A stretch of DNA of 64,000 bases from Blastocatellia bacterium (GTDB lineage Bacteria; Acidobacteriota; Blastocatellia; Chloracidobacteriales; Chloracidobacteriaceae), in NCBI GenBank assembly GCA_019695185.1, contig JAIBAN010000035.1, positions 1 through 64,000 of the forward strand. Direction: 5' to 3'. The notes below the pieces were generated by a model. It made no database searches and had not been told where the DNA came from. It saw nothing but the letters and a program-made list of their open reading frames with translations. This document shows positions 1-64,000 of the stretch, one piece after another. How positions within the stretch are numbered: the stretch's first letter is position 1; every line of letters starts with the position of its first letter. Made by a program: the position numbers and the translations under genes.

Positions 1-77
1 GTCCATATGGACTGCGCTCCCATTTTGTTTGACTGCCTTGCAGGTTCGTACCCTCTTTTTTTACCTCTTTAGAGATA

Positions 78-1121
78 TTATCCCTTTTTTTGCCAAACTG
101 CGCCGGGACCACGCCCGACACAAACAACGTGGCCTTGAACCTTGAGTGATTGAAGCACTCGTCGTATCAACTCGCGGCTCACTCCGGGCGCAGCACGTTC
201 AACATCTGAAACTGTGAACGCCAGCGGTAGTGAGCCAAGGGCTGCTGCAACCAACTCGGTTTTCGAACCGCGCGGGGAAGCAGTCCGCCCAACCCGGTCC
301 TCAAATTCTTTGTATGCCAGTTTCAAAATATACAGAGAGTATTGAATAAATGGCCAAGGGTCATGGGTGCCTTCATGCCATCGCTGCGAGCTTTGCTCAA
401 GAGTTTCATAATATCGGTTTTTGTTTTGCTCAATCAGACGCTCAAGACTGATATATCGCCCAACTTCGTAACCAAGCTGATAGCTTTGTAAGAGGGAAAG
501 CAGTCGGGAAACGCGCCCATTTCCATCTCGGAACGGGTGAATACACAGGAAATCAAGGTTGAATGCCGCCAAAGCTACCAGTGGATGAATCCATCGTTCA
601 GTAAGGCAATTTTGCCAAAGTGCCACCAGTTGCTCCATGCCAGCTACGGTGTCAGTGGCTTTGACTGTTTGAAAACGGACTCGCTGGCGTCCATCAGGGT
701 AGCGTTCAATGATGTCGGTATCGGTTTGTTTGAATTGACCGGCATCGCCAATCTCACCCCGTGAAAGCCGGTGTAATTGTTGAATCAAATCAATGGTAAG
801 AGAGAGTTGGGTTCCTTTGGTATGAATGAAATCGAGTGCCTTCCGATAGCCGCGAATTTCCTCTTCATCCCGGTCAACCAGCAAGCTCTTTCCAAAAAGA
901 ACCGTTCCAATCCGATGGTGGTCTATTTCCACACCTTCAATCCGATTCGATGAAACCGCGCTTTCAATCAGAGCGTGTTCGCGGAGAACTTTAAGTTTTT
1001 GTGGTGACTGATGGGTAAATAACTCTTGCTTGCCGCGCGCTTCTCCTAAATCGGCCAGATGCCAGCTTACGGGAACCGGTACGCCAGCCACACCATTTTT
1101 GAATTGAAGAAGGGTTTTCAT
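78..1121 (-). CDS. Fic-domain protein (likely AMP transferase)
   Basis: Fic proteins transfer AMP or related groups from nucleotides to hydroxyl side chains of target proteins. The catalytic loop HPFRDGNGR is at residues 195-203 of the 347-aa product, with the catalytic His and nucleotide-binding residues intact. An S-x-x-x-E-G inhibitory motif lies at about 58-63, upstream of the Fic core, so the enzyme carries its own inhibitory helix (class II type) and needs no separate antitoxin. The C-terminal ~50 residues resemble a winged helix. The ATG at 1121 is chosen because it follows the trpA stop by 4 nt; a longer reading frame from 1199 would lie inside trpA. It is the last gene of the trp operon. 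Its target is unknown. Confidence 0.9.
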   Translation of the reverse strand: MKTLLQFKNGVAGVPVPVSWHLADLGEARGKQELFTHQSPQKLKVLREHALIESAVSSNRIEGVEIDHHRIGTVLFGKSLLVDRDEEEIRGYRKALDFIHTKGTQLSLTIDLIQQLHRLSRGEIGDAGQFKQTDTDIIERYPDGRQRVRFQTVKATDTVAGMEQLVALWQNCLTERWIHPLVALAAFNLDFLCIHPFRDGNGRVSRLLSLLQSYQLGYEVGRYISLERLIEQNKNRYYETLEQSSQRWHEGTHDPWPFIQYSLYILKLAYKEFEDRVGRTASPRGSKTELVAAALGSLPLAFTVSDVERAAPGVSRELIRRVLQSLKVQGHVVCVGRGPGAVWQKKG

Positions 1122-1125
1122 GGTG

Positions 1126-1932
1126 TTACGAACCGACTTTACCGGTGGCCGCCACCATGTTCCGCAAGAAACCGGAAAGCGCCACCGCTTCGTTCCCACG
1201 GTTTTCGCGGATAACCTGGATGATTTTTGAACCCGTAATCACGCCGTCCGCGCCCAGCTTGCACATGGTTTGGGCATGTTCGGGCGAAGAGATGCCAAAC
1301 CCGATACAGAGTGGCAGGTCCGAAACCCGGTGGGCCCGTTCCAGCAAATCCTGCAAACTTGTGTCGTACCGTTCGTCCGTTCCGGTAATTCCCAACCGTG
1401 AAACGACATAGAGAAATCCGTCGGCTTCCTGGGCAATCAGACGGAGCCGTTCGTCACTTGTGAGCGGGGAGATAATACAAATCGGAGCAATTCCTGCTGC
1501 CCGTGCCTGGGCAAACGTCTGGTTTTCGGCATCAGGCGGCAAATCGGCAATCAGAACCCCATCCACTCCGACAGCCGCAGCCTCACGGAAAAAAGCCTCT
1601 CCGCCTTTGGCCATGACCATATTGAAATAGACCAGCAGACCAATCGGAATCTCCGCATCAAATTCACGGATTTCCCGAATCAGTTCAAAGGCATCCCGGA
1701 CCCGAAAACCGCTGTTGAGGGTTTCAAGAGCAGCTTCCTGCACCACCGGACCATCGGCCACCGGGTCACTGAAAGCCAAGCCGAGTTCAAGTGCCGTGGC
1801 ACCGTTGGCAATCATCACCTGGATGGTTTCGAGACAGGTTTCCCGGTTCGGCCAGCCCAGCAGGGTGAATGGGATAAAGGCTTTTTGCCCGTTTTCGCGG
1901 AGGTGTTGAAAGCGGTGTGTATATCTGTTCAT
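1126..1932 (-). CDS. trpA: Tryptophan synthase alpha subunit
   Basis: TrpA cleaves indole-3-glycerol phosphate to indole and glyceraldehyde 3-phosphate and channels indole to TrpB. The product is 268 aa, normal for the family. The catalytic pair is visible as Glu49 and Asp60 (LELGLAFSDPVADGP), at the same numbers as in E. coli. The start is the ATG at 1932. A longer frame to 2028 would only add residues translated from the TCAGTCC array. The array ends about 8 nt before the ATG, so no Shine-Dalgarno sequence is visible. The gene is separated from the upstream His-motif gene by a 200-bp inverted-array element and followed after 4 nt by fic. Confidence 0.95.
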   Translation of the reverse strand: MNRYTHRFQHLRENGQKAFIPFTLLGWPNRETCLETIQVMIANGATALELGLAFSDPVADGPVVQEAALETLNSGFRVRDAFELIREIREFDAEIPIGLLVYFNMVMAKGGEAFFREAAAVGVDGVLIADLPPDAENQTFAQARAAGIAPICIISPLTSDERLRLIAQEADGFLYVVSRLGITGTDERYDTSLQDLLERAHRVSDLPLCIGFGISSPEHAQTMCKLGADGVITGSKIIQVIRENRGNEAVALSGFLRNMVAATGKVGS

Positions 1933-1938
1933 AAAGTT

Positions 1939-2150
1939 AAAAGGACTGAGGACTGAGGACTGAGAACAAGGCCAGGACTGAGGACTTTTTTTAAGGACTG
2001 AGGATTGAGGACTGAGAATTTTCATCAAAAACCAGGGTTGTATAATTTTGCCATGTCTAACCCAGGAAAAACTCAGCCCTCAGTCCTCAGTCCTCAGTCC
2101 TGGCCTTGTCCTCAGTCCTCAGTCCTTAAAAAAAGTTCTCAGTCCTCAAG
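1939..2150. repeat. Paired inverted TCAGTCC heptamer arrays (element A)
   Basis: The left arm (about 1941-2016) is built from GGACTGA units and the right arm (about 2071-2149) from TCAGTCC units, around a ~55-bp unique loop. Both arms carry the same two interruptions, TGGCCTTG and TTAAAAAAAG, but in swapped order when compared in the same orientation. The right arm supplies the last codons and the TGA stop of the 2139-2600 gene. Confidence 0.9.
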
Positions 2151-2600
2151 AAATGATTTGATGTCCGGTGGCACATAGGTGCGCCGGGCTTCGACGGAAA
2201 ACAGCACTTCACGGCTGTAGTAATGCAGCGGCAGCGACCGGTCGCCGAATTCAATGACCTTGTGGGCAAGTTCGACCAGTGGTGTGGCCGGGTCTTCCTT
2301 GGCCAGAAAGAGGTTGCGGACTGCCCAAATCCAAAAGATGGTGATGGTTTCGTGATAGCCGCTGGTGTCGGTGTTTTTACCGCCCACGGCTTCGTTGTAG
2401 CGTTTGATGTTTTCCCGAACGGTCACTGTCGTTTCGGGCTCTGTGGTGCGCAGGACGTACCAGAGCGCCATGACCATGTGTGCGCCGTGGGTCCAGCGTT
2501 CTTTCGGCCAGGTTCCGGTTTCAAAACCGTGCATCAGGGCCGCAACATCTTCATCCGTATGAAGGGTGATTTCTTCGACAAAAGGTGCAGTGTGAGACAT
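2139..2600 (-). CDS. Conserved protein of unknown function with WTHxAH and GYHET motifs
   Basis: This 153-aa mostly helical protein has no signal peptide. I do not recognise a named family, but the motifs W-T-H-G-A-H (residues 36-41) and G-Y-H-E-T (81-85) look like conserved, possibly metal-binding His clusters. The ATG at 2600 is preceded by GGAG at good spacing; the longer frame to 2690 lacks this. It lies between trpB and trpA, which are normally adjacent and whose products form one complex. Its last three codons and stop come from repeat element A, so the native C-terminus may have been altered. No function is assigned. Confidence 0.75.
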   Translation of the reverse strand: MSHTAPFVEEITLHTDEDVAALMHGFETGTWPKERWTHGAHMVMALWYVLRTTEPETTVTVRENIKRYNEAVGGKNTDTSGYHETITIFWIWAVRNLFLAKEDPATPLVELAHKVIEFGDRSLPLHYYSREVLFSVEARRTYVPPDIKSFLED

Positions 2601-2612
2601 AAAAAAACTCCG

Positions 2613-2679
2613 TGTGCCATTGCGATTAAAGGGTTGAAAAATTTTTCGCTGTGCCACCCGGATTACCCGCAATGGCACA
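2613..2679. repeat. Perfect 12-bp inverted repeat in a 5' leader
   Basis: TGTGCCATTGCG at 2613-2624 is repeated in reverse complement at 2668-2679, 43 bp apart, between trpB and the next gene. In the transcript it would form a hairpin just upstream of the ribosome-binding site of the 2139-2600 gene. It has no tandem units, unlike the other spacer elements. Confidence 0.7.
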
Positions 2680-2703
2680 GGAAACCGCATGACACACGAC
2701 GTT

Positions 2704-3909
2704 TCAGCTTGTCAGATTGACAGACTGGCTTTGTTGGAAGGCGTTTTGTTGGTTCATGACTTGCTGCATGTCTTTGTCTCCTCGACCGGAGAGGTTTACT
2801 AAAAGAACGGTGTCGTTGGGAACTTCCCGCGCCAGCTTTTTCGCATACGCCAGAGCGTGCGCGCTTTCAAGCGCCGGAATGATGCCCTCCGACCGGGCCA
2901 GTTCATGAAAGGCGTCCAAAGCTTCCTGGTCGGTGGCCGATTCGTAGCGGGCCGCGCCGATGCTTTGCAGATACGCATGTTCAGGGCCAACCGACGGGTA
3001 ATCCAAGCCCGCCGAAATGCTGTACGTCTCGTGGATTTGCCCGTCTTCATCCTGCAAGAGCAGGCTTTTCATTCCGTGCAAACATCCCAAGGTTCCGCGT
3101 GCGAGCACCGCGCCGTGTTCGTGGGTGTCGAGGCCCTTGCCGGCTGGCTCTACGCCAATCGGTTTGACATGTTCGTCACCCAGAAACGCCGTAAAAATCC
3201 CAATGGCGTTGGAGCCGCCACCGACACAGGCAATCACGTAATCAGGAAGATGACCGATACGGTCCAGCATCTGCGCGCGGGCTTCGTCACCGATGACCCG
3301 CTGGAAAAATTTCACAAGTGTCGGGAACGGGTGCGGACCGGCGGCGGTTCCCAATAAATAATGGGTATGGCGCACATTTGTAATCCAGTCGCGGAGTGCT
3401 TCGTTAATGGCATCCTTGAGCGTGCGCGAACCACTTTTGACGGCATGGACCTTGGCTCCCAGCAGCCGCATCCGGAAGACGTTCGGTTGCTGGCGCGCCA
3501 TATCCACTTCGCCCATATAGACTTCGGTTTCAATCCCCAAGAGTGCCCCGGCCATTGCCGTGGCAACACCATGCTGACCGGCTCCGGTTTCGGCAATCAG
3601 CCGGGTTTTGCCCATCGCTTTGGCGAGCAGCGCCTGCCCTAGCGCATTGTTGGTTTTATGTGCGCCGCCGTGGAGCAGGTCTTCCCGTTTCAGAAAAATC
3701 TGCGCACCCCAGTTGGCCGACAGATTTTTGGCAAAATAAAGTGGCGTCGGACGCCCGGCAAAATTTGCCAGCAAATCGCGGAATTCCTGGAGAAAAGCGG
3801 CATCCTGGCTGAATGTGAGGAAGGCCGTCTCCAGTTCCTCAAGTGCCGGAATCAGTGTTTCCGGCACATACATGCCGCCAAATGTTCCGAAATGACCTTT
3901 TGATAGCAT
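2704..3909 (-). CDS. trpB: Tryptophan synthase beta subunit
   Basis: TrpB is the PLP enzyme that condenses indole with serine to give tryptophan. The product is 401 aa, the usual length. The PLP lysine is in HKTN at about Lys85, and GGGSNAIG is the phosphate-binding loop. The N-terminus ([12 protein letters not shown]) is typical of TrpB1 enzymes that pair with TrpA. The ATG at 3909 follows the uma2 stop by only 3 nt, so its translation probably depends on ribosomes finishing uma2. Confidence 0.97.
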
Positions 3910-3912
3910 AAT

Positions 3913-4563
3913 TCACTTTTCTGATTCTGATTGTTTCAATGGTTCCCACAACCTGCGAACCTCAAACACCAATCCCGGCAAAACCGACTCGCCTGAAAGT
4001 GTTTCCGGATCGTCAAGGATTTCTATTTCCGCATTTGGGCGGTAGACAATCACCCGCTGTTCTTGCGGGTCAATCAACCATCCCAACTGCGCACCATTTT
4101 CGATGTATTCGACCATTTTGTTTTTAAGGCTTTTGAGCGAGTCGGTTGATGACCGAAGTTCCACCACAAAATCCGGGCAAAGCGGAAGGAATTTTTCACA
4201 CTCTTCATCCGTTAAGGCACTCAATCGTTCCTGGCTCACCCAGGACGCATCAGGTGAACGCATAGCTCCGTTTGGAAGCAGAAAACCAGCGGATGAATCA
4301 AACGCTTGGCCCAAGTTGTTTCCGAAAGCCCAAATCGCAAGCAAACCAGTTAATTTAGCATTCCGGTTTCCAGTGACTCCTCCAGTAGGCGGCATAATTT
4401 CAATGTCTCCTTGAAGATTGCGTTCAATTCGCCATTCCGCATTCAACTGGCAGAACTGGAATAAATAATCATTGTTTTTGAACGACTCAGGGCTATGCAG
4501 CACAATTGGCAGCGGAATAGCCACAGCGGTTTCCGGAGGTTCAAGTGCTGGTGTTGTACTCAT
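3913..4563 (-). CDS. Uma2 (DUF820) family protein, PD-(D/E)XK nuclease fold
   Basis: This 216-aa protein has the Uma2 signature: an N-terminal PPTGG region, PDASW around residue 115, and PDFVVELRSSTD about 30 residues later, followed by a Lys-rich helix. Family members adopt a restriction-endonuclease-like fold; most have no known substrate, and many genomes carry dozens of copies. A good ribosome-binding site (AAAGG) precedes the ATG at 4563. It sits inside the trp operon, 3 nt before trpB, so it is probably co-transcribed by position. Nothing links its activity to tryptophan synthesis. Confidence 0.85.
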   Translation of the reverse strand: MSTTPALEPPETAVAIPLPIVLHSPESFKNNDYLFQFCQLNAEWRIERNLQGDIEIMPPTGGVTGNRNAKLTGLLAIWAFGNNLGQAFDSSAGFLLPNGAMRSPDASWVSQERLSALTDEECEKFLPLCPDFVVELRSSTDSLKSLKNKMVEYIENGAQLGWLIDPQEQRVIVYRPNAEIEILDDPETLSGESVLPGLVFEVRRLWEPLKQSESEK

Positions 4564-4633
4564 CGGGGTATCCTTTCAAACTTCATTCAAACCAAATACC
4601 TTGTAAGTGCTCATTGGGCTAGCCTTTGAAAAT
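4559..4633 (-). repeat. Duplicated translation-initiation region upstream of uma2
   Basis: On the minus strand the 25 bp around the uma2 ribosome-binding site and ATG (4559-4583) recur with 20 of 25 matches about 50 bp upstream (4609-4633). The upstream copy opens a 12-codon reading frame beginning Met-Ser-Thr. This may be the remnant of a lost tandem uma2-like gene. Confidence 0.5.
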
Positions 4634-5050
4634 TTTTGGTTCAGCACGCTCTACGACAATTCTTTCATCAAATTGGTATTCACCCGACTGGCTCGTTGAA
4701 TAAGGAATATAAATATCGAAAATCTTTCCTGCCCTGTTTTCAACCCAAACCCAAAGGGCATTTATCTTCAAATTTAGATCATTGAATGTCAATTCAGATC
4801 GAACACAAACCCCAATTGAAATAACATTATTCTCTCTTGAAAACCCTTGATAATATTCTATTACCTCTTCATATACTTTCTCCTGGGAGGAGACTAAATC
4901 CTCTTTCTCAAACTCAAAGAGATCTATTACAATTTTATTATCAACCAACACTGCCCCAACCATTGACAACCCTCCGTTGGCAAGTCCATCGGTTGCTGTA
5001 ATTTCCAAAGCAGAATAAATGGCTTCAATTTCTTTTGGAAGCTCTGTCAT
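4619..5050 (-). CDS. Small soluble protein of unknown function
   Basis: This 143-aa acidic protein has no signal peptide or membrane segment and is not recognised. It is visibly richer in A and T than the surrounding trp genes and uses codons such as AAT, ATT and TTT more freely, which suggests recent acquisition. The predicted pattern is alternating strands with one helix; an immunity-type or small alpha/beta protein is possible but unsupported. It lies between trpF and uma2 on the same strand, in the middle of the operon. Its stop is followed immediately by the duplicated uma2 initiation region. Confidence 0.6.
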   Translation of the reverse strand: MTELPKEIEAIYSALEITATDGLANGGLSMVGAVLVDNKIVIDLFEFEKEDLVSSQEKVYEEVIEYYQGFSRENNVISIGVCVRSELTFNDLNLKINALWVWVENRAGKIFDIYIPYSTSQSGEYQFDERIVVERAEPKIFKG

Positions 5051-5145
5051 TTCAATCAGTTTAGTATTGAAAATTAATTGCCTGAATAATTTCGAATTTA
5101 TTTTATGAATTGACCAAGCCGAAATGCTATTGCTCTCGTTCCTTT

Positions 5146-5201
5146 CCCACAGTTTCGCTGCGCTTCACTGTGGGCTACGCTCTGTCACCTGCTTTGCAGG
5201 T
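5146..5201. repeat. Two adjacent hairpins at the trpF 3' end
   Basis: CCCACAGT at 5146-5153 pairs with ACTGTGGG at 5167-5174, and ACCTGC at 5187-5192 pairs with GCAGGT at 5196-5201. The second hairpin forms the last codons of trpF. The pair looks like a REP-type palindromic unit; no T-run follows in the direction of transcription. Confidence 0.6.
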
Positions 5202-5886
5202 TGAAGAAAAATGCTTTTACTTTCCTCTTGTCTTTCATCCCCGGAGCCTTTTCGACCCCGGAAGCCACGTCAATTCCAAACGGGTTGAGCCTTTCCGCCA
5301 CGGGTTTCACGTTTTCAGCCGTTAAGCCTCCGGCAAAAAAGTAATCTGGCAACTCGTTCTGTTTTCCCAGAAAATCCATTGCCTGGGCCAGCCATTCTGG
5401 ACTGGCACCGTGCTTGGGACGGTCAAAGAGCAAAAATTCAACCTTTGCGCGGTACAGTTCAATCACATCAGCCGTCAACTTCGGGCTGATTTCGAGTGCC
5501 TTGATAACCGGAACCGAAAACCCCAGGCATTCATCCGGGGTCTCGCAGCCATGCAGTTGCACATAATCAAACCCAATTGAACCAATACATTCCGTAACAA
5601 AATCACGTGCCTGATTGCGAAACACGCCGACAGTGCGGACCTTCCCGGCAACGCTGCGGACAATCTCCCGGGCCGTTTCAACCCGCACGGAACGCGGGCT
5701 TTCGGGCACGAGAATCAAACCCAGGAAATCGGCTCCGGCAGCCACTGCCATTTCTGCGTCGGAAAGGTTGGTAATGCCACAGATTTTAACCCTCAAGGAC
5801 TGAGGACTGAGGACTGAGGACATTTCAGGACTGAGGACTGAGGACTGAGGACTGAGCTTTTGGGTCTGCAAGTTTCGTTTATTCAT
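5185..5886 (-). CDS. trpF: Phosphoribosylanthranilate isomerase
   Basis: TrpF catalyses the Amadori rearrangement of phosphoribosylanthranilate, the third step from chorismate. The barrel starts at about residue 32 with RVKICGIT (catalytic Cys), and the catalytic Asp lies in LLFDRPKHG. The 233-aa frame is about 25 residues longer than usual because its N-terminus (residues 11-30) is translated from a TCAGTCC array. The ATG at 5886 is preferred: it has AAGG 8 nt upstream, both lying in the loop between the two arms. The ATG at 5823 and a TTG just before RVKICGIT are alternatives. The C-terminus runs into a palindromic hairpin. Confidence 0.93.
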   Translation of the reverse strand: MNKRNLQTQKLSPQSSVLSPEMSSVLSPQSLRVKICGITNLSDAEMAVAAGADFLGLILVPESPRSVRVETAREIVRSVAGKVRTVGVFRNQARDFVTECIGSIGFDYVQLHGCETPDECLGFSVPVIKALEISPKLTADVIELYRAKVEFLLFDRPKHGASPEWLAQAMDFLGKQNELPDYFFAGGLTAENVKPVAERLNPFGIDVASGVEKAPGMKDKRKVKAFFFNLQSR

Positions 5887-5945
5887 TTACGGAGCCTTAT
5901 TCCAAAGACAGACAACTCAGTCCTCAGTCCTCAGTCCTCAGTCCT
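5796..5945. repeat. Paired inverted TCAGTCC arrays (element B), overlapping trpF
   Basis: The left arm (5796-5857) contains two runs of GGACTGA; the right arm (5916-5945) is a run of TCAGTCC. The left arm lies inside the trpF reading frame. The loop carries the best ribosome-binding site and ATG of trpF. The right arm ends 5 bp from the stop codon of the upstream SDR gene. Confidence 0.9.
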
Positions 5946-5950
5946 GTTTG

Positions 5951-6766
5951 TTACCGGAGCACCTGCCCCCGCACGATTGCGTGAAAGAGCCAGTCCGGAG
6001 TCAACCGGCGCAACAACAGAATCATTCCGGAGCCGCCACCGGCTGTGTAGCGCAGTTTCCAGCTTCCATCGGTGGCAGCCCGGTAAATCACTTTGGCCAC
6101 ATAGTTGGGGGAATCCCCCGTGGTTCCGGCCCGCATCATGTTGGGCAAGGCTCGATTGGAAAATCCGTCATAAGCCGTCAGCCCCGGTTTTTTCATGATG
6201 TCCATCGAGCGTTCATAAAAATCGGTTTTGATTGCACCCGGCTCAATGATTTTGACCCGAATGTTGTGGGGACGCAGTTCGTACTGAAGCGATTCGGAAA
6301 ACCCTTCGACCGCCCATTTCGTCCCGTGATAAAGGCTGTACAACGGAAATGTAACCCGTCCGCCCATTGAAGCGACGTTAATGAGGACACCGCCCTTGTT
6401 TTCCCGGAAATGCGGCAATATCGCCCGCGTAACCTCCATCAGGCCAAACACGTTGGTGTCGTATTGCTTGCGAATCTGCTCCGGTGTGGAGGCTTCGAAG
6501 GCACCGACCAGACCGTATCCGGCATTATTGACCAGCACGTCAATCCGTCCGAATCGCTCAATGGTCTGGGCCAGTGCCCGCTGGATTGAAACCGGTTCCA
6601 ACACGTCAAGCTGTAAACACGCCACATTGGGCAACTGTGCCAAACTGGCTTCTTTGGCAGGGGTTCGCATGGTGGCTGCGACATTCCAGCCTTTTTCCTG
6701 AAAGTAAATGGCAGCGGCCTTGCCGATACCAGTGGACGCTCCGGTAATCAAAACGGTTTTGCTCAT
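5951..6766 (-). CDS. Short-chain dehydrogenase/reductase
   Basis: This 271-aa classical SDR has an N-terminal Rossmann fold with TGASTGIGKA (residues 7-16), the NNAG motif, and the catalytic Tyr and Lys in YHGTK. No membrane segment is apparent, but the C-terminus is hydrophobic and basic. The ATG at 6766 overlaps the trpC stop in ATGA, so translation is coupled to trpC; the longer frame to 6877 would lie inside trpC. The substrate cannot be read from the sequence. SDRs are not part of the known tryptophan pathway. Confidence 0.9.
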   Translation of the reverse strand: MSKTVLITGASTGIGKAAAIYFQEKGWNVAATMRTPAKEASLAQLPNVACLQLDVLEPVSIQRALAQTIERFGRIDVLVNNAGYGLVGAFEASTPEQIRKQYDTNVFGLMEVTRAILPHFRENKGGVLINVASMGGRVTFPLYSLYHGTKWAVEGFSESLQYELRPHNIRVKIIEPGAIKTDFYERSMDIMKKPGLTAYDGFSNRALPNMMRAGTTGDSPNYVAKVIYRAATDGSWKLRYTAGGGSGMILLLRRLTPDWLFHAIVRGQVLR

Positions 6767-7551
6767 ATGGTTGCGGGGGCTTTCTGTGCTGATGGGGTGG
6801 GCGTACTCAGTTCCCGCAGCATATCTGAAAGATTGCCGGATTGCATGAGTGCCGTCCCAATCAAAAACCGCGAACAATACGGCAAAAGCGAATCAATCTC
6901 CGCACGGGTGCCAATTCCGCTGGCGGAAATGGTGCAAACGCCAGGCGGAATGAGCTTTGCCAGTCGTTTGGTGGTTTCGAGCGAAATTTCAAAAGTGGCA
7001 AGGTCACGATTGTTCACCAGCAGCACGTCCGGGCCAAGTTTCAAGGCCCGTTCCAGTTCCGGCTCGTTTTGAATTTCAACCACCGGCGTCATGCCAAACT
7101 TCTTAATTTCAAAGAACAGGTTCCGCAGTTCCACATCGGTGAGAATTTTCACAATCAGCAGCACTGCTTCTGCACCAGCCTGCCGGGCATCGGGAACCTG
7201 CACGGGGTCGAGAATAAAATCCTTGCAGAGAACCGGATGCGGGGAATTGCGCACGACTTCCGCAAGTAATTCCAGGCTGCCCGAAAAATATTTTTGGTCG
7301 GTCAAGACGGAAATCGCCGCTGCATAGCGGTTGTAATGTTCCAAAAGCTCCCGGACATCAAACGCTTCTTTCAAAACACCTGCCGCCGGTGACTTCGGTT
7401 TGATTTCCGTGATGAGTTTAATGCCGTCACCAGCCAGGGCACTCACAAACGAGCCAGCCGCAAACGGTACTTCACTGACAGCCGGAAATGCTTTCCGCAC
7501 AGCAATTTCCGTGCGCTTATGGGCTACGATTTCAGCGAGTTTGGAATTCAT
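6763..7551 (-). CDS. trpC: Indole-3-glycerol phosphate synthase
   Basis: TrpC closes the indole ring by decarboxylating and cyclising the TrpF product. The 262-aa single-domain barrel (not fused to TrpF) has the usual landmarks: EIKPKSPAAG with the catalytic Lys, LTDQKYFSGS, CKDFI and LVNNRDL. The ATG overlaps the trpD stop by 4 nt (ATGA), and its own stop overlaps the SDR start in the same way. These three genes are therefore translationally coupled. Confidence 0.97.
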   Translation of the reverse strand: MNSKLAEIVAHKRTEIAVRKAFPAVSEVPFAAGSFVSALAGDGIKLITEIKPKSPAAGVLKEAFDVRELLEHYNRYAAAISVLTDQKYFSGSLELLAEVVRNSPHPVLCKDFILDPVQVPDARQAGAEAVLLIVKILTDVELRNLFFEIKKFGMTPVVEIQNEPELERALKLGPDVLLVNNRDLATFEISLETTKRLAKLIPPGVCTISASGIGTRAEIDSLLPYCSRFLIGTALMQSGNLSDMLRELSTPTPSAQKAPATI

Positions 7552-8537
7552 AAACCTCGTTTATGTGCGATTTCCCGACCGTTGGTGACTTCTTTCAAAT
7601 AGCTTTCGACCGTTTCCCGTACCTTGCCGCTGACCAGCAATTCACGGGCAAAAGCAGCCCCTTCTTGCAGTGAACCTGTTTTTTCAGTAACTGCAAAAGC
7701 TGCACCGGCATTTTGACAAACCTGCCAGAAATAAACCGAACGTTGACCTTTTCCTTGGATCATCCGTTGGAAAATGTACAGGTTTTCTTCGGCAGTCGGC
7801 TGGTGGCTCACTTCCGGCAACTTTCCACGAAACCGGTTGCGCACATGGCAGGTTTGGTAACGCACTCCTTCCACTTCATACACAATGGTTTTTCCTCGAT
7901 AAGTGATTTCATCCATTCCATCTTCGCCCCGTACCACCATGGCCCGTTTGGTACGGGAATGTCTGGTCAGGTAGGAAGCAATGGTTCTCTGCATTTTCTG
8001 ATGTGAAACCCCCAGCAACCGATAATGTGGTTCCAGTGGATGCAGTAGCGGTCCCAGAAAATTGAAAACCGAAGTTGTCCCAATTGCCCGCCGGACCGCA
8101 TGAAACGGCTTCAACACCGGATAAAATTGTGGTGCAAACAGAAACACAAGACCGGTTTTTTCAAAGACCCGTTCCAACGTACCAAGTGGCGTCTCGGTTG
8201 GAATGCCAAGTTGTCCCAGCAGGTCAAAACTCCCGCTCCGGCTGGTTACCGCACGATTGCCAAATTTCGCCACCGGAACGCCTCCGGCAGCCAGAACAAA
8301 CGCCACCGTGGTTGAGACATTGAAATGATGCTGTCCGCTCCCGCCGGTCCCACAACAATCAATCACATGTGCCGGCAGACTCAGGTGCGGACGCTCGGTC
8401 GCCTGCATGGCTGTAACCAGAGCTTTCAAGGTTGCTTCATCCACCCGCTCAGGTGAGAGATACCCCAGCACTTCGCGGACTTCCCCTTCAGGCATCCGCA
8501 AGTGAATGAGGTCGTGAATTTCGTTTGGGCTCAACAT
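7548..8537 (-). CDS. trpD: Anthranilate phosphoribosyltransferase
   Basis: TrpD joins anthranilate and PRPP. The product is 329 aa, with the pyrophosphate-binding loop GTGGSG at about residues 63-68 (usually GTGGDG) and the downstream NRAVTSRSGS motif, which binds substrate. The ATG at 8537 is preceded by the end of a CTGAACC array and a T-rich stretch, with no visible Shine-Dalgarno sequence. Element C separates it from trpG. Confidence 0.96.
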   Translation of the reverse strand: MLSPNEIHDLIHLRMPEGEVREVLGYLSPERVDEATLKALVTAMQATERPHLSLPAHVIDCCGTGGSGQHHFNVSTTVAFVLAAGGVPVAKFGNRAVTSRSGSFDLLGQLGIPTETPLGTLERVFEKTGLVFLFAPQFYPVLKPFHAVRRAIGTTSVFNFLGPLLHPLEPHYRLLGVSHQKMQRTIASYLTRHSRTKRAMVVRGEDGMDEITYRGKTIVYEVEGVRYQTCHVRNRFRGKLPEVSHQPTAEENLYIFQRMIQGKGQRSVYFWQVCQNAGAAFAVTEKTGSLQEGAAFARELLVSGKVRETVESYLKEVTNGREIAHKRGL

Positions 8538-8544
8538 AAAAACC

Positions 8545-8673
8545 GGGTTCAGGGTTCAGGGTTCAGGGTTCAGGGTTTTGAATACATAAAATCTGGGTTT
8601 GGATTTGAATCCTCAATTCTCAAATGCTCATTCAAAAGACCCTGAACCCTGAACCCTGAACCCTGAACCCTGG
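8545..8673. repeat. Paired inverted GGTTCAG arrays (element C)
   Basis: The left arm (8545-8578) has about four GGGTTCA units and the right arm (8639-8673) about four CCCTGAA units, around a 60-bp AT-rich loop. The right arm runs into trpG and encodes its last ~13 residues. Confidence 0.92.
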
Positions 8674-9257
8674 ACTTTGAGAAAATTCCCCAAAATCGCA
8701 CTGCCGTCCGGCGTGCCGATGGATTCCGGGTGAAACTGGACCCCAAAAATCGGATGCCTGCGGTGCTCGACAGCCATTACCAGATTGGAGCGCGTTTCGC
8801 GGGCGGTGACCAGAAATTCCGCCGGGATGGTTGCTTCCTCTGCCACCAGTGAGTGATACCGCATGGCTTCAAACGAAGTCGGCAGGTTTTCAAACAACCG
8901 GGAAGCCTCCGTCACGGTCACCACACTTGATTTTCCGTGAACAATTTCAGGGGCCCGAACCACGTTTCCGCCAAAAAAGTGAATAATTCCCTGATGTCCC
9001 AGACAGACACCAAGCAACGGGCAACGGATTTCCTCGTAGCGGGTAATCACCTCGCGGCAGACGCCGAAATCGGTATCAATGCCGGGATGACCCGGACCAG
9101 GCGACAACAGAATGCGCGATGGCCGGCGGCTCAGCACTTCGGCAAAATCAAGCGCATCGTTCCGAAAGACCTCCACCGGTTCTTCCGTCAACGCCTGAAC
9201 CATTTGAAACAGGTTATAGGTAAACGAGTCGTAGTTATCGAGCAGCAGAATTGACAC
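8628..9257 (-). CDS. trpG: Anthranilate synthase component II (glutamine amidotransferase)
   Basis: TrpG releases ammonia from glutamine for TrpE. This class I amidotransferase of 209 aa has the nucleophile Cys85 in GVCLGHQ and the His176/Glu178 pair in FHPES. The start overlaps the end of trpE by 23 bp. The last residues, from about 195, read VQGSGFR twice and are translated from the heptamer array of element C; they are not part of the normal fold. TrpG may also serve p-aminobenzoate synthesis, as such subunits do in some bacteria. Confidence 0.96.
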   Translation of the reverse strand: MSILLLDNYDSFTYNLFQMVQALTEEPVEVFRNDALDFAEVLSRRPSRILLSPGPGHPGIDTDFGVCREVITRYEEIRCPLLGVCLGHQGIIHFFGGNVVRAPEIVHGKSSVVTVTEASRLFENLPTSFEAMRYHSLVAEEATIPAEFLVTARETRSNLVMAVEHRRHPIFGVQFHPESIGTPDGSAILGNFLKVQGSGFRVQGSGSFE

Positions 9258-10680
9258 CGCGTTTCATCCTCTCCGCAAGCTGGACGGCTCGCAGCATGCT
9301 TTTGGCTTTGTTACGGGTTTCCTGGTATTCGGCCAGCGGGTCGGAGTCGAAGACCACACCTGCACCGGCGTTGACATGCGCCTGTCCGTCCTTGACCAGG
9401 GCCGAGCGAATGGCAATCGCGCCATCCATATTTCCTGCCGCATCAATGTAACCAACCACGCCTGAGTAGATGCCGCGTTGCTCCGGTTCAAGGTGGGAAA
9501 GCAGTTGCATGGCCCGGATTTTTGGCGCACCTGACACGGTTCCGCGTGGAAAACAGCCCTGGAACACATCAAACACGGTTTTGTCCGGGCGCAGTTGGCC
9601 TGAAATCTCAGTGGCCAGATGCATGACGTGCGAGTACCGCACCAGTTGGGCAATGTCACCCACTTTGACCGTACCGATTTGGCAGACCCGGCCCATATCG
9701 TTGCGTCCCAAGTCAACCAGCATGCGATGTTCGGCAAGTTCCTTTTCATTGGCCCGGAGTTCCTGCCCCAAGTGTTCATCCTCAACCGGATTGGCTCCGC
9801 GTGGGCGGGTTCCCGCCAGGGCCCGCAGGACCACCTGTCCGTCTTTGCACTGAACAAACGTTTCCGGTGAAGAACCCAGATAGACAAAACCCGGAAACTT
9901 CAAATAGTAGGCGTAAGGCGACGGATTCAGACTGACCAGGGTACGATAGATGTCAAACGGCGTGCTCGTCACCGGACGCGAAAACCGCTGTGACGGAACA
10001 ATCTGGAAAACTTCACCAGCGGTGATGTATTCCTTGCAGGTGCGGACCAGCTCGCAAAAGGAGTTTTCCGTAAACGGCCCGGTGACAGTGGCAAAAATAT
10101 CGTCCTCCACCACGGTTTCCGGATTGACCAGCAAAGGCCGGAGGGTTTCACCCTGGTGAATGCGGTCCAGTATCCGTTCGATTTGACTGTCGCCGCGATA
10201 CGAAACCAAGTGGATTTTCCGGAACTGATGGTCCACTACGATAAAGGTGTCATAGAGGCCGTAAAAACCTTCGGGAACACCAAATGGGTCGCCCGCCTGC
10301 GCGGGAATCCGCTCAAAATACTGCGTTGCGCCATATCCCAAATACCCAACCAGCCCGCCGGTGAAGGGAAATCCGAACTGTTCCAGCCCGCCAACCCGGA
10401 GTTGAGCTTCGGAGAGCAAATGCTTGAGCGTCCGCAACGGGTTTTCGGTCGTTTCAGTGACCGTTCGTTTGGTCAGTATATCCGTGATAACCGCCTTTCC
10501 TTGCTTGAAGGCGATGGTTTTGATTGGGTCCAGGCCAATCAGGGAAAAGCGGGCCAAACGGCTGTCACCTTCACAACTTTCAAACAGGAAGGCGGTCGGT
10601 TCATCACGGGTCACTTTGTGAAACAGTGAGGCCGGACTCTCAACATCGGAAAGCAATGTATAAACAGATGGGTCGGACAT
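9235..10680 (-). CDS. trpE: Anthranilate synthase component I
   Basis: TrpE converts chorismate and ammonia to anthranilate and is the usual target of feedback inhibition by tryptophan. The product is 481 aa. The N-terminal region FLFESCEGDSRLARFSLIG corresponds to the Trp-binding LLES region, so allosteric inhibition is expected. The C-terminal chorismate-binding domain carries ALAGTRPRG, DLGRNDMGR and FPRGTVSGAPKIRA. The ATG at 10680 is separated from aroF by element D. Confidence 0.97.
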   Translation of the reverse strand: MSDPSVYTLLSDVESPASLFHKVTRDEPTAFLFESCEGDSRLARFSLIGLDPIKTIAFKQGKAVITDILTKRTVTETTENPLRTLKHLLSEAQLRVGGLEQFGFPFTGGLVGYLGYGATQYFERIPAQAGDPFGVPEGFYGLYDTFIVVDHQFRKIHLVSYRGDSQIERILDRIHQGETLRPLLVNPETVVEDDIFATVTGPFTENSFCELVRTCKEYITAGEVFQIVPSQRFSRPVTSTPFDIYRTLVSLNPSPYAYYLKFPGFVYLGSSPETFVQCKDGQVVLRALAGTRPRGANPVEDEHLGQELRANEKELAEHRMLVDLGRNDMGRVCQIGTVKVGDIAQLVRYSHVMHLATEISGQLRPDKTVFDVFQGCFPRGTVSGAPKIRAMQLLSHLEPEQRGIYSGVVGYIDAAGNMDGAIAIRSALVKDGQAHVNAGAGVVFDSDPLAEYQETRNKAKSMLRAVQLAERMKRGVNSAAR

Positions 10681-10682
10681 AA

Positions 10683-10846
10683 TTTGAGTTTTGCGTTCCG
10701 CCTTCAGGCGGCAGTTTTGAGTTCCGCCTTCAGGCGGCTGGATTTTGCTTTTTCACTGAGAATTGAGTTCCTTATAGAAATGCAGACTAAAGGCTGGTTT
10801 CCAAGCTCCCGTCTGAAGGCGGAACTCAAAACTCAAAACTGTACTC
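10683..10846. repeat. Paired inverted 26-bp units (element D)
   Basis: The left part (10683-10740) holds two units of the form GTTCCGCCTTCAGGCGGCAG plus TTTTGA; each contains the palindrome CCGCCTTCAGGCGG. The right part (10806-10846) is one degenerate inverted unit followed by repeated AACTCAAA. The right arm provides the final residues (Tyr-Ser-Phe-Glu-Phe) and stop of aroF. Confidence 0.85.
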
Positions 10847-11665
10847 CGCTTGTGGAAGCGGTTTTCCGACCGCTGCCGCAATCGGCTCCACTTCCGCCAC
10901 AAGTTGTGCCAAATCATCAAATGACAGCGCCTGGGCCGCATCGGAGACGGACTTTTCGGGCTCCGGATGCACTTCCACAATCAGGCCATCAGCCCCCACG
11001 GCAACTGCCGCACGGGAGCAGGGAAGCACCAGACTGCGTTTCCCGGTGGCATGGCTGGGGTCCACAATGACCGGCAAATGTGTCATTTGCTTGAGGAGTG
11101 CCACGGAAGCGAGGTCCAGCACATTGCGTGTCAGCGGGTCAAAGCTGCGAATGCCGCGCTCGCACAAAATCACATGCGGATTGCCTTCACTCAGCACATA
11201 TTCGGCTGCATTGATGAATTCCTCAATGGTGGCCGCCAGACCGCGTTTCAAAAGGACCGGTTTGCGCATTTTTCCAAGCTCCTTGAGGAGTTCGAAATTC
11301 TGCATATTGCGCGACCCGACCTGAAAACAGTCAAAGGTGTCAGCCGCCTGTTCCAGATGGGTCACGGACATCACTTCACTGACAACCGCGAGTCCGGTTT
11401 CGCGTTTGATAGCCCGAAAAATCTCAAGCCCCGCCTCTCCCAAACCTTGGAAACTGTAGGGAGACGTGCGGGGCTTGTAGACGCCGCCACGAATGCAGCG
11501 AATGCCCAAACTTATGAGGGCATCAGCAGTCCGGCGCATTTGTTCAAAGGATTCGACAGCGCACGGACCAGCCATCAATGCCAGTTCCGGGCCGCCAACG
11601 GCGGTTGCGCCAACATGCACGGTTGACGCGGCGAGGTGTTCGGTTTTCAGTGCCAGAAGCTGCAT
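10826..11665 (-). CDS. aroF: 3-deoxy-7-phosphoheptulonate synthase (DAHP synthase, type I-beta)
   Basis: DAHP synthase condenses phosphoenolpyruvate and erythrose 4-phosphate, the first step of the shikimate pathway. The 279-aa barrel has MAGPCAVES, GGVYKPRTSPYSFQG, LLKRGLAATIEE, CERGIR and DPSHATGKR, all typical of the AroF/AroA(beta) class. No chorismate mutase or ACT domain is attached. The ATG at 11665 is chosen because a longer frame to 11842 would cover the attenuator. It is the first enzyme gene of the trp operon and lies directly behind a Trp-rich leader peptide and terminator, so this isozyme appears dedicated to tryptophan supply. The last residues are encoded by repeat element D. 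Confidence 0.96.
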   Translation of the reverse strand: MQLLALKTEHLAASTVHVGATAVGGPELALMAGPCAVESFEQMRRTADALISLGIRCIRGGVYKPRTSPYSFQGLGEAGLEIFRAIKRETGLAVVSEVMSVTHLEQAADTFDCFQVGSRNMQNFELLKELGKMRKPVLLKRGLAATIEEFINAAEYVLSEGNPHVILCERGIRSFDPLTRNVLDLASVALLKQMTHLPVIVDPSHATGKRSLVLPCSRAAVAVGADGLIVEVHPEPEKSVSDAAQALSFDDLAQLVAEVEPIAAAVGKPLPQAEYSFEF

Positions 11666-11716
11666 AATCAGTCTCAGTGTGGTTTGTTCTTTCGGCCAGG
11701 GCTGAAATTTTGCCCC

Positions 11717-11761
11717 AAAAAGCGTAAACCGCAGACCATTCGAAAATGGCCTGCGGTTCGC
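11717..11761 (-). terminator. Attenuator terminator upstream of aroF
   Basis: On the minus strand AACCGCAG and CTGCGGTT (11727-11758) form an 8-bp stem. It continues after one mismatch with 5 bp and a 4-nt loop, and a further GCG/CGC pair extends it to the T5 run at 11717-11721. The first half contains GCAGGCC (11748-11754), which can instead pair with GGCCTGC at 11817-11823 inside the leader ORF, giving an antiterminator. Confidence 0.8.
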
Positions 11762-11787
11762 TATCAGAACTGGTTTGTGTTGTAACC

Positions 11788-11886
11788 TTAACGCTTCAAT
11801 TGGGTACACAAACGCGGCAGGCCGTTGGTCCGGATCCACCAAGCCTTATATTGCCACTTTTGTGCCACAGAAAACGTCATACTCAT
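11788..11886 (-). CDS. trpL: Tryptophan operon leader peptide
   Basis: A 32-codon ORF (ATG at 11886, second in-frame ATG at 11880, TAA at 11788-11790) has Trp codons at positions 11, 16 and 17, the last two adjacent. Around the Trp pair the product reads KAWWIRTNG. The TGGTGG codons lie in a hairpin (TTGGT at 11838-11842 with ACCAA at 11825-11829, extendable by GGC/GCC). When formed, this hairpin hides part of the GGCCTGC segment that makes the antiterminator. A ribosome stalled at the Trp pair would open it and allow aroF-trp transcription; fast translation would favour the terminator at 11717-11761. The Shine-Dalgarno sequence is weak. The logic follows trpL of enterobacteria; the call rests on sequence and pairing only. 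Confidence 0.78.
   Translation of the reverse strand: MSMTFSVAQKWQYKAWWIRTNGLPRLCTQLKR
11817..11842 (-). promoter_or_regulatory. Attenuator segments 1 and 2 (pause hairpin and antiterminator strand)
   Basis: Segment 1 (11838-11845) carries the two Trp codons and pairs with 11820-11829. Segment 2 (GGCCTGC, 11817-11823) is perfectly complementary over 7 bp to segment 3 (11748-11754), which is also the first half of the terminator stem. The alternatives are mutually exclusive. Confidence 0.72.
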
Positions 11887-11898
11887 TTCGAATTTTCG

Positions 11899-11916
11899 GA
11901 CTGTCATCGAACAGTC
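11899..11916 (-). promoter_or_regulatory. Small hairpin before the leader ORF
   Basis: GACTGT (11899-11904) and ACAGTC (11911-11916) form a 6-bp stem 12 nt before the leader-peptide ATG. It may affect leader translation; no further support. Confidence 0.4.
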
Positions 11917-12007
11917 TGACTTAGGGAGAGAGTGGTTACTCAATCACTCAAAATAATCGTGGCCCTCTAAAGCGGTTGCCACAGGTACTTTGTATTGGAT
12001 TGCGAAA

Positions 12008-12036
12008 ACCTTATGCCCGTTCTTCCGATCTGTCAA
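12008..12036 (-). promoter_or_regulatory. Candidate promoter of the aroF-trp operon
   Basis: On the minus strand TTGACA (12031-12036, a perfect -35 box) is followed after 17 nt by TAAGGT (12008-12013). Transcription would start near 12000, giving a ~335-nt leader before aroF that holds the leader peptide and terminator. The -10 box is poor (3 of 6), so the assignment leans on the -35 box and the context. The rest of 11666-12079 holds no other gene. Confidence 0.5.
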
Positions 12037-12079
12037 CCCCTTTTTTCCTGGTTGTGCCGGGAAATTTTTTGACGCATTG

Positions 12080-12337
12080 TCAGGTCGAACGGAGCCACAA
12101 CCAAAGCAGCACCAACGTCACACCACCGGTCACCCAGAGGATGTCCTGAGCCAGACCGAACAGAGTGACGTGACCTTTGGGAGAGCGATTGCGGCTTTGG
12201 TGAAAGTGGTGATACCGATGGCCACAATCACGACACCGGAAAGGGTAGTAGTGAAAAAAAGTGAGGAAACCGGTTTCCCAAAAACCGACGCGATGGGAGC
12301 GCCGGACATGCGGCGAAAGACACCTGGGGCATTCCAT
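12080..12337 (-). CDS. Small zinc-ribbon membrane protein
   Basis: The 85-aa protein begins MECPRC and has two CxxC pairs (Cys3/Cys6 and Cys35/Cys38) that should bind one zinc, followed by a single hydrophobic segment at about residues 57-82. The N-terminal ribbon motif with RRSHR and YPFRC is seen in other small proteins, but no function is known to me. The ATG at 12337 has AAGG 8 nt upstream. A GTG at 12421 overlapping the previous stop (GTGA) would add 28 residues and is the alternative. It is the last gene of the ATP-grasp/secreted-protein group. Confidence 0.7.
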   Translation of the reverse strand: MECPRCLSPHVRRSHRVGFWETGFLTFFHYYPFRCRDCGHRYHHFHQSRNRSPKGHVTLFGLAQDILWVTGGVTLVLLWLWLRST

Positions 12338-12417
12338 ACTAACAACCTTGGGGGAGTAAAGTTGTACGTTTAATGATTCACTAAATGACACACCGGTTTT
12401 GAATATGTCAATGATGT

Positions 12418-13131
12418 TCACTCGGAACGCTTCGTGATAGGGGAATAACGAAGCACAAACCTGGTTTTTTCACTCCTGCACTCGAAATATTGCATTCCGG
12501 CAGGTTGTCCTTCAACTGGTATGAAGTGGTGAAGGGGCATTGCCTTGAGTTTTTCGGCGGCAACAAATCCAATCCGGTTTTCTGAAACCTCCAGGACCAG
12601 CCCCTCCCGCCTGGTTTTGCGATACAGTTTCTTTCCGTCCGACGACAGACCGAACGGCAGGGTTTCATCGGGCAGCTCCCAGCGGCGAATGGTCTTTTTC
12701 AATGATTCATCCACCATTTGAATTTCAAACAAGCGATAGGATGGGGGCCGCTTAAGGGTCAAGGGCTGCCCGCCCAAGTCAGTTGTTTCAATTGACTTGG
12801 ACGTAACCCGATAACAGGGAATGACAACCTGTTCGGTTGGTTGGGCCACGGGTGTGGGGAAAACAAAAAAGATGAAATCAAAACCTTTCTGAGCCAGGAT
12901 GGTGTTGGCATAGGAAGCTACCTGCTCCTGGCTGGCTGGTTTTTTCCGGTAGGAAATCAATCCCTCCAATGTGGCATAAAAGACACTGGGGATAACTTTG
13001 CGCCGCTGTGTTTCAAAATCGGCATCCTGGGCATGCACAAAATGGGAAAGGAACGGCATCCCGACAAACACTCCGACTATCAGGCAGGAACCAATGATTT
13101 GACTACCCAGCCGGATATTTTCCTTTCCCAT
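12418..13131 (-). CDS. Exported protein of unknown function
   Basis: The 237-aa product has an N-terminal hydrophobic segment (residues ~12-33) ending in a possible signal-peptidase site near HAQ-DAD. The mature part contains no motif I recognise. It has a YRVTSKSIETTDLGGQPLTL stretch and strands typical of a periplasmic beta-rich domain. The ATG at 13131 follows the ATP-grasp gene by 14 nt, so the two are probably co-transcribed. No function is assigned. Confidence 0.7.
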   Translation of the reverse strand: MGKENIRLGSQIIGSCLIVGVFVGMPFLSHFVHAQDADFETQRRKVIPSVFYATLEGLISYRKKPASQEQVASYANTILAQKGFDFIFFVFPTPVAQPTEQVVIPCYRVTSKSIETTDLGGQPLTLKRPPSYRLFEIQMVDESLKKTIRRWELPDETLPFGLSSDGKKLYRKTRREGLVLEVSENRIGFVAAEKLKAMPLHHFIPVEGQPAGMQYFECRSEKTRFVLRYSPITKRSE

Positions 13132-13145
13132 TGGATTTACTCTTT

Positions 13146-14369
13146 CTATAACTCCTCAGGCCGTTCAACCGGTGGAGCAACCGCTCCGTAATCAATGTGA
13201 ATCCGCTCCACATAGGATTCCAATAGCTCCAGAATCCGCTCCTGTCGTTCTGACCGCAGGACAAACCCAACATGGTATTTTTTCTTGATCCGCAGAAAAA
13301 TCTCCGGGTCGGCAAAGGCGGCTGTATCAGGCCATTCCTGGCGGGCCAGGGACAGGATAATTCCGGCATAGTCCTGTCGTGCTGCCGGAAACCGGTACGG
13401 CTGGTCCGGCGACTCGACTTCAATTTTGGCCCATTCCTTCCATAAGTTAATTCCACTGGCGGCTTCAACCGAATCGGCCGTGTGCGCACCGCCCACCCTG
13501 GCTGCGATTTCAAGGAAATAAAACTGGCCGTCAGCCCGGCTTTTGATGAATTCGGCATGTGCCACGGTGTCAGAGAGCTTGAGCACCGAGATGATTTTTT
13601 GATTGTCAGTCAGCAGTTTCTCTTCTTCCTCCGAGCCGCGCTGCACGGTGATGCTCGTATGCACGCCGCCTCCATGATACACATCAAACGGAGGCCGTCC
13701 GTAACGGCTGACCGAAGAAAACAAAATATCCCGCCCTTTCAAAAGTGAATCAACGTGATAGACCTCGCCGGGCACGTACCCTTCCAGCAGATAAAAGGAA
13801 GGTCGTTCATGGAGCAACTCGCTTTGTTCGAGTTCCTTGATGGCAGCCCAGACCTCGTCCGGTTGTTGGAGTTTGCGGATTCCGATGCCGCCGGCGCTGA
13901 ATCTGGGTTTGAGCATCCAGGGACCCGGAACGTAGCGCAAAAACTGGGCCACATCCTGGTAATTGAGAACATGCACAAAATCCGGCACCCGGATTCCAGC
14001 CTCACGCGCAGCCAGTCGCATAGCCAGCTTGTCACGCACAAAGCGGGTGTGCGAGACACTCGGACCAGGCAAATGCAGGTGCTCGCGGATTTGCGCCGCT
14101 GTCAGAACATCAAACTCGTGCAGGGCCACAACTCTGGTAAATCGTTCCTGCCGGGCAATGTGGCTGGCGGCTTCAAAATAGAGGTTGGTGTCACAGGTAT
14201 TGGGCAAGGCCAACAAGTCGGCCAGGATCTCGCGCGGCCATTCCGCCTCCAAGGTTTTTTCTTTCGTGAGCAAAAAAACACGATGTCCCAGGCGGGCACA
14301 TTCGCGCATAAAGTCGGCACCGCTGAAAAGACTGGCAAGACAGAGAATGGTTTGAGGGCGTGTGGTCAT
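13146..14369 (-). CDS. ATP-grasp domain protein
   Basis: A cytoplasmic 407-aa protein with an ATP-grasp fold. The N-terminal region resembles a preATP-grasp domain. ATP-binding Lys154 lies in WMLKPRFSAGG, which starts the glycine-rich loop, and FYFLEIAARVGG (~288-299) supplies the Mg-binding Glu and following Arg. Such enzymes ligate a carboxylate to an amine or thiol through an acyl phosphate; the substrate here is unknown. The ATG at 14369 directly follows the CTGAACC arm of element E, and no Shine-Dalgarno sequence is visible. It heads a three-gene unit with the exported and zinc-ribbon proteins. Confidence 0.85.
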   Translation of the reverse strand: MTTRPQTILCLASLFSGADFMRECARLGHRVFLLTKEKTLEAEWPREILADLLALPNTCDTNLYFEAASHIARQERFTRVVALHEFDVLTAAQIREHLHLPGPSVSHTRFVRDKLAMRLAAREAGIRVPDFVHVLNYQDVAQFLRYVPGPWMLKPRFSAGGIGIRKLQQPDEVWAAIKELEQSELLHERPSFYLLEGYVPGEVYHVDSLLKGRDILFSSVSRYGRPPFDVYHGGGVHTSITVQRGSEEEEKLLTDNQKIISVLKLSDTVAHAEFIKSRADGQFYFLEIAARVGGAHTADSVEAASGINLWKEWAKIEVESPDQPYRFPAARQDYAGIILSLARQEWPDTAAFADPEIFLRIKKKYHVGFVLRSERQERILELLESYVERIHIDYGAVAPPVERPEEL

Positions 14370-14374
14370 AAATT

Positions 14375-14470
14375 TTCAGGGTTCAGGGTTCAGGGTTCAG
14401 GGTTTTGAAATCCATATTGTGAAATGGTGTTGGGTTGCAGTAGTACAAAAACCCTGAACCCTGACCCTGG
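14375..14470. repeat. Paired inverted GGTTCAG arrays (element E)
   Basis: The left arm is 14375-14405 (four units) and the right arm 14449-14470 (two to three units), with a ~45-bp loop. The element fills the whole spacer between the ATP-grasp start codon (14369) and the YkgJ-type stop codon (14471). Confidence 0.92.
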
Positions 14471-15103
14471 TTACGTTGCTTCCGTGGCAGACAAGATAAT
14501 GGTGGCAATGGACGTGCGTGCTGCACCAGAAAGCGCATCGTCCTGGGCCTGAGCCATAAATGCAAGATTGATACGAACCAGCCGTTCGTTGATGGAGTGC
14601 ATGTGAAAAACGTCTTCTTCCATCAGGTTTTCCAAGGTTTCCTGAGCTTCGGTGAAATTCAGGGGACACACTTCCAGCAGGGCTTCGGAAGTTTCTTCCT
14701 CCAGGTAAAGCAGCGGAAACCCGTGGGTTCGGCAAATCACCGGGCGTGCTTTATACACGGCACAGGCTCCGTCAACCAAAGCCGGGCAGGGAACCGAGGA
14801 TTCCGGCGGAGGTGGAAATTCTGTACTTGGCGGCGGCGGATTGGCCGCCAGCATTTTTTCCCGCTCCATCGTGGCCAGGGCCTGGCTCCGCAGATAGGTC
14901 TTTAAATTGGCAGACAGGTCGCTGATATAAAGGCGCAGGTTTTCAGCTTCTATGGCAAAGAGAGAGAGGTGTTGTTGACAACAGCCGATGCAACCCAGCC
15001 GACAGACCATTTCCGTCGCAAAGCGTTCCCGCAGGACACGCCCATAGCGGTCAATATCGGCTAAAAGTTCACGGTAGGTTTCAATCGGTTGGGCCATTAC
15101 CAT
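14471..15103 (-). CDS. YkgJ-family cysteine cluster protein
   Basis: A 210-aa protein with the Cys pattern of the YkgJ (CxxCxxCC-type) zinc/iron-binding family: Cys34, 38, 41 and 42 near the N-terminus and Cys106, 114 and 124 in CPALVDGACAVYKARPVICRTHG. A Pro-rich insertion (about 88-100) separates the two halves. Members probably bind zinc or an Fe-S cluster; the reaction is unknown. The TAA stop directly abuts element E. A second in-frame ATG two codons in is an alternative start. Confidence 0.85.
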   Translation of the reverse strand: MVMAQPIETYRELLADIDRYGRVLRERFATEMVCRLGCIGCCQQHLSLFAIEAENLRLYISDLSANLKTYLRSQALATMEREKMLAANPPPPSTEFPPPPESSVPCPALVDGACAVYKARPVICRTHGFPLLYLEEETSEALLEVCPLNFTEAQETLENLMEEDVFHMHSINERLVRINLAFMAQAQDDALSGAARTSIATIILSATEAT

Positions 15104-15471
15104 GTTGTCGGAAGGATATTGGCTTCCGTCCTGGAACTGTGAAGTGTATAGGGGAACGCCTGCCTGATTATCCTTTTATATGTGTTTGTCCCGTCCCAAG
15201 ACAAGGAAGAAAAGCAAGGATGTTCAGGCAAAAATAGATTTCCCTGTCAGTTGCCGGAGATGACTTGGGCGGTTTGGTCGGAATTCAGCTTGCAGGACCG
15301 GAGCTGCGGCAATTATTCCCGGTTGCTTGCCTTGCCTGCCGGAACTTTGCTTGAATGAACAGGCTGTCACGTTTGAAGTGTGCTTGCCCGGCCTTTCATT
15401 CCATCTTGAGAGGCTGATGGTTTCCGCCCCTGCTGGGGAAATTCTGTTGATTTGATTAGAACACTGGATTT
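15104..15471. other. Divergent intergenic region
   Basis: This 368-bp spacer lies between two divergent genes. It holds a small hairpin (GGAAG...CTTCC near 15111-15128), but I find no convincing promoter pair, small ORF or tandem array. It must contain promoters for both flanking genes. Confidence 0.4.
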
Positions 15472-15993
15472 ATGTCCGAAGCCGCAATAACACATCCTGG
15501 CGTCCAGGCATTTGCTGAGATTGCCGAAAAGTATTGCACTTGGGTTGAAGGACCGCGAGGGGATGCTGACGCGGAAATGCGGAAAGTGAGAAAGCTGCTG
15601 GCTGAGCTTCATGCCATGGTTTTGCGGGTCAAAGTGACGGACCGAGGGGAAATTACGGCTGAAAACATGGTGCCCCATGAAGTGTGGGGGGATGTTTTTC
15701 AGGCTTTCCGGGAACGGTTGCCGGCTAATGACTACTGGGAGGTTTCAAACCCCCTCACACATGACCCTGACCAATATCTGGTGTGCAACTCGCTGGCAGA
15801 TGACCTGGCCGACATCTATCGGGATTTGAAAAACGGACTGGCTCTGTTTCAGGAAGGGCATCTGAGCGAAGCTGCCTGGGAATGGCGCTTTTCTTTTGAA
15901 ATCCATTGGGGGGCTCACCTGATGAGTGCCCAGCGGGCAATTCACAGTTATCTGGGCGTGCAGCCGGGCTCCATCGCAGAGTCGGAACGATGA
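15472..15993 (+). CDS. DUF5063-type protein
   Basis: A 173-aa helical cytoplasmic protein. The pattern FAEIAEKYCTWVEG near the N-terminus and SLADDLADIYRDLKNGL with AAWEWRFSFEIHWGAH in the second half match my recollection of the DUF5063 family, whose role is unknown. No signal peptide or membrane segment is present. It is transcribed toward tRNA-Ser, 55 bp downstream, but that tRNA has its own promoter. Confidence 0.7.
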   Translation: MSEAAITHPGVQAFAEIAEKYCTWVEGPRGDADAEMRKVRKLLAELHAMVLRVKVTDRGEITAENMVPHEVWGDVFQAFRERLPANDYWEVSNPLTHDPDQYLVCNSLADDLADIYRDLKNGLALFQEGHLSEAAWEWRFSFEIHWGAHLMSAQRAIHSYLGVQPGSIAESER

Positions 15994-16001
15994 AAATTTT
16001 C

Positions 16002-16030
16002 TTGATCTTCCGGGCGTTGCTGTCTATGAT
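16002..16030 (+). promoter_or_regulatory. Promoter of tRNA-Ser
   Basis: TTGATC (16002-16007), 17 bp, then TATGAT (16025-16030), a good sigma-70-type promoter (4/6 and 5/6). Its expected start site near 16037 is about 12 bp before the tRNA. Confidence 0.7.
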
Positions 16031-16048
16031 GGCGGCCCTTACATATCC

Positions 16049-16134
16049 GGAGGCATAGGCTAATTGGTAAGTCACCGGTCTTGAAAACCGGCGTCCGGAA
16101 GGACTTGGGGGTTCGAGTCCCTCTGCCTCCGCCA
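16049..16134 (+). tRNA. tRNA-Ser (anticodon TGA)
   Basis: GGAGGCA at 16049-16055 pairs with TGCCTCC at 16124-16130, followed by G and an encoded CCA. The anticodon stem CCGGT/ACCGG holds the loop CTTGAAA with anticodon TGA at 16082-16084. The long variable arm (stem GTCC/GGAC) is typical of class II serine tRNAs. The T arm contains GTTCGAGTC. It reads UCA and, by wobble, other UCN codons. Confidence 0.96.
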
Positions 16135-16450
16135 TCTTCAATTCATTTTCAATTTGCGATTCCCCGTTCCAAAGTTCCCAATTGGTGACATGCAGTCCCC
16201 TGCACGTGATTTCAATTGGCTTCATGGCAGAGGGGCCAAGATTCCCCCACAACAAACGCCCATTCAGTTTTTTTCCGAATTGCACGCCACACAAACGGCG
16301 TGATACATTGCGAAATTCTCACAAAACAACCAAATTTCATCATTGGCCATTTGGAATCTGTCATTTTCCAGACTTTTCAAAGATGGCAAATTACAAAGCG
16401 CAAATGATGCCGGTGTGTTTTCGGTGAAATCATAAAGGCTGAGGGTTGAT
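16135..16450. other. Intergenic region before yebC
   Basis: 316 bp without a gene. It contains a 6-bp hairpin CACGCC/GGCGTG near 16284-16303 and, at about 16340-16410, degenerate inverted AAATGGC-like units that resemble a decayed spacer element. A GAGGG ribosome-binding site for yebC ends the region. No strong promoter is seen. Confidence 0.4.
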
Positions 16451-17191
16451 ATGTCCGGACATAGTAAATGGCATACGATTAAACACAAGAAAGGCGCGCT
16501 CGATGCCAAGCGCGGAAAAATCACAACGCGAATTTCCAAGGAAATCACCGTTGCCGCCCGTATCGGCGGTGGTGACGTTGCGGCCAATGCGCGGTTGCGG
16601 AAAGCAATTGCCGATGCCAAAGCGGAAAATATTCCCAATGATACGATTGACCGGGCCATTAAACGGGGAACCGGCGAAATCGAAGGCGCAGTGATTGAGG
16701 AAATCACCTATGAAGGTTACGGTCCCAACGGCGTCGCGGTGATGGTTCAAACCACGACCGACAACCGCAACCGGACGGTTTCGGAATTGCGCCATCTGTT
16801 TTCCAAAAACGGTGGAAACCTCGGTGAAAACGGATGCGTCCGGTTTATGTTTGACCACCTGGGCGTGATTGTGCTCGACAAGGAAGCCAGTTCGGAGGAC
16901 GAGTTGATGGAACTGGTGTTGAGCGCAGGGGCCGATGACTTGAGGGACGAAGGCGATGTGTGGGAAATCAGGACCGACCCGGCCAGCTTTGAGGCCGTGT
17001 ATGAAGCCGTCAAAGCCGCCAACCTGACCCCTATTTCCGCCGAAGTCACGATGGTGCCCCAGACTTTGGTCAAACTTGAAGGCAAGGAAGCCCAGGCTAT
17101 GCTCAAGTTTTATGACGCCCTGGACGACCATGATGACGTGCAGAAAGTTTCGGCCAATTTTGACGTGGACGAATCAGAGTATGACGCCTGA
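16451..17191 (+). CDS. yebC: YebC/PmpR (TACO1) family protein
   Basis: A 246-aa protein of the universal YebC family, beginning [23 protein letters not shown]. Long thought to be transcription regulators, YebC-type proteins are also reported to help ribosomes through proline-rich stretches. All three domains are present, including [14 protein letters not shown] and [14 protein letters not shown] ribosome-binding site sits 7 nt upstream of the ATG. Neighbouring DNA holds no ruvC genes, a common partner elsewhere. Confidence 0.95.
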
Positions 17192-17201
17192 CGTAGGAAC
17201 C

Positions 17202-17334
17202 AATTGAGAATTGAGAATTGAGAATTGAGAATGAGTTGCTCTCTCAACAATCAGGGCAACCTTTTGGGTTGGTGAAGGTGCCAATTCAAAAAAGTTTTCA
17301 CATTCACAATTCTCAATTCTCAATTCTCAATTAA
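17202..17334. repeat. Paired inverted ATTGAGA arrays (element F)
   Basis: The left arm is 17202-17233 (four ATTGAGA units) and the right arm 17304-17334 (three to four TCTCAAT units), with a 70-bp loop. It fills the spacer between the yebC stop and the ZIP start and ends 4 bp before the ATG. Confidence 0.92.
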
Positions 17335-17338
17335 ATAC

Positions 17339-18166
17339 ATGCCATCTTTTGAGACCTTTTTCCCAGTGTTGTGCGGGACGGTCGCTGCGGGAGCGGCGGT
17401 CACCAGCGGTCTGTGGCTGACGGAGCGGTTCCGGACGATGGGCCGCGAATATGTTCAGGTCGGTTTGGCAATGTCCGCCGGCTTTTTGCTTTCGGTTGTC
17501 CTGCTTGACATCATTCCGGAATGTGCCGAGGACTGGAAAGGGCGGCCTGGTGGCTTTCACACCGCCATGTTACTGGTTCTGGCAGGCTATCTGTTTGTGA
17601 TTTTTCTGGAACGGGCGGTTTTGGCTCACGTCCACGTCCATTTCGAACCCACCATTGAGCCCCACGAATCCCATTGTGATTCGCATCCTCACATCCAGCA
17701 CGGGCATAACCTATTGGATGACTCCCATCTCCCAACCTTGCTCAGTGCTCTGGTGGTCCATGCATTTTTTGACGGTGTTTCGGTCGCATCGGCTTTTCTG
17801 TTGAATAAAGCTCTGGGCTGGGTGATTTTTATTGCCCTGTTGTTGCACAAGGTACCAGACGGTGTGACAGTGGTTTCAGTTGTTTTGGCGGCAGGCCGTT
17901 CCCGTCGGGTGGCCCGGTTGGCCACGTTGGTCACGGGCGGCGCAACGCTGCTGGGGGCAATCCTGGTGGTCTTTATGCAGCCGATTATCCCAGTGGTCGG
18001 ATATGTCCTGCCGGTAGCTGCCGGAGTGACACTGCACGTTGCCGCTTCTGACCTGGTGCCTGAAATCGTAAGCACGCAGCGTGGGTTGCGCACTCCCATG
18101 GCTATTCTTTCGGGTGTGGTTCTCTTTTACTGCACGCATTTCATGCTGGAGTGGATGCTGGGGTAA
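17339..18166 (+). CDS. ZIP-family metal transporter
   Basis: A 275-aa polytopic inner-membrane protein importing or exporting divalent metal (probably zinc). The metal-binding motifs of transmembrane helices 4 and 5 are present as HAFFDGVSVASAF and LLHKVPDG. A His-rich loop (about residues 97-125) lies between helices 3 and 4, typical of metal sensing or binding. The ATG at 17339 stands 4 bp after repeat element F, with no Shine-Dalgarno sequence. Confidence 0.92.
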   Translation: MPSFETFFPVLCGTVAAGAAVTSGLWLTERFRTMGREYVQVGLAMSAGFLLSVVLLDIIPECAEDWKGRPGGFHTAMLLVLAGYLFVIFLERAVLAHVHVHFEPTIEPHESHCDSHPHIQHGHNLLDDSHLPTLLSALVVHAFFDGVSVASAFLLNKALGWVIFIALLLHKVPDGVTVVSVVLAAGRSRRVARLATLVTGGATLLGAILVVFMQPIIPVVGYVLPVAAGVTLHVAASDLVPEIVSTQRGLRTPMAILSGVVLFYCTHFMLEWMLG

Positions 18167-18320
18167 TTTAACCTGAAGACCGGGTCCAAGGCAGAACCGG
18201 AAACCGGCTTTCATCCCTGTCGGTATGCTGCTGCGGTGCCGGATTTTGGTTGGCGTTTCCTGTCTGCGTGCCTGAAGTGCTCCTTTGCACAGCCTTATTT
18301 TCCCTTCAATCAAGCACTCT

Positions 18321-21300
18321 ATGAACCAGATTCACAAGACTTTGTGTGTTTTTTGGGGAGGAATGTCCCTGTGGTTTGTTTTCACAATGGGCCTGCCCTC
18401 CGGTTTCAGTCACAACCAGTCCTCCGGTTTGCAAAGGCAGATGTGGCAACCGGCAGCCCCGTCCACTCGGACTGCGGCAGCTTCAACCCGGTTGCCTGCC
18501 CGGTTTCGCCTGGATAGCGAGGTTTGTGCCAAAGCCTTGCGCCAAGCTCCTCTGGAAACCGTGGTGTCCGCCTGGAACAGTTCTGCCATCATCGAGTTGC
18601 CGTTGCCGGAAGGAAACTTGGCCCGCTTTCGGGTGGTGGAATCGCCCATTCTGGCCACAGCCGGTTCCGACCTGCCGGGCGGAATGAAGACCTTTGTTGG
18701 GCAGGGAGTGGACGACCCAACCGCCACCACCCGGTTTGATTGGGCCGCAGATGGTCTGCACGCCCTGATTCTTTCCGGGTCGAGGATGGTTTCCATTCAT
18801 CCGGACCAGGCCACGGGCGATACTGATGCCTATGTGACGGAGAAAATTTCGGTGTCTGCGGAACAGCTTCAATGCCTGGCTGATATGCCCGAAGTGCAGG
18901 GAAATCCGGCGGTGCAGGGACGGAAACTGGTCAAAATTGAAAAACAAGGTTTGGTTTCCGGCGGGTGGCTGCCGGGTGCTTCTACCGCAGAGGTAAAAGC
19001 CACCGTAGCTCCGGCGCAGGCAGTTGATGATGCACGGTTTTCAGCCGAAAGCATCCCGGCGGATTTACTGGCCCGGATGCAGGAGCTTTCAACCGCCGCC
19101 GCCCGGTTCCGGAGTATTACCTTTACTGCGACCAATGGCTGGCTGGTGATTGCCGACACAAACACCTTTGCTGCTTCAAACGTCCCCCCCTCGGCCTTTA
19201 CCGCAGTGGATAATCTGACCAAGGCTGGCCGGACCATTCGCGGCGTTTCTTTCTCACCGACGAACGGCTGGGTCATTTTGCATGACGACCGACAGTTTAC
19301 GGCGGAGGGGGTTCCGGCGGAACTCATGACCCGGCTCCAACAATTTTCCGCCACCGGACGCACGGTCAAACAGGTGGTGTTCACATCCGGCACAGGCTGG
19401 GTGCTGCTGGCTGATTACAATGGCTTTGCGGCTGAAGGCATTCCCGCTACCCTGCAAAACACATTGACCGATTTGGCTGCCGGTGGTGAGGAAATCAAAC
19501 GTGTCGCGCTTTCCCCAACCGGTGGCTGGGCGGTATTTTTCGGGAGCACAGGGTTTCGTAGCGAAGCCATTCCAGCTTCCATGCTCGCCAAACTGACCGG
19601 TTTTCAGGCTGCTGAACGCGATTTTGTAACCCTGGCTTTTCCCCAAACCGGGAATGGGTGGGTGGCTGTGGCCACAAGTGCCCCGGCTCCGATTGGAGGC
19701 CGGTTGCGGACCTTTCGGCTGGCGGCGGCGGCAACCGGTGAGTATACCCAAATGCAGGGCGGCGGCACGATTGACGGTGCCTTTGCTTCAATCGCCCGGC
19801 GGGTGAATTTTGCCAATGCGGTGTATGAACGTGAACTCTCCACCCGGTTTTTGCTGGTGGACAATCGGACGGCCATTTTCACCAACGCCGACGCTGACCC
19901 TTACACCAACAGCAACCTGCTGACAGCCGCAGGCCAGAATCAGCCCGTTTTGGATGAACGTATCGGAACCGCCAACTATGACATGGGCCATCTGTTTGCC
20001 GGTCTTTCATCGGGTGTGCAAGGGTTGGCTTTTTCCGGCATCTGTGTGGCTGATTCCAAAGGGCGGGCTGCCAGCGGGTATGGCGTGGCCCCGGATTCAC
20101 CGCTCTCGACCTTTATCCTGGTCCATGAAATGGGCCATCAGCAGTTTGCCAACCATTCGTTTAACGGGACTTCAGGCAGTTGCGGAGGCAGTAATCGGCG
20201 GGCTGAGGCTGCGGTTGAACCAGGCAGCGGAAGCACGGTCATGTCCTATGGGCCTGCCGGTTGCAGTCCTGAGGCGCTTGGTTTTACGGCTCAGGACATT
20301 TATTTCCATTCCTTCAGCCTGAAGCAAATGCTGGTGGCTGCTTTGAATGCCACTCCTGGAAGTTGTGCCCAGGGTGGCGGAGTGGGGAATGCTGCCCCCC
20401 AGGTGAATGCCGGTTCAGACTATGTGATTCCAGCCCGGACGCCCTTTACCCTGACTGCAACGGGCAGCGACCCCGACGGTGATGCGCTGACCTACACCTG
20501 GGAGGAAACAGACGTTGCTTTTGCCCCCGGACCTCCCAACACGGACGAAGATGGGCAGGCCCGGCCCCTGTTTCGTTCGTTTCCGCCCGCCAGTGACCCG
20601 TCCCGGACTTTTCCCAATCTGGCGAATCTGCTTGAAAACCGAACTGTCGTGGGAGAAAGCCTCCCGACCATGAACCGGACCTTACGGTTTCAGGTCACTG
20701 CCCGCGACAACCGGGCTGGAGGCGGTGGCGTGACAACCGACTCCATGCAGGTGCGAGTGGTTGCCACCGGTGGGCCGTTCAGTGTGACCGAACCCAACGA
20801 CGCCGTGACCTGGGAGGCCGGTTCGAAACGGCAGATTTCCTGGAATGTCGCTGCCACCAATCAGGTTCCTGTCAATTGTGCCAGTGTCCGGATTCGGCTT
20901 TCGACAGACGGAGGACTGACCTTTCCCACGGTTTTGGCTGAAAGCGTGCCCAACAGTGGTTCGACCATGATTACCGTGCCCGAAATCAGCACCACCACCG
21001 CCCGGCTCAAAATCGAAGCCGTGGGGAATATCTTTTTTGATCTTTCCGACCGGAATTTCACCATCCGGCCCCAGGTGGCCGATACAGAAAAGCCTTCTGT
21101 CTCAAACGTGACTTTGAGCAAATCGGCAGTCAAACGCAAAAAAGACCCGACGCTCGTGATTACCTGGAAATCAAGCGATAACAGCGCCGTGACCGGGCAC
21201 ACGCTGACCTATGCGACGGATGGGGCAAATTTTTCCACTTCGGTAGCTGCCGGACTGCCCGGTTCCGCTCAGAGCTTTACCTGGACGATTGGCTCCGCCT

Positions 21301-21395
21301 TGGCCAAAACCAAGACCGGCGTGGTGAAGGTGCGGGCTGAGGATGCCGCCGGAAATGCCGGGGAAGCGGTTTCCGGAACTTTTTCCATCAAATAG
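18321..21395 (+). CDS. Secreted reprolysin-like metzincin protease with internal GW repeats
   Basis: A 1024-aa exported protein. Residues 1-30 form a signal peptide. A propeptide-like region (LPLPEGNLARFRV...GQGVDDPTATTRF) is typical of bacterial M12B-like proteases. It is followed by five tandem ~45-residue repeats (about 237-453), each with an IPA/VPA-x-L start and a GW-x-V end. The catalytic site HEMGHQQFANH (about 602-612) is the zinc-binding HExxHxxxxxH, with a Met-turn VMSYGP downstream. The C-terminus has a polycystin/cadherin-like region (DPDGDALTYTWEE) and beta-sandwich domains. The ATG at 18321 best places the signal peptide; 18285 is the alternative. The repeat block between propeptide and protease is unusual. 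Confidence 0.88.
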   Translation: MNQIHKTLCVFWGGMSLWFVFTMGLPSGFSHNQSSGLQRQMWQPAAPSTRTAAASTRLPARFRLDSEVCAKALRQAPLETVVSAWNSSAIIELPLPEGNLARFRVVESPILATAGSDLPGGMKTFVGQGVDDPTATTRFDWAADGLHALILSGSRMVSIHPDQATGDTDAYVTEKISVSAEQLQCLADMPEVQGNPAVQGRKLVKIEKQGLVSGGWLPGASTAEVKATVAPAQAVDDARFSAESIPADLLARMQELSTAAARFRSITFTATNGWLVIADTNTFAASNVPPSAFTAVDNLTKAGRTIRGVSFSPTNGWVILHDDRQFTAEGVPAELMTRLQQFSATGRTVKQVVFTSGTGWVLLADYNGFAAEGIPATLQNTLTDLAAGGEEIKRVALSPTGGWAVFFGSTGFRSEAIPASMLAKLTGFQAAERDFVTLAFPQTGNGWVAVATSAPAPIGGRLRTFRLAAAATGEYTQMQGGGTIDGAFASIARRVNFANAVYERELSTRFLLVDNRTAIFTNADADPYTNSNLLTAAGQNQPVLDERIGTANYDMGHLFAGLSSGVQGLAFSGICVADSKGRAASGYGVAPDSPLSTFILVHEMGHQQFANHSFNGTSGSCGGSNRRAEAAVEPGSGSTVMSYGPAGCSPEALGFTAQDIYFHSFSLKQMLVAALNATPGSCAQGGGVGNAAPQVNAGSDYVIPARTPFTLTATGSDPDGDALTYTWEETDVAFAPGPPNTDEDGQARPLFRSFPPASDPSRTFPNLANLLENRTVVGESLPTMNRTLRFQVTARDNRAGGGGVTTDSMQVRVVATGGPFSVTEPNDAVTWEAGSKRQISWNVAATNQVPVNCASVRIRLSTDGGLTFPTVLAESVPNSGSTMITVPEISTTTARLKIEAVGNIFFDLSDRNFTIRPQVADTEKPSVSNVTLSKSAVKRKKDPTLVITWKSSDNSAVTGHTLTYATDGANFSTSVAAGLPGSAQSFTWTIGSALAKTKTGVVKVRAEDAAGNAGEAVSGTFSIK

Positions 21396-21410
21396 GTCGG
21401 GGCAGATTTT

Positions 21411-21676
21411 TAACCGCGAAACACGCGCAATATGCGAAAAAAGAAAACAAATTGGTCCTGTAAATATTTCGGTGCTTTGTCGAACAGCTTGTATTTCACC
21501 GCAGAGGCGCTGAGAAGGCGCTGCGGATGCGCTGAGAAAAATAAAGAAAAACTCTGCGAAAACTCTGCGAAAACTCTGCGCCTCTGCGGTGAAAGATAAA
21601 ATGGCACCAAAAAAATTACAGGTTGAACAAATTTGCTCTTTGGATTTTTGCGTGTTTCGCGTGTTTCGCGGTTTCA
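21411..21676. repeat. Nested double inverted repeat (element G)
   Basis: The outer arms are 21411-21440 (ACCGCGAAACACGCG type) and 21647-21676 (repeated CGTGTTTCG). The inner arms are 21497-21538 (CACCGCAGAGGCG) and 21550-21594 (three AAAACTCTGCG units, then GCCTCTGCGGTG). Two different families are nested in one spacer between convergent genes. The rest of 21396-21732 holds no gene. Confidence 0.85.
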
Positions 21677-21732
21677 ATAAAGAGACAAACTGAGGAAGGC
21701 GCATCGGGCAGGTATGCCGTCCGGTTGTTGGG

Positions 21733-22551
21733 CTAACAGCCGCGAAAGGCAGGCGGACGTTTTTCCCTGAAGGCTCGAATCCCTTCGGCCAGGTCTTCGG
21801 AGAGAATTGCTTCAAGGGCCATTTGATTTTCAAAAGCAAAGCCTTCTGACAGCGGCAATGTCTGAGATTGATTGAGGGCACGTTTTGAGGCCCTGACGGC
21901 AATCGGCGACATGGAGGCAATCCGAGTGGCAACCGAGCGGGTAACTTCGGGCAGGTATTCGCGGGAAACCACTTGGTTGACCAGCCCGATACGCAGGGCC
22001 TCCGCAGTATCAACCGGTAATCCAGTCAAAATCATTTCCTTGGCTTTGGCCAATCCGACCAAACGCGGCAACCGCTGTGTGCCACCCATATCCGGGATGA
22101 CGCCAACTGCTACCTCCGGCAGGCAAAAGCGGGCTCCTTCAACCGCCAGCCGTAAATCACAACACATGGCCATTTCGAGCCCGGCTCCAAAGGTCAGACC
22201 GTTAAGCGCCGCAATGGTGGGGAAAGGCAATTCCGCCAGCACATTGAACGTGTCGCGCAACCGGTTGATTTCGTTGGCAATCTGGTCGCGGCGGGTGTAA
22301 TTGGCGGTACTCAGCATTTCCCACACAATGGGATTGTCCGGCGAAAGATCAAGACCGGCACAAAAAGCTTTTTCTCCGGCACCGGTAAGAATCAGGGCGC
22401 GCACCTCGTCACCCATCGCTTCCAGTTCGGAAAAACAGGCGTCCAGCATTTCCCACATTTCCAGATTCAACGCATTCAGGACATGTGGGCGGTTCAACGT
22501 CAATGTCGCAATTTTATGTTCGACATCAAAAAGAATCAGTTCTTTGGCCAT
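21733..22551 (-). CDS. Enoyl-CoA hydratase/isomerase family protein
   Basis: A 272-aa crotonase-fold enzyme. The CoA-binding/oxyanion motif is FCAGLDLS and the second is GLTFGAGLEMAMCCDLRLA. Both catalytic glutamates appear conserved: one in GLEMAM and one in LPEVAVGVIPDMGGTQRLPR, so hydratase activity is likely. The ATG at 22551 (MAKELILF) is preferred over the frame to 22653, whose N-terminus has no homologous character. No other fatty-acid genes are adjacent, so the pathway is not clear. Confidence 0.92.
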   Translation of the reverse strand: MAKELILFDVEHKIATLTLNRPHVLNALNLEMWEMLDACFSELEAMGDEVRALILTGAGEKAFCAGLDLSPDNPIVWEMLSTANYTRRDQIANEINRLRDTFNVLAELPFPTIAALNGLTFGAGLEMAMCCDLRLAVEGARFCLPEVAVGVIPDMGGTQRLPRLVGLAKAKEMILTGLPVDTAEALRIGLVNQVVSREYLPEVTRSVATRIASMSPIAVRASKRALNQSQTLPLSEGFAFENQMALEAILSEDLAEGIRAFREKRPPAFRGC

Positions 22552-22670
22552 GAAATATGTGGCGCAGGAAAATTCAGAATTTCGGGTTGTGACGTTTCCC
22601 GAAAAAGAAGGATGCTGTGATGCAGTCTGACAAAAGGCGGGCTTGGGAATCAAGGGGAACCAGTTTGGAT

Positions 22671-22843
22671 AGTCTTGGGAGTCTTGGGAGTCTTGGGGGG
22701 CAAAAATCTGACCAGGTGACCAGGTGACAGTTTTCCGATTCCCAAGACTCCCAAGACTGATTTCCCGTCAGACTTCATGCGTGGTCGGCGCACCACCAGC
22801 AATGAAAACCGGCTCAGTCCTCAGTCCTCAGTCCTCAGTCCTC
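22671..22843. repeat. Element H: inverted GTCTTGGGA arrays plus a TCAGTCC array
   Basis: The left arm is 22671-22700 (three GTCTTGGGA units) and the right arm 22741-22759 (CCCAAGACT). A separate TCAGTCC run at 22813-22843 has no clear partner. The 300-bp spacer 22552-22851 holds no gene. Confidence 0.85.
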
Positions 22844-22851
22844 TTTTTAGG

Positions 22852-24525
22852 TCAGACTTTCATCACCACCGGCAAAATGGTCGGACGCTGGCCGGTCAGT
22901 TTTTGAATATACCGCTTGAGGCCGATGCGGATTTTTTCCCGAAAGGCTTCCAGGTCCACCCGTTCGTCGTAAGGGGTGTCCTCCAGGGTTTTGAGGACCA
23001 CGCTCTTGAGGTCGTCAATGTGGTCTTCGTTGCCATCCACCACCATATAGCCCCGCGTGGTGATTTCAGGGTTGCCTTTCAGCTCGCCGGTTGCCTGGTT
23101 GATGGCAATCACCGGAACCAGCACGCCGTCATAGGCCAGATGCTTGCGGTCCCGCATCACGATTTCATCAATTACGGTCGAACGGTCGTCATCAATAAAG
23201 ACTTTTCCAACCGGGATTTTGCCCGAAATATAGGAATCTTCTTTGGTCAGGCAGAGCACATCGCCGCTTTCGAGCAGAATCACGTTCTGGTCATTCATCC
23301 CCAGTTCCTGACAGGCAAAGGTTTTATGCCGGTAAAGCTGCCGGTATTCCCCGTGAATGGGAATGAAATAGCGTGGTTTGGTTGCTTCAATCATGAGGCG
23401 CAGGTCGTCTTGCGCGCCATGACCGGAGACGTGAATCCGGGCCGAAGTCGAATCAAACACCAGGGCATGGCGTTTGTAGCATTCGTTAATCAAGCGGGAA
23501 ATGGATTTTTCGTTGCCGGGAATCTGACGGGCCGAAAGCACCACCGTGTCGCCTTCTTCAACCACTGCCTGTTTATGCGTTCCATGAGCAATGCGGGCCA
23601 TGGCTGCAAGGGGTTCTCCCTGACAGCCGGTTGCCAGCACCAGCACCTCTTCGGGGTCCATGTGCTTGTAGTCATTGGCGGCAATCAGGAGTCCTTCGGG
23701 AATGTCCAGAAAACCGGTGCCGTCCGCGATTTCCAGCGTGCGCACCATGCCCCGCCCGACAGGGAACACCTTGCGGCCAAATTCTTCGGCCAAATCAAGC
23801 ATGATTTGAATCCGATGGATGCTGGAAGCAAAGCAACTGACAAAAATCCGGTTCTCCGCCTGGTCGAAAATATCTTCCAGGGCCGGAATCACGGCTTTTT
23901 CCGAAGGCATTCGGCCAGGACGCTCAACGTTGGTTGAGTCTGACAGCAGCGCCAGCACTCCCCGGTTGCCATATTCACGCAGTCGCTCCACGTCAATGGC
24001 ATCGCCACAAACCGGGGTTTCGTCAAATTTGTAGTCACCTGTATGAATCACCACCCCAACCGGCGTTTCAATTGCCAGGGCACAACAGTCCACGGTTGAG
24101 TGCGAAACCCGAATGTATTCAACCTTGAAGGGACCAATCGTAACAGCTTGTCCGGCGCGAATCGCATGGGTCTGTACTTTGTCAGACAGGTCGTGTTCCT
24201 CAAAGCGGCGGTCGGTCACCGCCAGTGTGTAGGGCGTGCCGTAAACCGGAACATTCACTTTTTTCAGCAAGAACGGGAGCGACCCAATGTGGTCTTCGTG
24301 ACTGTGGGTCAACACGACTGCCAACAGTTCATCGCGGTGTTCTTCAATATAGGTGAAGTTGGGAATCATAATATCAACGCCGAAATGCCCAACCTCGGAA
24401 AACATCAAACCTGCGTCAACAATGATGATAGAACCGTCATAACGAAGGGCGAGGCAGTTCATGCCAAATTCGCCCAGACCCCCAAGGGGCATGATTTCAA
24501 GACTGGCGTTGCTCACAATATTCAA
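22852..24525 (-). CDS. rnj: Ribonuclease J
   Basis: A 557-aa metallo-beta-lactamase/beta-CASP ribonuclease that cuts and degrades RNA from the 5' end, with roles in mRNA turnover and rRNA maturation. The MBL motif HSHEDHIG is at about residues 74-81; GDYKFDETP and the beta-CASP motif FVSCFASSIHRIQ follow. IHVSGHGAQDDLRLMIEATKPRYFIPIHGE is present in the second half, and a C-terminal domain completes the enzyme. Full length. It ends just before the TCAGTCC run of element H. Confidence 0.95.
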   Translation of the reverse strand: MNIVSNASLEIMPLGGLGEFGMNCLALRYDGSIIIVDAGLMFSEVGHFGVDIMIPNFTYIEEHRDELLAVVLTHSHEDHIGSLPFLLKKVNVPVYGTPYTLAVTDRRFEEHDLSDKVQTHAIRAGQAVTIGPFKVEYIRVSHSTVDCCALAIETPVGVVIHTGDYKFDETPVCGDAIDVERLREYGNRGVLALLSDSTNVERPGRMPSEKAVIPALEDIFDQAENRIFVSCFASSIHRIQIMLDLAEEFGRKVFPVGRGMVRTLEIADGTGFLDIPEGLLIAANDYKHMDPEEVLVLATGCQGEPLAAMARIAHGTHKQAVVEEGDTVVLSARQIPGNEKSISRLINECYKRHALVFDSTSARIHVSGHGAQDDLRLMIEATKPRYFIPIHGEYRQLYRHKTFACQELGMNDQNVILLESGDVLCLTKEDSYISGKIPVGKVFIDDDRSTVIDEIVMRDRKHLAYDGVLVPVIAINQATGELKGNPEITTRGYMVVDGNEDHIDDLKSVVLKTLEDTPYDERVDLEAFREKIRIGLKRYIQKLTGQRPTILPVVMKV

Positions 24526-24620
24526 AAAATCCTTTCACTGCCGTTTCGAAATAAACCGGAGATGATAGCACGCCCTGCAAGAACAAACAGCCAAACTTCC
24601 ATAAAGTGGGATTTTTTCGG

Positions 24621-24771
24621 GGTTTGGGTTCAGGGCTCAGGGTTTAGAGGGCTTTCCAATTGAGAATTGAGAATTGAGAACTGAGAATTGAGAATTGAGA
24701 ATTGGAACCTGATTCAGAATCTCAAAAATCCCATGTTAGAAAACCCTGAACCCTGAACCCTGAACCCTGGC
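24621..24771. repeat. Paired inverted GGTTCAG arrays with an internal ATTGAGA array (element I)
   Basis: The outer arms are 24621-24648 (degenerate GGGTTCA) and 24741-24771 (CCCTGAA x3). Inside lies a six-unit ATTGAGA array (24659-24706) without a good inverted partner. Two families are again combined in one spacer. Confidence 0.82.
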
Positions 24772-24773
24772 CC

Positions 24774-27668
24774 CTACTTGGCTTTGAGCAACTGTCCCAC
24801 GGTTTCGAGGAGGAGGTTTTTGGAGGCAGGCTTTTCCAAAATCCGGTCAACGCCATGTTCTTTGGCTTTTTCGGATTCAACCGGATTTGCCCAACCGGTC
24901 AGGATGACTGTCGGCACAAGCGGGTTCAACGATTTGACGAGGCGCACCACATCCCAGCCGGAAAGCCCCGGCATTCCCAGGTCCGTAATCACCAGGTCAC
25001 AAGGGGTTTCCTGGAAAACCTCGACCCCGCGTGCGCCGGAACAGGCAACCACCGGGGTATATCCAGCGTGTTTGAGATGGGCGGCAATGACGGTGGCGAC
25101 TTCAGGTTCATCATCAACCACCAAAATTCGTCCCAAATTCGGAAGGTTAATCTCCGGTGAGTCAGGTTTTTCCGACAAAGAGGGGAAATCCGGTTCCGGA
25201 GCCTTCAAAATCGGGAGCTTGGCAGTAAAGGTTGCTCCTTTTCCCGGAACTGATTCAACCGAGAGCGAACCTTGATGATATTTGACAATACCCAGTGAAG
25301 CACTCAACCCCAAGCCGGTTTTGGTAACGCCTTTGGTGGTAAAAAACGGTTCGAAAATCCGTTCTTTGACGGTCTCGGAAATCCCCGGACCGGAATCGGC
25401 AATTTGCACATAGACATACTCCTCATCTGAAAAAGTCCGACAGATGATTTGGCCGCCTTTGGCCAGCAGGGCTTCAACTGCGTTTGAGATGAGGTTTCCG
25501 CACACCTCGCGCAGTTCGTTTGCATTCCCCAGAATCGGCGGTGCCGGGCTTAACTCCTGCAACAAGGCGATGACGGCCCCGCTTGACTGGAGTGCGTCTT
25601 TCCAGCGGGCTTCAGTGAAATGAATGGTTTGTTCCAGAATTTCATGCAGAAAGACGGGCTCGGTGGGCACGTTTTTGCGTGACTGGGTAAAGTTTTGAAT
25701 GCGGCGCACTAGGGCTGAACCCTCCATGACGGCGCGTTCAATACTTTCCAGGCGGCGGAACACCTGTGGGTCAGTCTGGGCGGAGAGCAGGATTTGCGTG
25801 TTGCCCAAAATGACCATGAGCAGGTTGTTAAAGTTATGGGCCACGCCGTCGGCCATTTTGCCCAAGGCCTGATGGAGTTCCGCCTGCCGCAGTTTTTCCT
25901 GGGCGACTTGCAGCTTTTCCGTGGTACGAACCTGTTCGGTAATATCGCGGGCCAGATTGAGCAGACCGATAACATTGCCTTCGGTATCCAGCAACCGCTC
26001 TGCCCGCATATTGATCCAGATGGGCTTTCCGTCCCGGCGGCGGGCGCGAAAGTCGCCGGTGATGATGCGCCCGGCCATGATTTCCTGAATATGCCGCCGG
26101 CCATCGGTGCGCTGGTCTTCCAGGTAAAATTGGGTGGCATCCTGTCCCATGGCTTCGGCTGCCGAGTAGCCAAAGACATTCTGGGCTCCATCGTTCCAGT
26201 AGGTGACCCGCCCTTCCAGGTCCAGCCCAATGATGGCATCGCGGACGTTACGCAGCAGGTTTGCCTGTTGGGCGATTTGTGCCAGGGCCTGATGTTGGTT
26301 GGTGATATCGGTGGCCACCCAGGTCAGACCCAGGGTTTCGCCTCCCCGATTGGTCAGGGGACTGATGGTCAATCGCATCCAGCGGCGTCCGTCACCGGCA
26401 TCAAAGGCGATTTCCTCGTCATGAATCCGGGGGGAATTGGCAGATGCACTGAGAATCTCGTGGCAAACTGTTTCCCAATGCTGGGCTGACTCGACCGGAA
26501 CCACCTCCAGAAAACGGGTTCCCACCGCCAGTTCCCGCAAAATCAGCGGGAGTTCCGCCCTTGTGGTCCGTTTCCAGGCTGAATTGACACTGGTCACCTG
26601 CAAACTGCGGTCCAGGGTAAAAATAACCGATTCAACCGAGTCAAGCGTGCTTTGAGCAAAATCGCGGGTGTGTTCCACTTCGTCAAAAAGCCGGGCATTT
26701 TCAAACGCCACCCCCACGGTTTCCGCCAATGCCGTGACCAGTTTGAGGTCGTTCCGGGTAAACTTTCGCTGCCGGTCAAAACTGTCCACATTCAACACGC
26801 CAATAATCCGTCCACGACTCTTGAGCGGAACGGCAATCATGGAGAAAAACTCTTCCTGGCCTACAAGCTGAATGAAACGGGAGTTGGTCCGCCCCTCGTC
26901 AACCAAAAGCGGTTCTCCGGTTTGGGCGACATATCCGGCGATTCCTTCGCTCACCCGAAACCGGACGTTCAGCAAGTGGTCGGGGATTCCGCGCGACAGG
27001 CGAAAGACCAGTTCCTGACGCTCTTCATCCAACAGCATGATTGAACCGACCTCTGCGCCCAAAGCAAACAAAATCCGATTGAGAGTATTGCGCAGGACGG
27101 AATCCAGGTCCAGTTGCGAGTTGACCACCCGCGAAGTGTCAGACAAAAGTCGGATGGTTCGTTCGGATTCATCCAAATGCGCCTGAATCGGGGCCATTCC
27201 GATCAAGTTGGCCACCGTTTGTCCTGCTGCTTTCAGGACCATGAGTTCCAGTCGGGAAAAAGGAGCCTGCTCAACCAGACGGGTGGCCAGCAGGCAGCCC
27301 AAGGCCCGGTCATGGAAAATCAAAGGTGTCACAATCAGGTGTTGAGGACGAATGCGTTTGGTGACAGAAAGGTGCAGAATGCTTTGGGCTTCATCCCAGG
27401 TATAAAGCTTGGCCTGTCGTTCCAACACGATATGGCCCGCCAGACTGTGGGCCATCGGGTAACGGGTTCCGGGTTCGGTTTCGACCAGTCCCACCGAAAC
27501 CCGTAACTCCATCTCTTCCCGGTCCCAATCACAAAAAAGGACATGTATGCCGTCTGCCTGGAGGTGCTCTCGAAGCACTTCCCCCATACGCCCCAGCGCA
27601 GGTTCCAAAGGCTCATCGGAATTGCTGATGGCACCAATTGCGTCCAATGCTGCCAAATAGGTTTCCAT
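24774..27668 (-). CDS. Soluble hybrid sensor histidine kinase (GAF-GAF-PAS-PAS-HK-receiver)
   Basis: A 964-aa cytoplasmic kinase with no membrane segment. In order: GAF domain (~1-155), second GAF (~175-330), PAS-like domain (~340-455), PAS with PAC (~465-590), the phosphoacceptor helix with GVAHNFNNLL (His near 611), a HATPase domain (EVCGNLISNAVEAL, DSGPGI, GLGLSASLGIV), and a C-terminal receiver (DDE, phosphoacceptor Asp near 896 in ITDLGMPG, then Lys in LEKPA). The receiver on the same chain implies a phosphorelay or self-control. It lies downstream of a sixA gene on the same strand, which fits a phosphorelay. The input signal is unknown. Confidence 0.93.
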   Translation of the reverse strand: METYLAALDAIGAISNSDEPLEPALGRMGEVLREHLQADGIHVLFCDWDREEMELRVSVGLVETEPGTRYPMAHSLAGHIVLERQAKLYTWDEAQSILHLSVTKRIRPQHLIVTPLIFHDRALGCLLATRLVEQAPFSRLELMVLKAAGQTVANLIGMAPIQAHLDESERTIRLLSDTSRVVNSQLDLDSVLRNTLNRILFALGAEVGSIMLLDEERQELVFRLSRGIPDHLLNVRFRVSEGIAGYVAQTGEPLLVDEGRTNSRFIQLVGQEEFFSMIAVPLKSRGRIIGVLNVDSFDRQRKFTRNDLKLVTALAETVGVAFENARLFDEVEHTRDFAQSTLDSVESVIFTLDRSLQVTSVNSAWKRTTRAELPLILRELAVGTRFLEVVPVESAQHWETVCHEILSASANSPRIHDEEIAFDAGDGRRWMRLTISPLTNRGGETLGLTWVATDITNQHQALAQIAQQANLLRNVRDAIIGLDLEGRVTYWNDGAQNVFGYSAAEAMGQDATQFYLEDQRTDGRRHIQEIMAGRIITGDFRARRRDGKPIWINMRAERLLDTEGNVIGLLNLARDITEQVRTTEKLQVAQEKLRQAELHQALGKMADGVAHNFNNLLMVILGNTQILLSAQTDPQVFRRLESIERAVMEGSALVRRIQNFTQSRKNVPTEPVFLHEILEQTIHFTEARWKDALQSSGAVIALLQELSPAPPILGNANELREVCGNLISNAVEALLAKGGQIICRTFSDEEYVYVQIADSGPGISETVKERIFEPFFTTKGVTKTGLGLSASLGIVKYHQGSLSVESVPGKGATFTAKLPILKAPEPDFPSLSEKPDSPEINLPNLGRILVVDDEPEVATVIAAHLKHAGYTPVVACSGARGVEVFQETPCDLVITDLGMPGLSGWDVVRLVKSLNPLVPTVILTGWANPVESEKAKEHGVDRILEKPASKNLLLETVGQLLKAK

Positions 27669-27692
27669 AATCTAAAGCCCCGGATTGGCAAA

Positions 27693-27850
27693 GCCTTGGG
27701 AGTCTTGGGAGTCTTGGGAGTCTTGGGAGTCTGAAGTAGTGAACAGTTAAGGTAAACGGTGACAGGATTTTTTCTCTTCACTTGCGACTCGTTACGTGTC
27801 ACTTGGTTTTGACTCCCAAGACTCCCAAGATTCCCAAGATTCCCAGGACT
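27693..27850. repeat. Paired inverted GTCTTGGGA arrays (element J)
   Basis: The left arm is 27693-27733 (four to five 9-bp units) and the right arm 27811-27850 (CCCAAGACT and CCCAAGATT units), with a ~77-bp loop. It fills the spacer between the hybrid kinase start and the sixA stop. Confidence 0.92.
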
Positions 27851-27854
27851 TTTT

Positions 27855-28370
27855 TCAGTCTTTCCTTTCCGCCATCAACCGTAGCTGACCAGGAGTGAGG
27901 TGCCAGCGCAAACTGCCGGGGAAAAGTGGCACAACGCTGGGGAGCCAGATACAACACAAACTTCCTTTTTTGAAGGTCAGTGCGCCGCCTCTTTCGGATC
28001 CAAAAATCAGACGTGCTGCAAGTTCACTCAAATCAGGTTCATGGCCAACTGCCAGGACTGCCGGAAGGCGGGCGGATTGGCTTAAATCGGCTAAAAACCG
28101 CTGGGGCTCAAACCCGGTTCTGAGGTTCTGACAGATGGTTATCCGTTCCGGGCAATTGAAGGTTTCAGCCACGATTTCCGCTGTTTCACGGGCACGTACC
28201 AAAGGGCTGGTCAAAATCAGGTCAAAGTGCAACTCCATGCGCTTCATGCCTTCGGCAGCAAGGCGCATTTTGGCTTTCCCCTCACGGGTCAGGGAACGGT
28301 CAAAGTCGGTTCGTGACCCATCGGCACCCAGGTCATGGGCAATTGCATGGCGGAGGAGATACAGGTCCAT
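27855..28370 (-). CDS. sixA: SixA-type phosphohistidine phosphatase
   Basis: A 171-aa histidine phosphatase of the RHG branch. The catalytic motif LLRHA has His8, and the second catalytic His lies in AVGHEPDLS. The short form without extra lid domains is typical of SixA, which removes phosphate from histidine phosphotransfer domains. It is encoded directly upstream of a hybrid histidine kinase on the same strand, separated by element J, which suggests the two work in one relay. The stop codon abuts the repeat. Confidence 0.9.
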   Translation of the reverse strand: MDLYLLRHAIAHDLGADGSRTDFDRSLTREGKAKMRLAAEGMKRMELHFDLILTSPLVRARETAEIVAETFNCPERITICQNLRTGFEPQRFLADLSQSARLPAVLAVGHEPDLSELAARLIFGSERGGALTFKKGSLCCIWLPSVVPLFPGSLRWHLTPGQLRLMAERKD

Positions 28371-28472
28371 CAGGTTTCCCCCTTGAAATCACGGGCGATT
28401 TACAATCTGGGTTGCGTTTGATGCCATTCCAGCCACACCCTCCGGAATGCAAACGGGCAATGGTCTATGCGC

Positions 28473-28916
28473 CTACTTTCCTAACACAGCCTGTTCCACT
28501 AGGTCCCGCAACAAGGGCATTTTTTCCCGCACATCACGAACGGCAATCGCCCGGCCCACAGCCTTCCAAGCCATGAGCGTGAGCATATCCGGGGCATGAA
28601 ACTCCATCCGGTTATGGACTTCGGTGGTTTTGCCCTTGGGGGTCAGTGTCCACCGGTCCTCACCGTTCATGCGGCCTTCGATAGAGCCAATGAGCAGGGT
28701 TTCCGTTTGCTCAACGATTTCATAGGTAATCGGATCCATTCCATGGCCGACAAACTCCATCCGCAGTTTGGTGCCCGGTCCGGTTTTTTTCTTTGACAGC
28801 AATTTGACGATGACTTCCGTGGGGGACCATGCCTCCAGCAGATGCGGTTCGACCAAATAAGGCATGATCTGAACCGGCGTGGCACGAATGAGGATGCGAT
28901 CTTCGATAATGTCCAT
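28473..28916 (-). CDS. SRPBCC (START-like) superfamily protein
   Basis: A 147-aa protein resembling polyketide cyclase/START-like folds: a first strand with IRATPVQIMPYLVEP, the core GPGTKLRMEFVGHG, a charged strand ending DRWTLTP, and a long C-terminal helix. Such proteins bind hydrophobic ligands; the ligand is unknown. The CTGAACC array ends 6 nt before the ATG, leaving no Shine-Dalgarno sequence. Confidence 0.75.
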   Translation of the reverse strand: MDIIEDRILIRATPVQIMPYLVEPHLLEAWSPTEVIVKLLSKKKTGPGTKLRMEFVGHGMDPITYEIVEQTETLLIGSIEGRMNGEDRWTLTPKGKTTEVHNRMEFHAPDMLTLMAWKAVGRAIAVRDVREKMPLLRDLVEQAVLGK

Positions 28917-28921
28917 AGTTT

Positions 28922-29053
28922 TTCAGGGTTCAGGGTTCAGGGTTCAGGGTTCAGGGTCTTTATAAATTGAGATTTGAAAATTGTCATTTCATTCATAGGT
29001 CAACTGGTAGGTATTCATAAACCCTGAACCCTGAACCCTGAACCCTGAACTCT
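28922..29053. repeat. Paired inverted GGTTCAG arrays (element K)
   Basis: The left arm is 28922-28960 (five units) and the right arm 29020-29053 (four to five units), with a 60-bp AT-rich loop. It fills the whole spacer: it begins 6 bp from a start codon and its other arm touches the TAG of the upstream gene. Confidence 0.93.
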
Positions 29054-29468
29054 AGGATTTCGGTTTCAGGACTTTAATGCTGGTAATTTGGGTCGGCAGA
29101 CTTTCCCGATAGGCAACTTCCAGCCGTTGGCCGGGCTGGAGGTCGGAAAGCTGTAATTCTTTTTTACCTTTGAGGATGCCTTCGAGAAATCCTTTTTCAG
29201 CCGTTATCTTGGCCGAACGGGATACCTTATAGGTCAATTCGTCATTGGTGATTTCGTCTTTGGCTGTAAAGGTCAGCAAATCCGGTTTGATTTCTTTCAC
29301 AACGAGAACGGTTTTGAGGGTTCGGCGGATTTCAGCCGTAGTGCGCGGCAAGCGCCCGGTCCCCACCGAGCCTTGTCCTCGCGCGGAAACCGTCCCTGCC
29401 ATCAATGTGCCAAGCAGGCATAAGCCAATCAAAAAAACTGTTTGAAGCCGCGGTAAACTTCGCTGCAT
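29052..29468 (-). CDS. Small secreted protein of unknown function
   Basis: A 138-aa protein with a clear signal peptide (residues 1-30, cleavage near VSA-RGQ). The mature part is a small beta-rich domain (TVLVVKEIKPDLLTFTAKD...LQPGQRLEVAYRE), reminiscent of OB-like or DUF5666-type periplasmic domains, but without a diagnostic motif. The TAG stop is followed directly by the arm of element K. It is divergent from hslV. Confidence 0.65.
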   Translation of the reverse strand: MQRSLPRLQTVFLIGLCLLGTLMAGTVSARGQGSVGTGRLPRTTAEIRRTLKTVLVVKEIKPDLLTFTAKDEITNDELTYKVSRSAKITAEKGFLEGILKGKKELQLSDLQPGQRLEVAYRESLPTQITSIKVLKPKS

Positions 29469-29716
29469 AGCCGTGAAAATCCTGTGTCAGAAGGTTGAAG
29501 CCGAAGGTGTGAGAACGCCTCCCATTAAAACAGAATCACGAATGGCTGCCAACCGGTTTTACAGGCAGTGCCGCCCGCAGTTGAAAATGGTTGGGTTGGG
29601 GAAATGGCACCGAAGGCCGGGAAACGTGCCGTATGGTTTACGCTTTTCGCTGCTTTATGATAAACCTTTACTATGGAATGCTTTTCATCCGAACCCTGAA
29701 AATCTTGAAAATCTTT

Positions 29717-30268
29717 ATGAATGCTTCCGAACAGAAACCAAAAATTCGCAGCACAACCGTCATTGCTGTCCGGCGTGACAACCACGTGGTAATGGCCGGA
29801 GACGGTCAGGTCACCATGCACACGACGGTGGTCAAATCCGGCGCGCGCAAAATCCGCCGCCTCTATAACAACAAAATTCTGGCTGGTTTTGCCGGTTCAA
29901 CGGCTGATGCGTTTTCCCTTTTTGCACGCTTTGAAGCCAAGCTGGAACAATATCACGGGCAACTCTACCGTTCTGCGGTCGAACTGGCCAAAGAGTGGCG
30001 CACGGATAAATATCTGCGCCATTTGGAAGCCTTGCTTTTGGTGGCGGATGAAAAAGCCATCCTCATGATTTCAGGCACCGGCGATTTAATCGAGCCCGAT
30101 GATGCCGTCATGGCCATCGGTTCCGGCGGTCCGTTCGCGCTGGCGGCAGCCAGAGCAATGCTGCGGCACACAGACCTGCCTGCCCGCACGGTGGCTGAGG
30201 AATCCATGAAAATCGCAGCGGAAATCTGTATCTATACCAACCACTCACTGATTGTGGAAGAACTCTGA
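29717..30268 (+). CDS. hslV: ATP-dependent protease subunit HslV
   Basis: HslV is the proteolytic core of the HslUV complex, a threonine protease with the N-terminal nucleophile exposed after processing. The ATG at 29717 gives 183 aa; the TTVIAVRR motif places the nucleophile at Thr13 after a 12-residue leader, longer than in E. coli. [16 protein letters not shown] and GSGG are conserved. A longer frame to 29591 is not supported. hslU follows after element L on the same strand. No clear Shine-Dalgarno sequence or heat-shock promoter is seen. Confidence 0.95.
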
Positions 30269-30271
30269 AAT

Positions 30272-30418
30272 CATTTGCCATTTACCATTTGCAATTTGCG
30301 ATTTGGTTGGTTGTTGTTGATTGTACTTTGTTTTTTCGAGTCCTGAATTTGGCCCCTGATTCACTGCACAACCCACCAACTTCCAAATGGCAAATGGCAA
30401 ATGGCAAATCGCAAATGA
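30272..30418. repeat. Paired inverted AAATGGC arrays (element L)
   Basis: The left arm is 30272-30306 (degenerate GCCATTT units) and the right arm 30383-30418 (AAATGGC x3 plus variant units), with a ~76-bp loop. It fills the spacer between the hslV stop and the hslU start. Confidence 0.9.
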
Positions 30419-30430
30419 AAATTCAAAACT

Positions 30431-31822
30431 ATGGTCATTTATCTCTCATCCGGCGAACCAGAAGAAGAAACCATCAAGCTTGACGAATTGACTCCGCGTC
30501 AGATTGTTGCGGAATTGGACAAACATGTCGTCGGTCAAAACGCCGCCAAGCGGGCTGTTGCGGTTGCCTTGCGCAACCGGGTGCGACGGCAGAAGCTGCC
30601 CCCTGACCTGGCCATGGATGTCATGCCCAAAAACATCATCATGATTGGCTCGACCGGAGTGGGTAAAACTGAAATCGCCCGCCGTCTGGCCCGTTTGGCC
30701 AACTCTCCGTTTCTGAAAGTCGAAGCCTCGAAGTTTACCGAAGTCGGATATGTGGGCCGGGATGTCGAATCCATCATCCGGGATTTGGTTGAAATCGGGA
30801 TTGATTTGGTCCGCGAGGAAAAAATCACTGAAATTCAGGACAAAGCCGAATTCAATGCCGAAGAACGGTTGCTGGATGTTTTGTTGCCCTCGCCGCCCCG
30901 TCCGGAAGAATCGCTTGAAACTGAAGAGGACCCGCTCCTGCGGACCCGCGAGAAACTGCGTCAGCAACTCAGGGAAGGGAAGCTTGACCATCGGACCGTT
31001 GAAATCGAAGTCACTGAAAAGGCAGCCCCCGGCGGAATTGAAATCATTACCCCGCAGGGAATCGAAGAGATGGACATCAACATCCGGGACATGCTGCCCG
31101 GCCTCTTTCCCGGTGGGCGTAAAAAAATGCGCCGCATGGAAGTTGCCGAGGCGATGGAATATCTGATTTCCGAAGAGGAACAGAAACTGGTGGATATGGA
31201 CCAGGTGGCGCGGATTGCGCTGGAGCGGGTGGAAAATTCCGGCATCGTCTTTTTTGATGAAATTGACAAAATTGCCGGGCGCGAGTCCGGGCATGGTCCG
31301 GATGTCTCGCGGGAAGGCGTGCAACGTGACATTTTGCCGATTGTTGAGGGCACCTCGGTCAACACCCGGTATGGCATGGTGCGCACGGATCATATTCTGT
31401 TTATTGCCGCCGGGGCGTTTCATGTTTCCAAACCCTCCGATTTGATTCCGGAACTGCAAGGCCGTTTTCCCATCCGGGTCAGCCTTGATCCGCTCACCCG
31501 CGAGGACTTCAAACGGATTTTGACCGAACCCAAGAACTCGCTGGTGCGCCAATACACGGCGTTGCTCGAAACCGAAGGAATCAGGCTGGAATTTATCGAG
31601 GGGGCTATTGACTGCATTGCGGATTTTGCTTTTTCGGTCAACCAGCAGACGGAAGACATCGGCGCGCGCCGCCTCCATACCGTCATGGAAAAACTGTTGG
31701 ACGAGATTTCCTTCAATGCTCCTGACCTGGAGGAAAAAGACCAGCGGATTGATGCTGCCTATGTCAGAAAAATGCTGGCCAACATTGTCGAAAACGAAGA
31801 CCTCAGCCGCTACATTCTCTAG
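30431..31822 (+). CDS. hslU: HslU, ATPase subunit of the HslUV protease
   Basis: This AAA+ unfoldase feeds proteins into HslV. At 463 aa it has Walker A GSTGVGKT (residues 73-80), the pore motif GYVG in [13 protein letters not shown], the inserted I domain (about 110-240), Walker B VFFDEIDK, and the C-terminal sensor region. Its final residues (SRYIL) match the HslV-activating tail found in E. coli. The start at 30431 lies 12 bp after element L, and no Shine-Dalgarno sequence is present. Confidence 0.97.
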
Positions 31823-31896
31823 TTTTGAGTTCCGCCTTCAGGCGGCAGTTTTGAGTTCCGCCTTCAGGCGGCAGTTTTGAGTTCCGCCTTCAGGCG
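31823..31896. repeat. Three tandem 26-bp palindromic units after hslU (element M)
   Basis: Three direct copies of a unit with CCGCCTTCAGGCGG followed by CAGTTTTGAG. Each copy can form a hairpin followed by TTTT in the hslU direction, so the array could act as a weak terminator. A short inverted fragment (CGGAACTCAAAG) occurs about 80 bp further on, inside the next gene. Confidence 0.9.
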
Positions 31897-31916
31897 GTGG
31901 TTTGTTAGGTTCCCTC

Positions 31917-33062
31917 ATGTCCAATTCAACTATTCAAGTCCGATTTCAAAAATATCCCAATCAGCCACCACAACGCGGAACTCAAAGCTTTGGTTTGTTG
32001 TTGCTGTTACTGCTGCTGGGCTGTGTCAGTTGTGGCCGGGCAGGAGACCCAATTCCACCCATTTCACGGTCGCTTGAAAGCACTCAATCGCTGGAAGCCT
32101 TTCAGCGGGGCAACCGGATTCTGGTCCGTTGGGCGCGCCCCAATCTGACCAATCCGCGCAGTTCGGGCGTGACACAGGTGGACATTTTCCGGTTTCAGGA
32201 ACCGGCCACCGCGCCCCGGACCATGCGGGAGGAAATTTTTCTTGAAGAGGCGCAGTTGGTGGGGACCTATACCCTCCAGCAAATCCAAGCCATAGAGGGA
32301 GCTTTTTTGACCTTCGAAGAAACGCTGGACACCGCCAATCCAAGCTGGCGCAATCAGCGGTTTCGGTATGCGGTGCGCTATACCGATGCCCGTGGCCAAC
32401 TGGCTCCGCTCTCAAATTTTGCTTTGGTTGCTCCCTCGCCGGAAGTGGCCGACCGACCGCAAAACCTGACTGCGGTCACCAGCCAGGAAGCGATTTCCCT
32501 CAGTTGGAATCCGCCTGCCAAACGTCTTGATGGAACCGCGCTGGGAAGCAGTACCGTGGCCTATAACCTTTATCGGCGTGGTACCAAAGGCGAGTACGGC
32601 AAGCGCCCGCTGAACCAGGCTCCGCTTTCCGAACCACGCTTTTCCGACACCAAATTCAAGTTCAAGGCGGAATATCACTATCTGGTCCGAACGGTGACGG
32701 AAGTACGCGGAGAAATGGTGGAAAGCGTTGATTCGGAGGAAATTACGGTCAATCCAGTGGATACCTTTATCCCGGTGGCACCGCAAAACGTGACTGGTGC
32801 CTCGGCGGCAGGAGTGGTCAGCCTGTTCTGGCCCAGTAATGCCGAGCCTGACATCAAGGGATATGTCATCTATCGGGCTGAGAAAAACGAAGGCGGCACA
32901 TCTTCCTGGAATCGCCTGACCCCCAATCCCATCACCACCACGACGTTTCAGGATTCAACTGGGGAAAAGGGAAAAACCTACCTGTATCAGATTACTGCCC
33001 TGGACGAATTTAACAATGAGAGTCCGCGTTCTGAAACGGTTTCAGTTGAGGTTGTGAATTAA
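31917..33062 (+). CDS. Fibronectin type III domain lipoprotein
   Basis: The 381-aa product has a hydrophobic signal (about residues 25-36) ending in the lipobox LLLGC (Cys36), so it is anchored as a lipoprotein. Two or three Fn3-like beta-sandwich domains follow (for example VAPSPEVADRPQNLTAVTS and VPVAPQNVTGASAAG with WYRRG- and YVIYR-type strands). No enzymatic motif is present. The ATG at 31917 is preferred over 31902; both are plausible. It lies after hslU and points away from the next minus-strand gene. Confidence 0.8.
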   Translation: MSNSTIQVRFQKYPNQPPQRGTQSFGLLLLLLLLGCVSCGRAGDPIPPISRSLESTQSLEAFQRGNRILVRWARPNLTNPRSSGVTQVDIFRFQEPATAPRTMREEIFLEEAQLVGTYTLQQIQAIEGAFLTFEETLDTANPSWRNQRFRYAVRYTDARGQLAPLSNFALVAPSPEVADRPQNLTAVTSQEAISLSWNPPAKRLDGTALGSSTVAYNLYRRGTKGEYGKRPLNQAPLSEPRFSDTKFKFKAEYHYLVRTVTEVRGEMVESVDSEEITVNPVDTFIPVAPQNVTGASAAGVVSLFWPSNAEPDIKGYVIYRAEKNEGGTSSWNRLTPNPITTTTFQDSTGEKGKTYLYQITALDEFNNESPRSETVSVEVVN

Positions 33063-33069
33063 AACCGCA

Positions 33070-33123
33070 GGACTGAGTCCTCAGTCCTCAGTCCTTGAAC
33101 GGCTCCTCAGTCCTTCAGTCCTT
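33070..33123. repeat. TCAGTCC array (element N)
   Basis: A run of TCAGTCC units between two convergent genes. Only one GGACTGA unit stands at its left end, so the left arm is lost or collapsed. Confidence 0.85.
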
Positions 33124-33145
33124 GGTTTTCAGTCTTCGGATTCAT

Positions 33146-33598
33146 TTAGCCCCGTTTGAAGATTTGTACGGCTTGGCGAAAGTCTTCGCCGTTGTAGGCT
33201 CCGCGATTGGTCCTCCAACTGAGAAAAGCTTTTTTGCCCTGATAGATAATCATATTGAGCAGTTTGTCGGCTTTGGGGTCAATTGCCTTCAGCAAGGGCG
33301 GAATTTTATACCCAATTTCCTCATCTGAAAGCATGAGAGACGAACGAAAGACTGCTTCGGCAAGTTTTTGCATGTCGGCTTTAATCAGGCTGTGCTGTTG
33401 GCCGACGCCATACACTGCCCCAAACGTGTAAGCGGCGTGGACGGCCTGTCGTTCATCATCAGGAAATTTATCTTCACTACAGATTCTGCGGGCGGTGTCT
33501 GAAGCAAACAATGCTACTTCCTCAACACTTTGAGCCACAATTTCAGGTTTGCTCTCACCTTTTTCCTCGGCGGAAAAAAATTTATCAAGTAAGCCCAT
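33146..33598 (-). CDS. Small cytoplasmic protein of unknown function
   Basis: A 150-aa, mostly helical protein with no signal peptide and no motif I recognise. It begins MGLLDKFF, a style shared with other small soluble proteins. A GGGAG ribosome-binding site stands 8 nt upstream of the ATG. It lies downstream of thpR on the same strand, after 189 bp that hold a GGAATCCG/CGGATTCC hairpin near 33730-33750. No function is assigned. Confidence 0.7.
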   Translation of the reverse strand: MGLLDKFFSAEEKGESKPEIVAQSVEEVALFASDTARRICSEDKFPDDERQAVHAAYTFGAVYGVGQQHSLIKADMQKLAEAVFRSSLMLSDEEIGYKIPPLLKAIDPKADKLLNMIIYQGKKAFLSWRTNRGAYNGEDFRQAVQIFKRG

Positions 33599-33787
33599 GG
33601 CCGCTCTCCCTTGGCGATAGTTGGATGATTATGGGGGAACTCGGTTTTGCTCGTGCTTGGGGTTGGATGTGGATCCTCAATCCCGCTAAAGATGGCAGGA
33701 ACCGAGCGAATTTTCAAATCAGCCTTTGGGAATCCGTCTTCCGGATTCCAGGGAAGGCCAAATTCTCCCGGTTTTTGACGTTTCTTC

Positions 33788-34387
33788 TCAGTTTTTTTCA
33801 GCATTGAAGCGACACCGTTCCAGGACTGTATAGCGCGAGCCTCCAGGCAACAACTCACTGCGCATAACCACCATTTCAGTCACTGAAAAAGCCACCGGGT
33901 TGAAAACAGCCTGCTGGTGTGCTGCAACCAGGGCTCGGTCCGTTGGGGCTCCTTTCAGGCGGGCCAAAGTCAGATGGGGGTGAAAGGCGCGCGGCTCACG
34001 GGGAAAGCCGGCTTGAAAACAAGCGGCTTCAAGGGCTTGATGAAGTTGCGCCAGCCGGCGGGAAGCATCCGTGATGCCCAACCATAAAACCCGTGCCTGT
34101 CCGCGCGGCGGGAAACATCCGGCCTGCTCAATCCGAATTTCAAAGGGTGGAACCTGGGCTGCGGCCTGGGCCGTGGCCTGTTTGAGTTCTGCCAGTTGTG
34201 TGGGGGAAATCTCACCCAGGAATTTGATGGTCAAATGCAGTTTTTCCGGGTGTTCCCATTTGGCCTGGGCGGTGGCAACGGTTTGGCGCAGGGTTTGGAG
34301 GTGGTTGGCGACTTGAGCCCGCACCGGGGCAGGCAGTTCAAGTGCGCAGAAAACCCGGAGGGGGGAGCTTCCAACTGATTTAGGCAT
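33788..34387 (-). CDS. thpR: RNA 2',3'-cyclic phosphodiesterase
   Basis: A 199-aa 2H phosphoesterase that opens 2',3'-cyclic phosphate ends of RNA. Both HxT motifs are present, HLTIKFLG (around residue 51) and HPHLTLARLK (around 136). The overall length and the LRVFCALELP start match the family. It is divergent from the alcohol dehydrogenase gene. Confidence 0.93.
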   Translation of the reverse strand: MPKSVGSSPLRVFCALELPAPVRAQVANHLQTLRQTVATAQAKWEHPEKLHLTIKFLGEISPTQLAELKQATAQAAAQVPPFEIRIEQAGCFPPRGQARVLWLGITDASRRLAQLHQALEAACFQAGFPREPRAFHPHLTLARLKGAPTDRALVAAHQQAVFNPVAFSVTEMVVMRSELLPGGSRYTVLERCRFNAEKN

Positions 34388-34535
34388 AAGCAGGTTCCAG
34401 ACAGAGTAAATCCAAGGCAGAGTTGAAGATTCTGATGCTTTCAGTTAGTTTCCTACACCTTGGCCAGAGATTCCATTGTACTCAGGAAGCTGAAATCCGC
34501 CACTTCCAAACTGTCCGTTCAACCCAAAAACAACC

Positions 34536-35675
34536 ATGAAAACCAAAGCCGCTGTTCTATATGAAATGGGGACGCCGCAACCTTATAGTGAGACTACCCC
34601 GTTGGTGATTGATGAACTGAACCTGGAGGGACCGGGACCCGGCGAAGTGCTGGTGGAAATTGTCGGAGCCGGTTTGTGCCATTCAGACCTTTCCGTGGTG
34701 GACGGAACCCGTCCCCGTATTATGCCAATGGTCATGGGACACGAAGCCAGCGGCATTGTCCGCGAAATCGGCCCTGATGTGACGCTGGTGGCTGCCGGTG
34801 ACCATGTGGTGTTCAGTTTTGTCCCCAATTGCGGACGCTGCCTGCCTTGTCTGTCGGGCCGGGCTGTGTTGTGCGAATCCGGCGCACGGGCCAATCTGGC
34901 GGGAACTTTGCTTTCAGGTTCGCGCAAGTTCACTGATGCACAGGCACGAATCTGCCACCATCATTTGGGAGTTTCAGCTTTTTCGCAGTTGACAGTGGCG
35001 GCTGAGGCTTCACTGGTCAAAATAGACCCGCAGTTGCCCCTTGAGAAAGCCGCTTTGTTTGGCTGCGCCGTGATGACCGGGGTCGGAGCCGTGGTCAACA
35101 CCGCCAAGGTTGAGGCGGGAACCTCGGTGGCGGTATTCGGCATGGGAGGTGTCGGGGCGAGTGTGGTCATGGGCGCACGGGCCGTCGGAGCCCATCCCAT
35201 CATTGCCGTGGACCGACTGGACGACAAATTACAGTTTGCCCGGCAGGTGGGGGCCACCCATCTGGTCAATGCAGCCAGTGACGACCCGGTGGCCGCCATC
35301 CGTGACCTGACGGGCGGAGGTGCTGATTCTGTGTTTGAAAGTGTCGGGCATGAACAGGTTTTGCTCCAGGCTTATCAGGCAACAGGACGTGGCGGCACCA
35401 CAGTTAGCATCGGGTTGCCGCATCCCAGTAAAATTTTTGCCATCTCCGCTGCCAGCCTGGCTGTTGAGGAACGAACCATCAAGGGTTGTTATATGGGGTC
35501 GTCGGTGCCACGCCGCGATATTCCGCGCTACATTGCCATGTATCAGGCCGGCCTGCTGCCGGTAAACCTCCTGCACACGCACACCCTGCGTTTGGAAGAC
35601 ATCAATGCCGGCCTGGACCGGCTGGCGGCGGCACAAGCCGTGCGGCAAGTCATCACCTTTGCTGATAACCAGTGA
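34536..35675 (+). CDS. Zinc-dependent alcohol dehydrogenase (class III-like MDR)
   Basis: A 379-aa medium-chain dehydrogenase. The catalytic zinc ligands lie in GLCHSD and GHEASG. A structural zinc site with four cysteines (NCGRCLPC and a fourth Cys in VLC) is intact, and the NAD-binding loop is GMGGVGASV. Substrates could be an alcohol, aldehyde or a thiol adduct; the sequence does not decide. The thioesterase gene follows, with its possible GTG start overlapping this stop (GTGA). Confidence 0.92.
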
Positions 35676-35698
35676 CTGTCAGACTTTCTCACCCGGCT

Positions 35699-36142
35699 AT
35701 GAAAACAACCACAATCGTCACCCGTAGCGAATACCGGCACTTTGCCGCAATTCCGACCCGTTGGATGGACAATGACATTTACGGGCACGTCAATAACGTT
35801 TTGTACTATTCCTTTTTTGATACGGCCATCAACCAGTACCTGATAGGCGAAGGCGGGCTTGACATCACTGCCGGGCAGGTGATTGGCGTGGCGGCTGAAA
35901 CCCGGTGCCAGTTCCTGGCCTCGATTGCGTTTCCGGAGACGGTCGAAGTCGGCCTGCGGGTCGGAAAACTGGGGAATTCAAGCGTGGTGTATGAACTGGC
36001 CATTTTCAAGGAGGGGGAACCGGCAGCCGTTGCCACCGGGCATTTCGTTCACGTTTTTGTGGACCGCCTGACCCGGCGGGCCGTCCCGCTTCCGGCAGGC
36101 ATTCGCACGGCATTGGAGCGATTGGCCGGGCCAACATCGTGA
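35699..36142 (+). CDS. Acyl-CoA thioesterase (4HBT hotdog fold)
   Basis: A 147-aa hotdog-fold thioesterase. The active-site region [18 protein letters not shown] matches the 4HBT (YbgC/FadM-like) class. The ATG at 35699 is chosen; a GTG at 35672 overlapping the dehydrogenase stop would add 9 residues and translational coupling. The pair suggests aldehyde or alcohol oxidation followed by thioester hydrolysis, which is inference only. Confidence 0.85.
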
Positions 36143-36389
36143 AAGTCCGGATTGCAAATCAGGGAAGTCAGAGGACATTATCTTCATCGGTTGTGACGAA
36201 GCTGACATAACCCTCGGTCTTTCAACAGAATGAAAACTTTTCTCAGGTTGCCGCGTTCAAAGTGGAAATTATTTACTTCCCTGGCGGATTGTGGATAATT
36301 CAAGGCGTCTTTCCCAGGTTCCACCTCCAAATAAGCCATTTTTTACAACCTACAACCCACGTTCGCACAGACTCAATCAAGGAGGATTT

Positions 36390-39287
36390 ATGCGAAGTTT
36401 GTTCGGAGTTCACCGGCTCTGTGGTGCATTGTGCGGGGTCGTCGTGGCGTTGCTTTGTTTGACGGGAAGTGCGTTTGCCCAGGCGCAAGCGACCACTGCC
36501 GTGATTCAAGGCGAAGTCACCGACGGTACCGGGGCAATTGTGCCGGGGGCCAAAATTTCCGCCAAAAGCGTTGAGACGGGACTGGAGCGCAATGTCACGT
36601 CCAACGAAGACGGCATTTACCGGATTCCGCTTTTGCCGGTTGGCACCTATAAAGTCACTGCCGAAGCGAATGGTTTTTCCACCCTGGTGGTGGAAAACAT
36701 CAACCTCACTGTCGGTCAGACCTTCACCCAGAACCTTTCCCTCAAGCCCGGTGGAGCTTCGGAAATCATCAATGTTCAGGCCGAAGCCGTAGTTGAAACG
36801 GGACGGGTCGAACAAAGCACCCTCATCAACCAGAAATCGGTTGAGGAACTGCCCATCAGTCGGCGGGATTTCACCAATTTCATTGGATTGACACCGGGGG
36901 TTTCGATTGTGCAGGGACCTGACGGCGACGTTGCCACGCTCTATGGTCAGCGCGGCACGCAAAACAATCTTTCGATTGACGGAGCAGACGCCAACAATCC
37001 GTTCTTTGGCGAACAGCGTGGCGGTCAACGTCCGGCTTTCACCATCGGGCTCGAATCGGTGAAGGAATTTCAGGTGGTGCCCATCGGTGCTTCGGCTGAA
37101 TTTGGCCGTTCGTCGGGTGGATTCATCAACGTGATTACCAAGTCCGGTACGAATGACTATCGCGGAACCGCCTATCTCTATTTCCGCAATCAGGCGCTGG
37201 CCAGCCAGAACCCGGATGCAGTCAAGGCCAACCTGCCGACGGAAGATTTCAAGAATTATCAGTTTGGTGGCAACTTTGGCGGTCCCATTAAGAAAGACAC
37301 CGCGTTTTTCTTTATTTCCTACGACCAGCAAAGTGGACGGAGCGAAAAGCCAAACAGCATTGACCCCCGTTTGGTGCAGCTTTTTGCCACTCGGTTCAAC
37401 TCACCCGGCGAACAGGGCATTATCAAACGCACAAACGATGCCAATGTGCTGTTGGGGAAAGTTGACTGGGCGATTACGCCAAGCAATTTGCTGACACTGC
37501 GGCACAATTACAGCCGGGCCAACCTCAAAAATGGAACCTTTGACGTGCCGACCTGGGGTACCAGTGCCAACGGACGTGAAACGGACAACTCCAATGCGTT
37601 TATTGCCCAACTGGTCAGCTCGCTTTCGGCCACCAAGGTCAATGAGTTCCGCTTCCAATATGCCCGTGAAGCACGTCCGCGTTTCTACGATGGACCGGAC
37701 CTGCCCGATACAACCATCGGCACCTTTGATGGGAAGCTTTCCTACCGGTTTGGCCGTCCGTTTTTCCTGCCGGTGCCGGAAGTGGACAAACGGATTCAGT
37801 TCAACGACAACTTTTCCATCATCACCGGTCGGCACAGCTTCAAATTCGGGGTTGAATACAACCGAACGACCACATCACAGACGTTTGTCGGTTTTGCCAG
37901 AGGCCGCTACATTTTTGCGGGACCCACGATTGATGCTGCCATCAAAGGCTTTACTGACTACATTGACCGCAAGAGTGCCGCCGGGCTGTCGCTCTATCTT
38001 CAATTCGCTCCGCTTGGCGGGCGCACGATTGAAGAAGCCGGATTCCAGGAATTTTCCGTCAACGAGCCGGGCCTGTTCGCCCAGGACGCCTGGAAGATTC
38101 GCAACAACATAACCTTTAACTACGGTTTGCGCTGGGAAGCCCAGCTCATGCCCAACCCCATCAACAGCCCGCAAAACACAGCCTTCGGGCAGTTTTTGAG
38201 CAATCCGCTGTTCCCGTCGGACGGTAAGATTCCGGATTTCACCGACGGCTGGCAACCGCGTGTCGGGTTGGCTTGGGATCCGTTCAGCAATGGCAAAACC
38301 GTCGTTCGGCTGGGGGCCGGAATTTACTATGCCCGCCTGCCAGGGTTGCCGTTGGCCGGTCCGCGGAACACGGACGGGGCGATTGCCGGCAACATTTTCT
38401 TTGCCGGATTCCTCGGTCTGCCCATCAGTGCCTATCCGCAATATCCGGGCATTGTTTCAACCCAGGGGTTCCGCCCCTTTAATCCCGGCATTGCGATATT
38501 CCCGCGCAATTTCGAATATCCGCGCACGGTGCAGTATGCCGCCAGCATTGAGCATGAAATTGTCAAGGATACCACCGTCTCCCTGGCGCTCAACTATGCT
38601 CATGCGACTCGGCAGTACCGGTTTGTCAATCGCGGCAACCCACAGCTCTACGGCGGCGCGTCACCCTTTTCAAAGGCTGACGGTTCCGGAATCGGCGAAA
38701 TCCGCTCGATTGAAAGCTCGGCCAAATCCCTGTTCCGGGGCATCACCTTTGGTGTCAACAAACGGTTCAGCAATCGGATTCAGGTGCAGGCCAATTACGT
38801 GCTTTCATGGGATTATTCGGATGACGACAACGAACGCGACCCGTTCACGTTCCGGTATGCCGACATTCAAAATCTGAGCCTCGAATACTCCCTCTCGGAC
38901 CGGGACCAACGGCATCGGGTGAACATCTTCAGCACCTTCGAAGGCCCCTACGGGATCAAGTTTTCAGCTATTTTCCAATCGCGTTCGGCACAGCCGGTCT
39001 CTGACCCAAGTTGTGCGCGCAGCGACAGCGATTGCCCCGGCACCACCATCCGCCGTAATGGGCGGCACCAGGATAACGTTTTCACCACGCTTGATTTCCG
39101 CGTGCTGAAAACCTTTAAGTTCACCGACACCATGGCGTTGGACGGCATCCTGGAAGTTTTCAACATTGCCAACAGCCGTAACCTGCGGTTTGTCCCGCGC
39201 CCGCTGACCTTCAACTTTGACGGTACGGTGCGCCAGGGTTTTGGCGACCCCCGGCAAGTCCAATTGGGCGTACGGTTCCGGTTCTAA
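36390..39287 (+). CDS. TonB-dependent receptor, Oar-like, with carboxypeptidase regulatory domain
   Basis: A 965-aa outer-membrane protein. It starts MRSLFGVH with a signal peptide (cleavage near AFA-QAQ), then a carboxypeptidase-regulatory-like beta-sandwich (GEVTDGTGAIVPGAKIS, about 30-110), a plug domain (about 120-230), and a large beta-barrel ending in Arg-Phe, typical of BAM targeting. Such receptors are abundant in Acidobacteriota; the ligand is unknown. The ATG at 36390 has a perfect GGAGG 5 bp upstream. A strong terminator follows. Confidence 0.93.
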   Translation: MRSLFGVHRLCGALCGVVVALLCLTGSAFAQAQATTAVIQGEVTDGTGAIVPGAKISAKSVETGLERNVTSNEDGIYRIPLLPVGTYKVTAEANGFSTLVVENINLTVGQTFTQNLSLKPGGASEIINVQAEAVVETGRVEQSTLINQKSVEELPISRRDFTNFIGLTPGVSIVQGPDGDVATLYGQRGTQNNLSIDGADANNPFFGEQRGGQRPAFTIGLESVKEFQVVPIGASAEFGRSSGGFINVITKSGTNDYRGTAYLYFRNQALASQNPDAVKANLPTEDFKNYQFGGNFGGPIKKDTAFFFISYDQQSGRSEKPNSIDPRLVQLFATRFNSPGEQGIIKRTNDANVLLGKVDWAITPSNLLTLRHNYSRANLKNGTFDVPTWGTSANGRETDNSNAFIAQLVSSLSATKVNEFRFQYAREARPRFYDGPDLPDTTIGTFDGKLSYRFGRPFFLPVPEVDKRIQFNDNFSIITGRHSFKFGVEYNRTTTSQTFVGFARGRYIFAGPTIDAAIKGFTDYIDRKSAAGLSLYLQFAPLGGRTIEEAGFQEFSVNEPGLFAQDAWKIRNNITFNYGLRWEAQLMPNPINSPQNTAFGQFLSNPLFPSDGKIPDFTDGWQPRVGLAWDPFSNGKTVVRLGAGIYYARLPGLPLAGPRNTDGAIAGNIFFAGFLGLPISAYPQYPGIVSTQGFRPFNPGIAIFPRNFEYPRTVQYAASIEHEIVKDTTVSLALNYAHATRQYRFVNRGNPQLYGGASPFSKADGSGIGEIRSIESSAKSLFRGITFGVNKRFSNRIQVQANYVLSWDYSDDDNERDPFTFRYADIQNLSLEYSLSDRDQRHRVNIFSTFEGPYGIKFSAIFQSRSAQPVSDPSCARSDSDCPGTTIRRNGRHQDNVFTTLDFRVLKTFKFTDTMALDGILEVFNIANSRNLRFVPRPLTFNFDGTVRQGFGDPRQVQLGVRFRF

Positions 39288-39292
39288 CAACG

Positions 39293-39413
39293 GTCAGCCG
39301 TCAGCTTTCAACTCTCAGCCGGCTTTTCCGGCAATCGGTCACTGATACGCGCCTGATGTGTATCCGTGACCGATTGTCTTTTTAGCTGAAGGCTGGGAGC
39401 TGATAGCTCAGAG
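39293..39413. repeat. Weak inverted arms around the TonB receptor terminator
   Basis: GTCAGCTTTCAACTCTCAGC-like sequence at 39293-39320 is mirrored by AGCTGAAGGCTGGGAGCTGA at 39384-39412. The arms enclose the terminator hairpin, a nested arrangement like element G. Matching is imperfect. Confidence 0.5.
39333..39383 (+). terminator. Rho-independent terminator after the TonB receptor
   Basis: A 16-bp stem with one mismatch (39333-39348 with 39360-39375) and an 11-nt loop is followed after three bases by TTTTT (39379-39383). Confidence 0.9.
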
Positions 39414-39505
39414 CTTGATTTTGCGCTACAATCCCACCGTCTTTTGATCCTGCATTTTTCAGTTGCCATTCCCTTACATGAAATTGTCCGACAGGAGCCA
39501 ATCCT

Positions 39506-41014
39506 ATGGGTTTGTTCGATAAGGTGCGCAATGTGGCCCAGCAGATGACCAGCATGCTGGACGAAGCCAAAGCCCGGCGCGAGATTGAACGCTATGAAAC
39601 CGACCTCCAGGCCAATCCCGAAAATGTTCATGCGTTGCAGGAACTCAGTGCGCTCTACCAGGAAATCGGTGAAACCGGAAAAGCGGTGGATGCTTTGGTG
39701 AAAGCAGCCGAAATTCATCGGCGGCGGCAGGCCCTGGAGCTTGCCCTTGGGTTGTACCGCCGGGCGGAACGACTGGCACCCGGCGAGCAACGGCTGGAAA
39801 TTCTGAAACAGTTGATTGAACTGTATCTGGAAGCCAAACGCTATGAGGAAGCCTATCAACATTTACGCCAGGCGGTGGATAAGCTGCTGGCCCAGAAACA
39901 GTTGTTGGAGGCCAGTGCGTTGGTAAACGGATTGCCCTCGCTGGGGAAAAAAGATCAGTTGTATCGCGGGGAACTGCTGGAACTGGTCAAGCTGCAAACC
40001 CAAAGCCAGGCAGGCGAGGCTTCCGGTTCGTGGCTGGTTCCGGGCATGGAAGTTGACCCCGGCAGCCCTGGTTCCGCCAAAATCAAAGAAAAATTTCCGG
40101 AACAGACCCTGCTGCTGGTGGATGACGACCCCGACATGCTCGAACTGCTGCAATCCATGTTTCTGCAATTCGGTTGTCGGATGATTACTGCCTGTGATGG
40201 TCAGGATGCTCTCAAAAAGGCCGCCGAATTCCAACCAACCTTGATTGTTTCAGACCTGGTCATGCCCAAAATGGACGGTAGCCAGCTTTTTATGGAACTG
40301 CGACGGGACCCAAATCTGTGCGACATTCCTTTTGTGTGCCTCTCCTCTCGTGGTCAGGAAGTGGAACGGGTGGCGGCTCTGTCGCGTGGGGTTGAGGAAT
40401 ATTGGGTGAAACCCTTCAATCCGCCGGAAATCCTGCTCAAGATGCGCAATTTGTTCAAACGTCTCCGCCCTCCGGCGGATATGTCCGGCAAGCTGTCGGA
40501 ATTGAGTGTGGTGGAATTGCTTCATTTCCTGGAAGCCCGCAAGAAGTCAGGTATGCTGACCCTGCACTGCAAGCCCGAAAAGGCATACATCTATTTGCAA
40601 AACGGACGGGTGATGGATGCCATGCTGGATGACCTGCGTGGCCGCATGGTCGTGTATCGGGCGGTGTACTGGCTGATTGGGGACTTCGAGTTCCGGTCCA
40701 TGCCCATGGTGGTTGCTGACACGGTGGGCCTGACGACACACAACCTTGTGTTGGAAGCCATGCGGCGCTATGACCAGGCGCAAAAAGTGCTTGATACGTT
40801 GCCTGATTTGGCACGGGTGTATAAGGCTTCAGCAGAGTTACGTGAGCTGGTGGCTGCCGAACAGGAATTTGCCGCCAACATCAATCGCATCATTACACTG
40901 TTCAACGGAAAGAAAACATTGGGCGAATGTGTAGCGGTACTTGCCGGCGACCTGGAATCACTGGTTTTGGTGCATTCCTTGATTGAACAATTGCTCTTGG
41001 TGCCGCAGGGGTAA
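39506..41014 (+). CDS. TPR-receiver-DUF4388 protein
   Basis: A 502-aa cytoplasmic protein. Residues ~30-160 form TPR-like helices (ALQELSALYQEIGETGKAV). A receiver domain (about 205-330) has the DDD acidic patch, phosphoacceptor Asp250 in SDLVMPKMDG, and the Lys in VKPFNPP. A DUF4388 domain (about 335-430) begins GKLSELSVVELLHFLEARKKSG. A C-terminal helical region with NGKKTLGECV completes it. DUF4388 proteins often couple receivers to motility or gliding outputs; no output enzyme is attached here. The following gene is a paralogue. Confidence 0.88.
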   Translation: MGLFDKVRNVAQQMTSMLDEAKARREIERYETDLQANPENVHALQELSALYQEIGETGKAVDALVKAAEIHRRRQALELALGLYRRAERLAPGEQRLEILKQLIELYLEAKRYEEAYQHLRQAVDKLLAQKQLLEASALVNGLPSLGKKDQLYRGELLELVKLQTQSQAGEASGSWLVPGMEVDPGSPGSAKIKEKFPEQTLLLVDDDPDMLELLQSMFLQFGCRMITACDGQDALKKAAEFQPTLIVSDLVMPKMDGSQLFMELRRDPNLCDIPFVCLSSRGQEVERVAALSRGVEEYWVKPFNPPEILLKMRNLFKRLRPPADMSGKLSELSVVELLHFLEARKKSGMLTLHCKPEKAYIYLQNGRVMDAMLDDLRGRMVVYRAVYWLIGDFEFRSMPMVVADTVGLTTHNLVLEAMRRYDQAQKVLDTLPDLARVYKASAELRELVAAEQEFAANINRIITLFNGKKTLGECVAVLAGDLESLVLVHSLIEQLLLVPQG

Positions 41015-41020
41015 AATCCG

Positions 41021-41153
41021 TCTTGGGAGTCTTGGAGGTCTTGGGCGTCAAATTCAGGTGACAACTGACCAGGCAAAATCCTGCCACTGTTTTCTGGTCA
41101 TTGATTACTTTCGGGACACCCAAGACACCCAAGACACCCAAGACACCCAAGAC
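41021..41153. repeat. Paired inverted 9-bp arrays (element O)
   Basis: The left arm 41021-41052 has degenerate CTTGGGAGT units; the right arm 41112-41153 has four ACACCCAAG units, with a ~60-bp loop. It fills the spacer between the two paralogous receiver genes. Units within the right arm are more uniform than in the left. Confidence 0.87.
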
Positions 41154-41177
41154 TGGCTTAGGATAAGGGTTGGGTTT

Positions 41178-42890
41178 ATGGGAATTTTCGATAAGGTTCG
41201 CTCCATAACCCAGGAGATGTCCATCAAACTGGACAATGCCAAAGTCCGCCGTGACATTGATAAACACGAGGCGGAACTGCGGAACAATCCTCAGAGTGTC
41301 TTTGCACTCCAGGAATTGAGCGCGCTCTATCAGGAAATCGGCGAATCCACCAAAGCTGTTGAAGTTCTGACCCGGCTGGCGGAAATTCATGTTACCGGTC
41401 ACGCCTATGATTTGGCATTGGCTTCCTATCGCAAAGCCGAACGGCTGGCAGTTCACGGTCAGCGGCTGGACGTGCTGCGTCCTTTAATCCAGCTTTATAT
41501 TCAACTCAAGCGGTTTGAGGAGGTCTACCCCTATGTCCGGCAGGCCCTGGAAAGTCTGATTTCCCAGCACCGGATTGATGAAGCCCAGACCCTGCTGGAT
41601 GAGGTTCCGACCTTTGCGGCAAAAGAGAAAGAATATCGGTTCGAACTGCAAGGATTGATTCTGAGAGGGCAAGAGGCGCTGGCGTTTGCTCCGCCGCCCA
41701 CGCCGCTGCCGTTGCCGCCGACTTTGGGCGGGCGGGGAATGGGACATGAGCATTCCTCTCCGATTACCATTCAGATGGCGACTCCGATTGATTTTTCCGC
41801 TGCTTTGTCCACTGGTCCGTTGACAGCTCCGGCTCCGGTTGCTGAACGTCCTTCCTGGACCAAAAACAAGCGTAAGCGGGTTGAATCCGCTTCCACGGAA
41901 CAATTTCCCCATGACACGGTGCTGGTGGTGGATGACGACCCCACCACCCGCCAGATGTTTCAGGCGCTCTATCGTCCGCTCGGCTGTCGGGTGGTGACTG
42001 CTGCTGATGGAGTGGAAGGATTAACCAAGGCACTTGAAATCCAGCCGTCCCTGATTATTTCCGATTTGCTGATGCCAAACATGGATGGCAGCGAGCTCTT
42101 CACTCAGGTCCGTGAACATGCCGCCCTGCGCAACATCCCGTTTATTTGTGTCTCATCCTGCCGGGAGGAAGAGGAACGCTCGGCGGCACTAGACCTGGGA
42201 GTGGAGGAATATTGGGTCAAGCCGTTAAACACCAAGGAAATACTCATCCGCACCCGGCGGCTGCTCAAACGAATGCGCGATATGAGCAGCCCGTCCGGAA
42301 GTCCGATTCTACCAGCAATTTCAACCGACCTTTCGGGCAACCTGTCGGTGGTTGCTTTTGGCGAAGTGCTTCATTTGATAGAGCAGCGAAAGAAATCGGG
42401 GATTTTGACGCTGCGCACACCAACCGAACGCCATGAAGCGTTGATTTATTTGCGCGATGGGCAGGTGGTGGAAGCCACGTGCGGGGCACTGCAAGGAAAG
42501 AAAGTAATTTATAAGCTGCTGTACTGGGTGACCGGACAGTTTGAATTTCACGCCGCACCGGTGGACCTGCCGGATGCCATTGAAACCCCAACTTCCGAAC
42601 TTTTTCTGGAAGCGTTGCGCCGGTTCGATGCCTCGCAACGCCTGCTGGCCAGCCTGCCCGACCGTTCGACGGTTTTGATTGCGTCGCAGGATTTTGACGA
42701 ATTGGCGGCGATTTCTTCAGAGGCCGAGTTTCAAACGCAAGTGAGCACAATCAGGGAGCTTTTTGATGGCAGGCGCACTCTGGGAGAATGTGCGGCCTTC
42801 TTTAGCGGGGATGTCGAAATGCTGACCCTGATTCATTCAATGATTGAGCAAGGGTTGCTGGTTCCCATGTTTTTTGTCAGTGACATCTGA
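41178..42890 (+). CDS. TPR-receiver-DUF4388 protein, paralogue
   Basis: A 570-aa paralogue of the preceding gene with the same order: TPR-like N-terminus (MGIFDKVRSITQEMS), receiver with phosphoacceptor Asp296 in SDLLMPNMDG, DUF4388 (GNLSVVAFGEVLHLIEQRKKSG) and a helical tail (DGRRTLGECAAFF). It carries an additional Pro-rich linker (about residues 165-190). The ATG at 41178 is preferred; the frame starting at 40983 would translate element O as repeated DTQ tripeptides. The tandem pair probably arose by duplication and has diverged widely. Confidence 0.87.
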   Translation: MGIFDKVRSITQEMSIKLDNAKVRRDIDKHEAELRNNPQSVFALQELSALYQEIGESTKAVEVLTRLAEIHVTGHAYDLALASYRKAERLAVHGQRLDVLRPLIQLYIQLKRFEEVYPYVRQALESLISQHRIDEAQTLLDEVPTFAAKEKEYRFELQGLILRGQEALAFAPPPTPLPLPPTLGGRGMGHEHSSPITIQMATPIDFSAALSTGPLTAPAPVAERPSWTKNKRKRVESASTEQFPHDTVLVVDDDPTTRQMFQALYRPLGCRVVTAADGVEGLTKALEIQPSLIISDLLMPNMDGSELFTQVREHAALRNIPFICVSSCREEEERSAALDLGVEEYWVKPLNTKEILIRTRRLLKRMRDMSSPSGSPILPAISTDLSGNLSVVAFGEVLHLIEQRKKSGILTLRTPTERHEALIYLRDGQVVEATCGALQGKKVIYKLLYWVTGQFEFHAAPVDLPDAIETPTSELFLEALRRFDASQRLLASLPDRSTVLIASQDFDELAAISSEAEFQTQVSTIRELFDGRRTLGECAAFFSGDVEMLTLIHSMIEQGLLVPMFFVSDI

Positions 42891-42898
42891 TACTTCAG

Positions 42899-43040
42899 TT
42901 TGGAGTTCCGCCTTCAGGCGGCAGTTTAGAGTTCCGCCTTCAGGCGGCAAGACTATGGTTTCCATTTTTATGGATAATCCAGTTTTAAAAAAGTCTTAGG
43001 GTTGTAGGCCAAACAGCCGTCCGAAAGAAGAACTCAAAAC
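42899..43040. repeat. 26-bp palindromic units with a weak inverted partner (element P)
   Basis: Two direct units with CCGCCTTCAGGCGG at 42899-42949 and a degraded inverted partner (about 43016-43040). It fills the spacer before the HEAT-repeat gene. Confidence 0.7.
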
Positions 43041-43068
43041 AGAACCGAGCGCAATTTGAGGTTTCTTT

Positions 43069-45768
43069 ATGCCAACGTACTTGACCACGGCACGACGTTT
43101 CGTGCCGCTTTCGTTTTTCGGGTTTGTTCTTTGTGCTGCCGGTTGGTGGGGCGGGCAGGCTGCTTCATCCGGTCCGGTCAAATTCACTCAGGCTGGACAG
43201 GAAGCGGTTGCCGGGCGGGCGGACACACTCCTGCGGGACTTGAAAGCCCCGGACCGGGAAACCCGACGGCGGGCGGCTGAAGAACTGGGGCGAACAGGGG
43301 ACGAACAGGCGGTTCCGGCCTTGATTGTCACACTCCGTGCCGATGCGGACTTTTTTGTGCGGAGCGCGGCAGCCGAAAGTCTGGGAAAACTGAAAAGCAA
43401 GGCGGCGTTTGCACCGTTGGTTGAAGCCTTGGGGAGTCAGCAAAGCGAAGTCCGGGGGGCAGCCGCCCTGGCCTTGGGGCGTTTTGGAGACCCGCAGGCC
43501 ATTCCCCACTTGCAAAGCCTGTTGACGGACAAGGAAGCCTTTGTCCGTTCCAGCGCGGTTCAATCGCTGGGGCGACTGAATGCCACCGCTGCCAGAGCCG
43601 GATTGGTGGCAGCTTTGAAAGACCCTGAAATCGAAGTCCGCACCAGTGCTGCCGAGGCATTGGGAACTTTGGGTGATGTGGCCAGTGTGGAACCGCTCCT
43701 CCAGGCGGCGACGGACTCCAGTCCGTATGTGCGCAGCCGGGCGGTGCTGGCTTTGGGAAAAATCGGCGATGCCAAGGCATTGCTCCCGTTGATTGAAAAC
43801 CTCAAGGACCAGGACCGGATGGTGCGGGCCAATGCGGCTGAGTCCCTGGCCCGGTTCAAGGACCGGCGGGCCGTGCGCCCATTGGTGGATTTGCTGTATG
43901 ACCGCGATGTGTTTGTTCGTTCCAACGCCGCTTTTGCCCTGGGCAAAATTGGCGATGAATCAGCCGCCGACAATCTGGCCGAACTGCTGCGGGACGAAGA
44001 TGCCCGCGTCCGCAACCGGGCCTTGGACGCCTTGGGAAATCTGGCCATACCACGGAGCATCGAGCCGATTCTGGATATGCTCAAGGACAATGACCGGCTG
44101 GTCCGGACCACGGCGGTACAGGCCCTCGGAAATTACCCGGAAACCCGTTCGGTTGACGCCCTGTTGCAAACCCTGAGCGAGAACGATGCGTTTCTACGCC
44201 GCCGTGCCATTGAATCATTGGGCAAAATTGGCGATGCCAAAGCCCTGCCTGCTTTGCAGACGGCTTTGACGGATGCCAGCGCCGGGGTGCGGGCCGGAGC
44301 TGCGCTGGCCTATGGAAAGATTGGAAAAAGTCAGGCGGTTGCACCCTTGCTTGACGCTTTGCGTGAGCCGGACAGTCAGGTGCGGGCGGCGGCGGCCTTT
44401 GCCCTGGGTCAGATTCACACAGACAGTGCCCTGCTTGGTGTGCTTAACCAGATTGCTGCCGGTGATGCAGCCCAACTGGCCCGCCTGAAACAGACCTACC
44501 AGGCGTTTTTTACAGCCTTTGCCGATGCAAACCAGTCGCTAGAAACAGCCTTGAAAGCAAATGACCCGCGCCTCCGGCGGGGGGCACTGGCGGCGGTGGA
44601 TGTGGTGTTGAATACCTCCCAGGCTGTTGCCCAACTGCAAACAGCTTTGCGGGACGCTGTCCCGGAAATCCGGCTGGCGGCTTTGGATGGATTGGCCCGC
44701 CGTAAATCCCTGCAAGCTGTGGACGGGGCGCTCCAGCTTTTACAAACCGATAAAGACCCGCTGGTGCGGGCTCGCGCCGCTTCGATTTTGGGCGAGTTAA
44801 CCACCGCTGCCAACGGGAACGTGGTGGAGGCGCTTCGAACCGCCTATGGCAAGGACGCCAGCCCGGAAGTCCGGGCCAAAGCCGGTGCCGGTCTGGATGC
44901 TTTGGGAGTAGCCCGGATTGTCCTGCCGACCGATTCCGGCAAGGCTGAACAAATCGCCGGCAATACTGTTCCCCGAGCGGAAAAAACGCCCACGGTAACC
45001 TTGCCGAAATCAACGGAACCTGCTGTGCCGGTGCCGCCCAAGGTCACTCCGTCTGAACCGGCTCAACCTGGCCCAGGTTCAAAACCAGTTACTTCGCCCA
45101 AGCTGCCTGCCAGCAGTCCGACTGGAACGGGCGGGGCTTCCACCGCCGGTTCAGCTCCAGGCAGCCCCCGGCTTGTGACACCTCCGCCCTCTGCTCCCAA
45201 GCCGGAACCCGGAACCTCACCGACTCCGGCTGCCACCGAGGGCAGAAAAACCGAGACGGTTCCGCCTGCTGAAGTGGCTGTGCGGGTGGACAGCAAGCCG
45301 GTCACGCCAGAGCCTGGGACTGCCAGCAAATCCGTTCCACAACCCGAAATTGTAACTCCACCAGCCAAAGTGGAGCCATCCGCCCCGCTCACCCCGGCAG
45401 CGGTCATGGCTGCCAACGAGGCTGCCACGCTGGAACTCCTGGACCGGATTTTCAAAGCCGAGCGCAAATTCCAAACCGGTCCGGGAGCCGGACAGTTTGG
45501 CGGCTTGGCTGACCTGATTATCAAAGGATTGCTTGACCCCAGTCTGGTTGCCGGTGATGTCAATGGTTATCGGCTGACGCTCTATGTCAGCCAGCCGATT
45601 GCCCGGACCAAAGCGGACTTTTTTGTAGTGGCGGTGCCGGTCACCTTTGATGAAACCGGACGGCGGTCATTTTTCATTGACGGAAAAGGTGTGGTTCGCA
45701 CCAGCGAATCCAATACGCCGTTCACGGTTGAGACATTCTTTGCCAATTGGACCAGACTTTCCGAATAA
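43069..45768 (+). CDS. Exported HEAT-repeat protein with pilin-like C-terminal domain
   Basis: An 899-aa protein. It has an N-terminal hydrophobic segment (about residues 12-28, signal peptide or anchor), then ~17 HEAT repeats of ~31 residues (A-x-x-A-A-x-A-L-G-x-I/L-G pattern, about 45-620). A Pro/Ser/Thr-rich linker (~620-790) is followed by a globular end (residues ~795-899) containing LLDPSLVAGDVNGYRLTLYV and FFIDGKGVVRTSE. That end resembles the beta-rich half of type IV pilin-like proteins that fold without polymerising. The HEAT solenoid probably binds a partner protein outside the cytoplasm. Not homologous to PBS lyase enzymes beyond the repeat. Confidence 0.82.
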   Translation: MPTYLTTARRFVPLSFFGFVLCAAGWWGGQAASSGPVKFTQAGQEAVAGRADTLLRDLKAPDRETRRRAAEELGRTGDEQAVPALIVTLRADADFFVRSAAAESLGKLKSKAAFAPLVEALGSQQSEVRGAAALALGRFGDPQAIPHLQSLLTDKEAFVRSSAVQSLGRLNATAARAGLVAALKDPEIEVRTSAAEALGTLGDVASVEPLLQAATDSSPYVRSRAVLALGKIGDAKALLPLIENLKDQDRMVRANAAESLARFKDRRAVRPLVDLLYDRDVFVRSNAAFALGKIGDESAADNLAELLRDEDARVRNRALDALGNLAIPRSIEPILDMLKDNDRLVRTTAVQALGNYPETRSVDALLQTLSENDAFLRRRAIESLGKIGDAKALPALQTALTDASAGVRAGAALAYGKIGKSQAVAPLLDALREPDSQVRAAAAFALGQIHTDSALLGVLNQIAAGDAAQLARLKQTYQAFFTAFADANQSLETALKANDPRLRRGALAAVDVVLNTSQAVAQLQTALRDAVPEIRLAALDGLARRKSLQAVDGALQLLQTDKDPLVRARAASILGELTTAANGNVVEALRTAYGKDASPEVRAKAGAGLDALGVARIVLPTDSGKAEQIAGNTVPRAEKTPTVTLPKSTEPAVPVPPKVTPSEPAQPGPGSKPVTSPKLPASSPTGTGGASTAGSAPGSPRLVTPPPSAPKPEPGTSPTPAATEGRKTETVPPAEVAVRVDSKPVTPEPGTASKSVPQPEIVTPPAKVEPSAPLTPAAVMAANEAATLELLDRIFKAERKFQTGPGAGQFGGLADLIIKGLLDPSLVAGDVNGYRLTLYVSQPIARTKADFFVVAVPVTFDETGRRSFFIDGKGVVRTSESNTPFTVETFFANWTRLSE

Positions 45769-45774
45769 CGACAT

Positions 45775-45881
45775 TTGCCATTTTGGTTGTTGTGGAGGAG
45801 TGGTCGGCGCTGCTGTGCCTTGAGGTTCCGCTTCATCGTCAAAGTGCAAAGTACGGTCAGCCACCAACAAAATGGCAAAAC
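45775..45881. repeat. Paired inverted GCCATTTT/GGTTGTTGTGG units (element W)
   Basis: TTTGCCATTTTGGTTGTTGT at 45774-45793 is mirrored by CCACCAACAAAATGGCAAA at about 45860-45878. It is related to element L but shorter, and fills the spacer before comF. Confidence 0.75.
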
Positions 45882-45893
45882 CCACATGAAACA

Positions 45894-46661
45894 ATGGCAC
45901 TGCACACATGGTTTCGACAATTCAGCGATTGGACGATGAACCTGATTGCCCCGCAGTTTTGCCGGATTTGTGGCCAACTGGTGGCGACCTGGGCCGACGG
46001 AGTTGCCTGCCGGGCCTGTTGGGAGTCCAGCGCCTTCAACCAGTCCAGATATTTTTTGGCTTGCCTGCGGTGTGGAAGGTGGAAGCAGTCCGCCGATGTG
46101 TCTGAAACAAGGGCACCGCTCCAAGTCTGTGACCAATGTTCCGCTGCGTCCTATCAGGTGGCTCGCTCCTGTGGCTCGTATGAAGGGGCATTGCGCGTCA
46201 ACCTGCTGGCCCTTAAACGACGGCCTTTTCTTCCCGGCACGCTGAAAAAGTTCATCGGCGAAAGCTGGCAGCGGTTACCGGAACTGCACGCCGTTGAGGT
46301 GGTTGTGCCGGTTCCACTGGCTGCCCGCCGGGTGGCAGAGCGGGGATTCAATCAGGCTGGGTTGCTCGGTTCCGTGGTGAGCCGGGAAAGGGGTGTTCCA
46401 TTGGAGGAAGAGGTGCTGATGCGAACTGTTGAAACCGAACGACACCGGGCCGGCATGGATGTGGTGGCCCGGCGCAAAAGTGTTGAACGGGCGTTCCGGG
46501 TGGCACGCCCGCGTTTGATAGAAGGAAAATCGGTCCTGTTGGTTGATGATGTCATGACTTCGGGAGCGACGCTTGAAGCCTGTACGGCGGAGTTGCTGAA
46601 AGCCGGGGCCGCTGAAGTTCGCATTTTCACCGCAGCCCGGACGATGCGGTACCGTGACTGA
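45894..46661 (+). CDS. comF: ComF-family protein (phosphoribosyltransferase-like)
   Basis: A 255-aa ComF-type protein. The N-terminal half has Cys pairs (CRICG, CRACW, CLRCG, CDQC) that should form a zinc finger. The C-terminal half is a PRT fold with the PRPP-binding loop VLLVDDVMTSGATLE. ComF proteins take part in DNA uptake and recombination in naturally competent bacteria. The ATG at 45894 is preferred over the frame from 45747. Confidence 0.92.
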   Translation: MALHTWFRQFSDWTMNLIAPQFCRICGQLVATWADGVACRACWESSAFNQSRYFLACLRCGRWKQSADVSETRAPLQVCDQCSAASYQVARSCGSYEGALRVNLLALKRRPFLPGTLKKFIGESWQRLPELHAVEVVVPVPLAARRVAERGFNQAGLLGSVVSRERGVPLEEEVLMRTVETERHRAGMDVVARRKSVERAFRVARPRLIEGKSVLLVDDVMTSGATLEACTAELLKAGAAEVRIFTAARTMRYRD

Positions 46662-46765
46662 TGGGGTTGAAAAGGGAAGGGCGGTTGGGCAAGGCATCAA
46701 CCGCACAAATGATTGCGAGATTTTCGTTGTTTTTGACCTGCGGGACCTGATCTTCTGCCGCCCTT

Positions 46766-47224
46766 TCAATGGGAGACAATCAACTCTTCCCCCAGCAGAA
46801 TCTCCTGGTTGGAGATGACAAACCGTTGCACTCCTGCAACCCGATACGGTTGGTTATTTTCCCGAATTTCCCCTTCCTCGTGCAGAAAGACAACCACCGT
46901 GTCTCCCTGGGCAATGACTGCCAGCATGTGGGGCTTCCGATTGTGGACGATTCCGAAATTGTGCTGAATGGCTGCCAGGGTCGCTTCGCGTCCGTGAGCG
47001 GAGCGGGTAAAGGGTAATTCCGGCGCTCCCACGATTTTAAGCTCGACTGTGGGGGCCAACATGGTTTCCACCGTTATCCAATCGCCCTGGTCAATTGCCA
47101 GGAACAAATTTTTGATCAACCGGACATTGGCCGCTTCTGCCACTTTTTCCTGTGCCGTAGGGTCTCCTGCGGTAAAAAGGGATTCAAACAAATCAAGGAA
47201 AGAACCGGACTGGGATGTACTCAT
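46766..47224 (-). CDS. SnoaL-like (NTF2-fold) protein
   Basis: A 152-aa protein with the cone-like SnoaL/NTF2 fold: a helix with NLFLAIDQGDWITVETMLAP, a central sheet and VAGVQRFVI. Such folds act as small hydrolases, isomerases or ligand carriers; the role is unknown. AGGAG stands 9 nt upstream of the ATG at 47224. It is divergent from mreB. Confidence 0.8.
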   Translation of the reverse strand: MSTSQSGSFLDLFESLFTAGDPTAQEKVAEAANVRLIKNLFLAIDQGDWITVETMLAPTVELKIVGAPELPFTRSAHGREATLAAIQHNFGIVHNRKPHMLAVIAQGDTVVVFLHEEGEIRENNQPYRVAGVQRFVISNQEILLGEELIVSH

Positions 47225-47317
47225 GTGTGTTCTCCTGGGCACGTATCAAATTTTTCTACTGCTTCACTCTACATTTTGGCAGAGCATTTCCCAGAGGGAA
47301 ACGCTTGAAAACATGCT

Positions 47318-47345
47318 TTGCGTGCCCCTGTTTTTCTGCTAGAGT
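47318..47345 (+). promoter_or_regulatory. Candidate promoter for mreB
   Basis: TTGCGT (47318-47323), 16 bp, TAGAGT (47340-47345). The boxes are imperfect (3 and 4 of 6). The site lies in the divergent spacer, about 120 bp before the mreB ATG. Confidence 0.3.
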
Positions 47346-47462
47346 CGTGGGTCCATTCGGCTTCAAAGCTTTTGCACCAGTGGTCAGAGCCTGATTCCGA
47401 ATGTGATTATTTTCATACCAGGGGTGGAACCTCCATCCCCTCATCTGCGGTCTCATACTGTT

Positions 47463-48509
47463 ATGTTTGAAAAATTCGTACCGTGGCTTGGCCAGGATAT
47501 TGCCATTGATTTGGGAACGGCCAACACGTTGATTTTTGCCAAGGGGCATGGATTGGTCCTCAACGAACCTTCAGTGGTGACCTTCCATGAAGTAACCGGT
47601 AAAGTCGAAGCCGTCGGCAAAACCGCCCGCGCCATGCTGGCGCGCACGCCCCATTCCATGCGGACGGTCCAACCGCTCAAAGACGGCGTGGTCGCCAATC
47701 TCACTGCAACCGAACACATGCTCTCCCACTTTCTAAAAAGCATCCGCAAATATTGCGGGCAGTTTGGGGTGCGGGCTTTGGTCGGAGTCACCAGCGATGC
47801 CACACCGGTCGAGAGCCGGGCCATCATTCATGCGGCTTTGAGAGCCGGCTGCAAAAGCGTCCGGTTGGTGCCTGAACCGCTGGCTGCCGCCATCGGAGCC
47901 GGGTTGGCCGTGGCCGAACCAATGGGGCGGATGATTGTGGATATCGGCAGCGGGGTCACCGACATTGCCGTCATCAGTCTTTCCGACATTGTGCTCTCAC
48001 AAACCCTTCGGACTGCCGGGTCGCAGCTTGATGCAGCCATCATGCAGCACGTCCGCCATGAACACCTGCTGCTCATCGGAGAACCGACTGCCGAGCACAT
48101 CAAAATGAAGATTGGCTCTGCCATGCCGCTTTCCACCCCGCGTTCCCTGGAAATCACCGGGCGCAGTTTGACCGACGGGTTGCCCCGCACGGTGAAGCTG
48201 CATGATGCGGAAATCCGGCAGGCCATCACCCCCGTGGTGGACCAGATTATGATGGCTGTGCGCAAGGCGCTGGACAAAGTTCCACCCGAAGTTTCAGCCG
48301 ACCTGACCGAGCAGGGCATTGTGCTGACCGGAGGCATGGCGTACCTGAAAGGTCTGACCGAACGGCTTTCCCTGGAAACCCGCTTGCCGGTCCAAGTGGC
48401 TCCCGAACCAATGCTCTCAGTTGTTTACGGCGTCAGCCAGATGCTTGAAGTTGCCGCCCAGACCGACGGTCCGACCATGCCCTGGACGCTCCGCCCCAGT
48501 GAAGGCTAA
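47463..48509 (+). CDS. mreB: Rod-shape determining protein MreB
   Basis: A 348-aa actin-like ATPase that assembles under the membrane and directs side-wall synthesis. The phosphate 1 loop DLGTANT and the phosphate 2/adenosine motifs (IVDIGSGVTDIAVISLSD, GIVLTGG) are present, as is EPTAEHIKMKIGSA. No mreC, mreD, pbp2 or rodA follows, which is unusual. Instead, membrane glycosyltransferase-like genes come next on the same strand. It may be a second, stand-alone MreB copy. The ATG at 47463 gives the canonical N-terminus. Confidence 0.93.
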   Translation: MFEKFVPWLGQDIAIDLGTANTLIFAKGHGLVLNEPSVVTFHEVTGKVEAVGKTARAMLARTPHSMRTVQPLKDGVVANLTATEHMLSHFLKSIRKYCGQFGVRALVGVTSDATPVESRAIIHAALRAGCKSVRLVPEPLAAAIGAGLAVAEPMGRMIVDIGSGVTDIAVISLSDIVLSQTLRTAGSQLDAAIMQHVRHEHLLLIGEPTAEHIKMKIGSAMPLSTPRSLEITGRSLTDGLPRTVKLHDAEIRQAITPVVDQIMMAVRKALDKVPPEVSADLTEQGIVLTGGMAYLKGLTERLSLETRLPVQVAPEPMLSVVYGVSQMLEVAAQTDGPTMPWTLRPSEG

Positions 48510-48520
48510 AACCATCAGGA

Positions 48521-48544
48521 AACTGAGGACTGAGGACTGAGGGA
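48521..48544. repeat. Short GGACTGA array (element Q)
   Basis: Three GGACTGA units after mreB; a degenerate partner (CCTTAGTCCTGAG) lies at about 48655-48668 just before the next ATG. The region resembles a decayed spacer element. Confidence 0.7.
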
Positions 48545-48671
48545 TGGCGTTCAAGGCAGATTGTGTCATCAGGCTTTCGATTTCGATGATTTCCAATTGA
48601 GTGAGGAACGCCACTCAGTTCCCAATCCTGAAACAATTTCCTGTTCCGGAGCTGTCCTTAGTCCTGAGCCT

Positions 48672-50382
48672 ATGGCCGTACCCTCCCGAAAAATCAGTCC
48701 ATGGATAGACGGAGTGGTGCTAAGTTTGGTGTTTGTTGCCCTGGCAGTCTGGAGTTGGCGGAAATGCCCTGACCTGACCATTGACTTTGGCATGCAGGCG
48801 TATATTCCCTGGCAAATTACCCAGGGAAAGCACCTGTATACCGATATTGCCTGGAAATACGGCCCCTTTTCCCAATATCTGGATGCAGCGTTGTTCCGTC
48901 TGTGTGGCGTTTCGCTGACCACCCTTTTCGTTGCCAATCTGGCCAATCTGGCGCTCATCACCACCCTGCTGTACAGGATATTCGTTCAGTTTACCGAGCG
49001 CTGGGTAACGGTTGTCATCGGAATTGTGTTTTTATCTGTGTTTGGCATTGCCCAATATACCTGGATGGGCAACTGGAACTATGTCACGCCGTACGTTCCG
49101 GAAGCCGGGCATAGTGTCACGCTGTCACTGGCGGCGCTGTGGGGGCTGACCCGTTATCAAACCGGCCTCAATCTTCGCTGGCTCTGGCTTTCCGGCACCT
49201 GTTTTGGATTGATTTGCCTGACCAAAATCGAAGCGGTGGTGGCGGTTGGCGGTTGTCTGAGTGTTGGCCTGGCCTTGATTGCTTTTATTCATCAAAGAAC
49301 TCCACGCCAAGTGGCAGGAATGCTTCTGCATCTGGGGGGAGCCACCGCCGTTCCAATCCTGCTGGGAGTTTTTCTGCTCTGGACCCGGATGCCATTGGCA
49401 ACTGTCGTCGAAGGGCTTTTGGCAAACGTCACGCTGACGGTCAAAAGCGATATGGCCAACAGTCGGTTCTACAAAAAACACATGGGAACCGATGACATTG
49501 CCGGAAATCTGGGGATGATGGTTCGCCTGTTTGGCGGTTTGCTGCTGGTGGTGGCTGGCGGGGTTGGGCTGGAACGGGTGTTGGGCCGTCAGGACAAAAA
49601 ACAGTGGTTGTTCCGGTTTCTGATCTTCGCCGGGGTTTCCCTGCTGGCAGTCCTGCGGCGCAAGGGGGCTGTTTGCTTTGGCGATGCTGGCAAAAATCAT
49701 TTTACGGTCGGCCACCGGAACCTATGGTTTTATTCATGCCATGCCTGCAGGGCTTTTCCTGACAGCCGGGCTCTTGTCTTTGGGGCCGGCTCTGCTTCGG
49801 ACCACAGGCTGGGGGCAAGGTGAGGTGTTTCGCTCGCTGCTGCTGGGTTTGATATCCGCTTGTATCTGGTTTCACGTGAATTGGACCAACAGTCATTTCA
49901 AACTGAAAACCAATCCTTTTGGCAATGGCGGAGATACAATCTTGACCTATCCGACGCAGCTTGATACCCGCAATGCAGTGTTGCAGGAATTGCAGGTTGA
50001 TTTGGCCGCCCGGCTCAAACCCACTGAGACGTTGGTTGTCTTGCCTGAAGGAATTTTGCTGAACTATCTGTTTCGGAAAACCAATCCCACTCCCTATATT
50101 GTCTTCACACCTTATGACCTGGTGTCTTACGGGGGCGAAACGGTCACCTTGCAAGGGCTTCAAACCCATGCCCCGGACGTGATTGTCCTGTTACAGCGTA
50201 CTTTTGGCGATTGGGAATTTCCACCCTTTGGAACGGATGCGCGATACGGCCAGGCCATTTCAAACTGGATGCGGCAACAGTATGTTTGTGTGCGGGTGAT
50301 TGGTGCCGAACCGGGAACGGGAAGCAAAGCGTATGGGGTTGCCGTTTGGCAGCGAAAACCGGTTGGAGGTGCCGTTCCATGA
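48672..50382 (+). pseudogene. Polytopic GT-C-like membrane protein, frameshifted
   Basis: The first reading frame (ATG at 48672) encodes ~330 residues with many membrane helices. The rest, starting with LAMLAKIILRSATGTYGF and ending at 50382, is in another frame. A homologue at 62283-64000 reads through both parts in one frame, so the two pieces are one gene. The frame break coincides with an inserted block near 49629-49672 that is nearly identical to the 3' end of the methyltransferase gene 2.4 kb downstream; removing ~34 bp restores alignment. Motif WKYGPFSQYLDAALF is shared with the homologue and is typical of ArnT/PMT-like families. The 3' part overlaps the GT2 start (ATGA), so it may still be expressed. 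Confidence 0.8.
49629..49672 (+). repeat. 39-bp block shared with the methyltransferase 3' end
   Basis: Positions 49629-49667 are identical to 52055-52093; after one mismatch four more bases agree. In the methyltransferase it encodes a natural family-like tail (GVSLLAVLRRKG). Here it splits the membrane-protein gene and causes its frameshift. Confidence 0.9.
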
Positions 50383-51353
50383 AGCCTGACCTGCCGCAGT
50401 TTTCCCTGGTGGTTCCGATTTTTAATGAAGAGTCATTGATTCACGTTCTGCATGCGGAAGTCCTCCGGGTCATGGAATCAATTGGTGAACCGTGGGAAGT
50501 CGTGTATGTCAATGACGGAAGTTCCGACCGTTCACTGGAACTGCTGCTGGAACGCCAGCGTGCCGACGAACGGGTCGTGGTGGCCGAGCTTTCGCGTAAC
50601 TGGGGGCATCAGTCAGCTTTGACTGCCGGTCTTTCGTTGGCTCAAGGGCAGGCGGTTATTTTAATGGATGGTGATTTGCAGGACCCGCCGGAAGTCATCC
50701 GGGAAATGGTGACAGCTTGGCGGGAGGGCGGCCAGGTGATTGTGGCGGAACGACGTAAACGGACAGAATCGGGGCTGCGCCGATTGTGGTTTCCGCTGTT
50801 CTATCGAATCCTGGCGTATTTATCGGATTTCCCTATTCCGCTCAATGCCGGTATTTTTGGCCTGTTGGACCGCAAGGCGGTGGATGCCATTCTGAAATTG
50901 ACCGAAAGCAACCGCTATCTGCCGGGGCTTCGGTCCTGGGTTGGGTTTCGCACGGCTGTCATTTATTACGAACGGGCCGGGCGCTATGCCGGGGAACCCA
51001 AACAAACTTTTTGGAAGCTGTTGCGCTATGGGTTGGACGCCATTTTCAGTTTTAGCTATAAACCCTTGCGGTTGAGTCTGGTGATGGGACTGCTCACCGC
51101 CGGATTTGCACTTTTTTACGGGATGTTGTTGTTGGTGTGCCGTGTGTGGGGGATTGGAATGTTTGGGATTCCAGTGGTGGACGGTTATACCAGCACCATT
51201 GTTTCAATCCTTTTTTTGGGGGGCACCCAATTGATTTGCGTTGGGGTGTTGGGTGAATACATTGGCCGGATTTACGATGAGGTCAAACGCCGCCCGCTCT
51301 TTTTTATCCAGCAGGTCCACCGGACCTCGGTTCCACCATCCAATCCTACATGA
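50379..51353 (+). CDS. Family 2 glycosyltransferase (DPM1/ArnC-like)
   Basis: A 324-aa GT-A enzyme anchored by two C-terminal membrane helices. The nucleotide-binding VNDGSSD and the metal-binding DGDLQDPP motifs identify polyprenyl-phosphate sugar transferases of the dolichyl-phosphate mannosyltransferase type. The start ATGA overlaps the stop of the preceding membrane gene; its stop overlaps the methyltransferase start in the same way. Such GT2 enzymes make polyprenyl-phosphate sugars that GT-C proteins use as donors, which fits the flanking polytopic proteins. Confidence 0.92.
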   Translation: MKPDLPQFSLVVPIFNEESLIHVLHAEVLRVMESIGEPWEVVYVNDGSSDRSLELLLERQRADERVVVAELSRNWGHQSALTAGLSLAQGQAVILMDGDLQDPPEVIREMVTAWREGGQVIVAERRKRTESGLRRLWFPLFYRILAYLSDFPIPLNAGIFGLLDRKAVDAILKLTESNRYLPGLRSWVGFRTAVIYYERAGRYAGEPKQTFWKLLRYGLDAIFSFSYKPLRLSLVMGLLTAGFALFYGMLLLVCRVWGIGMFGIPVVDGYTSTIVSILFLGGTQLICVGVLGEYIGRIYDEVKRRPLFFIQQVHRTSVPPSNPT

Positions 51354-52129
51354 ATCCAGCCGAATATCACGCCCTTGCCCGGATTGACCGCACCCATTGG
51401 TTTTACGTGGGGAAGCGGGCGATTGTCCGTTGGTGGCTTGAACGGTTTTTGCACCTGACCCCAGACAGCCTGCTGATTGATGCCGGAATGGGAACGGGAA
51501 CCTGGCTGGAGGAAATGGGGACCGTCTGCCGGATTCTTGGTCTTGACAGTTCACCGGAGAGTCTGGCCATTGCCCGGCCTCGCATCCAGGCCCTTGGGGG
51601 GGATGTTTTGCAAACCACCCTCGACCGGATTGACCTGCCGGACGGCACAGCCACCGTGGTCACCATGCTGGATGTGCTGGAGCATCTGGACGATGACCTG
51701 ACGGCCTTGCGGGAAGCCATCCGGCTGACCCGTCCGGGCGGTCTGGTGGTTGTCACGGTTCCGGCGCTGCGTTGGTTGTGGAGTGATTGGGACGTGGTGT
51801 TGCACCATCGACGGCGTTATCACCTGCAAGAGTTCCGCCTTCTGATTTCCCAGCCGGAAGTGGAAGTCCTGCATTGCGCCTATTTTAATTCGCTGTTGTT
51901 GCCTCTGGTTTTTCTGGTTCGGATGTGGCGCAAAGTCTTTCCACCCAAGGCTGGCGCGCCCAGGGCCGAAGACCGGATTCCTGCGGCTCCGGTCAATTTC
52001 CTGCTGGAGCAATTGCTGGTTCGGCCAGCCTGCTGGCCCTGGTTCCATCCACCTGCCGGGGTTTCCCTGCTGGCAGTCCTGCGGCGCAAGGGGACTGTGG
52101 CTGCGGCGGCTGAACCCTGCGGAACCTGA
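51350..52129 (+). CDS. Class I SAM-dependent methyltransferase
   Basis: A 259-aa methyltransferase. The SAM-binding glycine motif is IDAGMGTGTWLEEM, and LDVLEHLDDD corresponds to motif IV. The hydrophobic C-terminal part probably lies against the membrane. Its tail GVSLLAVLRRKG contains the 39-bp block shared with the frameshifted gene upstream. The ATG overlaps the GT2 stop by 4 nt. Substrates may be a glycolipid or polyprenyl-linked sugar. Confidence 0.9.
   Translation: MNPAEYHALARIDRTHWFYVGKRAIVRWWLERFLHLTPDSLLIDAGMGTGTWLEEMGTVCRILGLDSSPESLAIARPRIQALGGDVLQTTLDRIDLPDGTATVVTMLDVLEHLDDDLTALREAIRLTRPGGLVVVTVPALRWLWSDWDVVLHHRRRYHLQEFRLLISQPEVEVLHCAYFNSLLLPLVFLVRMWRKVFPPKAGAPRAEDRIPAAPVNFLLEQLLVRPACWPWFHPPAGVSLLAVLRRKGTVAAAAEPCGT
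52055..52093 (+). repeat. 39-bp block, native copy
   Basis: Identical to 49629-49667. Here it is in frame and encodes the final part of the methyltransferase, consistent with being the source copy. Confidence 0.85.
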
Positions 52130-52266
52130 TGAAACTGTTTTCTTTGTTTTTTTTGGTCGTTTTTTGCTACACTCGGCGAGCCTTTTCGTAACAACCTGAA
52201 CCAGTATTTACGCACCCAAGTGCGGCCATTTTTGAACACGCATCATCACCGGGAGGACTTTCAACC

Positions 52267-53016
52267 ATGTGGGAAAGATTAAAGCGGCTTTTTCGTTCCG
52301 TCTTCGGTGGAATCATTGACAGCGCGGAAGACCCGGAACTGATTCTCAATCAAGTCATCCGTGATATGCGCGACAAGATTCCGCAGATGAACGAAAGTGT
52401 CGCACAGGTCATGGCGACTGAAAAAATGCTGGAGCGCGAAAACGCCCAGCTTGAACGCCAAATCACCGAACTGGACGGAAAAATCAAAGCTGCCATCAAA
52501 ATGGGGCGAGATGACATTGCCACCACCTATATTGCCAACATGCAGGAGCAGCAGAATTCGCTCATGCGCGTAAAAGACCAACTGGCCACCGCCAAACGGG
52601 CTTCGCAGCAGGCGGTCAAGTTCCGTGACAACTATCTGCTTGAAATGAAGAAGAAACAGTCCGAAGCCATGCAGTTGATTAGCGAAAGCAAACGGGCCCG
52701 GATGCAGGAGCAATTGGCCAACACGATGGCCAGTTTCCAAATTGGTGACGATGCCGGCACGTTTGACGAAATGCGCGAAAAAATCAATCGCCGGGCAGCC
52801 CAGGCCGAAGCCAAAATGGATTTGGCCGGTTCCGGAGTTGACTCGCAAATGGCTGAGATTGAGCGCGAAGCCTATAACATCCAGGCCAATGATACCTTGC
52901 TGGCTTACAAACGACAGATGGGAATGGTGGCTGACAGCCCGGCTTCCTATGCCTCACCGGATGTGGCCACCCCGGAAAAATCACTTGGTCCTTCACGCAG
53001 CAAGGCGCTTGAATAG
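52267..53016 (+). CDS. pspA: PspA/IM30 (Vipp1) family protein
   Basis: A 249-aa ESCRT-III-like coiled-coil protein that binds stressed membranes. It starts MWERLKRLFRSVFGGIIDSAEDPE, an amphipathic helix followed by long coiled coils (residues ~25-215). AGGA lies 7 nt upstream of the ATG. A strong terminator follows. No pspBC or F homologue is adjacent. The spacer 52130-52266 has a T-rich stretch and TACACT (52168-52173) as a possible -10 box, with no good -35 box. Confidence 0.95.
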   Translation: MWERLKRLFRSVFGGIIDSAEDPELILNQVIRDMRDKIPQMNESVAQVMATEKMLERENAQLERQITELDGKIKAAIKMGRDDIATTYIANMQEQQNSLMRVKDQLATAKRASQQAVKFRDNYLLEMKKKQSEAMQLISESKRARMQEQLANTMASFQIGDDAGTFDEMREKINRRAAQAEAKMDLAGSGVDSQMAEIEREAYNIQANDTLLAYKRQMGMVADSPASYASPDVATPEKSLGPSRSKALE

Positions 53017-53080
53017 ACCCCTTGGTAAGGGTTCGATTGGCCATTGTCTGCATCCTTCAGTGAAAGATTGTTTCCAGCAA

Positions 53081-53126
53081 AAAAAGGCACGACATGCAAA
53101 TCAGACATGTCGTGCCTTTTTGTTTT
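53081..53126 (+). terminator. Rho-independent terminator after pspA
   Basis: A 16-bp perfect stem (53081-53096 with 53106-53121) with a 9-nt loop, followed by TTTTGTTTTT. Because the stem begins with A-rich sequence it is likely bidirectional and may also serve the convergent DinB-like gene. Confidence 0.95.
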
Positions 53127-53302
53127 TACAATCTGCTGAAACCAAAAGAGCAGGGCTCCGGGGAGTTGTTCAAAGCCTGCTCACTCATGGTCGAATTCTG
53201 AAAAGCAGGTGTTAACTCTGACCGAACAGCCACGGAAAGCACAGTTGCCCGGTTTCCGGTTGGGAAAATGCTTCAGTTGAGGGTTTTTCAATGCTTCTTT
53301 GA

Positions 53303-53818
53303 CTAGCCGTTTTTGAGGGTATTCAATTTCGCCGCATCATAATAGGCCAGTCCATGTCCGGCCCCGGCCCGCATTTTGGCAATCCAGGTGATTTGTCCCA
53401 GGTGATAGCCGAAATGCTCCAGTACGTGGTAAATGGCTTCGACACCGTTCGGGCTTTGGCCTTGAATGGCATAGGTTTTTTGGAGTCCGGCTTCGTCCAG
53501 GGCTTCAATCACCTGGCAGGCGGCCTCGACCGTGGCGGCCAGCCGGGAAAACAACTCGTCTTTCCCATCGCCTTCCCGACGGGCAAATTCGCTGGCCCGG
53601 TTGCGCTGGTCATCCTGGCCTCCGATACCACTTAACATCCATTGGCGCACGTTTCCTTCCAAATGATAGAGCAGGTTGCCAACACTGGTGGTGTCGTCAT
53701 GGGCATACCACCAGAGGTCTGCTTCCGGCAGGGTGTCAAGGGATTTGCGAATGCGGGGCAGGTATTCGTTACGAAATCGGTTGACGGTGGATTCGATAAA
53801 GAGAGTGGCGATAGACAT
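53303..53818 (-). CDS. DinB-like (DUF1572) four-helix protein
   Basis: A 171-aa DinB/YfiT-superfamily protein. Three His-containing helices are typical of a metal site: LLYHLEGNVRQWM, and HFGYHLGQITW near the C-terminus. These proteins often act as thiol- or metal-dependent transferases. The ATG at 53818 follows an array end with no Shine-Dalgarno sequence. The longer frame to 53848 would translate the array. Confidence 0.88.
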   Translation of the reverse strand: MSIATLFIESTVNRFRNEYLPRIRKSLDTLPEADLWWYAHDDTTSVGNLLYHLEGNVRQWMLSGIGGQDDQRNRASEFARREGDGKDELFSRLAATVEAACQVIEALDEAGLQKTYAIQGQSPNGVEAIYHVLEHFGYHLGQITWIAKMRAGAGHGLAYYDAAKLNTLKNG

Positions 53819-53824
53819 ATTTGA

Positions 53825-53985
53825 AAGGACTGAGGACTGAGGATACAACCAAGGACTGAGGACTGAGGACTGAGGATACAGCTAAGGACTGAGGACTGAG
53901 CTGCGAAAGAGGCAAGACCCGGATTTGATACGAAGCTATCCAATTGGATTTTACTCAGTCCTCAGTCTTCAGTCCTCAGTCCTTA
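53825..53985. repeat. Paired inverted TCAGTCC arrays (element R)
   Basis: The left arm 53825-53903 contains three runs of GGACTGA separated by ATACAACCAA and ATACAGCTAA. The right arm 53951-53985 is a single run of TCAGTCC-type units. It spans from 7 bp after the DinB-like start codon to the TAA of the kinase gene, which is itself part of the array edge (TAAGGACTGA). Confidence 0.92.
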
Positions 53986-56550
53986 CTTGGTGGCATATTG
54001 CCGACATAATTCCAGCCATTGCACTCGGAGGGGCTCCATGATTTGCAGGAATTGCGGGTCATCCTGGAGGTGTTTCCAATCCGGATTGTTGCGGAACCAC
54101 GGATAGTTTTCATTTCCCAGGCTGATGGCCTTCCGGAGCCAGGAAAGCGCGTCCTGGTCCTGATGCATGGCGGCATAAACGGAAGCCAGCCAGTAGGCTG
54201 CATCTCCATCCGCACTGGCGATATTGCGCACGGCATCGTTGACGAGGGCAGCGGCTTTTTCCGGATGACCGGCCTGCACATGACAGAGGCCGTAAATCGG
54301 GCGGAATCCATGCAGGTCTGGGTTGCCGTCCAGCACACCCCGCAAGGTTTGTGAAGCCTCGTCATATTTGCCCATGTAATACTGCACCTGACCCAGCACC
54401 ATGCGAGTGAAGGGATGGTCGGGTTCGTAGAAAAGTGCCCCTTCCAGTTCGTTCAAGGCCTCGTCATAGCGCCCTTGATACATCATCACACGGGCCCGGT
54501 TATAGGCTGCCTGAACCATATCCGTCGGGTTCAGCTTGATACAGATTTCATATTGCTGAAGCGCCTGTTCATAGAGCCCATCCCAGCGGAACACGTACCC
54601 GGCAATGCTATGGACCGTCGCATCGTTGCCGGCAATCGTCAGCACCCGTTTGATTTGGGCCCGGGCTTCGGCCTTTTCGCCTTTGAGCAGGTGGATATAG
54701 ACCATGTTTGACTGGGGCTCAATCAAACTGTCATCCAACTGCATGGCCCGGCGAAACCGTTCTTCGGCCCGTTCGAAATGAAGTGGCCCGCCGATGCCTT
54801 TGAGCACATACTGTACATAGGTCAGGCCCAGACCGGAGTAGGCGAGCGCAAAGTTTTCATCCCGTGCCAGGGCGTTTTCAAACATTTCGATGGCCGAGCT
54901 GAAGTCGTCTTTCATCATGGTCTGCATGAACCGGTTCAACTGGTTCCGACCCTTCAAATAGAACTCATAGGCTTCGGCATTAGTGGTGGCCGGTTTGGCA
55001 ATCCGAACCTGCTCGGTTTCGCTGATGCGGACCCGCAGTTCATCCACGATTTTGCGGGAAATCATGTCTTGCAGGGTGATAATGTCAGCAGCGTCGAGGT
55101 CAATCTTGTCACTCCACAAAATTTCGCCGGTATTGATGTCAATCAATTGAGGCGTCACCCGGAAACGGTTTCCCGATTTGAGGTAAGCGCTGACCAGAAT
55201 CGCATCCACTTTCAATTCATGGCCCACCACCTGCGGGTCTACCGCTTTTCCCTGGTATTTGGCGATGTAACTGGAAGGCCGCACCACCAATGACTTGAGC
55301 GTTGCCAGTTCGGTAATCAGACTGTCGGCCAGCGAAAAACTGTAGAAATCGGATTCCGGGTCGCCGCTCAGGTTCTTGAACGGCAGGATGGCAATGGTCC
55401 GTTTTTCGGAATTTTTCCAGGTGCTGGGCGTCGAATCACGCAGGGAACGGGTTGAACGGGGCTCGTTTGAAGGGTCGGGCGTTTCCCGAACAGCCGTTGG
55501 CATTGACGGAATGGACGTAGGCACCGGTGTCTGCGACATCTCTCCCCTGGTGGATGGCCCTTCCCGCTGGGTTTGAGAAGGTGGTCGCTCGCCGGGTGAC
55601 ATAAAGCGGTTGAGCAGTCGTCCCACCATGCCGTTTTTGAGCCAATTGGATTTTTCGTGGCGCGGGGCTACTGTGGGCAGGAGGGATTCGTCCGTTACGC
55701 CTCCGGTCTGGGCCTGAACCGCCCGCAGGAGCTGCTTCAAATCGGTCTGAAAATCCCGCATGGTCTGATAGCGGGCCGCCGGGGTCTTGGCCATGGCCCG
55801 GTCCAGAATGGATTGCAAACGGTCCGGCAGATTGGGGTTGGTTTGGGCCACCGGAGGTGCCGGTTCGTGCATAACGGCATGCATGATATCCACGCTGCTC
55901 TTGCCCTGGAACGGCAGTTTTCCGGTCACCATCTCATAAATCAACACGCCCAGCGAAAAAATGTCGGAACGCTGGTCAATCGTACCACCTCTGGCCTGCT
56001 CCGGTGACATATATCCGGCGGTGCCAAAGGGAACTCCGGCCTGGGTCAAATCCATGACGGACTGGTCGCCAATTGTGGTGATGGTGGCTTTGGCCAGCCC
56101 GAAATCAAGGATTTTGGCCTGTCCCCGGTCATTGACGATGACATTCGTGGCTTTGACATCGCGGTGAATGACCCCCCGTTCATGGGCGGCGGCCAGAGCG
56201 TCAGCCAACTGAATGGCAATCGAAAGGGCACTTTCAATTTCCAGCGGGCGACCCCGCACCATTTGTTTCAGCCGTTTTCCTTCAAGATACTGCATGACGA
56301 TAAAGTGCAGGTTCTTGTCTTCGTTGATTTCGTAAACGGTGCAGATATTGGGGTGGTCGAGGGCGGAGGCGAGTTGGGCTTCACGGAGGAATCGTTTGCG
56401 GGATTTCTCGTCGGCGACCAGTTCCGCCGGGAGGATTTTAATTGCAACGGTTCGACGCAAGCGGGTGTCTTCGGCTTGGTAAACTTCACCTTGGCCGCCT
56501 TCGCCAAGCTTTTTGAGAATTTTATAATGCAGGAGGTACGTGCCAATCAT
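53983..56550 (-). CDS. Serine/threonine protein kinase with TolB-like and TPR domains
   Basis: An 855-aa cytoplasmic kinase. The kinase domain is residues ~8-270, with GEGGQGEVY, ATP-binding Lys38, catalytic HRDVKATN (Asp131), and DFGLAKA (about 149-155). A Pro/Ser/Thr-rich linker follows, then a TolB-like domain (IAILPFKNLSGDPESDFYS, about 400-520), then eight or so TPR repeats (AYSGLGLTYVQYV... to ~840). The architecture without a transmembrane segment is common in Acidobacteriota. It is probably regulated by protein-protein contacts through the TPRs. The TAA stop is at the edge of element R. Confidence 0.93.
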   Translation of the reverse strand: MIGTYLLHYKILKKLGEGGQGEVYQAEDTRLRRTVAIKILPAELVADEKSRKRFLREAQLASALDHPNICTVYEINEDKNLHFIVMQYLEGKRLKQMVRGRPLEIESALSIAIQLADALAAAHERGVIHRDVKATNVIVNDRGQAKILDFGLAKATITTIGDQSVMDLTQAGVPFGTAGYMSPEQARGGTIDQRSDIFSLGVLIYEMVTGKLPFQGKSSVDIMHAVMHEPAPPVAQTNPNLPDRLQSILDRAMAKTPAARYQTMRDFQTDLKQLLRAVQAQTGGVTDESLLPTVAPRHEKSNWLKNGMVGRLLNRFMSPGERPPSQTQREGPSTRGEMSQTPVPTSIPSMPTAVRETPDPSNEPRSTRSLRDSTPSTWKNSEKRTIAILPFKNLSGDPESDFYSFSLADSLITELATLKSLVVRPSSYIAKYQGKAVDPQVVGHELKVDAILVSAYLKSGNRFRVTPQLIDINTGEILWSDKIDLDAADIITLQDMISRKIVDELRVRISETEQVRIAKPATTNAEAYEFYLKGRNQLNRFMQTMMKDDFSSAIEMFENALARDENFALAYSGLGLTYVQYVLKGIGGPLHFERAEERFRRAMQLDDSLIEPQSNMVYIHLLKGEKAEARAQIKRVLTIAGNDATVHSIAGYVFRWDGLYEQALQQYEICIKLNPTDMVQAAYNRARVMMYQGRYDEALNELEGALFYEPDHPFTRMVLGQVQYYMGKYDEASQTLRGVLDGNPDLHGFRPIYGLCHVQAGHPEKAAALVNDAVRNIASADGDAAYWLASVYAAMHQDQDALSWLRKAISLGNENYPWFRNNPDWKHLQDDPQFLQIMEPLRVQWLELCRQYATK

Positions 56551-56943
56551 ATAAATGCGGGCGGGAATTCCGCTCCAAAGTAAGCCCTTGGGGATGATGC
56601 GGCTTTAACCAACGGGGACGTCTGCCGTTTGCCGTTTCCAGAGTATTGGTTGTTGATTGTCGGTTGTCGGTTGTCGGTTGTAAAGGATGGAACGTGAGAA
56701 AAGCAAGCAGGCCGGCAACAAACAAAGGGCAAAGAACAAAATCGCCGTCGATGAAATGCTTGATTTCGGCTATCGGTCGGTGAAAGCCTGCGGATTCGTG
56801 CGGCGATACTAGACCATTTTCCCTGACGAGGAAAGGATAAAATCAATTCCCCAGGACTGAGGACTGAGGACTGAGGACTGAGGGGTTTATCCTGATATGA
56901 GGTCAAGGCTTTCAAACAATCTGAGCCGATTCCCAGAGTATTC
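56551..56943. other. Spacer between Ser/Thr kinase and NtrC-type regulator
   Basis: 393 bp. It holds a GGTTGTC tandem array (56642-56683, four to five units, no inverted partner found), the TCAGTCC element S, and no other gene. I see no convincing promoter for the kinase. Confidence 0.4.
56642..56683. repeat. GGTTGTC tandem array (element U)
   Basis: Four to five GGTTGTC heptamers. Unlike the paired elements, no inverted copy is found nearby. It represents an additional 7-bp family. Confidence 0.8.
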
Positions 56944-56960
56944 TCAGTCCTCAGTCCTGG
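56851..56960. repeat. Paired inverted TCAGTCC arrays (element S)
   Basis: The left arm is 56851-56885 (four GGACTGA units) and the right arm 56940-56960 (two TCAGTCC units) with a ~55-bp loop. The right arm encodes the last codons and stop of the NtrC-type regulator. Confidence 0.9.
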
Positions 56961-58290
56961 GAGTTTCTCGCTGGGGGCGTTTGAGATCAAACTTTTCCAA
57001 CCGGTATTGCAGCGTCCGAAAGGTCAAACCCAACAACCGGGCAGCCCGCGTGATGTTCCAGTCGGTTTGCTCCATGGCCTGGGTAATCAGGGACCGCTCA
57101 ACTTCCTCAAAGGAAATGCCTTCCGGAGGGAGCTTGAACTGAAACTCGGCTGCTCGTTCCGGGGTCTGACGGATTTCCACCGGCAGGTCTTCGACCTCGA
57201 TGCGGTCACCCTCGCAGAGCAGGACTGCCCGTTTGATGGCGGATTCCAACTGGCGAACATTTCCAGGCCACGTATATTCCTGCAAAAACCGGCTGACTTC
57301 GGGCGAGAACTTGAGCACCGGCTGGCTGCCTTTGGCTTGTCGCTTGAGAAAGAAATTGGCCAATACCAGCACATCACCCCGGCGGGAACGAAGCGGCGGA
57401 ACCTGAATCGGAATCACATTCAGACGGTAATAAAGGTCTTCGCGGAACCGGTTTTCCTTGACCATGTTTTCCAAATCACGATTGGTGGCCGTAACCACCC
57501 GTACGTCAACCTTGATGGGTTTGGTGGCCCCCACCCGTTGAATTTCGTTTTCCTGTAAGGCCCGCAACAGTTTGGCCTGCAAGTTGACGTTCAGTTCGCC
57601 GATTTCATCCAGAAACAGCGTGCCTTTGTCGGCAACTTCAAAAAGCCCTTTCTTTTCCGTGTAGGCTCCGGTGAACGAGCCTTTTTCATGTCCGAAAAGC
57701 TCTGATTCAAGCAGGTTTTCATTGATGGCGGCACAATTGACGGCCTGAAAGACGCGGCCTGCGCGGGAACTGTTCTTATGCAGGGCGCGGGCAATCAATT
57801 CCTTCCCGGTGCCGGATTCACCCCGAATGAGGACGGTTTCATCGGAAGCGGCAATTTTCAGAATCAGCTTTTTGAGCCGTTCCATCTGCTCGCTCTGCCC
57901 GATGATTTCATCGTCAAGGGTGTTGAGCCGCTCCAGGGCCTGGGAAATCACGCTCAGGAGCCGTTCCTGGTCCAGCGGTTTTTCCAAATAATCAAAAGCC
58001 CCAAAGCGAATTGCCTCCTTGGCTGAATCAATCGAGCCATGGGCCGTCATGAGCACCACGATAATTGCCGAATCAAGCTGAATCAGGGACTTGAGCAGGT
58101 CAAGCCCGCTCATTCCGGTCATTTTCAGGTCGGTCAGAACCAAATCAAAATGTTCAGCCCGAACCATTTTCAAGGCAATTTCACCGCTGGCTGCCGTACT
58201 GACCCGATACCCTTCGGAGGTCAAAATCAGTTCCAGAATTTCGCGTTGCCGTTTTTCATCATCCACAATCAGGATTTTGTTGTGAGGCAT
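56944..58290 (-). CDS. NtrC-family sigma-54-dependent response regulator
   Basis: A 448-aa response regulator. The receiver (residues ~5-120) has phosphoacceptor Asp54 in LTDLKMTGMSG; the AAA+ domain has GESGTGKE (Walker A), GSFTGA (the sigma-54-contacting loop, GAFTGA variant) and the Walker B FLDEIGEL; a Fis-type HTH (WNITRAARLLGLTFRTLQYRLEKFDL region) ends it. It should activate sigma-54 promoters when phosphorylated. The ATG at 58290 is used. Its sensor kinase is the next gene upstream on the same strand. The final residues (TED) come from element S. Confidence 0.95.
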   Translation of the reverse strand: MPHNKILIVDDEKRQREILELILTSEGYRVSTAASGEIALKMVRAEHFDLVLTDLKMTGMSGLDLLKSLIQLDSAIIVVLMTAHGSIDSAKEAIRFGAFDYLEKPLDQERLLSVISQALERLNTLDDEIIGQSEQMERLKKLILKIAASDETVLIRGESGTGKELIARALHKNSSRAGRVFQAVNCAAINENLLESELFGHEKGSFTGAYTEKKGLFEVADKGTLFLDEIGELNVNLQAKLLRALQENEIQRVGATKPIKVDVRVVTATNRDLENMVKENRFREDLYYRLNVIPIQVPPLRSRRGDVLVLANFFLKRQAKGSQPVLKFSPEVSRFLQEYTWPGNVRQLESAIKRAVLLCEGDRIEVEDLPVEIRQTPERAAEFQFKLPPEGISFEEVERSLITQAMEQTDWNITRAARLLGLTFRTLQYRLEKFDLKRPQRETPRTED

Positions 58291-58299
58291 GGGGGCTCC

Positions 58300-58389
58300 A
58301 AAAAGTTTTGCGTTTTGCGTTTTGTGTTCCAACTGTCATCAGTGGTTCGAGTATGAGGCAAAAACTCAAAACTCAAAACTCAAAACTCA
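58300..58389. repeat. Weakly paired octamer arrays (element T)
   Basis: GTTTTGC-type units at 58300-58330 and AACTCAAA units at 58357-58389 (three copies). The arms are related as inverse sequences but imperfect. It fills the spacer between the regulator and the sensor kinase. Confidence 0.75.
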
Positions 58390-59877
58390 GATGACTGACG
58401 ATTGTGAGCGGTCCGGGGCGCTGGATTCAAAGCGGGATGGTTCTTCCGGTAGCCAAACCATAAACATTGTGCCCTGGCCGACCCGGCTTTGGACCGTAAT
58501 CTTTCCATGATGCTCTTCAATCAATTTCCGGGTGACTGCCAGTCCTAAACCGATCCCGGTTTCTTTGGTAGAGTAGTAAGGCTCAAAAATCTGGTCAAGT
58601 TTGTCTGTGGGAATCCCTTCGCCGGTATCCCGAACCTGCACCACTTGGGTGTCATCTTCGCGGGAAATCGTGAGGAACAGTTTTCCTCCTTGAGGCATGG
58701 CCTGAATGGCGTTGATGGCCAAGTTGGAAAAACAGGAGTTGAGTAGCTCGGCATCCACCATAATTTCGGCACCTTGGGTCAGGTCCTGCAGCTCCACCTG
58801 GACATTTTGTTCCTGTGCCTGAGGTTTGACCAGGGTGAGGACGTTATCCAGAATGGTGGCCAAACGGGTCCGCTTGAGTGTCAGCCGGGCGGGCCGGCCA
58901 AATCGGAGCACATTGTTGACCAGCGAATTCAACCGGGCGATTTCCTCTTTGACGGAAAGCAGCAGCCGCTCAAAGATGGGACGTGATTTTTCCTCTGAAG
59001 GGGCAAATTTGGTGCGCACATGGTCAATGGTTAGATTGATGAAATTCAACGGGTTGCGAATTTCATGGGCAATGCCAGAGGCCAGGCGTCCAATCACCGC
59101 CGCCCGTTCGGCATGATGGAGGCGTTCTTCCAGGCCGCGTTTTTCCCGTAACTGGTCAATCATCCGGTCGAAGTTTACGATCAACTGACCAATTTCATCC
59201 CTGCGTTTCAAACCAATGTTGAAATCCAGGTCACCGTCGGCCACCCGTTGCGCCGCCCGGACCAGTTGCCCAATCGGGCTGGTAAAGCGCCAGACGAGTT
59301 CAGCCGAAACCAACAACCCCAGGGTGAGCACCAGAACGGTTGCCACCAGCCGAATCCGGGCGGTTGTGGAAAGCGCATCCGACAGTTTGTGCGACGACAT
59401 CACCACCACCAGATAGTTGGTTTCACGGGAACCACTGGCTCCGGCTGAAATGAAAGGAATAAAAATGGATTGTTCCTGTTCTTTTAACTCGTGGTCGCCC
59501 GGTTGTTCAAAGGGGGCCAGCGGGTCGCCGCTCAACAGGGGAAAGGGTGATTGGGGGAGCTGGATATGCCGGCCTACGTCCCGGCCATGCATGCTGTCGG
59601 TCACTTTGCCGCTGTGGTCGGTCAGCAGAATATGTTTGATGCGCTCATATCCGGTGGGAAGCTGGCGGGCGCAAATAACTTCCAGGGAATCCGGACTGCT
59701 GATGCTTTGCAGTCCAATCGCCACGGCAGCCGTCAATTCGGTCGTCTGGGCTTCAACCTGATGGGTAATCTGCACGGTGGCCCGCCGGTTGAGTTCATAT
59801 AACACGATGGCTGTGACCACCAGCAGGATGGTCATCACCAGCATCAGGCGAAAACGAAGGCCCAGATAAACACGCAT
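58387..59877 (-). CDS. Membrane-bound sensor histidine kinase
   Basis: A 496-aa sensor. It has a first membrane helix (~10-30), a periplasmic sensing region (~35-175), a second helix (~177-200), a HAMP domain (SPIGQLVRAAQRVADGDLDFNI), a HisKA helix with GIAHEIRNPLNF, and a HATPase domain (INAIQAMPQG, DTGEGI, GLGLAV). It presumably phosphorylates the adjacent NtrC-type regulator. GGAG stands 8 nt upstream of the ATG. The last residues overlap element T. Confidence 0.95.
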   Translation of the reverse strand: MRVYLGLRFRLMLVMTILLVVTAIVLYELNRRATVQITHQVEAQTTELTAAVAIGLQSISSPDSLEVICARQLPTGYERIKHILLTDHSGKVTDSMHGRDVGRHIQLPQSPFPLLSGDPLAPFEQPGDHELKEQEQSIFIPFISAGASGSRETNYLVVVMSSHKLSDALSTTARIRLVATVLVLTLGLLVSAELVWRFTSPIGQLVRAAQRVADGDLDFNIGLKRRDEIGQLIVNFDRMIDQLREKRGLEERLHHAERAAVIGRLASGIAHEIRNPLNFINLTIDHVRTKFAPSEEKSRPIFERLLLSVKEEIARLNSLVNNVLRFGRPARLTLKRTRLATILDNVLTLVKPQAQEQNVQVELQDLTQGAEIMVDAELLNSCFSNLAINAIQAMPQGGKLFLTISREDDTQVVQVRDTGEGIPTDKLDQIFEPYYSTKETGIGLGLAVTRKLIEEHHGKITVQSRVGQGTMFMVWLPEEPSRFESSAPDRSQSSVI

Positions 59878-59972
59878 GGACGATTCTCCAAAGTTTGGTT
59901 TGGGTTTTGAGTTTTGGCTTGTTTTTGTTTAGGGTTGCATCCGCATGCCCATCCTGATTGGAGAGTCTCTGT

Positions 59973-62261
59973 ATGTCTGCGGCAGCACCGCCGGTGGCAG
60001 CACCCAAAGTACCCGAATCTGTTCCTGTTCCATCCGGATTTCTTTCCCGGCTCTCGGTTGGACCTTGCCTGTTTGGACTGGGCCTGCTGGCCCGGCTATC
60101 CAATGTTTTCGGCGTTTTGACACCCGTTGGGGTGTTTCCTCAAGCCACAGACTCCTATTATCATCTCCGGCGGATTGGTTATGTGGTCCGGCATTTTCCC
60201 CATCTGCCACCCGATTCTGACCGCTATTTGAACTTCCCCTTCGGCGGTCCGGTCGAGTGGCCTTACGGGTTTGATTTTTGCTACGGCACCTTCATCCAGA
60301 TTGTGACATTGGGTCAAGCGAATCAATGGTGGATTTACGCCTTGGCTTCGGTTTTGACCCCGCTGATAGGTGCTTTGACGGCTTGTCTGACGTTTCAGCT
60401 TGGGATTCACTTGGGGGGCCGCAAGGTTGGGCTGTGGGCCGGATTGCTGACTGCCATTTTGCCGGCTCTGACCATTACCGGTGGTATCGGTTATGTGGAC
60501 CATCATGTTTTCGAGTCCTTCTGGCTGGCTTTTTTCCTGTTGGCATATGTGCGAGCCATTGCCGCCACCAGTTCTCAAAGCCTGTGGCAGCAATCCATCC
60601 TGGCAGGATGCGGAGTCACTGCCGGGTTGCTGACCACCACCATGATTCCACTGTTGTTGCCACTGCATGCCGGGGTTTTTTTCTGGCAAATGGTCAGGGT
60701 TTGGAAAGAACCGGACCTGCGGCAAAGGCTCTGGGGGGTGAATGCCTTGGTGTGGGGAACCACCAGTCTGAGCTTGCTGCCCTTTGTCGCAACCCGCTGG
60801 GCGGAACCTGCCGGGGTGAGTCCGGCCCTGACCATCTCCTGGGTGCTGGCATTTTCAATGGCTCTGGTGAGCTGCCTGGGGGCCCAGGTGGCGGGGTTCC
60901 CGGTTCCTGCTGGAATGTACCGGGTTGGGTGGGTGCTGCTGTTGGTGCTTGGCGGGCTGGCCTGCTGGCGGCTTGATTTCACGTCTGCCACCAAGCTCGT
61001 CACCTTTGGTCTCCGGCATCTTTCGACCACCGACCCCTGGATTGCATCCATTCAGGAAAGCCAGCATTTGTTTTCCAAATCGTTCCGGTATATAGCCTGG
61101 ACCTACTCCGGATTTTTTATTTTTTTCCCGGTTGCCTTGGGTTGGCTTCTGGTAAATGGCTGGCGTTCCTCACTGGCCGGCTGGACCCTGGGGATTCTGA
61201 CCCTCCCGTTGGCGGTCCTGGCATGTTTACAGTTACGCTTCAGCGACATCTTCACCGTGCCTTACGCCCTGGTAATGGGGTTTTTCATCCAGGTCATGGT
61301 GCAAAAGCTCAATCAGTGGTTTGGCAGACAGCCGCACTTGGCAACGTTCAAGTTCAAACCTCTGCTGTGGGCCGGATTAGGATTGGCATTTTTGTGGCCG
61401 ACGATAACCGAATTTTCCTTTTCCCGTCCATTTGTGGTGGTTGAGGGGAATACCTTTGTCAATCTTTATCCCAGCTTGCTGTGGATTGCCGAACATACGC
61501 CGCCAACCAGTCCCCAAGGTGACCAGCCGCAGGATTACGCCATTGCCGCCGATTGGAATCTGGGGCATTGGCTGCTTGAGTTTTCCCACCGTCCGGTCGT
61601 GGCTTCTCCGCTAGGTCACGGGGTCCATCGGCAAGGCTTGCGGGATGGTGCCGCGATTCTTACCTTTCCGCCTGAAGATTCCTTGAAGCTCATGCAAACG
61701 CGGCGAGTGCGGTATGTTTGGGTGACACCCCTGAATGCCCAGCAAACCCTGCGCAATGCCTGTTGGGATGAAACCACCAATCAGGCTGTGCTGACCGGAG
61801 AGGAAAACACACTGCTTCGGAAAAGCCTGTTGGCGGAATTGCTTGGGCACGACGGCGTGCCGTTTGAACGCCCTGCGGCAGCCGTGTTACGCCATTTTCG
61901 CCTGGTGCATGAAACCGCGCCGGACCTCCATTACCCTGGTTTGAACCGGCCTTTCGGGATGCTCTTTGAACGGGTTCCGGGCGCACAGCTTCAGGGGCAG
62001 GTGGCACCCCGTGCATCCGTGACGATTTCGGCGGAAATTCGGACGGCAGAAGGCAGAACCTTTATGTATCGGGATACGATTCAGGCTGACGCTACCGGTA
62101 CCTTTTCCGGGGTGCTGCCCTACGCAGGTGGAATCCAACGGTTTTCTGAGGTTTGTTTGGTTCAACGTTACAAAATCGAGTCAGACGGAAAAACCGGCGA
62201 AGTCACGCCGTCAGAAACTGAGGTGCTGAATGGTTCCCCTCTCGGAATTCAGTTGAAGTAA
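59973..62261 (+). CDS. STT3-like oligosaccharyltransferase (GT66 family)
   Basis: A 762-aa protein with ~12 membrane helices and a C-terminal periplasmic domain. STT3/PglB/AglB-type features: the first acidic motif ATDSYYHLRR (Asp about 59), the DHH motif in YVDHHVFE (about 175), and a putative WWDxG equivalent, AADWNLGHWLLEFSHRPVV (about 525), in which the conserved WWDYG is changed to DWNLG. Such enzymes transfer glycans from lipid carriers to protein asparagine. The ATG at 59973 with GGAGAG upstream is preferred over TTG at 59958. Protein glycosylation is therefore plausible but the altered motif calls for a direct test. Confidence 0.82.
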   Translation: MSAAAPPVAAPKVPESVPVPSGFLSRLSVGPCLFGLGLLARLSNVFGVLTPVGVFPQATDSYYHLRRIGYVVRHFPHLPPDSDRYLNFPFGGPVEWPYGFDFCYGTFIQIVTLGQANQWWIYALASVLTPLIGALTACLTFQLGIHLGGRKVGLWAGLLTAILPALTITGGIGYVDHHVFESFWLAFFLLAYVRAIAATSSQSLWQQSILAGCGVTAGLLTTTMIPLLLPLHAGVFFWQMVRVWKEPDLRQRLWGVNALVWGTTSLSLLPFVATRWAEPAGVSPALTISWVLAFSMALVSCLGAQVAGFPVPAGMYRVGWVLLLVLGGLACWRLDFTSATKLVTFGLRHLSTTDPWIASIQESQHLFSKSFRYIAWTYSGFFIFFPVALGWLLVNGWRSSLAGWTLGILTLPLAVLACLQLRFSDIFTVPYALVMGFFIQVMVQKLNQWFGRQPHLATFKFKPLLWAGLGLAFLWPTITEFSFSRPFVVVEGNTFVNLYPSLLWIAEHTPPTSPQGDQPQDYAIAADWNLGHWLLEFSHRPVVASPLGHGVHRQGLRDGAAILTFPPEDSLKLMQTRRVRYVWVTPLNAQQTLRNACWDETTNQAVLTGEENTLLRKSLLAELLGHDGVPFERPAAAVLRHFRLVHETAPDLHYPGLNRPFGMLFERVPGAQLQGQVAPRASVTISAEIRTAEGRTFMYRDTIQADATGTFSGVLPYAGGIQRFSEVCLVQRYKIESDGKTGEVTPSETEVLNGSPLGIQLK

Positions 62262-62282
62262 TATAGCTTGGAGGGAGTTGAG

Positions 62283-64000
62283 TCAGTGGCGAACTGATTC
62301 CGGTGGCGGATTGACTCCACGTGATCGAAGACGCAAAAAGGCAATCCCGTATTGATTGGAAGTCATGGGTTGCGCACCAATCAGGTGAACCTGTTCATAG
62401 TTTTGCCACACCCAATCCATAATCAACTTGCCATAGTGAGGGTCAGCCCCAAAGAACCCGGTTCCCCATTCGGTTGTGTCTCGGTGCATAAGGGTAATGT
62501 AATCAGGGGGATGCGCTTGAATTCGCTGCAAAACCTGCGGCTCTCCTCCATAGATATCGAAATCAAGCTTCAACAAGGATGTGTAAGGAGTTGGATTGGG
62601 GCGGCGGGCGAGATAGTTCAGGCTAAGCCCTTCAGGCAGTACCAACAAAGTGGTATTGGGAGGTAGGCTTTGGGCGTATTCAAGTGCCAAAGCAAAACCA
62701 TAGGGAGCAAAATCCAGCCTGGGATCGAAGGTAAGCAGTGTGTCGCCGCCTTCGCCAATCGTGAATGTTTTCAAGGCATACAAGCGGTCCGACCATTGCC
62801 AGTAGAAAACCACCCCAGCTAACACCGCTCCAACCAGCCCAGCCCGAAAGAGATCGCCCCCACCGGGCCCCCATCGCTGGGAAAGCACCTGTGGCAGAAT
62901 CGTCATGAAACCTGAAGTCAGCAGCAGCATTGCAGGCATGGCATGGACAAATCCATAAAAATCAATGCGTGCATGCAGAATGATTTTGCCCAGCATGAGA
63001 AAGGAAAAGACTCCCCAGCCAACCATAATGATTGACCGGCACCGGCGTTCACGGTCACTCCATCCACGCAGGCAGTCAACTCCCCAAAATGTGGTAAAAA
63101 AGATGGTGGTTACTGGTAGAACACGTCCGATTTGAGGCCAGTTCCACCAGTCTGGCATCGCCCAAAGCGCAACGAACACAGCCGTTCCATAGGCATACTT
63201 GATCCAGGGCCGGTTTCGGTTGGCTTGGTGCAGGGCAATCGCTAATCCCGCAATGATTCCGATACCGCCTAACAAGGCTAACGAAACCTTCACCATGTGC
63301 CAGAAGTTGGCCACCGGAGCGTCAAAACCGGAAATATACCGATATAAAAGAATTTCACTGAGATTACTTCGGAAAATATAAGGCCAACTGCCTGCGGTTA
63401 CGTGAATAGCCTGGGAAAGAGGGAGAAAGCCAGCAAAAAAGCCCACAGAGAACAAAACTGGAGCAAGAAAGCCAACTGCGTAGGTGGCTAATCGACTGAG
63501 TGCCGGTTTCCGTTCGGTTCCGGCCCACAGAACCAATCCAAAAAGAATTGCACAGACTCCAGAAGCCAAAAACGGTTCTGATTTCAATAAAAAAACCCCA
63601 CCCAGGCTCACTCCGGCCAATCCGAAATAACGATGGTTTTGGGTTTGAAAAGATATCTTCCAGCACCAGATATGAAAGACGGAAAGGATGACGCTGTGGG
63701 TCATTTCATACGAGTAAGGACAGATATAGTTATAGGTTCCGACGCCGGTCAGATATTGCGAGAAACAGAAAACACCCAGGAAAACCAAGGTACTCAACCG
63801 CGCTGACCACACATTGCAGGTGTCTCGAAACAGAAGGAATAAAAACCAGGCAGTGGCTGCCGTCAATGCCAAATTGACACCTATCAGAGTGGTTATCGAA
63901 ACTCCAAACCAACGAAACATGAGGGAATGAAAGTAAACTGACAGAGGGCCGTACTTCCAAACAATGTCAAAGTCGAGCATTTTCCCCAACGAAAGCTGCC
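62283..64000 (-). CDS. Polytopic GT-C-like membrane protein (5' end beyond the window)
   Basis: The sequenced part encodes at least 570 residues, open to the window edge, so the N-terminus is missing. Ten or so membrane helices are followed by a soluble end. The conserved motif WKYGPLSVYFHSLMF and the tail (DPHYGKLIMDWVWQNYE) match the frameshifted gene at 48672-50382, of which this is an intact paralogue. It is probably a transferase using polyprenyl-linked sugars, like ArnT or PMT relatives. It is convergent with the STT3-like gene, only 21 bp apart. Confidence 0.85.
   Translation of the reverse strand, partial: QLSLGKMLDFDIVWKYGPLSVYFHSLMFRWFGVSITTLIGVNLALTAATAWFLFLLFRDTCNVWSARLSTLVFLGVFCFSQYLTGVGTYNYICPYSYEMTHSVILSVFHIWCWKISFQTQNHRYFGLAGVSLGGVFLLKSEPFLASGVCAILFGLVLWAGTERKPALSRLATYAVGFLAPVLFSVGFFAGFLPLSQAIHVTAGSWPYIFRSNLSEILLYRYISGFDAPVANFWHMVKVSLALLGGIGIIAGLAIALHQANRNRPWIKYAYGTAVFVALWAMPDWWNWPQIGRVLPVTTIFFTTFWGVDCLRGWSDRERRCRSIIMVGWGVFSFLMLGKIILHARIDFYGFVHAMPAMLLLTSGFMTILPQVLSQRWGPGGGDLFRAGLVGAVLAGVVFYWQWSDRLYALKTFTIGEGGDTLLTFDPRLDFAPYGFALALEYAQSLPPNTTLLVLPEGLSLNYLARRPNPTPYTSLLKLDFDIYGGEPQVLQRIQAHPPDYITLMHRDTTEWGTGFFGADPHYGKLIMDWVWQNYEQVHLIGAQPMTSNQYGIAFLRLRSRGVNPPPESVRH

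Follow-up and report, generated by a model that had tools for sequence, protein, structure and literature searches.

A probable deletion patched with DNA from a neighbouring methyltransferase gene in a polytopic protein gene of a Blastocatellia bacterium

A polytopic protein gene in a chromosomal glycosyltransferase gene cluster appears to have undergone a complex mutation, in which about 50–57 codons would have been deleted and the resulting hole filled with a short piece of a gene lying 2.4 kb away. We examined the first 64,000 nucleotides of one contig (C177:1–64000, hereafter "the window", meaning the whole stretch of DNA that was analysed) of a Blastocatellia genome of 8.33 Mb assembled in 222 contigs, and we consider it quite likely that the locus records a real deletion with templated filler, by whatever route, including the two-step route discussed below. 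The features on which the argument turns are as follows:

48672..49823, + strand: N-terminal part of the broken polytopic gene, then an unrelated tail and a stop (open frame; weak PF13231 match)
49624..50382, + strand: C-terminal part of the polytopic gene, family-like from ~49669 (open frame; 42–43% identity to the paralogue)
49629..49667, + strand: copied 39-bp block in the polytopic gene, the putative filler (sequence match; genome pattern search)
49664..49668, + strand: five-G run at the right edge of the block; the reading frame changes in or beside it
50379..51353, + strand: glycosyltransferase family 2 gene, between the two copies of the block
51350..52129, + strand: class I methyltransferase gene (Methyltransf_11, E 2.6e-16), intact
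52055..52093, + strand: source of the block, native at the 3' end of the methyltransferase (sequence match; family alignment)
62283..64000, − strand: intact polytopic paralogue, used as reference; it continues past the window end (637-residue open frame in L020)

The repeated block and its source

The sequence at 49629–49667 is the same as that at 52055–52093 at 39/39 bases, in direct orientation and with a start-to-start distance of 2,426 bp, exactly as the original prediction had described for the polytopic gene and the 3' end of the methyltransferase gene; the match extends to 44 bp (to 49672; 43/44 bases) with one mismatch at position 49668. Chance would be expected to supply 9e-15 exact 39-bp pairs in the window, given its base composition, and 1.5e-10 in the genome; the longest direct repeat across 50 first-order Markov resamples of the window was 17 bp. 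When the genome was searched for a pattern made of 34 of the 39 bases, allowing at most two mismatches, the block turned up in exactly two places, and a mobile or dispersed repeat is thereby ruled out.

The flanks of the two copies are dissimilar (identity 0.25–0.35 over 40 bp and 0.27–0.31 over 45 bp). Gene conversion resembles the event at this locus in that it copies sequence non-reciprocally within a genome; however, it requires flanking homology, which is absent here. The short gene conversion that had been offered earlier as one explanation does not fit two loci lacking homology outside the block, and we rule it out.

The family alignments indicate which copy is native. Among 18 methyltransferase homologues, aligned from the 69 loci found, all 18 have, where the window protein reads GVSLLAV near its C-terminus, a G-x-S with mostly hydrophobic residues after it; the exact heptapeptide occurs in one of them (L027), and near-identical versions occur in L028–L031 and L042. 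By contrast, none of the 22 polytopic relatives examined contains GVSLLAV. We conclude that the block comes from the methyltransferase end, which supports the earlier view that the block is foreign in the polytopic gene; copying in the reverse direction, from the polytopic gene into the methyltransferase gene, is ruled out, since the block belongs natively to the methyltransferases. One polytopic relative, L023, has GASLL in the corresponding segment, a similarity between hydrophobic stretches that we attribute to chance.

The nearest methyltransferase relatives that carry a name belong to MAG records with the titles Akkermansiaceae (L027) and Acidobacteria (L028 and L029). The glycosyltransferase and methyltransferase genes are adjacent in L027–L031 as well, and L028 has a polytopic gene upstream, ~1.9 kb ahead of the glycosyltransferase gene; the methyltransferases of L027–L029, at 55–58% against that of the window, are too distant to reveal the ancestral junction.

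Shortening and reading frame of the polytopic gene

A search with the C-terminal part gave 24 matches: the gene itself, 12 intact close relatives, two rows (L024 and L026) and nine distant relatives. The 12 intact relatives comprise two paralogues from the same genome (L020 on C177 and L025 on C196) and ten proteins from other genomes of the family (L004–L010 and L021–L023); L024 and L026, which both stem from a single G004 gene, itself split, were left out of the family alignment. The two open frames of that G004 gene (G004:C1, ~1861280–1861306) meet near a run of ten T, a split that may reflect slippage or an on/off tract, or a sequencing error.

We aligned the N-terminal and C-terminal parts with the 12 intact relatives and counted the length of the affected segment between the anchors GLE and (L/V)F. 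This segment spans 70–77 residues in 12/12 intact relatives (mean 72.8), compared with 20 native residues in the window gene; in ten more distant relatives (the nine distant matches and the L028 gene) it spans 62–98 residues. Measured against the 12 close relatives, ~50–57 codons are missing from the window gene; the copied block supplies ~11–12 codons in the hole, which leaves the gene a net ~40 codons shorter than its close relatives. The shortening appears in each of three MAFFT modes, which place the gap somewhat differently, so that where exactly the deletion begins and ends varies with the alignment. With 20 native residues in place of 70–77, and with the block standing in the hole, we therefore read the locus as a deletion with templated filler DNA rather than as an insertion. 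In the original prediction the block made the gene some 34 bp longer than the intact paralogue; this did not hold, and a simple 34-bp insertion is ruled out by the alignment with the 12 relatives, checked with the ten more distant ones.

The broken gene is weakly PMT_2-like at most, as judged from profile scores: PF13231 (PMT_2) matches its N-terminal part with E 0.0061 and 17.2 bits, below the curated cut-off of 26.1; the intact paralogue scores 24.5 bits against the same cut-off; and a Pfam profile search gave no PF13231 match in the C-terminal part. Adjoining the intact paralogue, positions 59958–62261 of the window encode a 767-residue protein with matches to oligosaccharyltransferase STT3 (E 9e-9) and to the archaeal AglB_L1 domain (E 9e-14).

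The N-terminal frame, which begins at 48672, meets its stop at 49823, and that of the C-terminal part is open over 49624–50382, which bears out the earlier claim that the reading frame shifts at the block. Both genes share one reading frame across the block (GVSLLAVLRRKG), and it is at the right edge of the block, in or beside the five-G run, that the polytopic gene goes out of frame. Runs of G are a usual site of sequencing indels; the break in the frame is therefore less certain than the deletion. Three alignment columns (W, P and W) are invariant in 12/12 relatives; two of them are lost to the gap, and the block now occupies the place of the third; the loss of these residues argues for a predicted loss of function whether or not the frame is broken. 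The polytopic gene is most likely now a young pseudogene, and two intact paralogues remain in the genome. The event is probably recent, because the C-terminal frame contains no stop and the two copies of the block are still identical.

A very different reading, which we regard as highly improbable, is that the block represents a useful change: it would rebuild a membrane helix (WLFRFLIFAGVSLLAVL), and full-length protein would be made via slippage at the G run. The shared frame of the block in the two genes, the mean hydropathy of 2.19 over 17 residues of its hydrophobic stretch, and the GASLL of L023 in the corresponding segment would all be in keeping with such a role; however, the hydrophobicity is already expected from the source, the residues invariant in 12/12 relatives are missing, and five G form a short run for slippage.

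It also seems rather unlikely that the scar arose in the library or the assembly, i.e. that a read was chimeric or the assembler took a wrong path locally, so that the scrap was added and ~150–170 bp were dropped from a gene that is in truth intact. The assembly is a draft, in 222 contigs, and the frame change adjoins a G run, where indel errors commonly fall; nevertheless, the joins share at most ~7 bp on the left and ~3–4 bp on the right, as far as can be judged with the target sequence lost, which is too little for a k-mer path error. Scaffold-like runs of N were not found in the 139 sequences checked (24 of them from relatives), in which N occurred only in two wholly masked small contigs and in one block of exactly 5,000. 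Furthermore, an artefact of a systematic kind should recur, whereas no other such pair was recognised in 1.87 Mb. The high estimated completeness of the assembly (99.73%, with contamination of 0.13%) likewise speaks against an artefact. A sister strain with the intact gene was sought in nine other genomes of the family, where no DNA-level match reached the junction.

Routes to a patched deletion

The deletion with templated filler could have arisen in a single event, and we infer a replication-linked, Ku-independent route. DNA synthesis in the polytopic gene would stop near 49629–49635; a short match of a few bases would let the broken-off strand anneal to the methyltransferase gene at its 3' end; roughly 30–39 bases would be copied from there; and the strand would return to its own template ~150–170 bases further on, the frame being lost at the right-hand junction. 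As an alternative within the same replication-linked class, a short stray strand might anneal at the target. The edges of the block, GCCGGGG on the left and GGGG on the right, permit microhomology at the joins, presumably up to GCCGGGG on the left and GGG on the right, the ancestral target sequence having been lost. A nearby piece in direct orientation at a deletion junction, together with non-homologous flanks, commonly marks template switching at a replication fork or the annealing of a stray strand; template switching, as named in the original prediction, is the class of mechanism that we prefer. GC skew was weak and was not used.

According to Hastings et al. 2009 (PMC2621351), microhomology junctions followed by stretches from elsewhere are what sets such events apart from plain end joining; FoSTeS and MMBIR are proposed there for amplification in E. 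coli and for human rearrangements, and amplification at E. coli Lac is described with microhomology of 2–15 bp. The window locus resembles FoSTeS and MMBIR in having a short stretch derived from elsewhere after the junction and a return ahead of the break with a deletion (PMC2621351); it differs in consisting of a single very short copied piece (~30–39 bp), and its microhomology is putative, the ancestral sequence having been lost.

Filler DNA at end-joining junctions likewise combines a deletion with inserted sequence at the join. The difference here is that the genome gave 0 matches to Ku (PF02735), a profile that matched one of 14 control genomes (Bacillus subtilis); Ku-dependent end joining, and hence a Ku-dependent NHEJ junction, is therefore unlikely. 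Polymerase-theta end joining is a eukaryotic pathway.

SPDIR offers a further comparison. In this process a short single-stranded piece anneals at the replication fork, independently of RecA; it was reportedly linked by Harms et al. in 2016 to experiments in Acinetobacter baylyi. At the window locus, as in SPDIR, a short intragenomic piece substitutes for a chromosomal stretch without long homology; the deletion, which we deduce from one scar, is at ~150–170 bp larger than is typical of SPDIR. A review describes a relaxed identity requirement for SPDIR and holds its natural rate to be insignificant, and the latter speaks against an SPDIR-like reading (PMC7192050). We thus regard as somewhat doubtful the proposal that this is a natural and recent intragenomic patch of the SPDIR kind, in which a stray strand of ~39 nt from 2.4 kb away replaced ~150–170 bp in a genome with no detectable Ku gene. 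One match to DprA (PF02481) and four to DHHA1-domain proteins (PF02272; three over the cut-off) were found in the genome, and these do not decide for or against SPDIR.

The same product could be reached from two breakpoints in two steps: a tandem duplication whose joint brings the methyltransferase end up against the polytopic gene, and then a deletion that starts in the polytopic gene and reaches into the first copy of the methyltransferase, leaving only the scrap behind. This route, the likelihood of which is counted within that of the deletion-with-filler reading as a whole, is conceivable and is not the one we favour. The direct orientation and the 2.4-kb distance fit it, and E. coli is known to amplify DNA through joints with microhomology (PMC2621351); on the other hand, two rare events would be needed, and the genome, with the block in two places only, holds no further copy. 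One event and the two-step route yield the same product and are indistinguishable from the present sequence.

Similar pairs elsewhere and significance

We surveyed 1,873,240 non-N bases of the genome (66 pieces, ~22% of the genome) for exact pairs of at least 20 bp separated by no more than 10 kb. We discarded pairs that overlapped or lay close together, pairs of low complexity, direct words occurring at least five times per piece, and members of repeat families defined by ten short motifs. After filtering, 156 pairs remained, seven of which have dissimilar flanks, and the 39-bp pair of the window is the longest of the seven. An earlier survey without the family filter gave 50 isolated pairs in 1,083,825 bases of G000 (5,585 N), 42 of which were assigned by eye to a few short repeat families, and 11 isolated pairs in 333,832 bases of the relative G003.

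The other six pairs have varied settings. Two (L113 and C60) lie inside long repetitive proteins: the open frames concerned, in G000:C14 (~1538 and ~2261) and G000:C60 (~23384), are of 1793 and 1604 residues and contain recurring LTNGN(F/Y)V units. Two more (L133 and L107) are inverted pairs outside open frames of at least 100 residues, and our guess is that the L107 pair represents IS ends. L115 (G000:C16) has an isolated exact 22-bp direct pair, 9068–9089 and 11034–11055, 1,966 bp apart; a 116-residue open frame carries one copy close to its end, and no open frame of at least 100 residues covers the other. The last, on C7, is a 20-bp inverted pair adjoining the palindromic repeat seen in the window, and it looks like a variant of that repeat family. 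Among the five other pairs whose setting was read, none has its copies in two unrelated protein genes, and a pattern of many such events was not seen in the 1.87 Mb surveyed.

Two kinds of repeat in the window recur in the rest of the genome. Members of the palindromic family (GCCGCCTGAAGGCGGAACTC; units 26 bp apart) lie at 10693–10827, 31827–31898 and 42903–42948, with eight matches in the window compared with 0 expected in shuffles, and the repeat is present in other contigs too. Runs of the 7-bp unit GGACTGA, in both orientations, occupy 53826–53989, 56834–56958 and 48507–48543, and the unit is likewise found elsewhere in the genome.

The scar is of a known and ordinary kind of mutation, and a single case leaves knowledge of the mechanism unchanged. 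As an example of a complex mutation in a bacterium it is clean, and simple insertion/deletion calling would misread it: what appears to be a small frameshifting insertion becomes, once set against the family, a ~50-codon deletion with a templated patch. A scan of many genomes for short exact pairs that stand alone and have one member breaking up a family-conserved gene would make the frequency of such events in wild bacteria countable. If the SPDIR-like reading is true, such patching leaves pseudogenes in nature, beyond the laboratory species in which it has been described.
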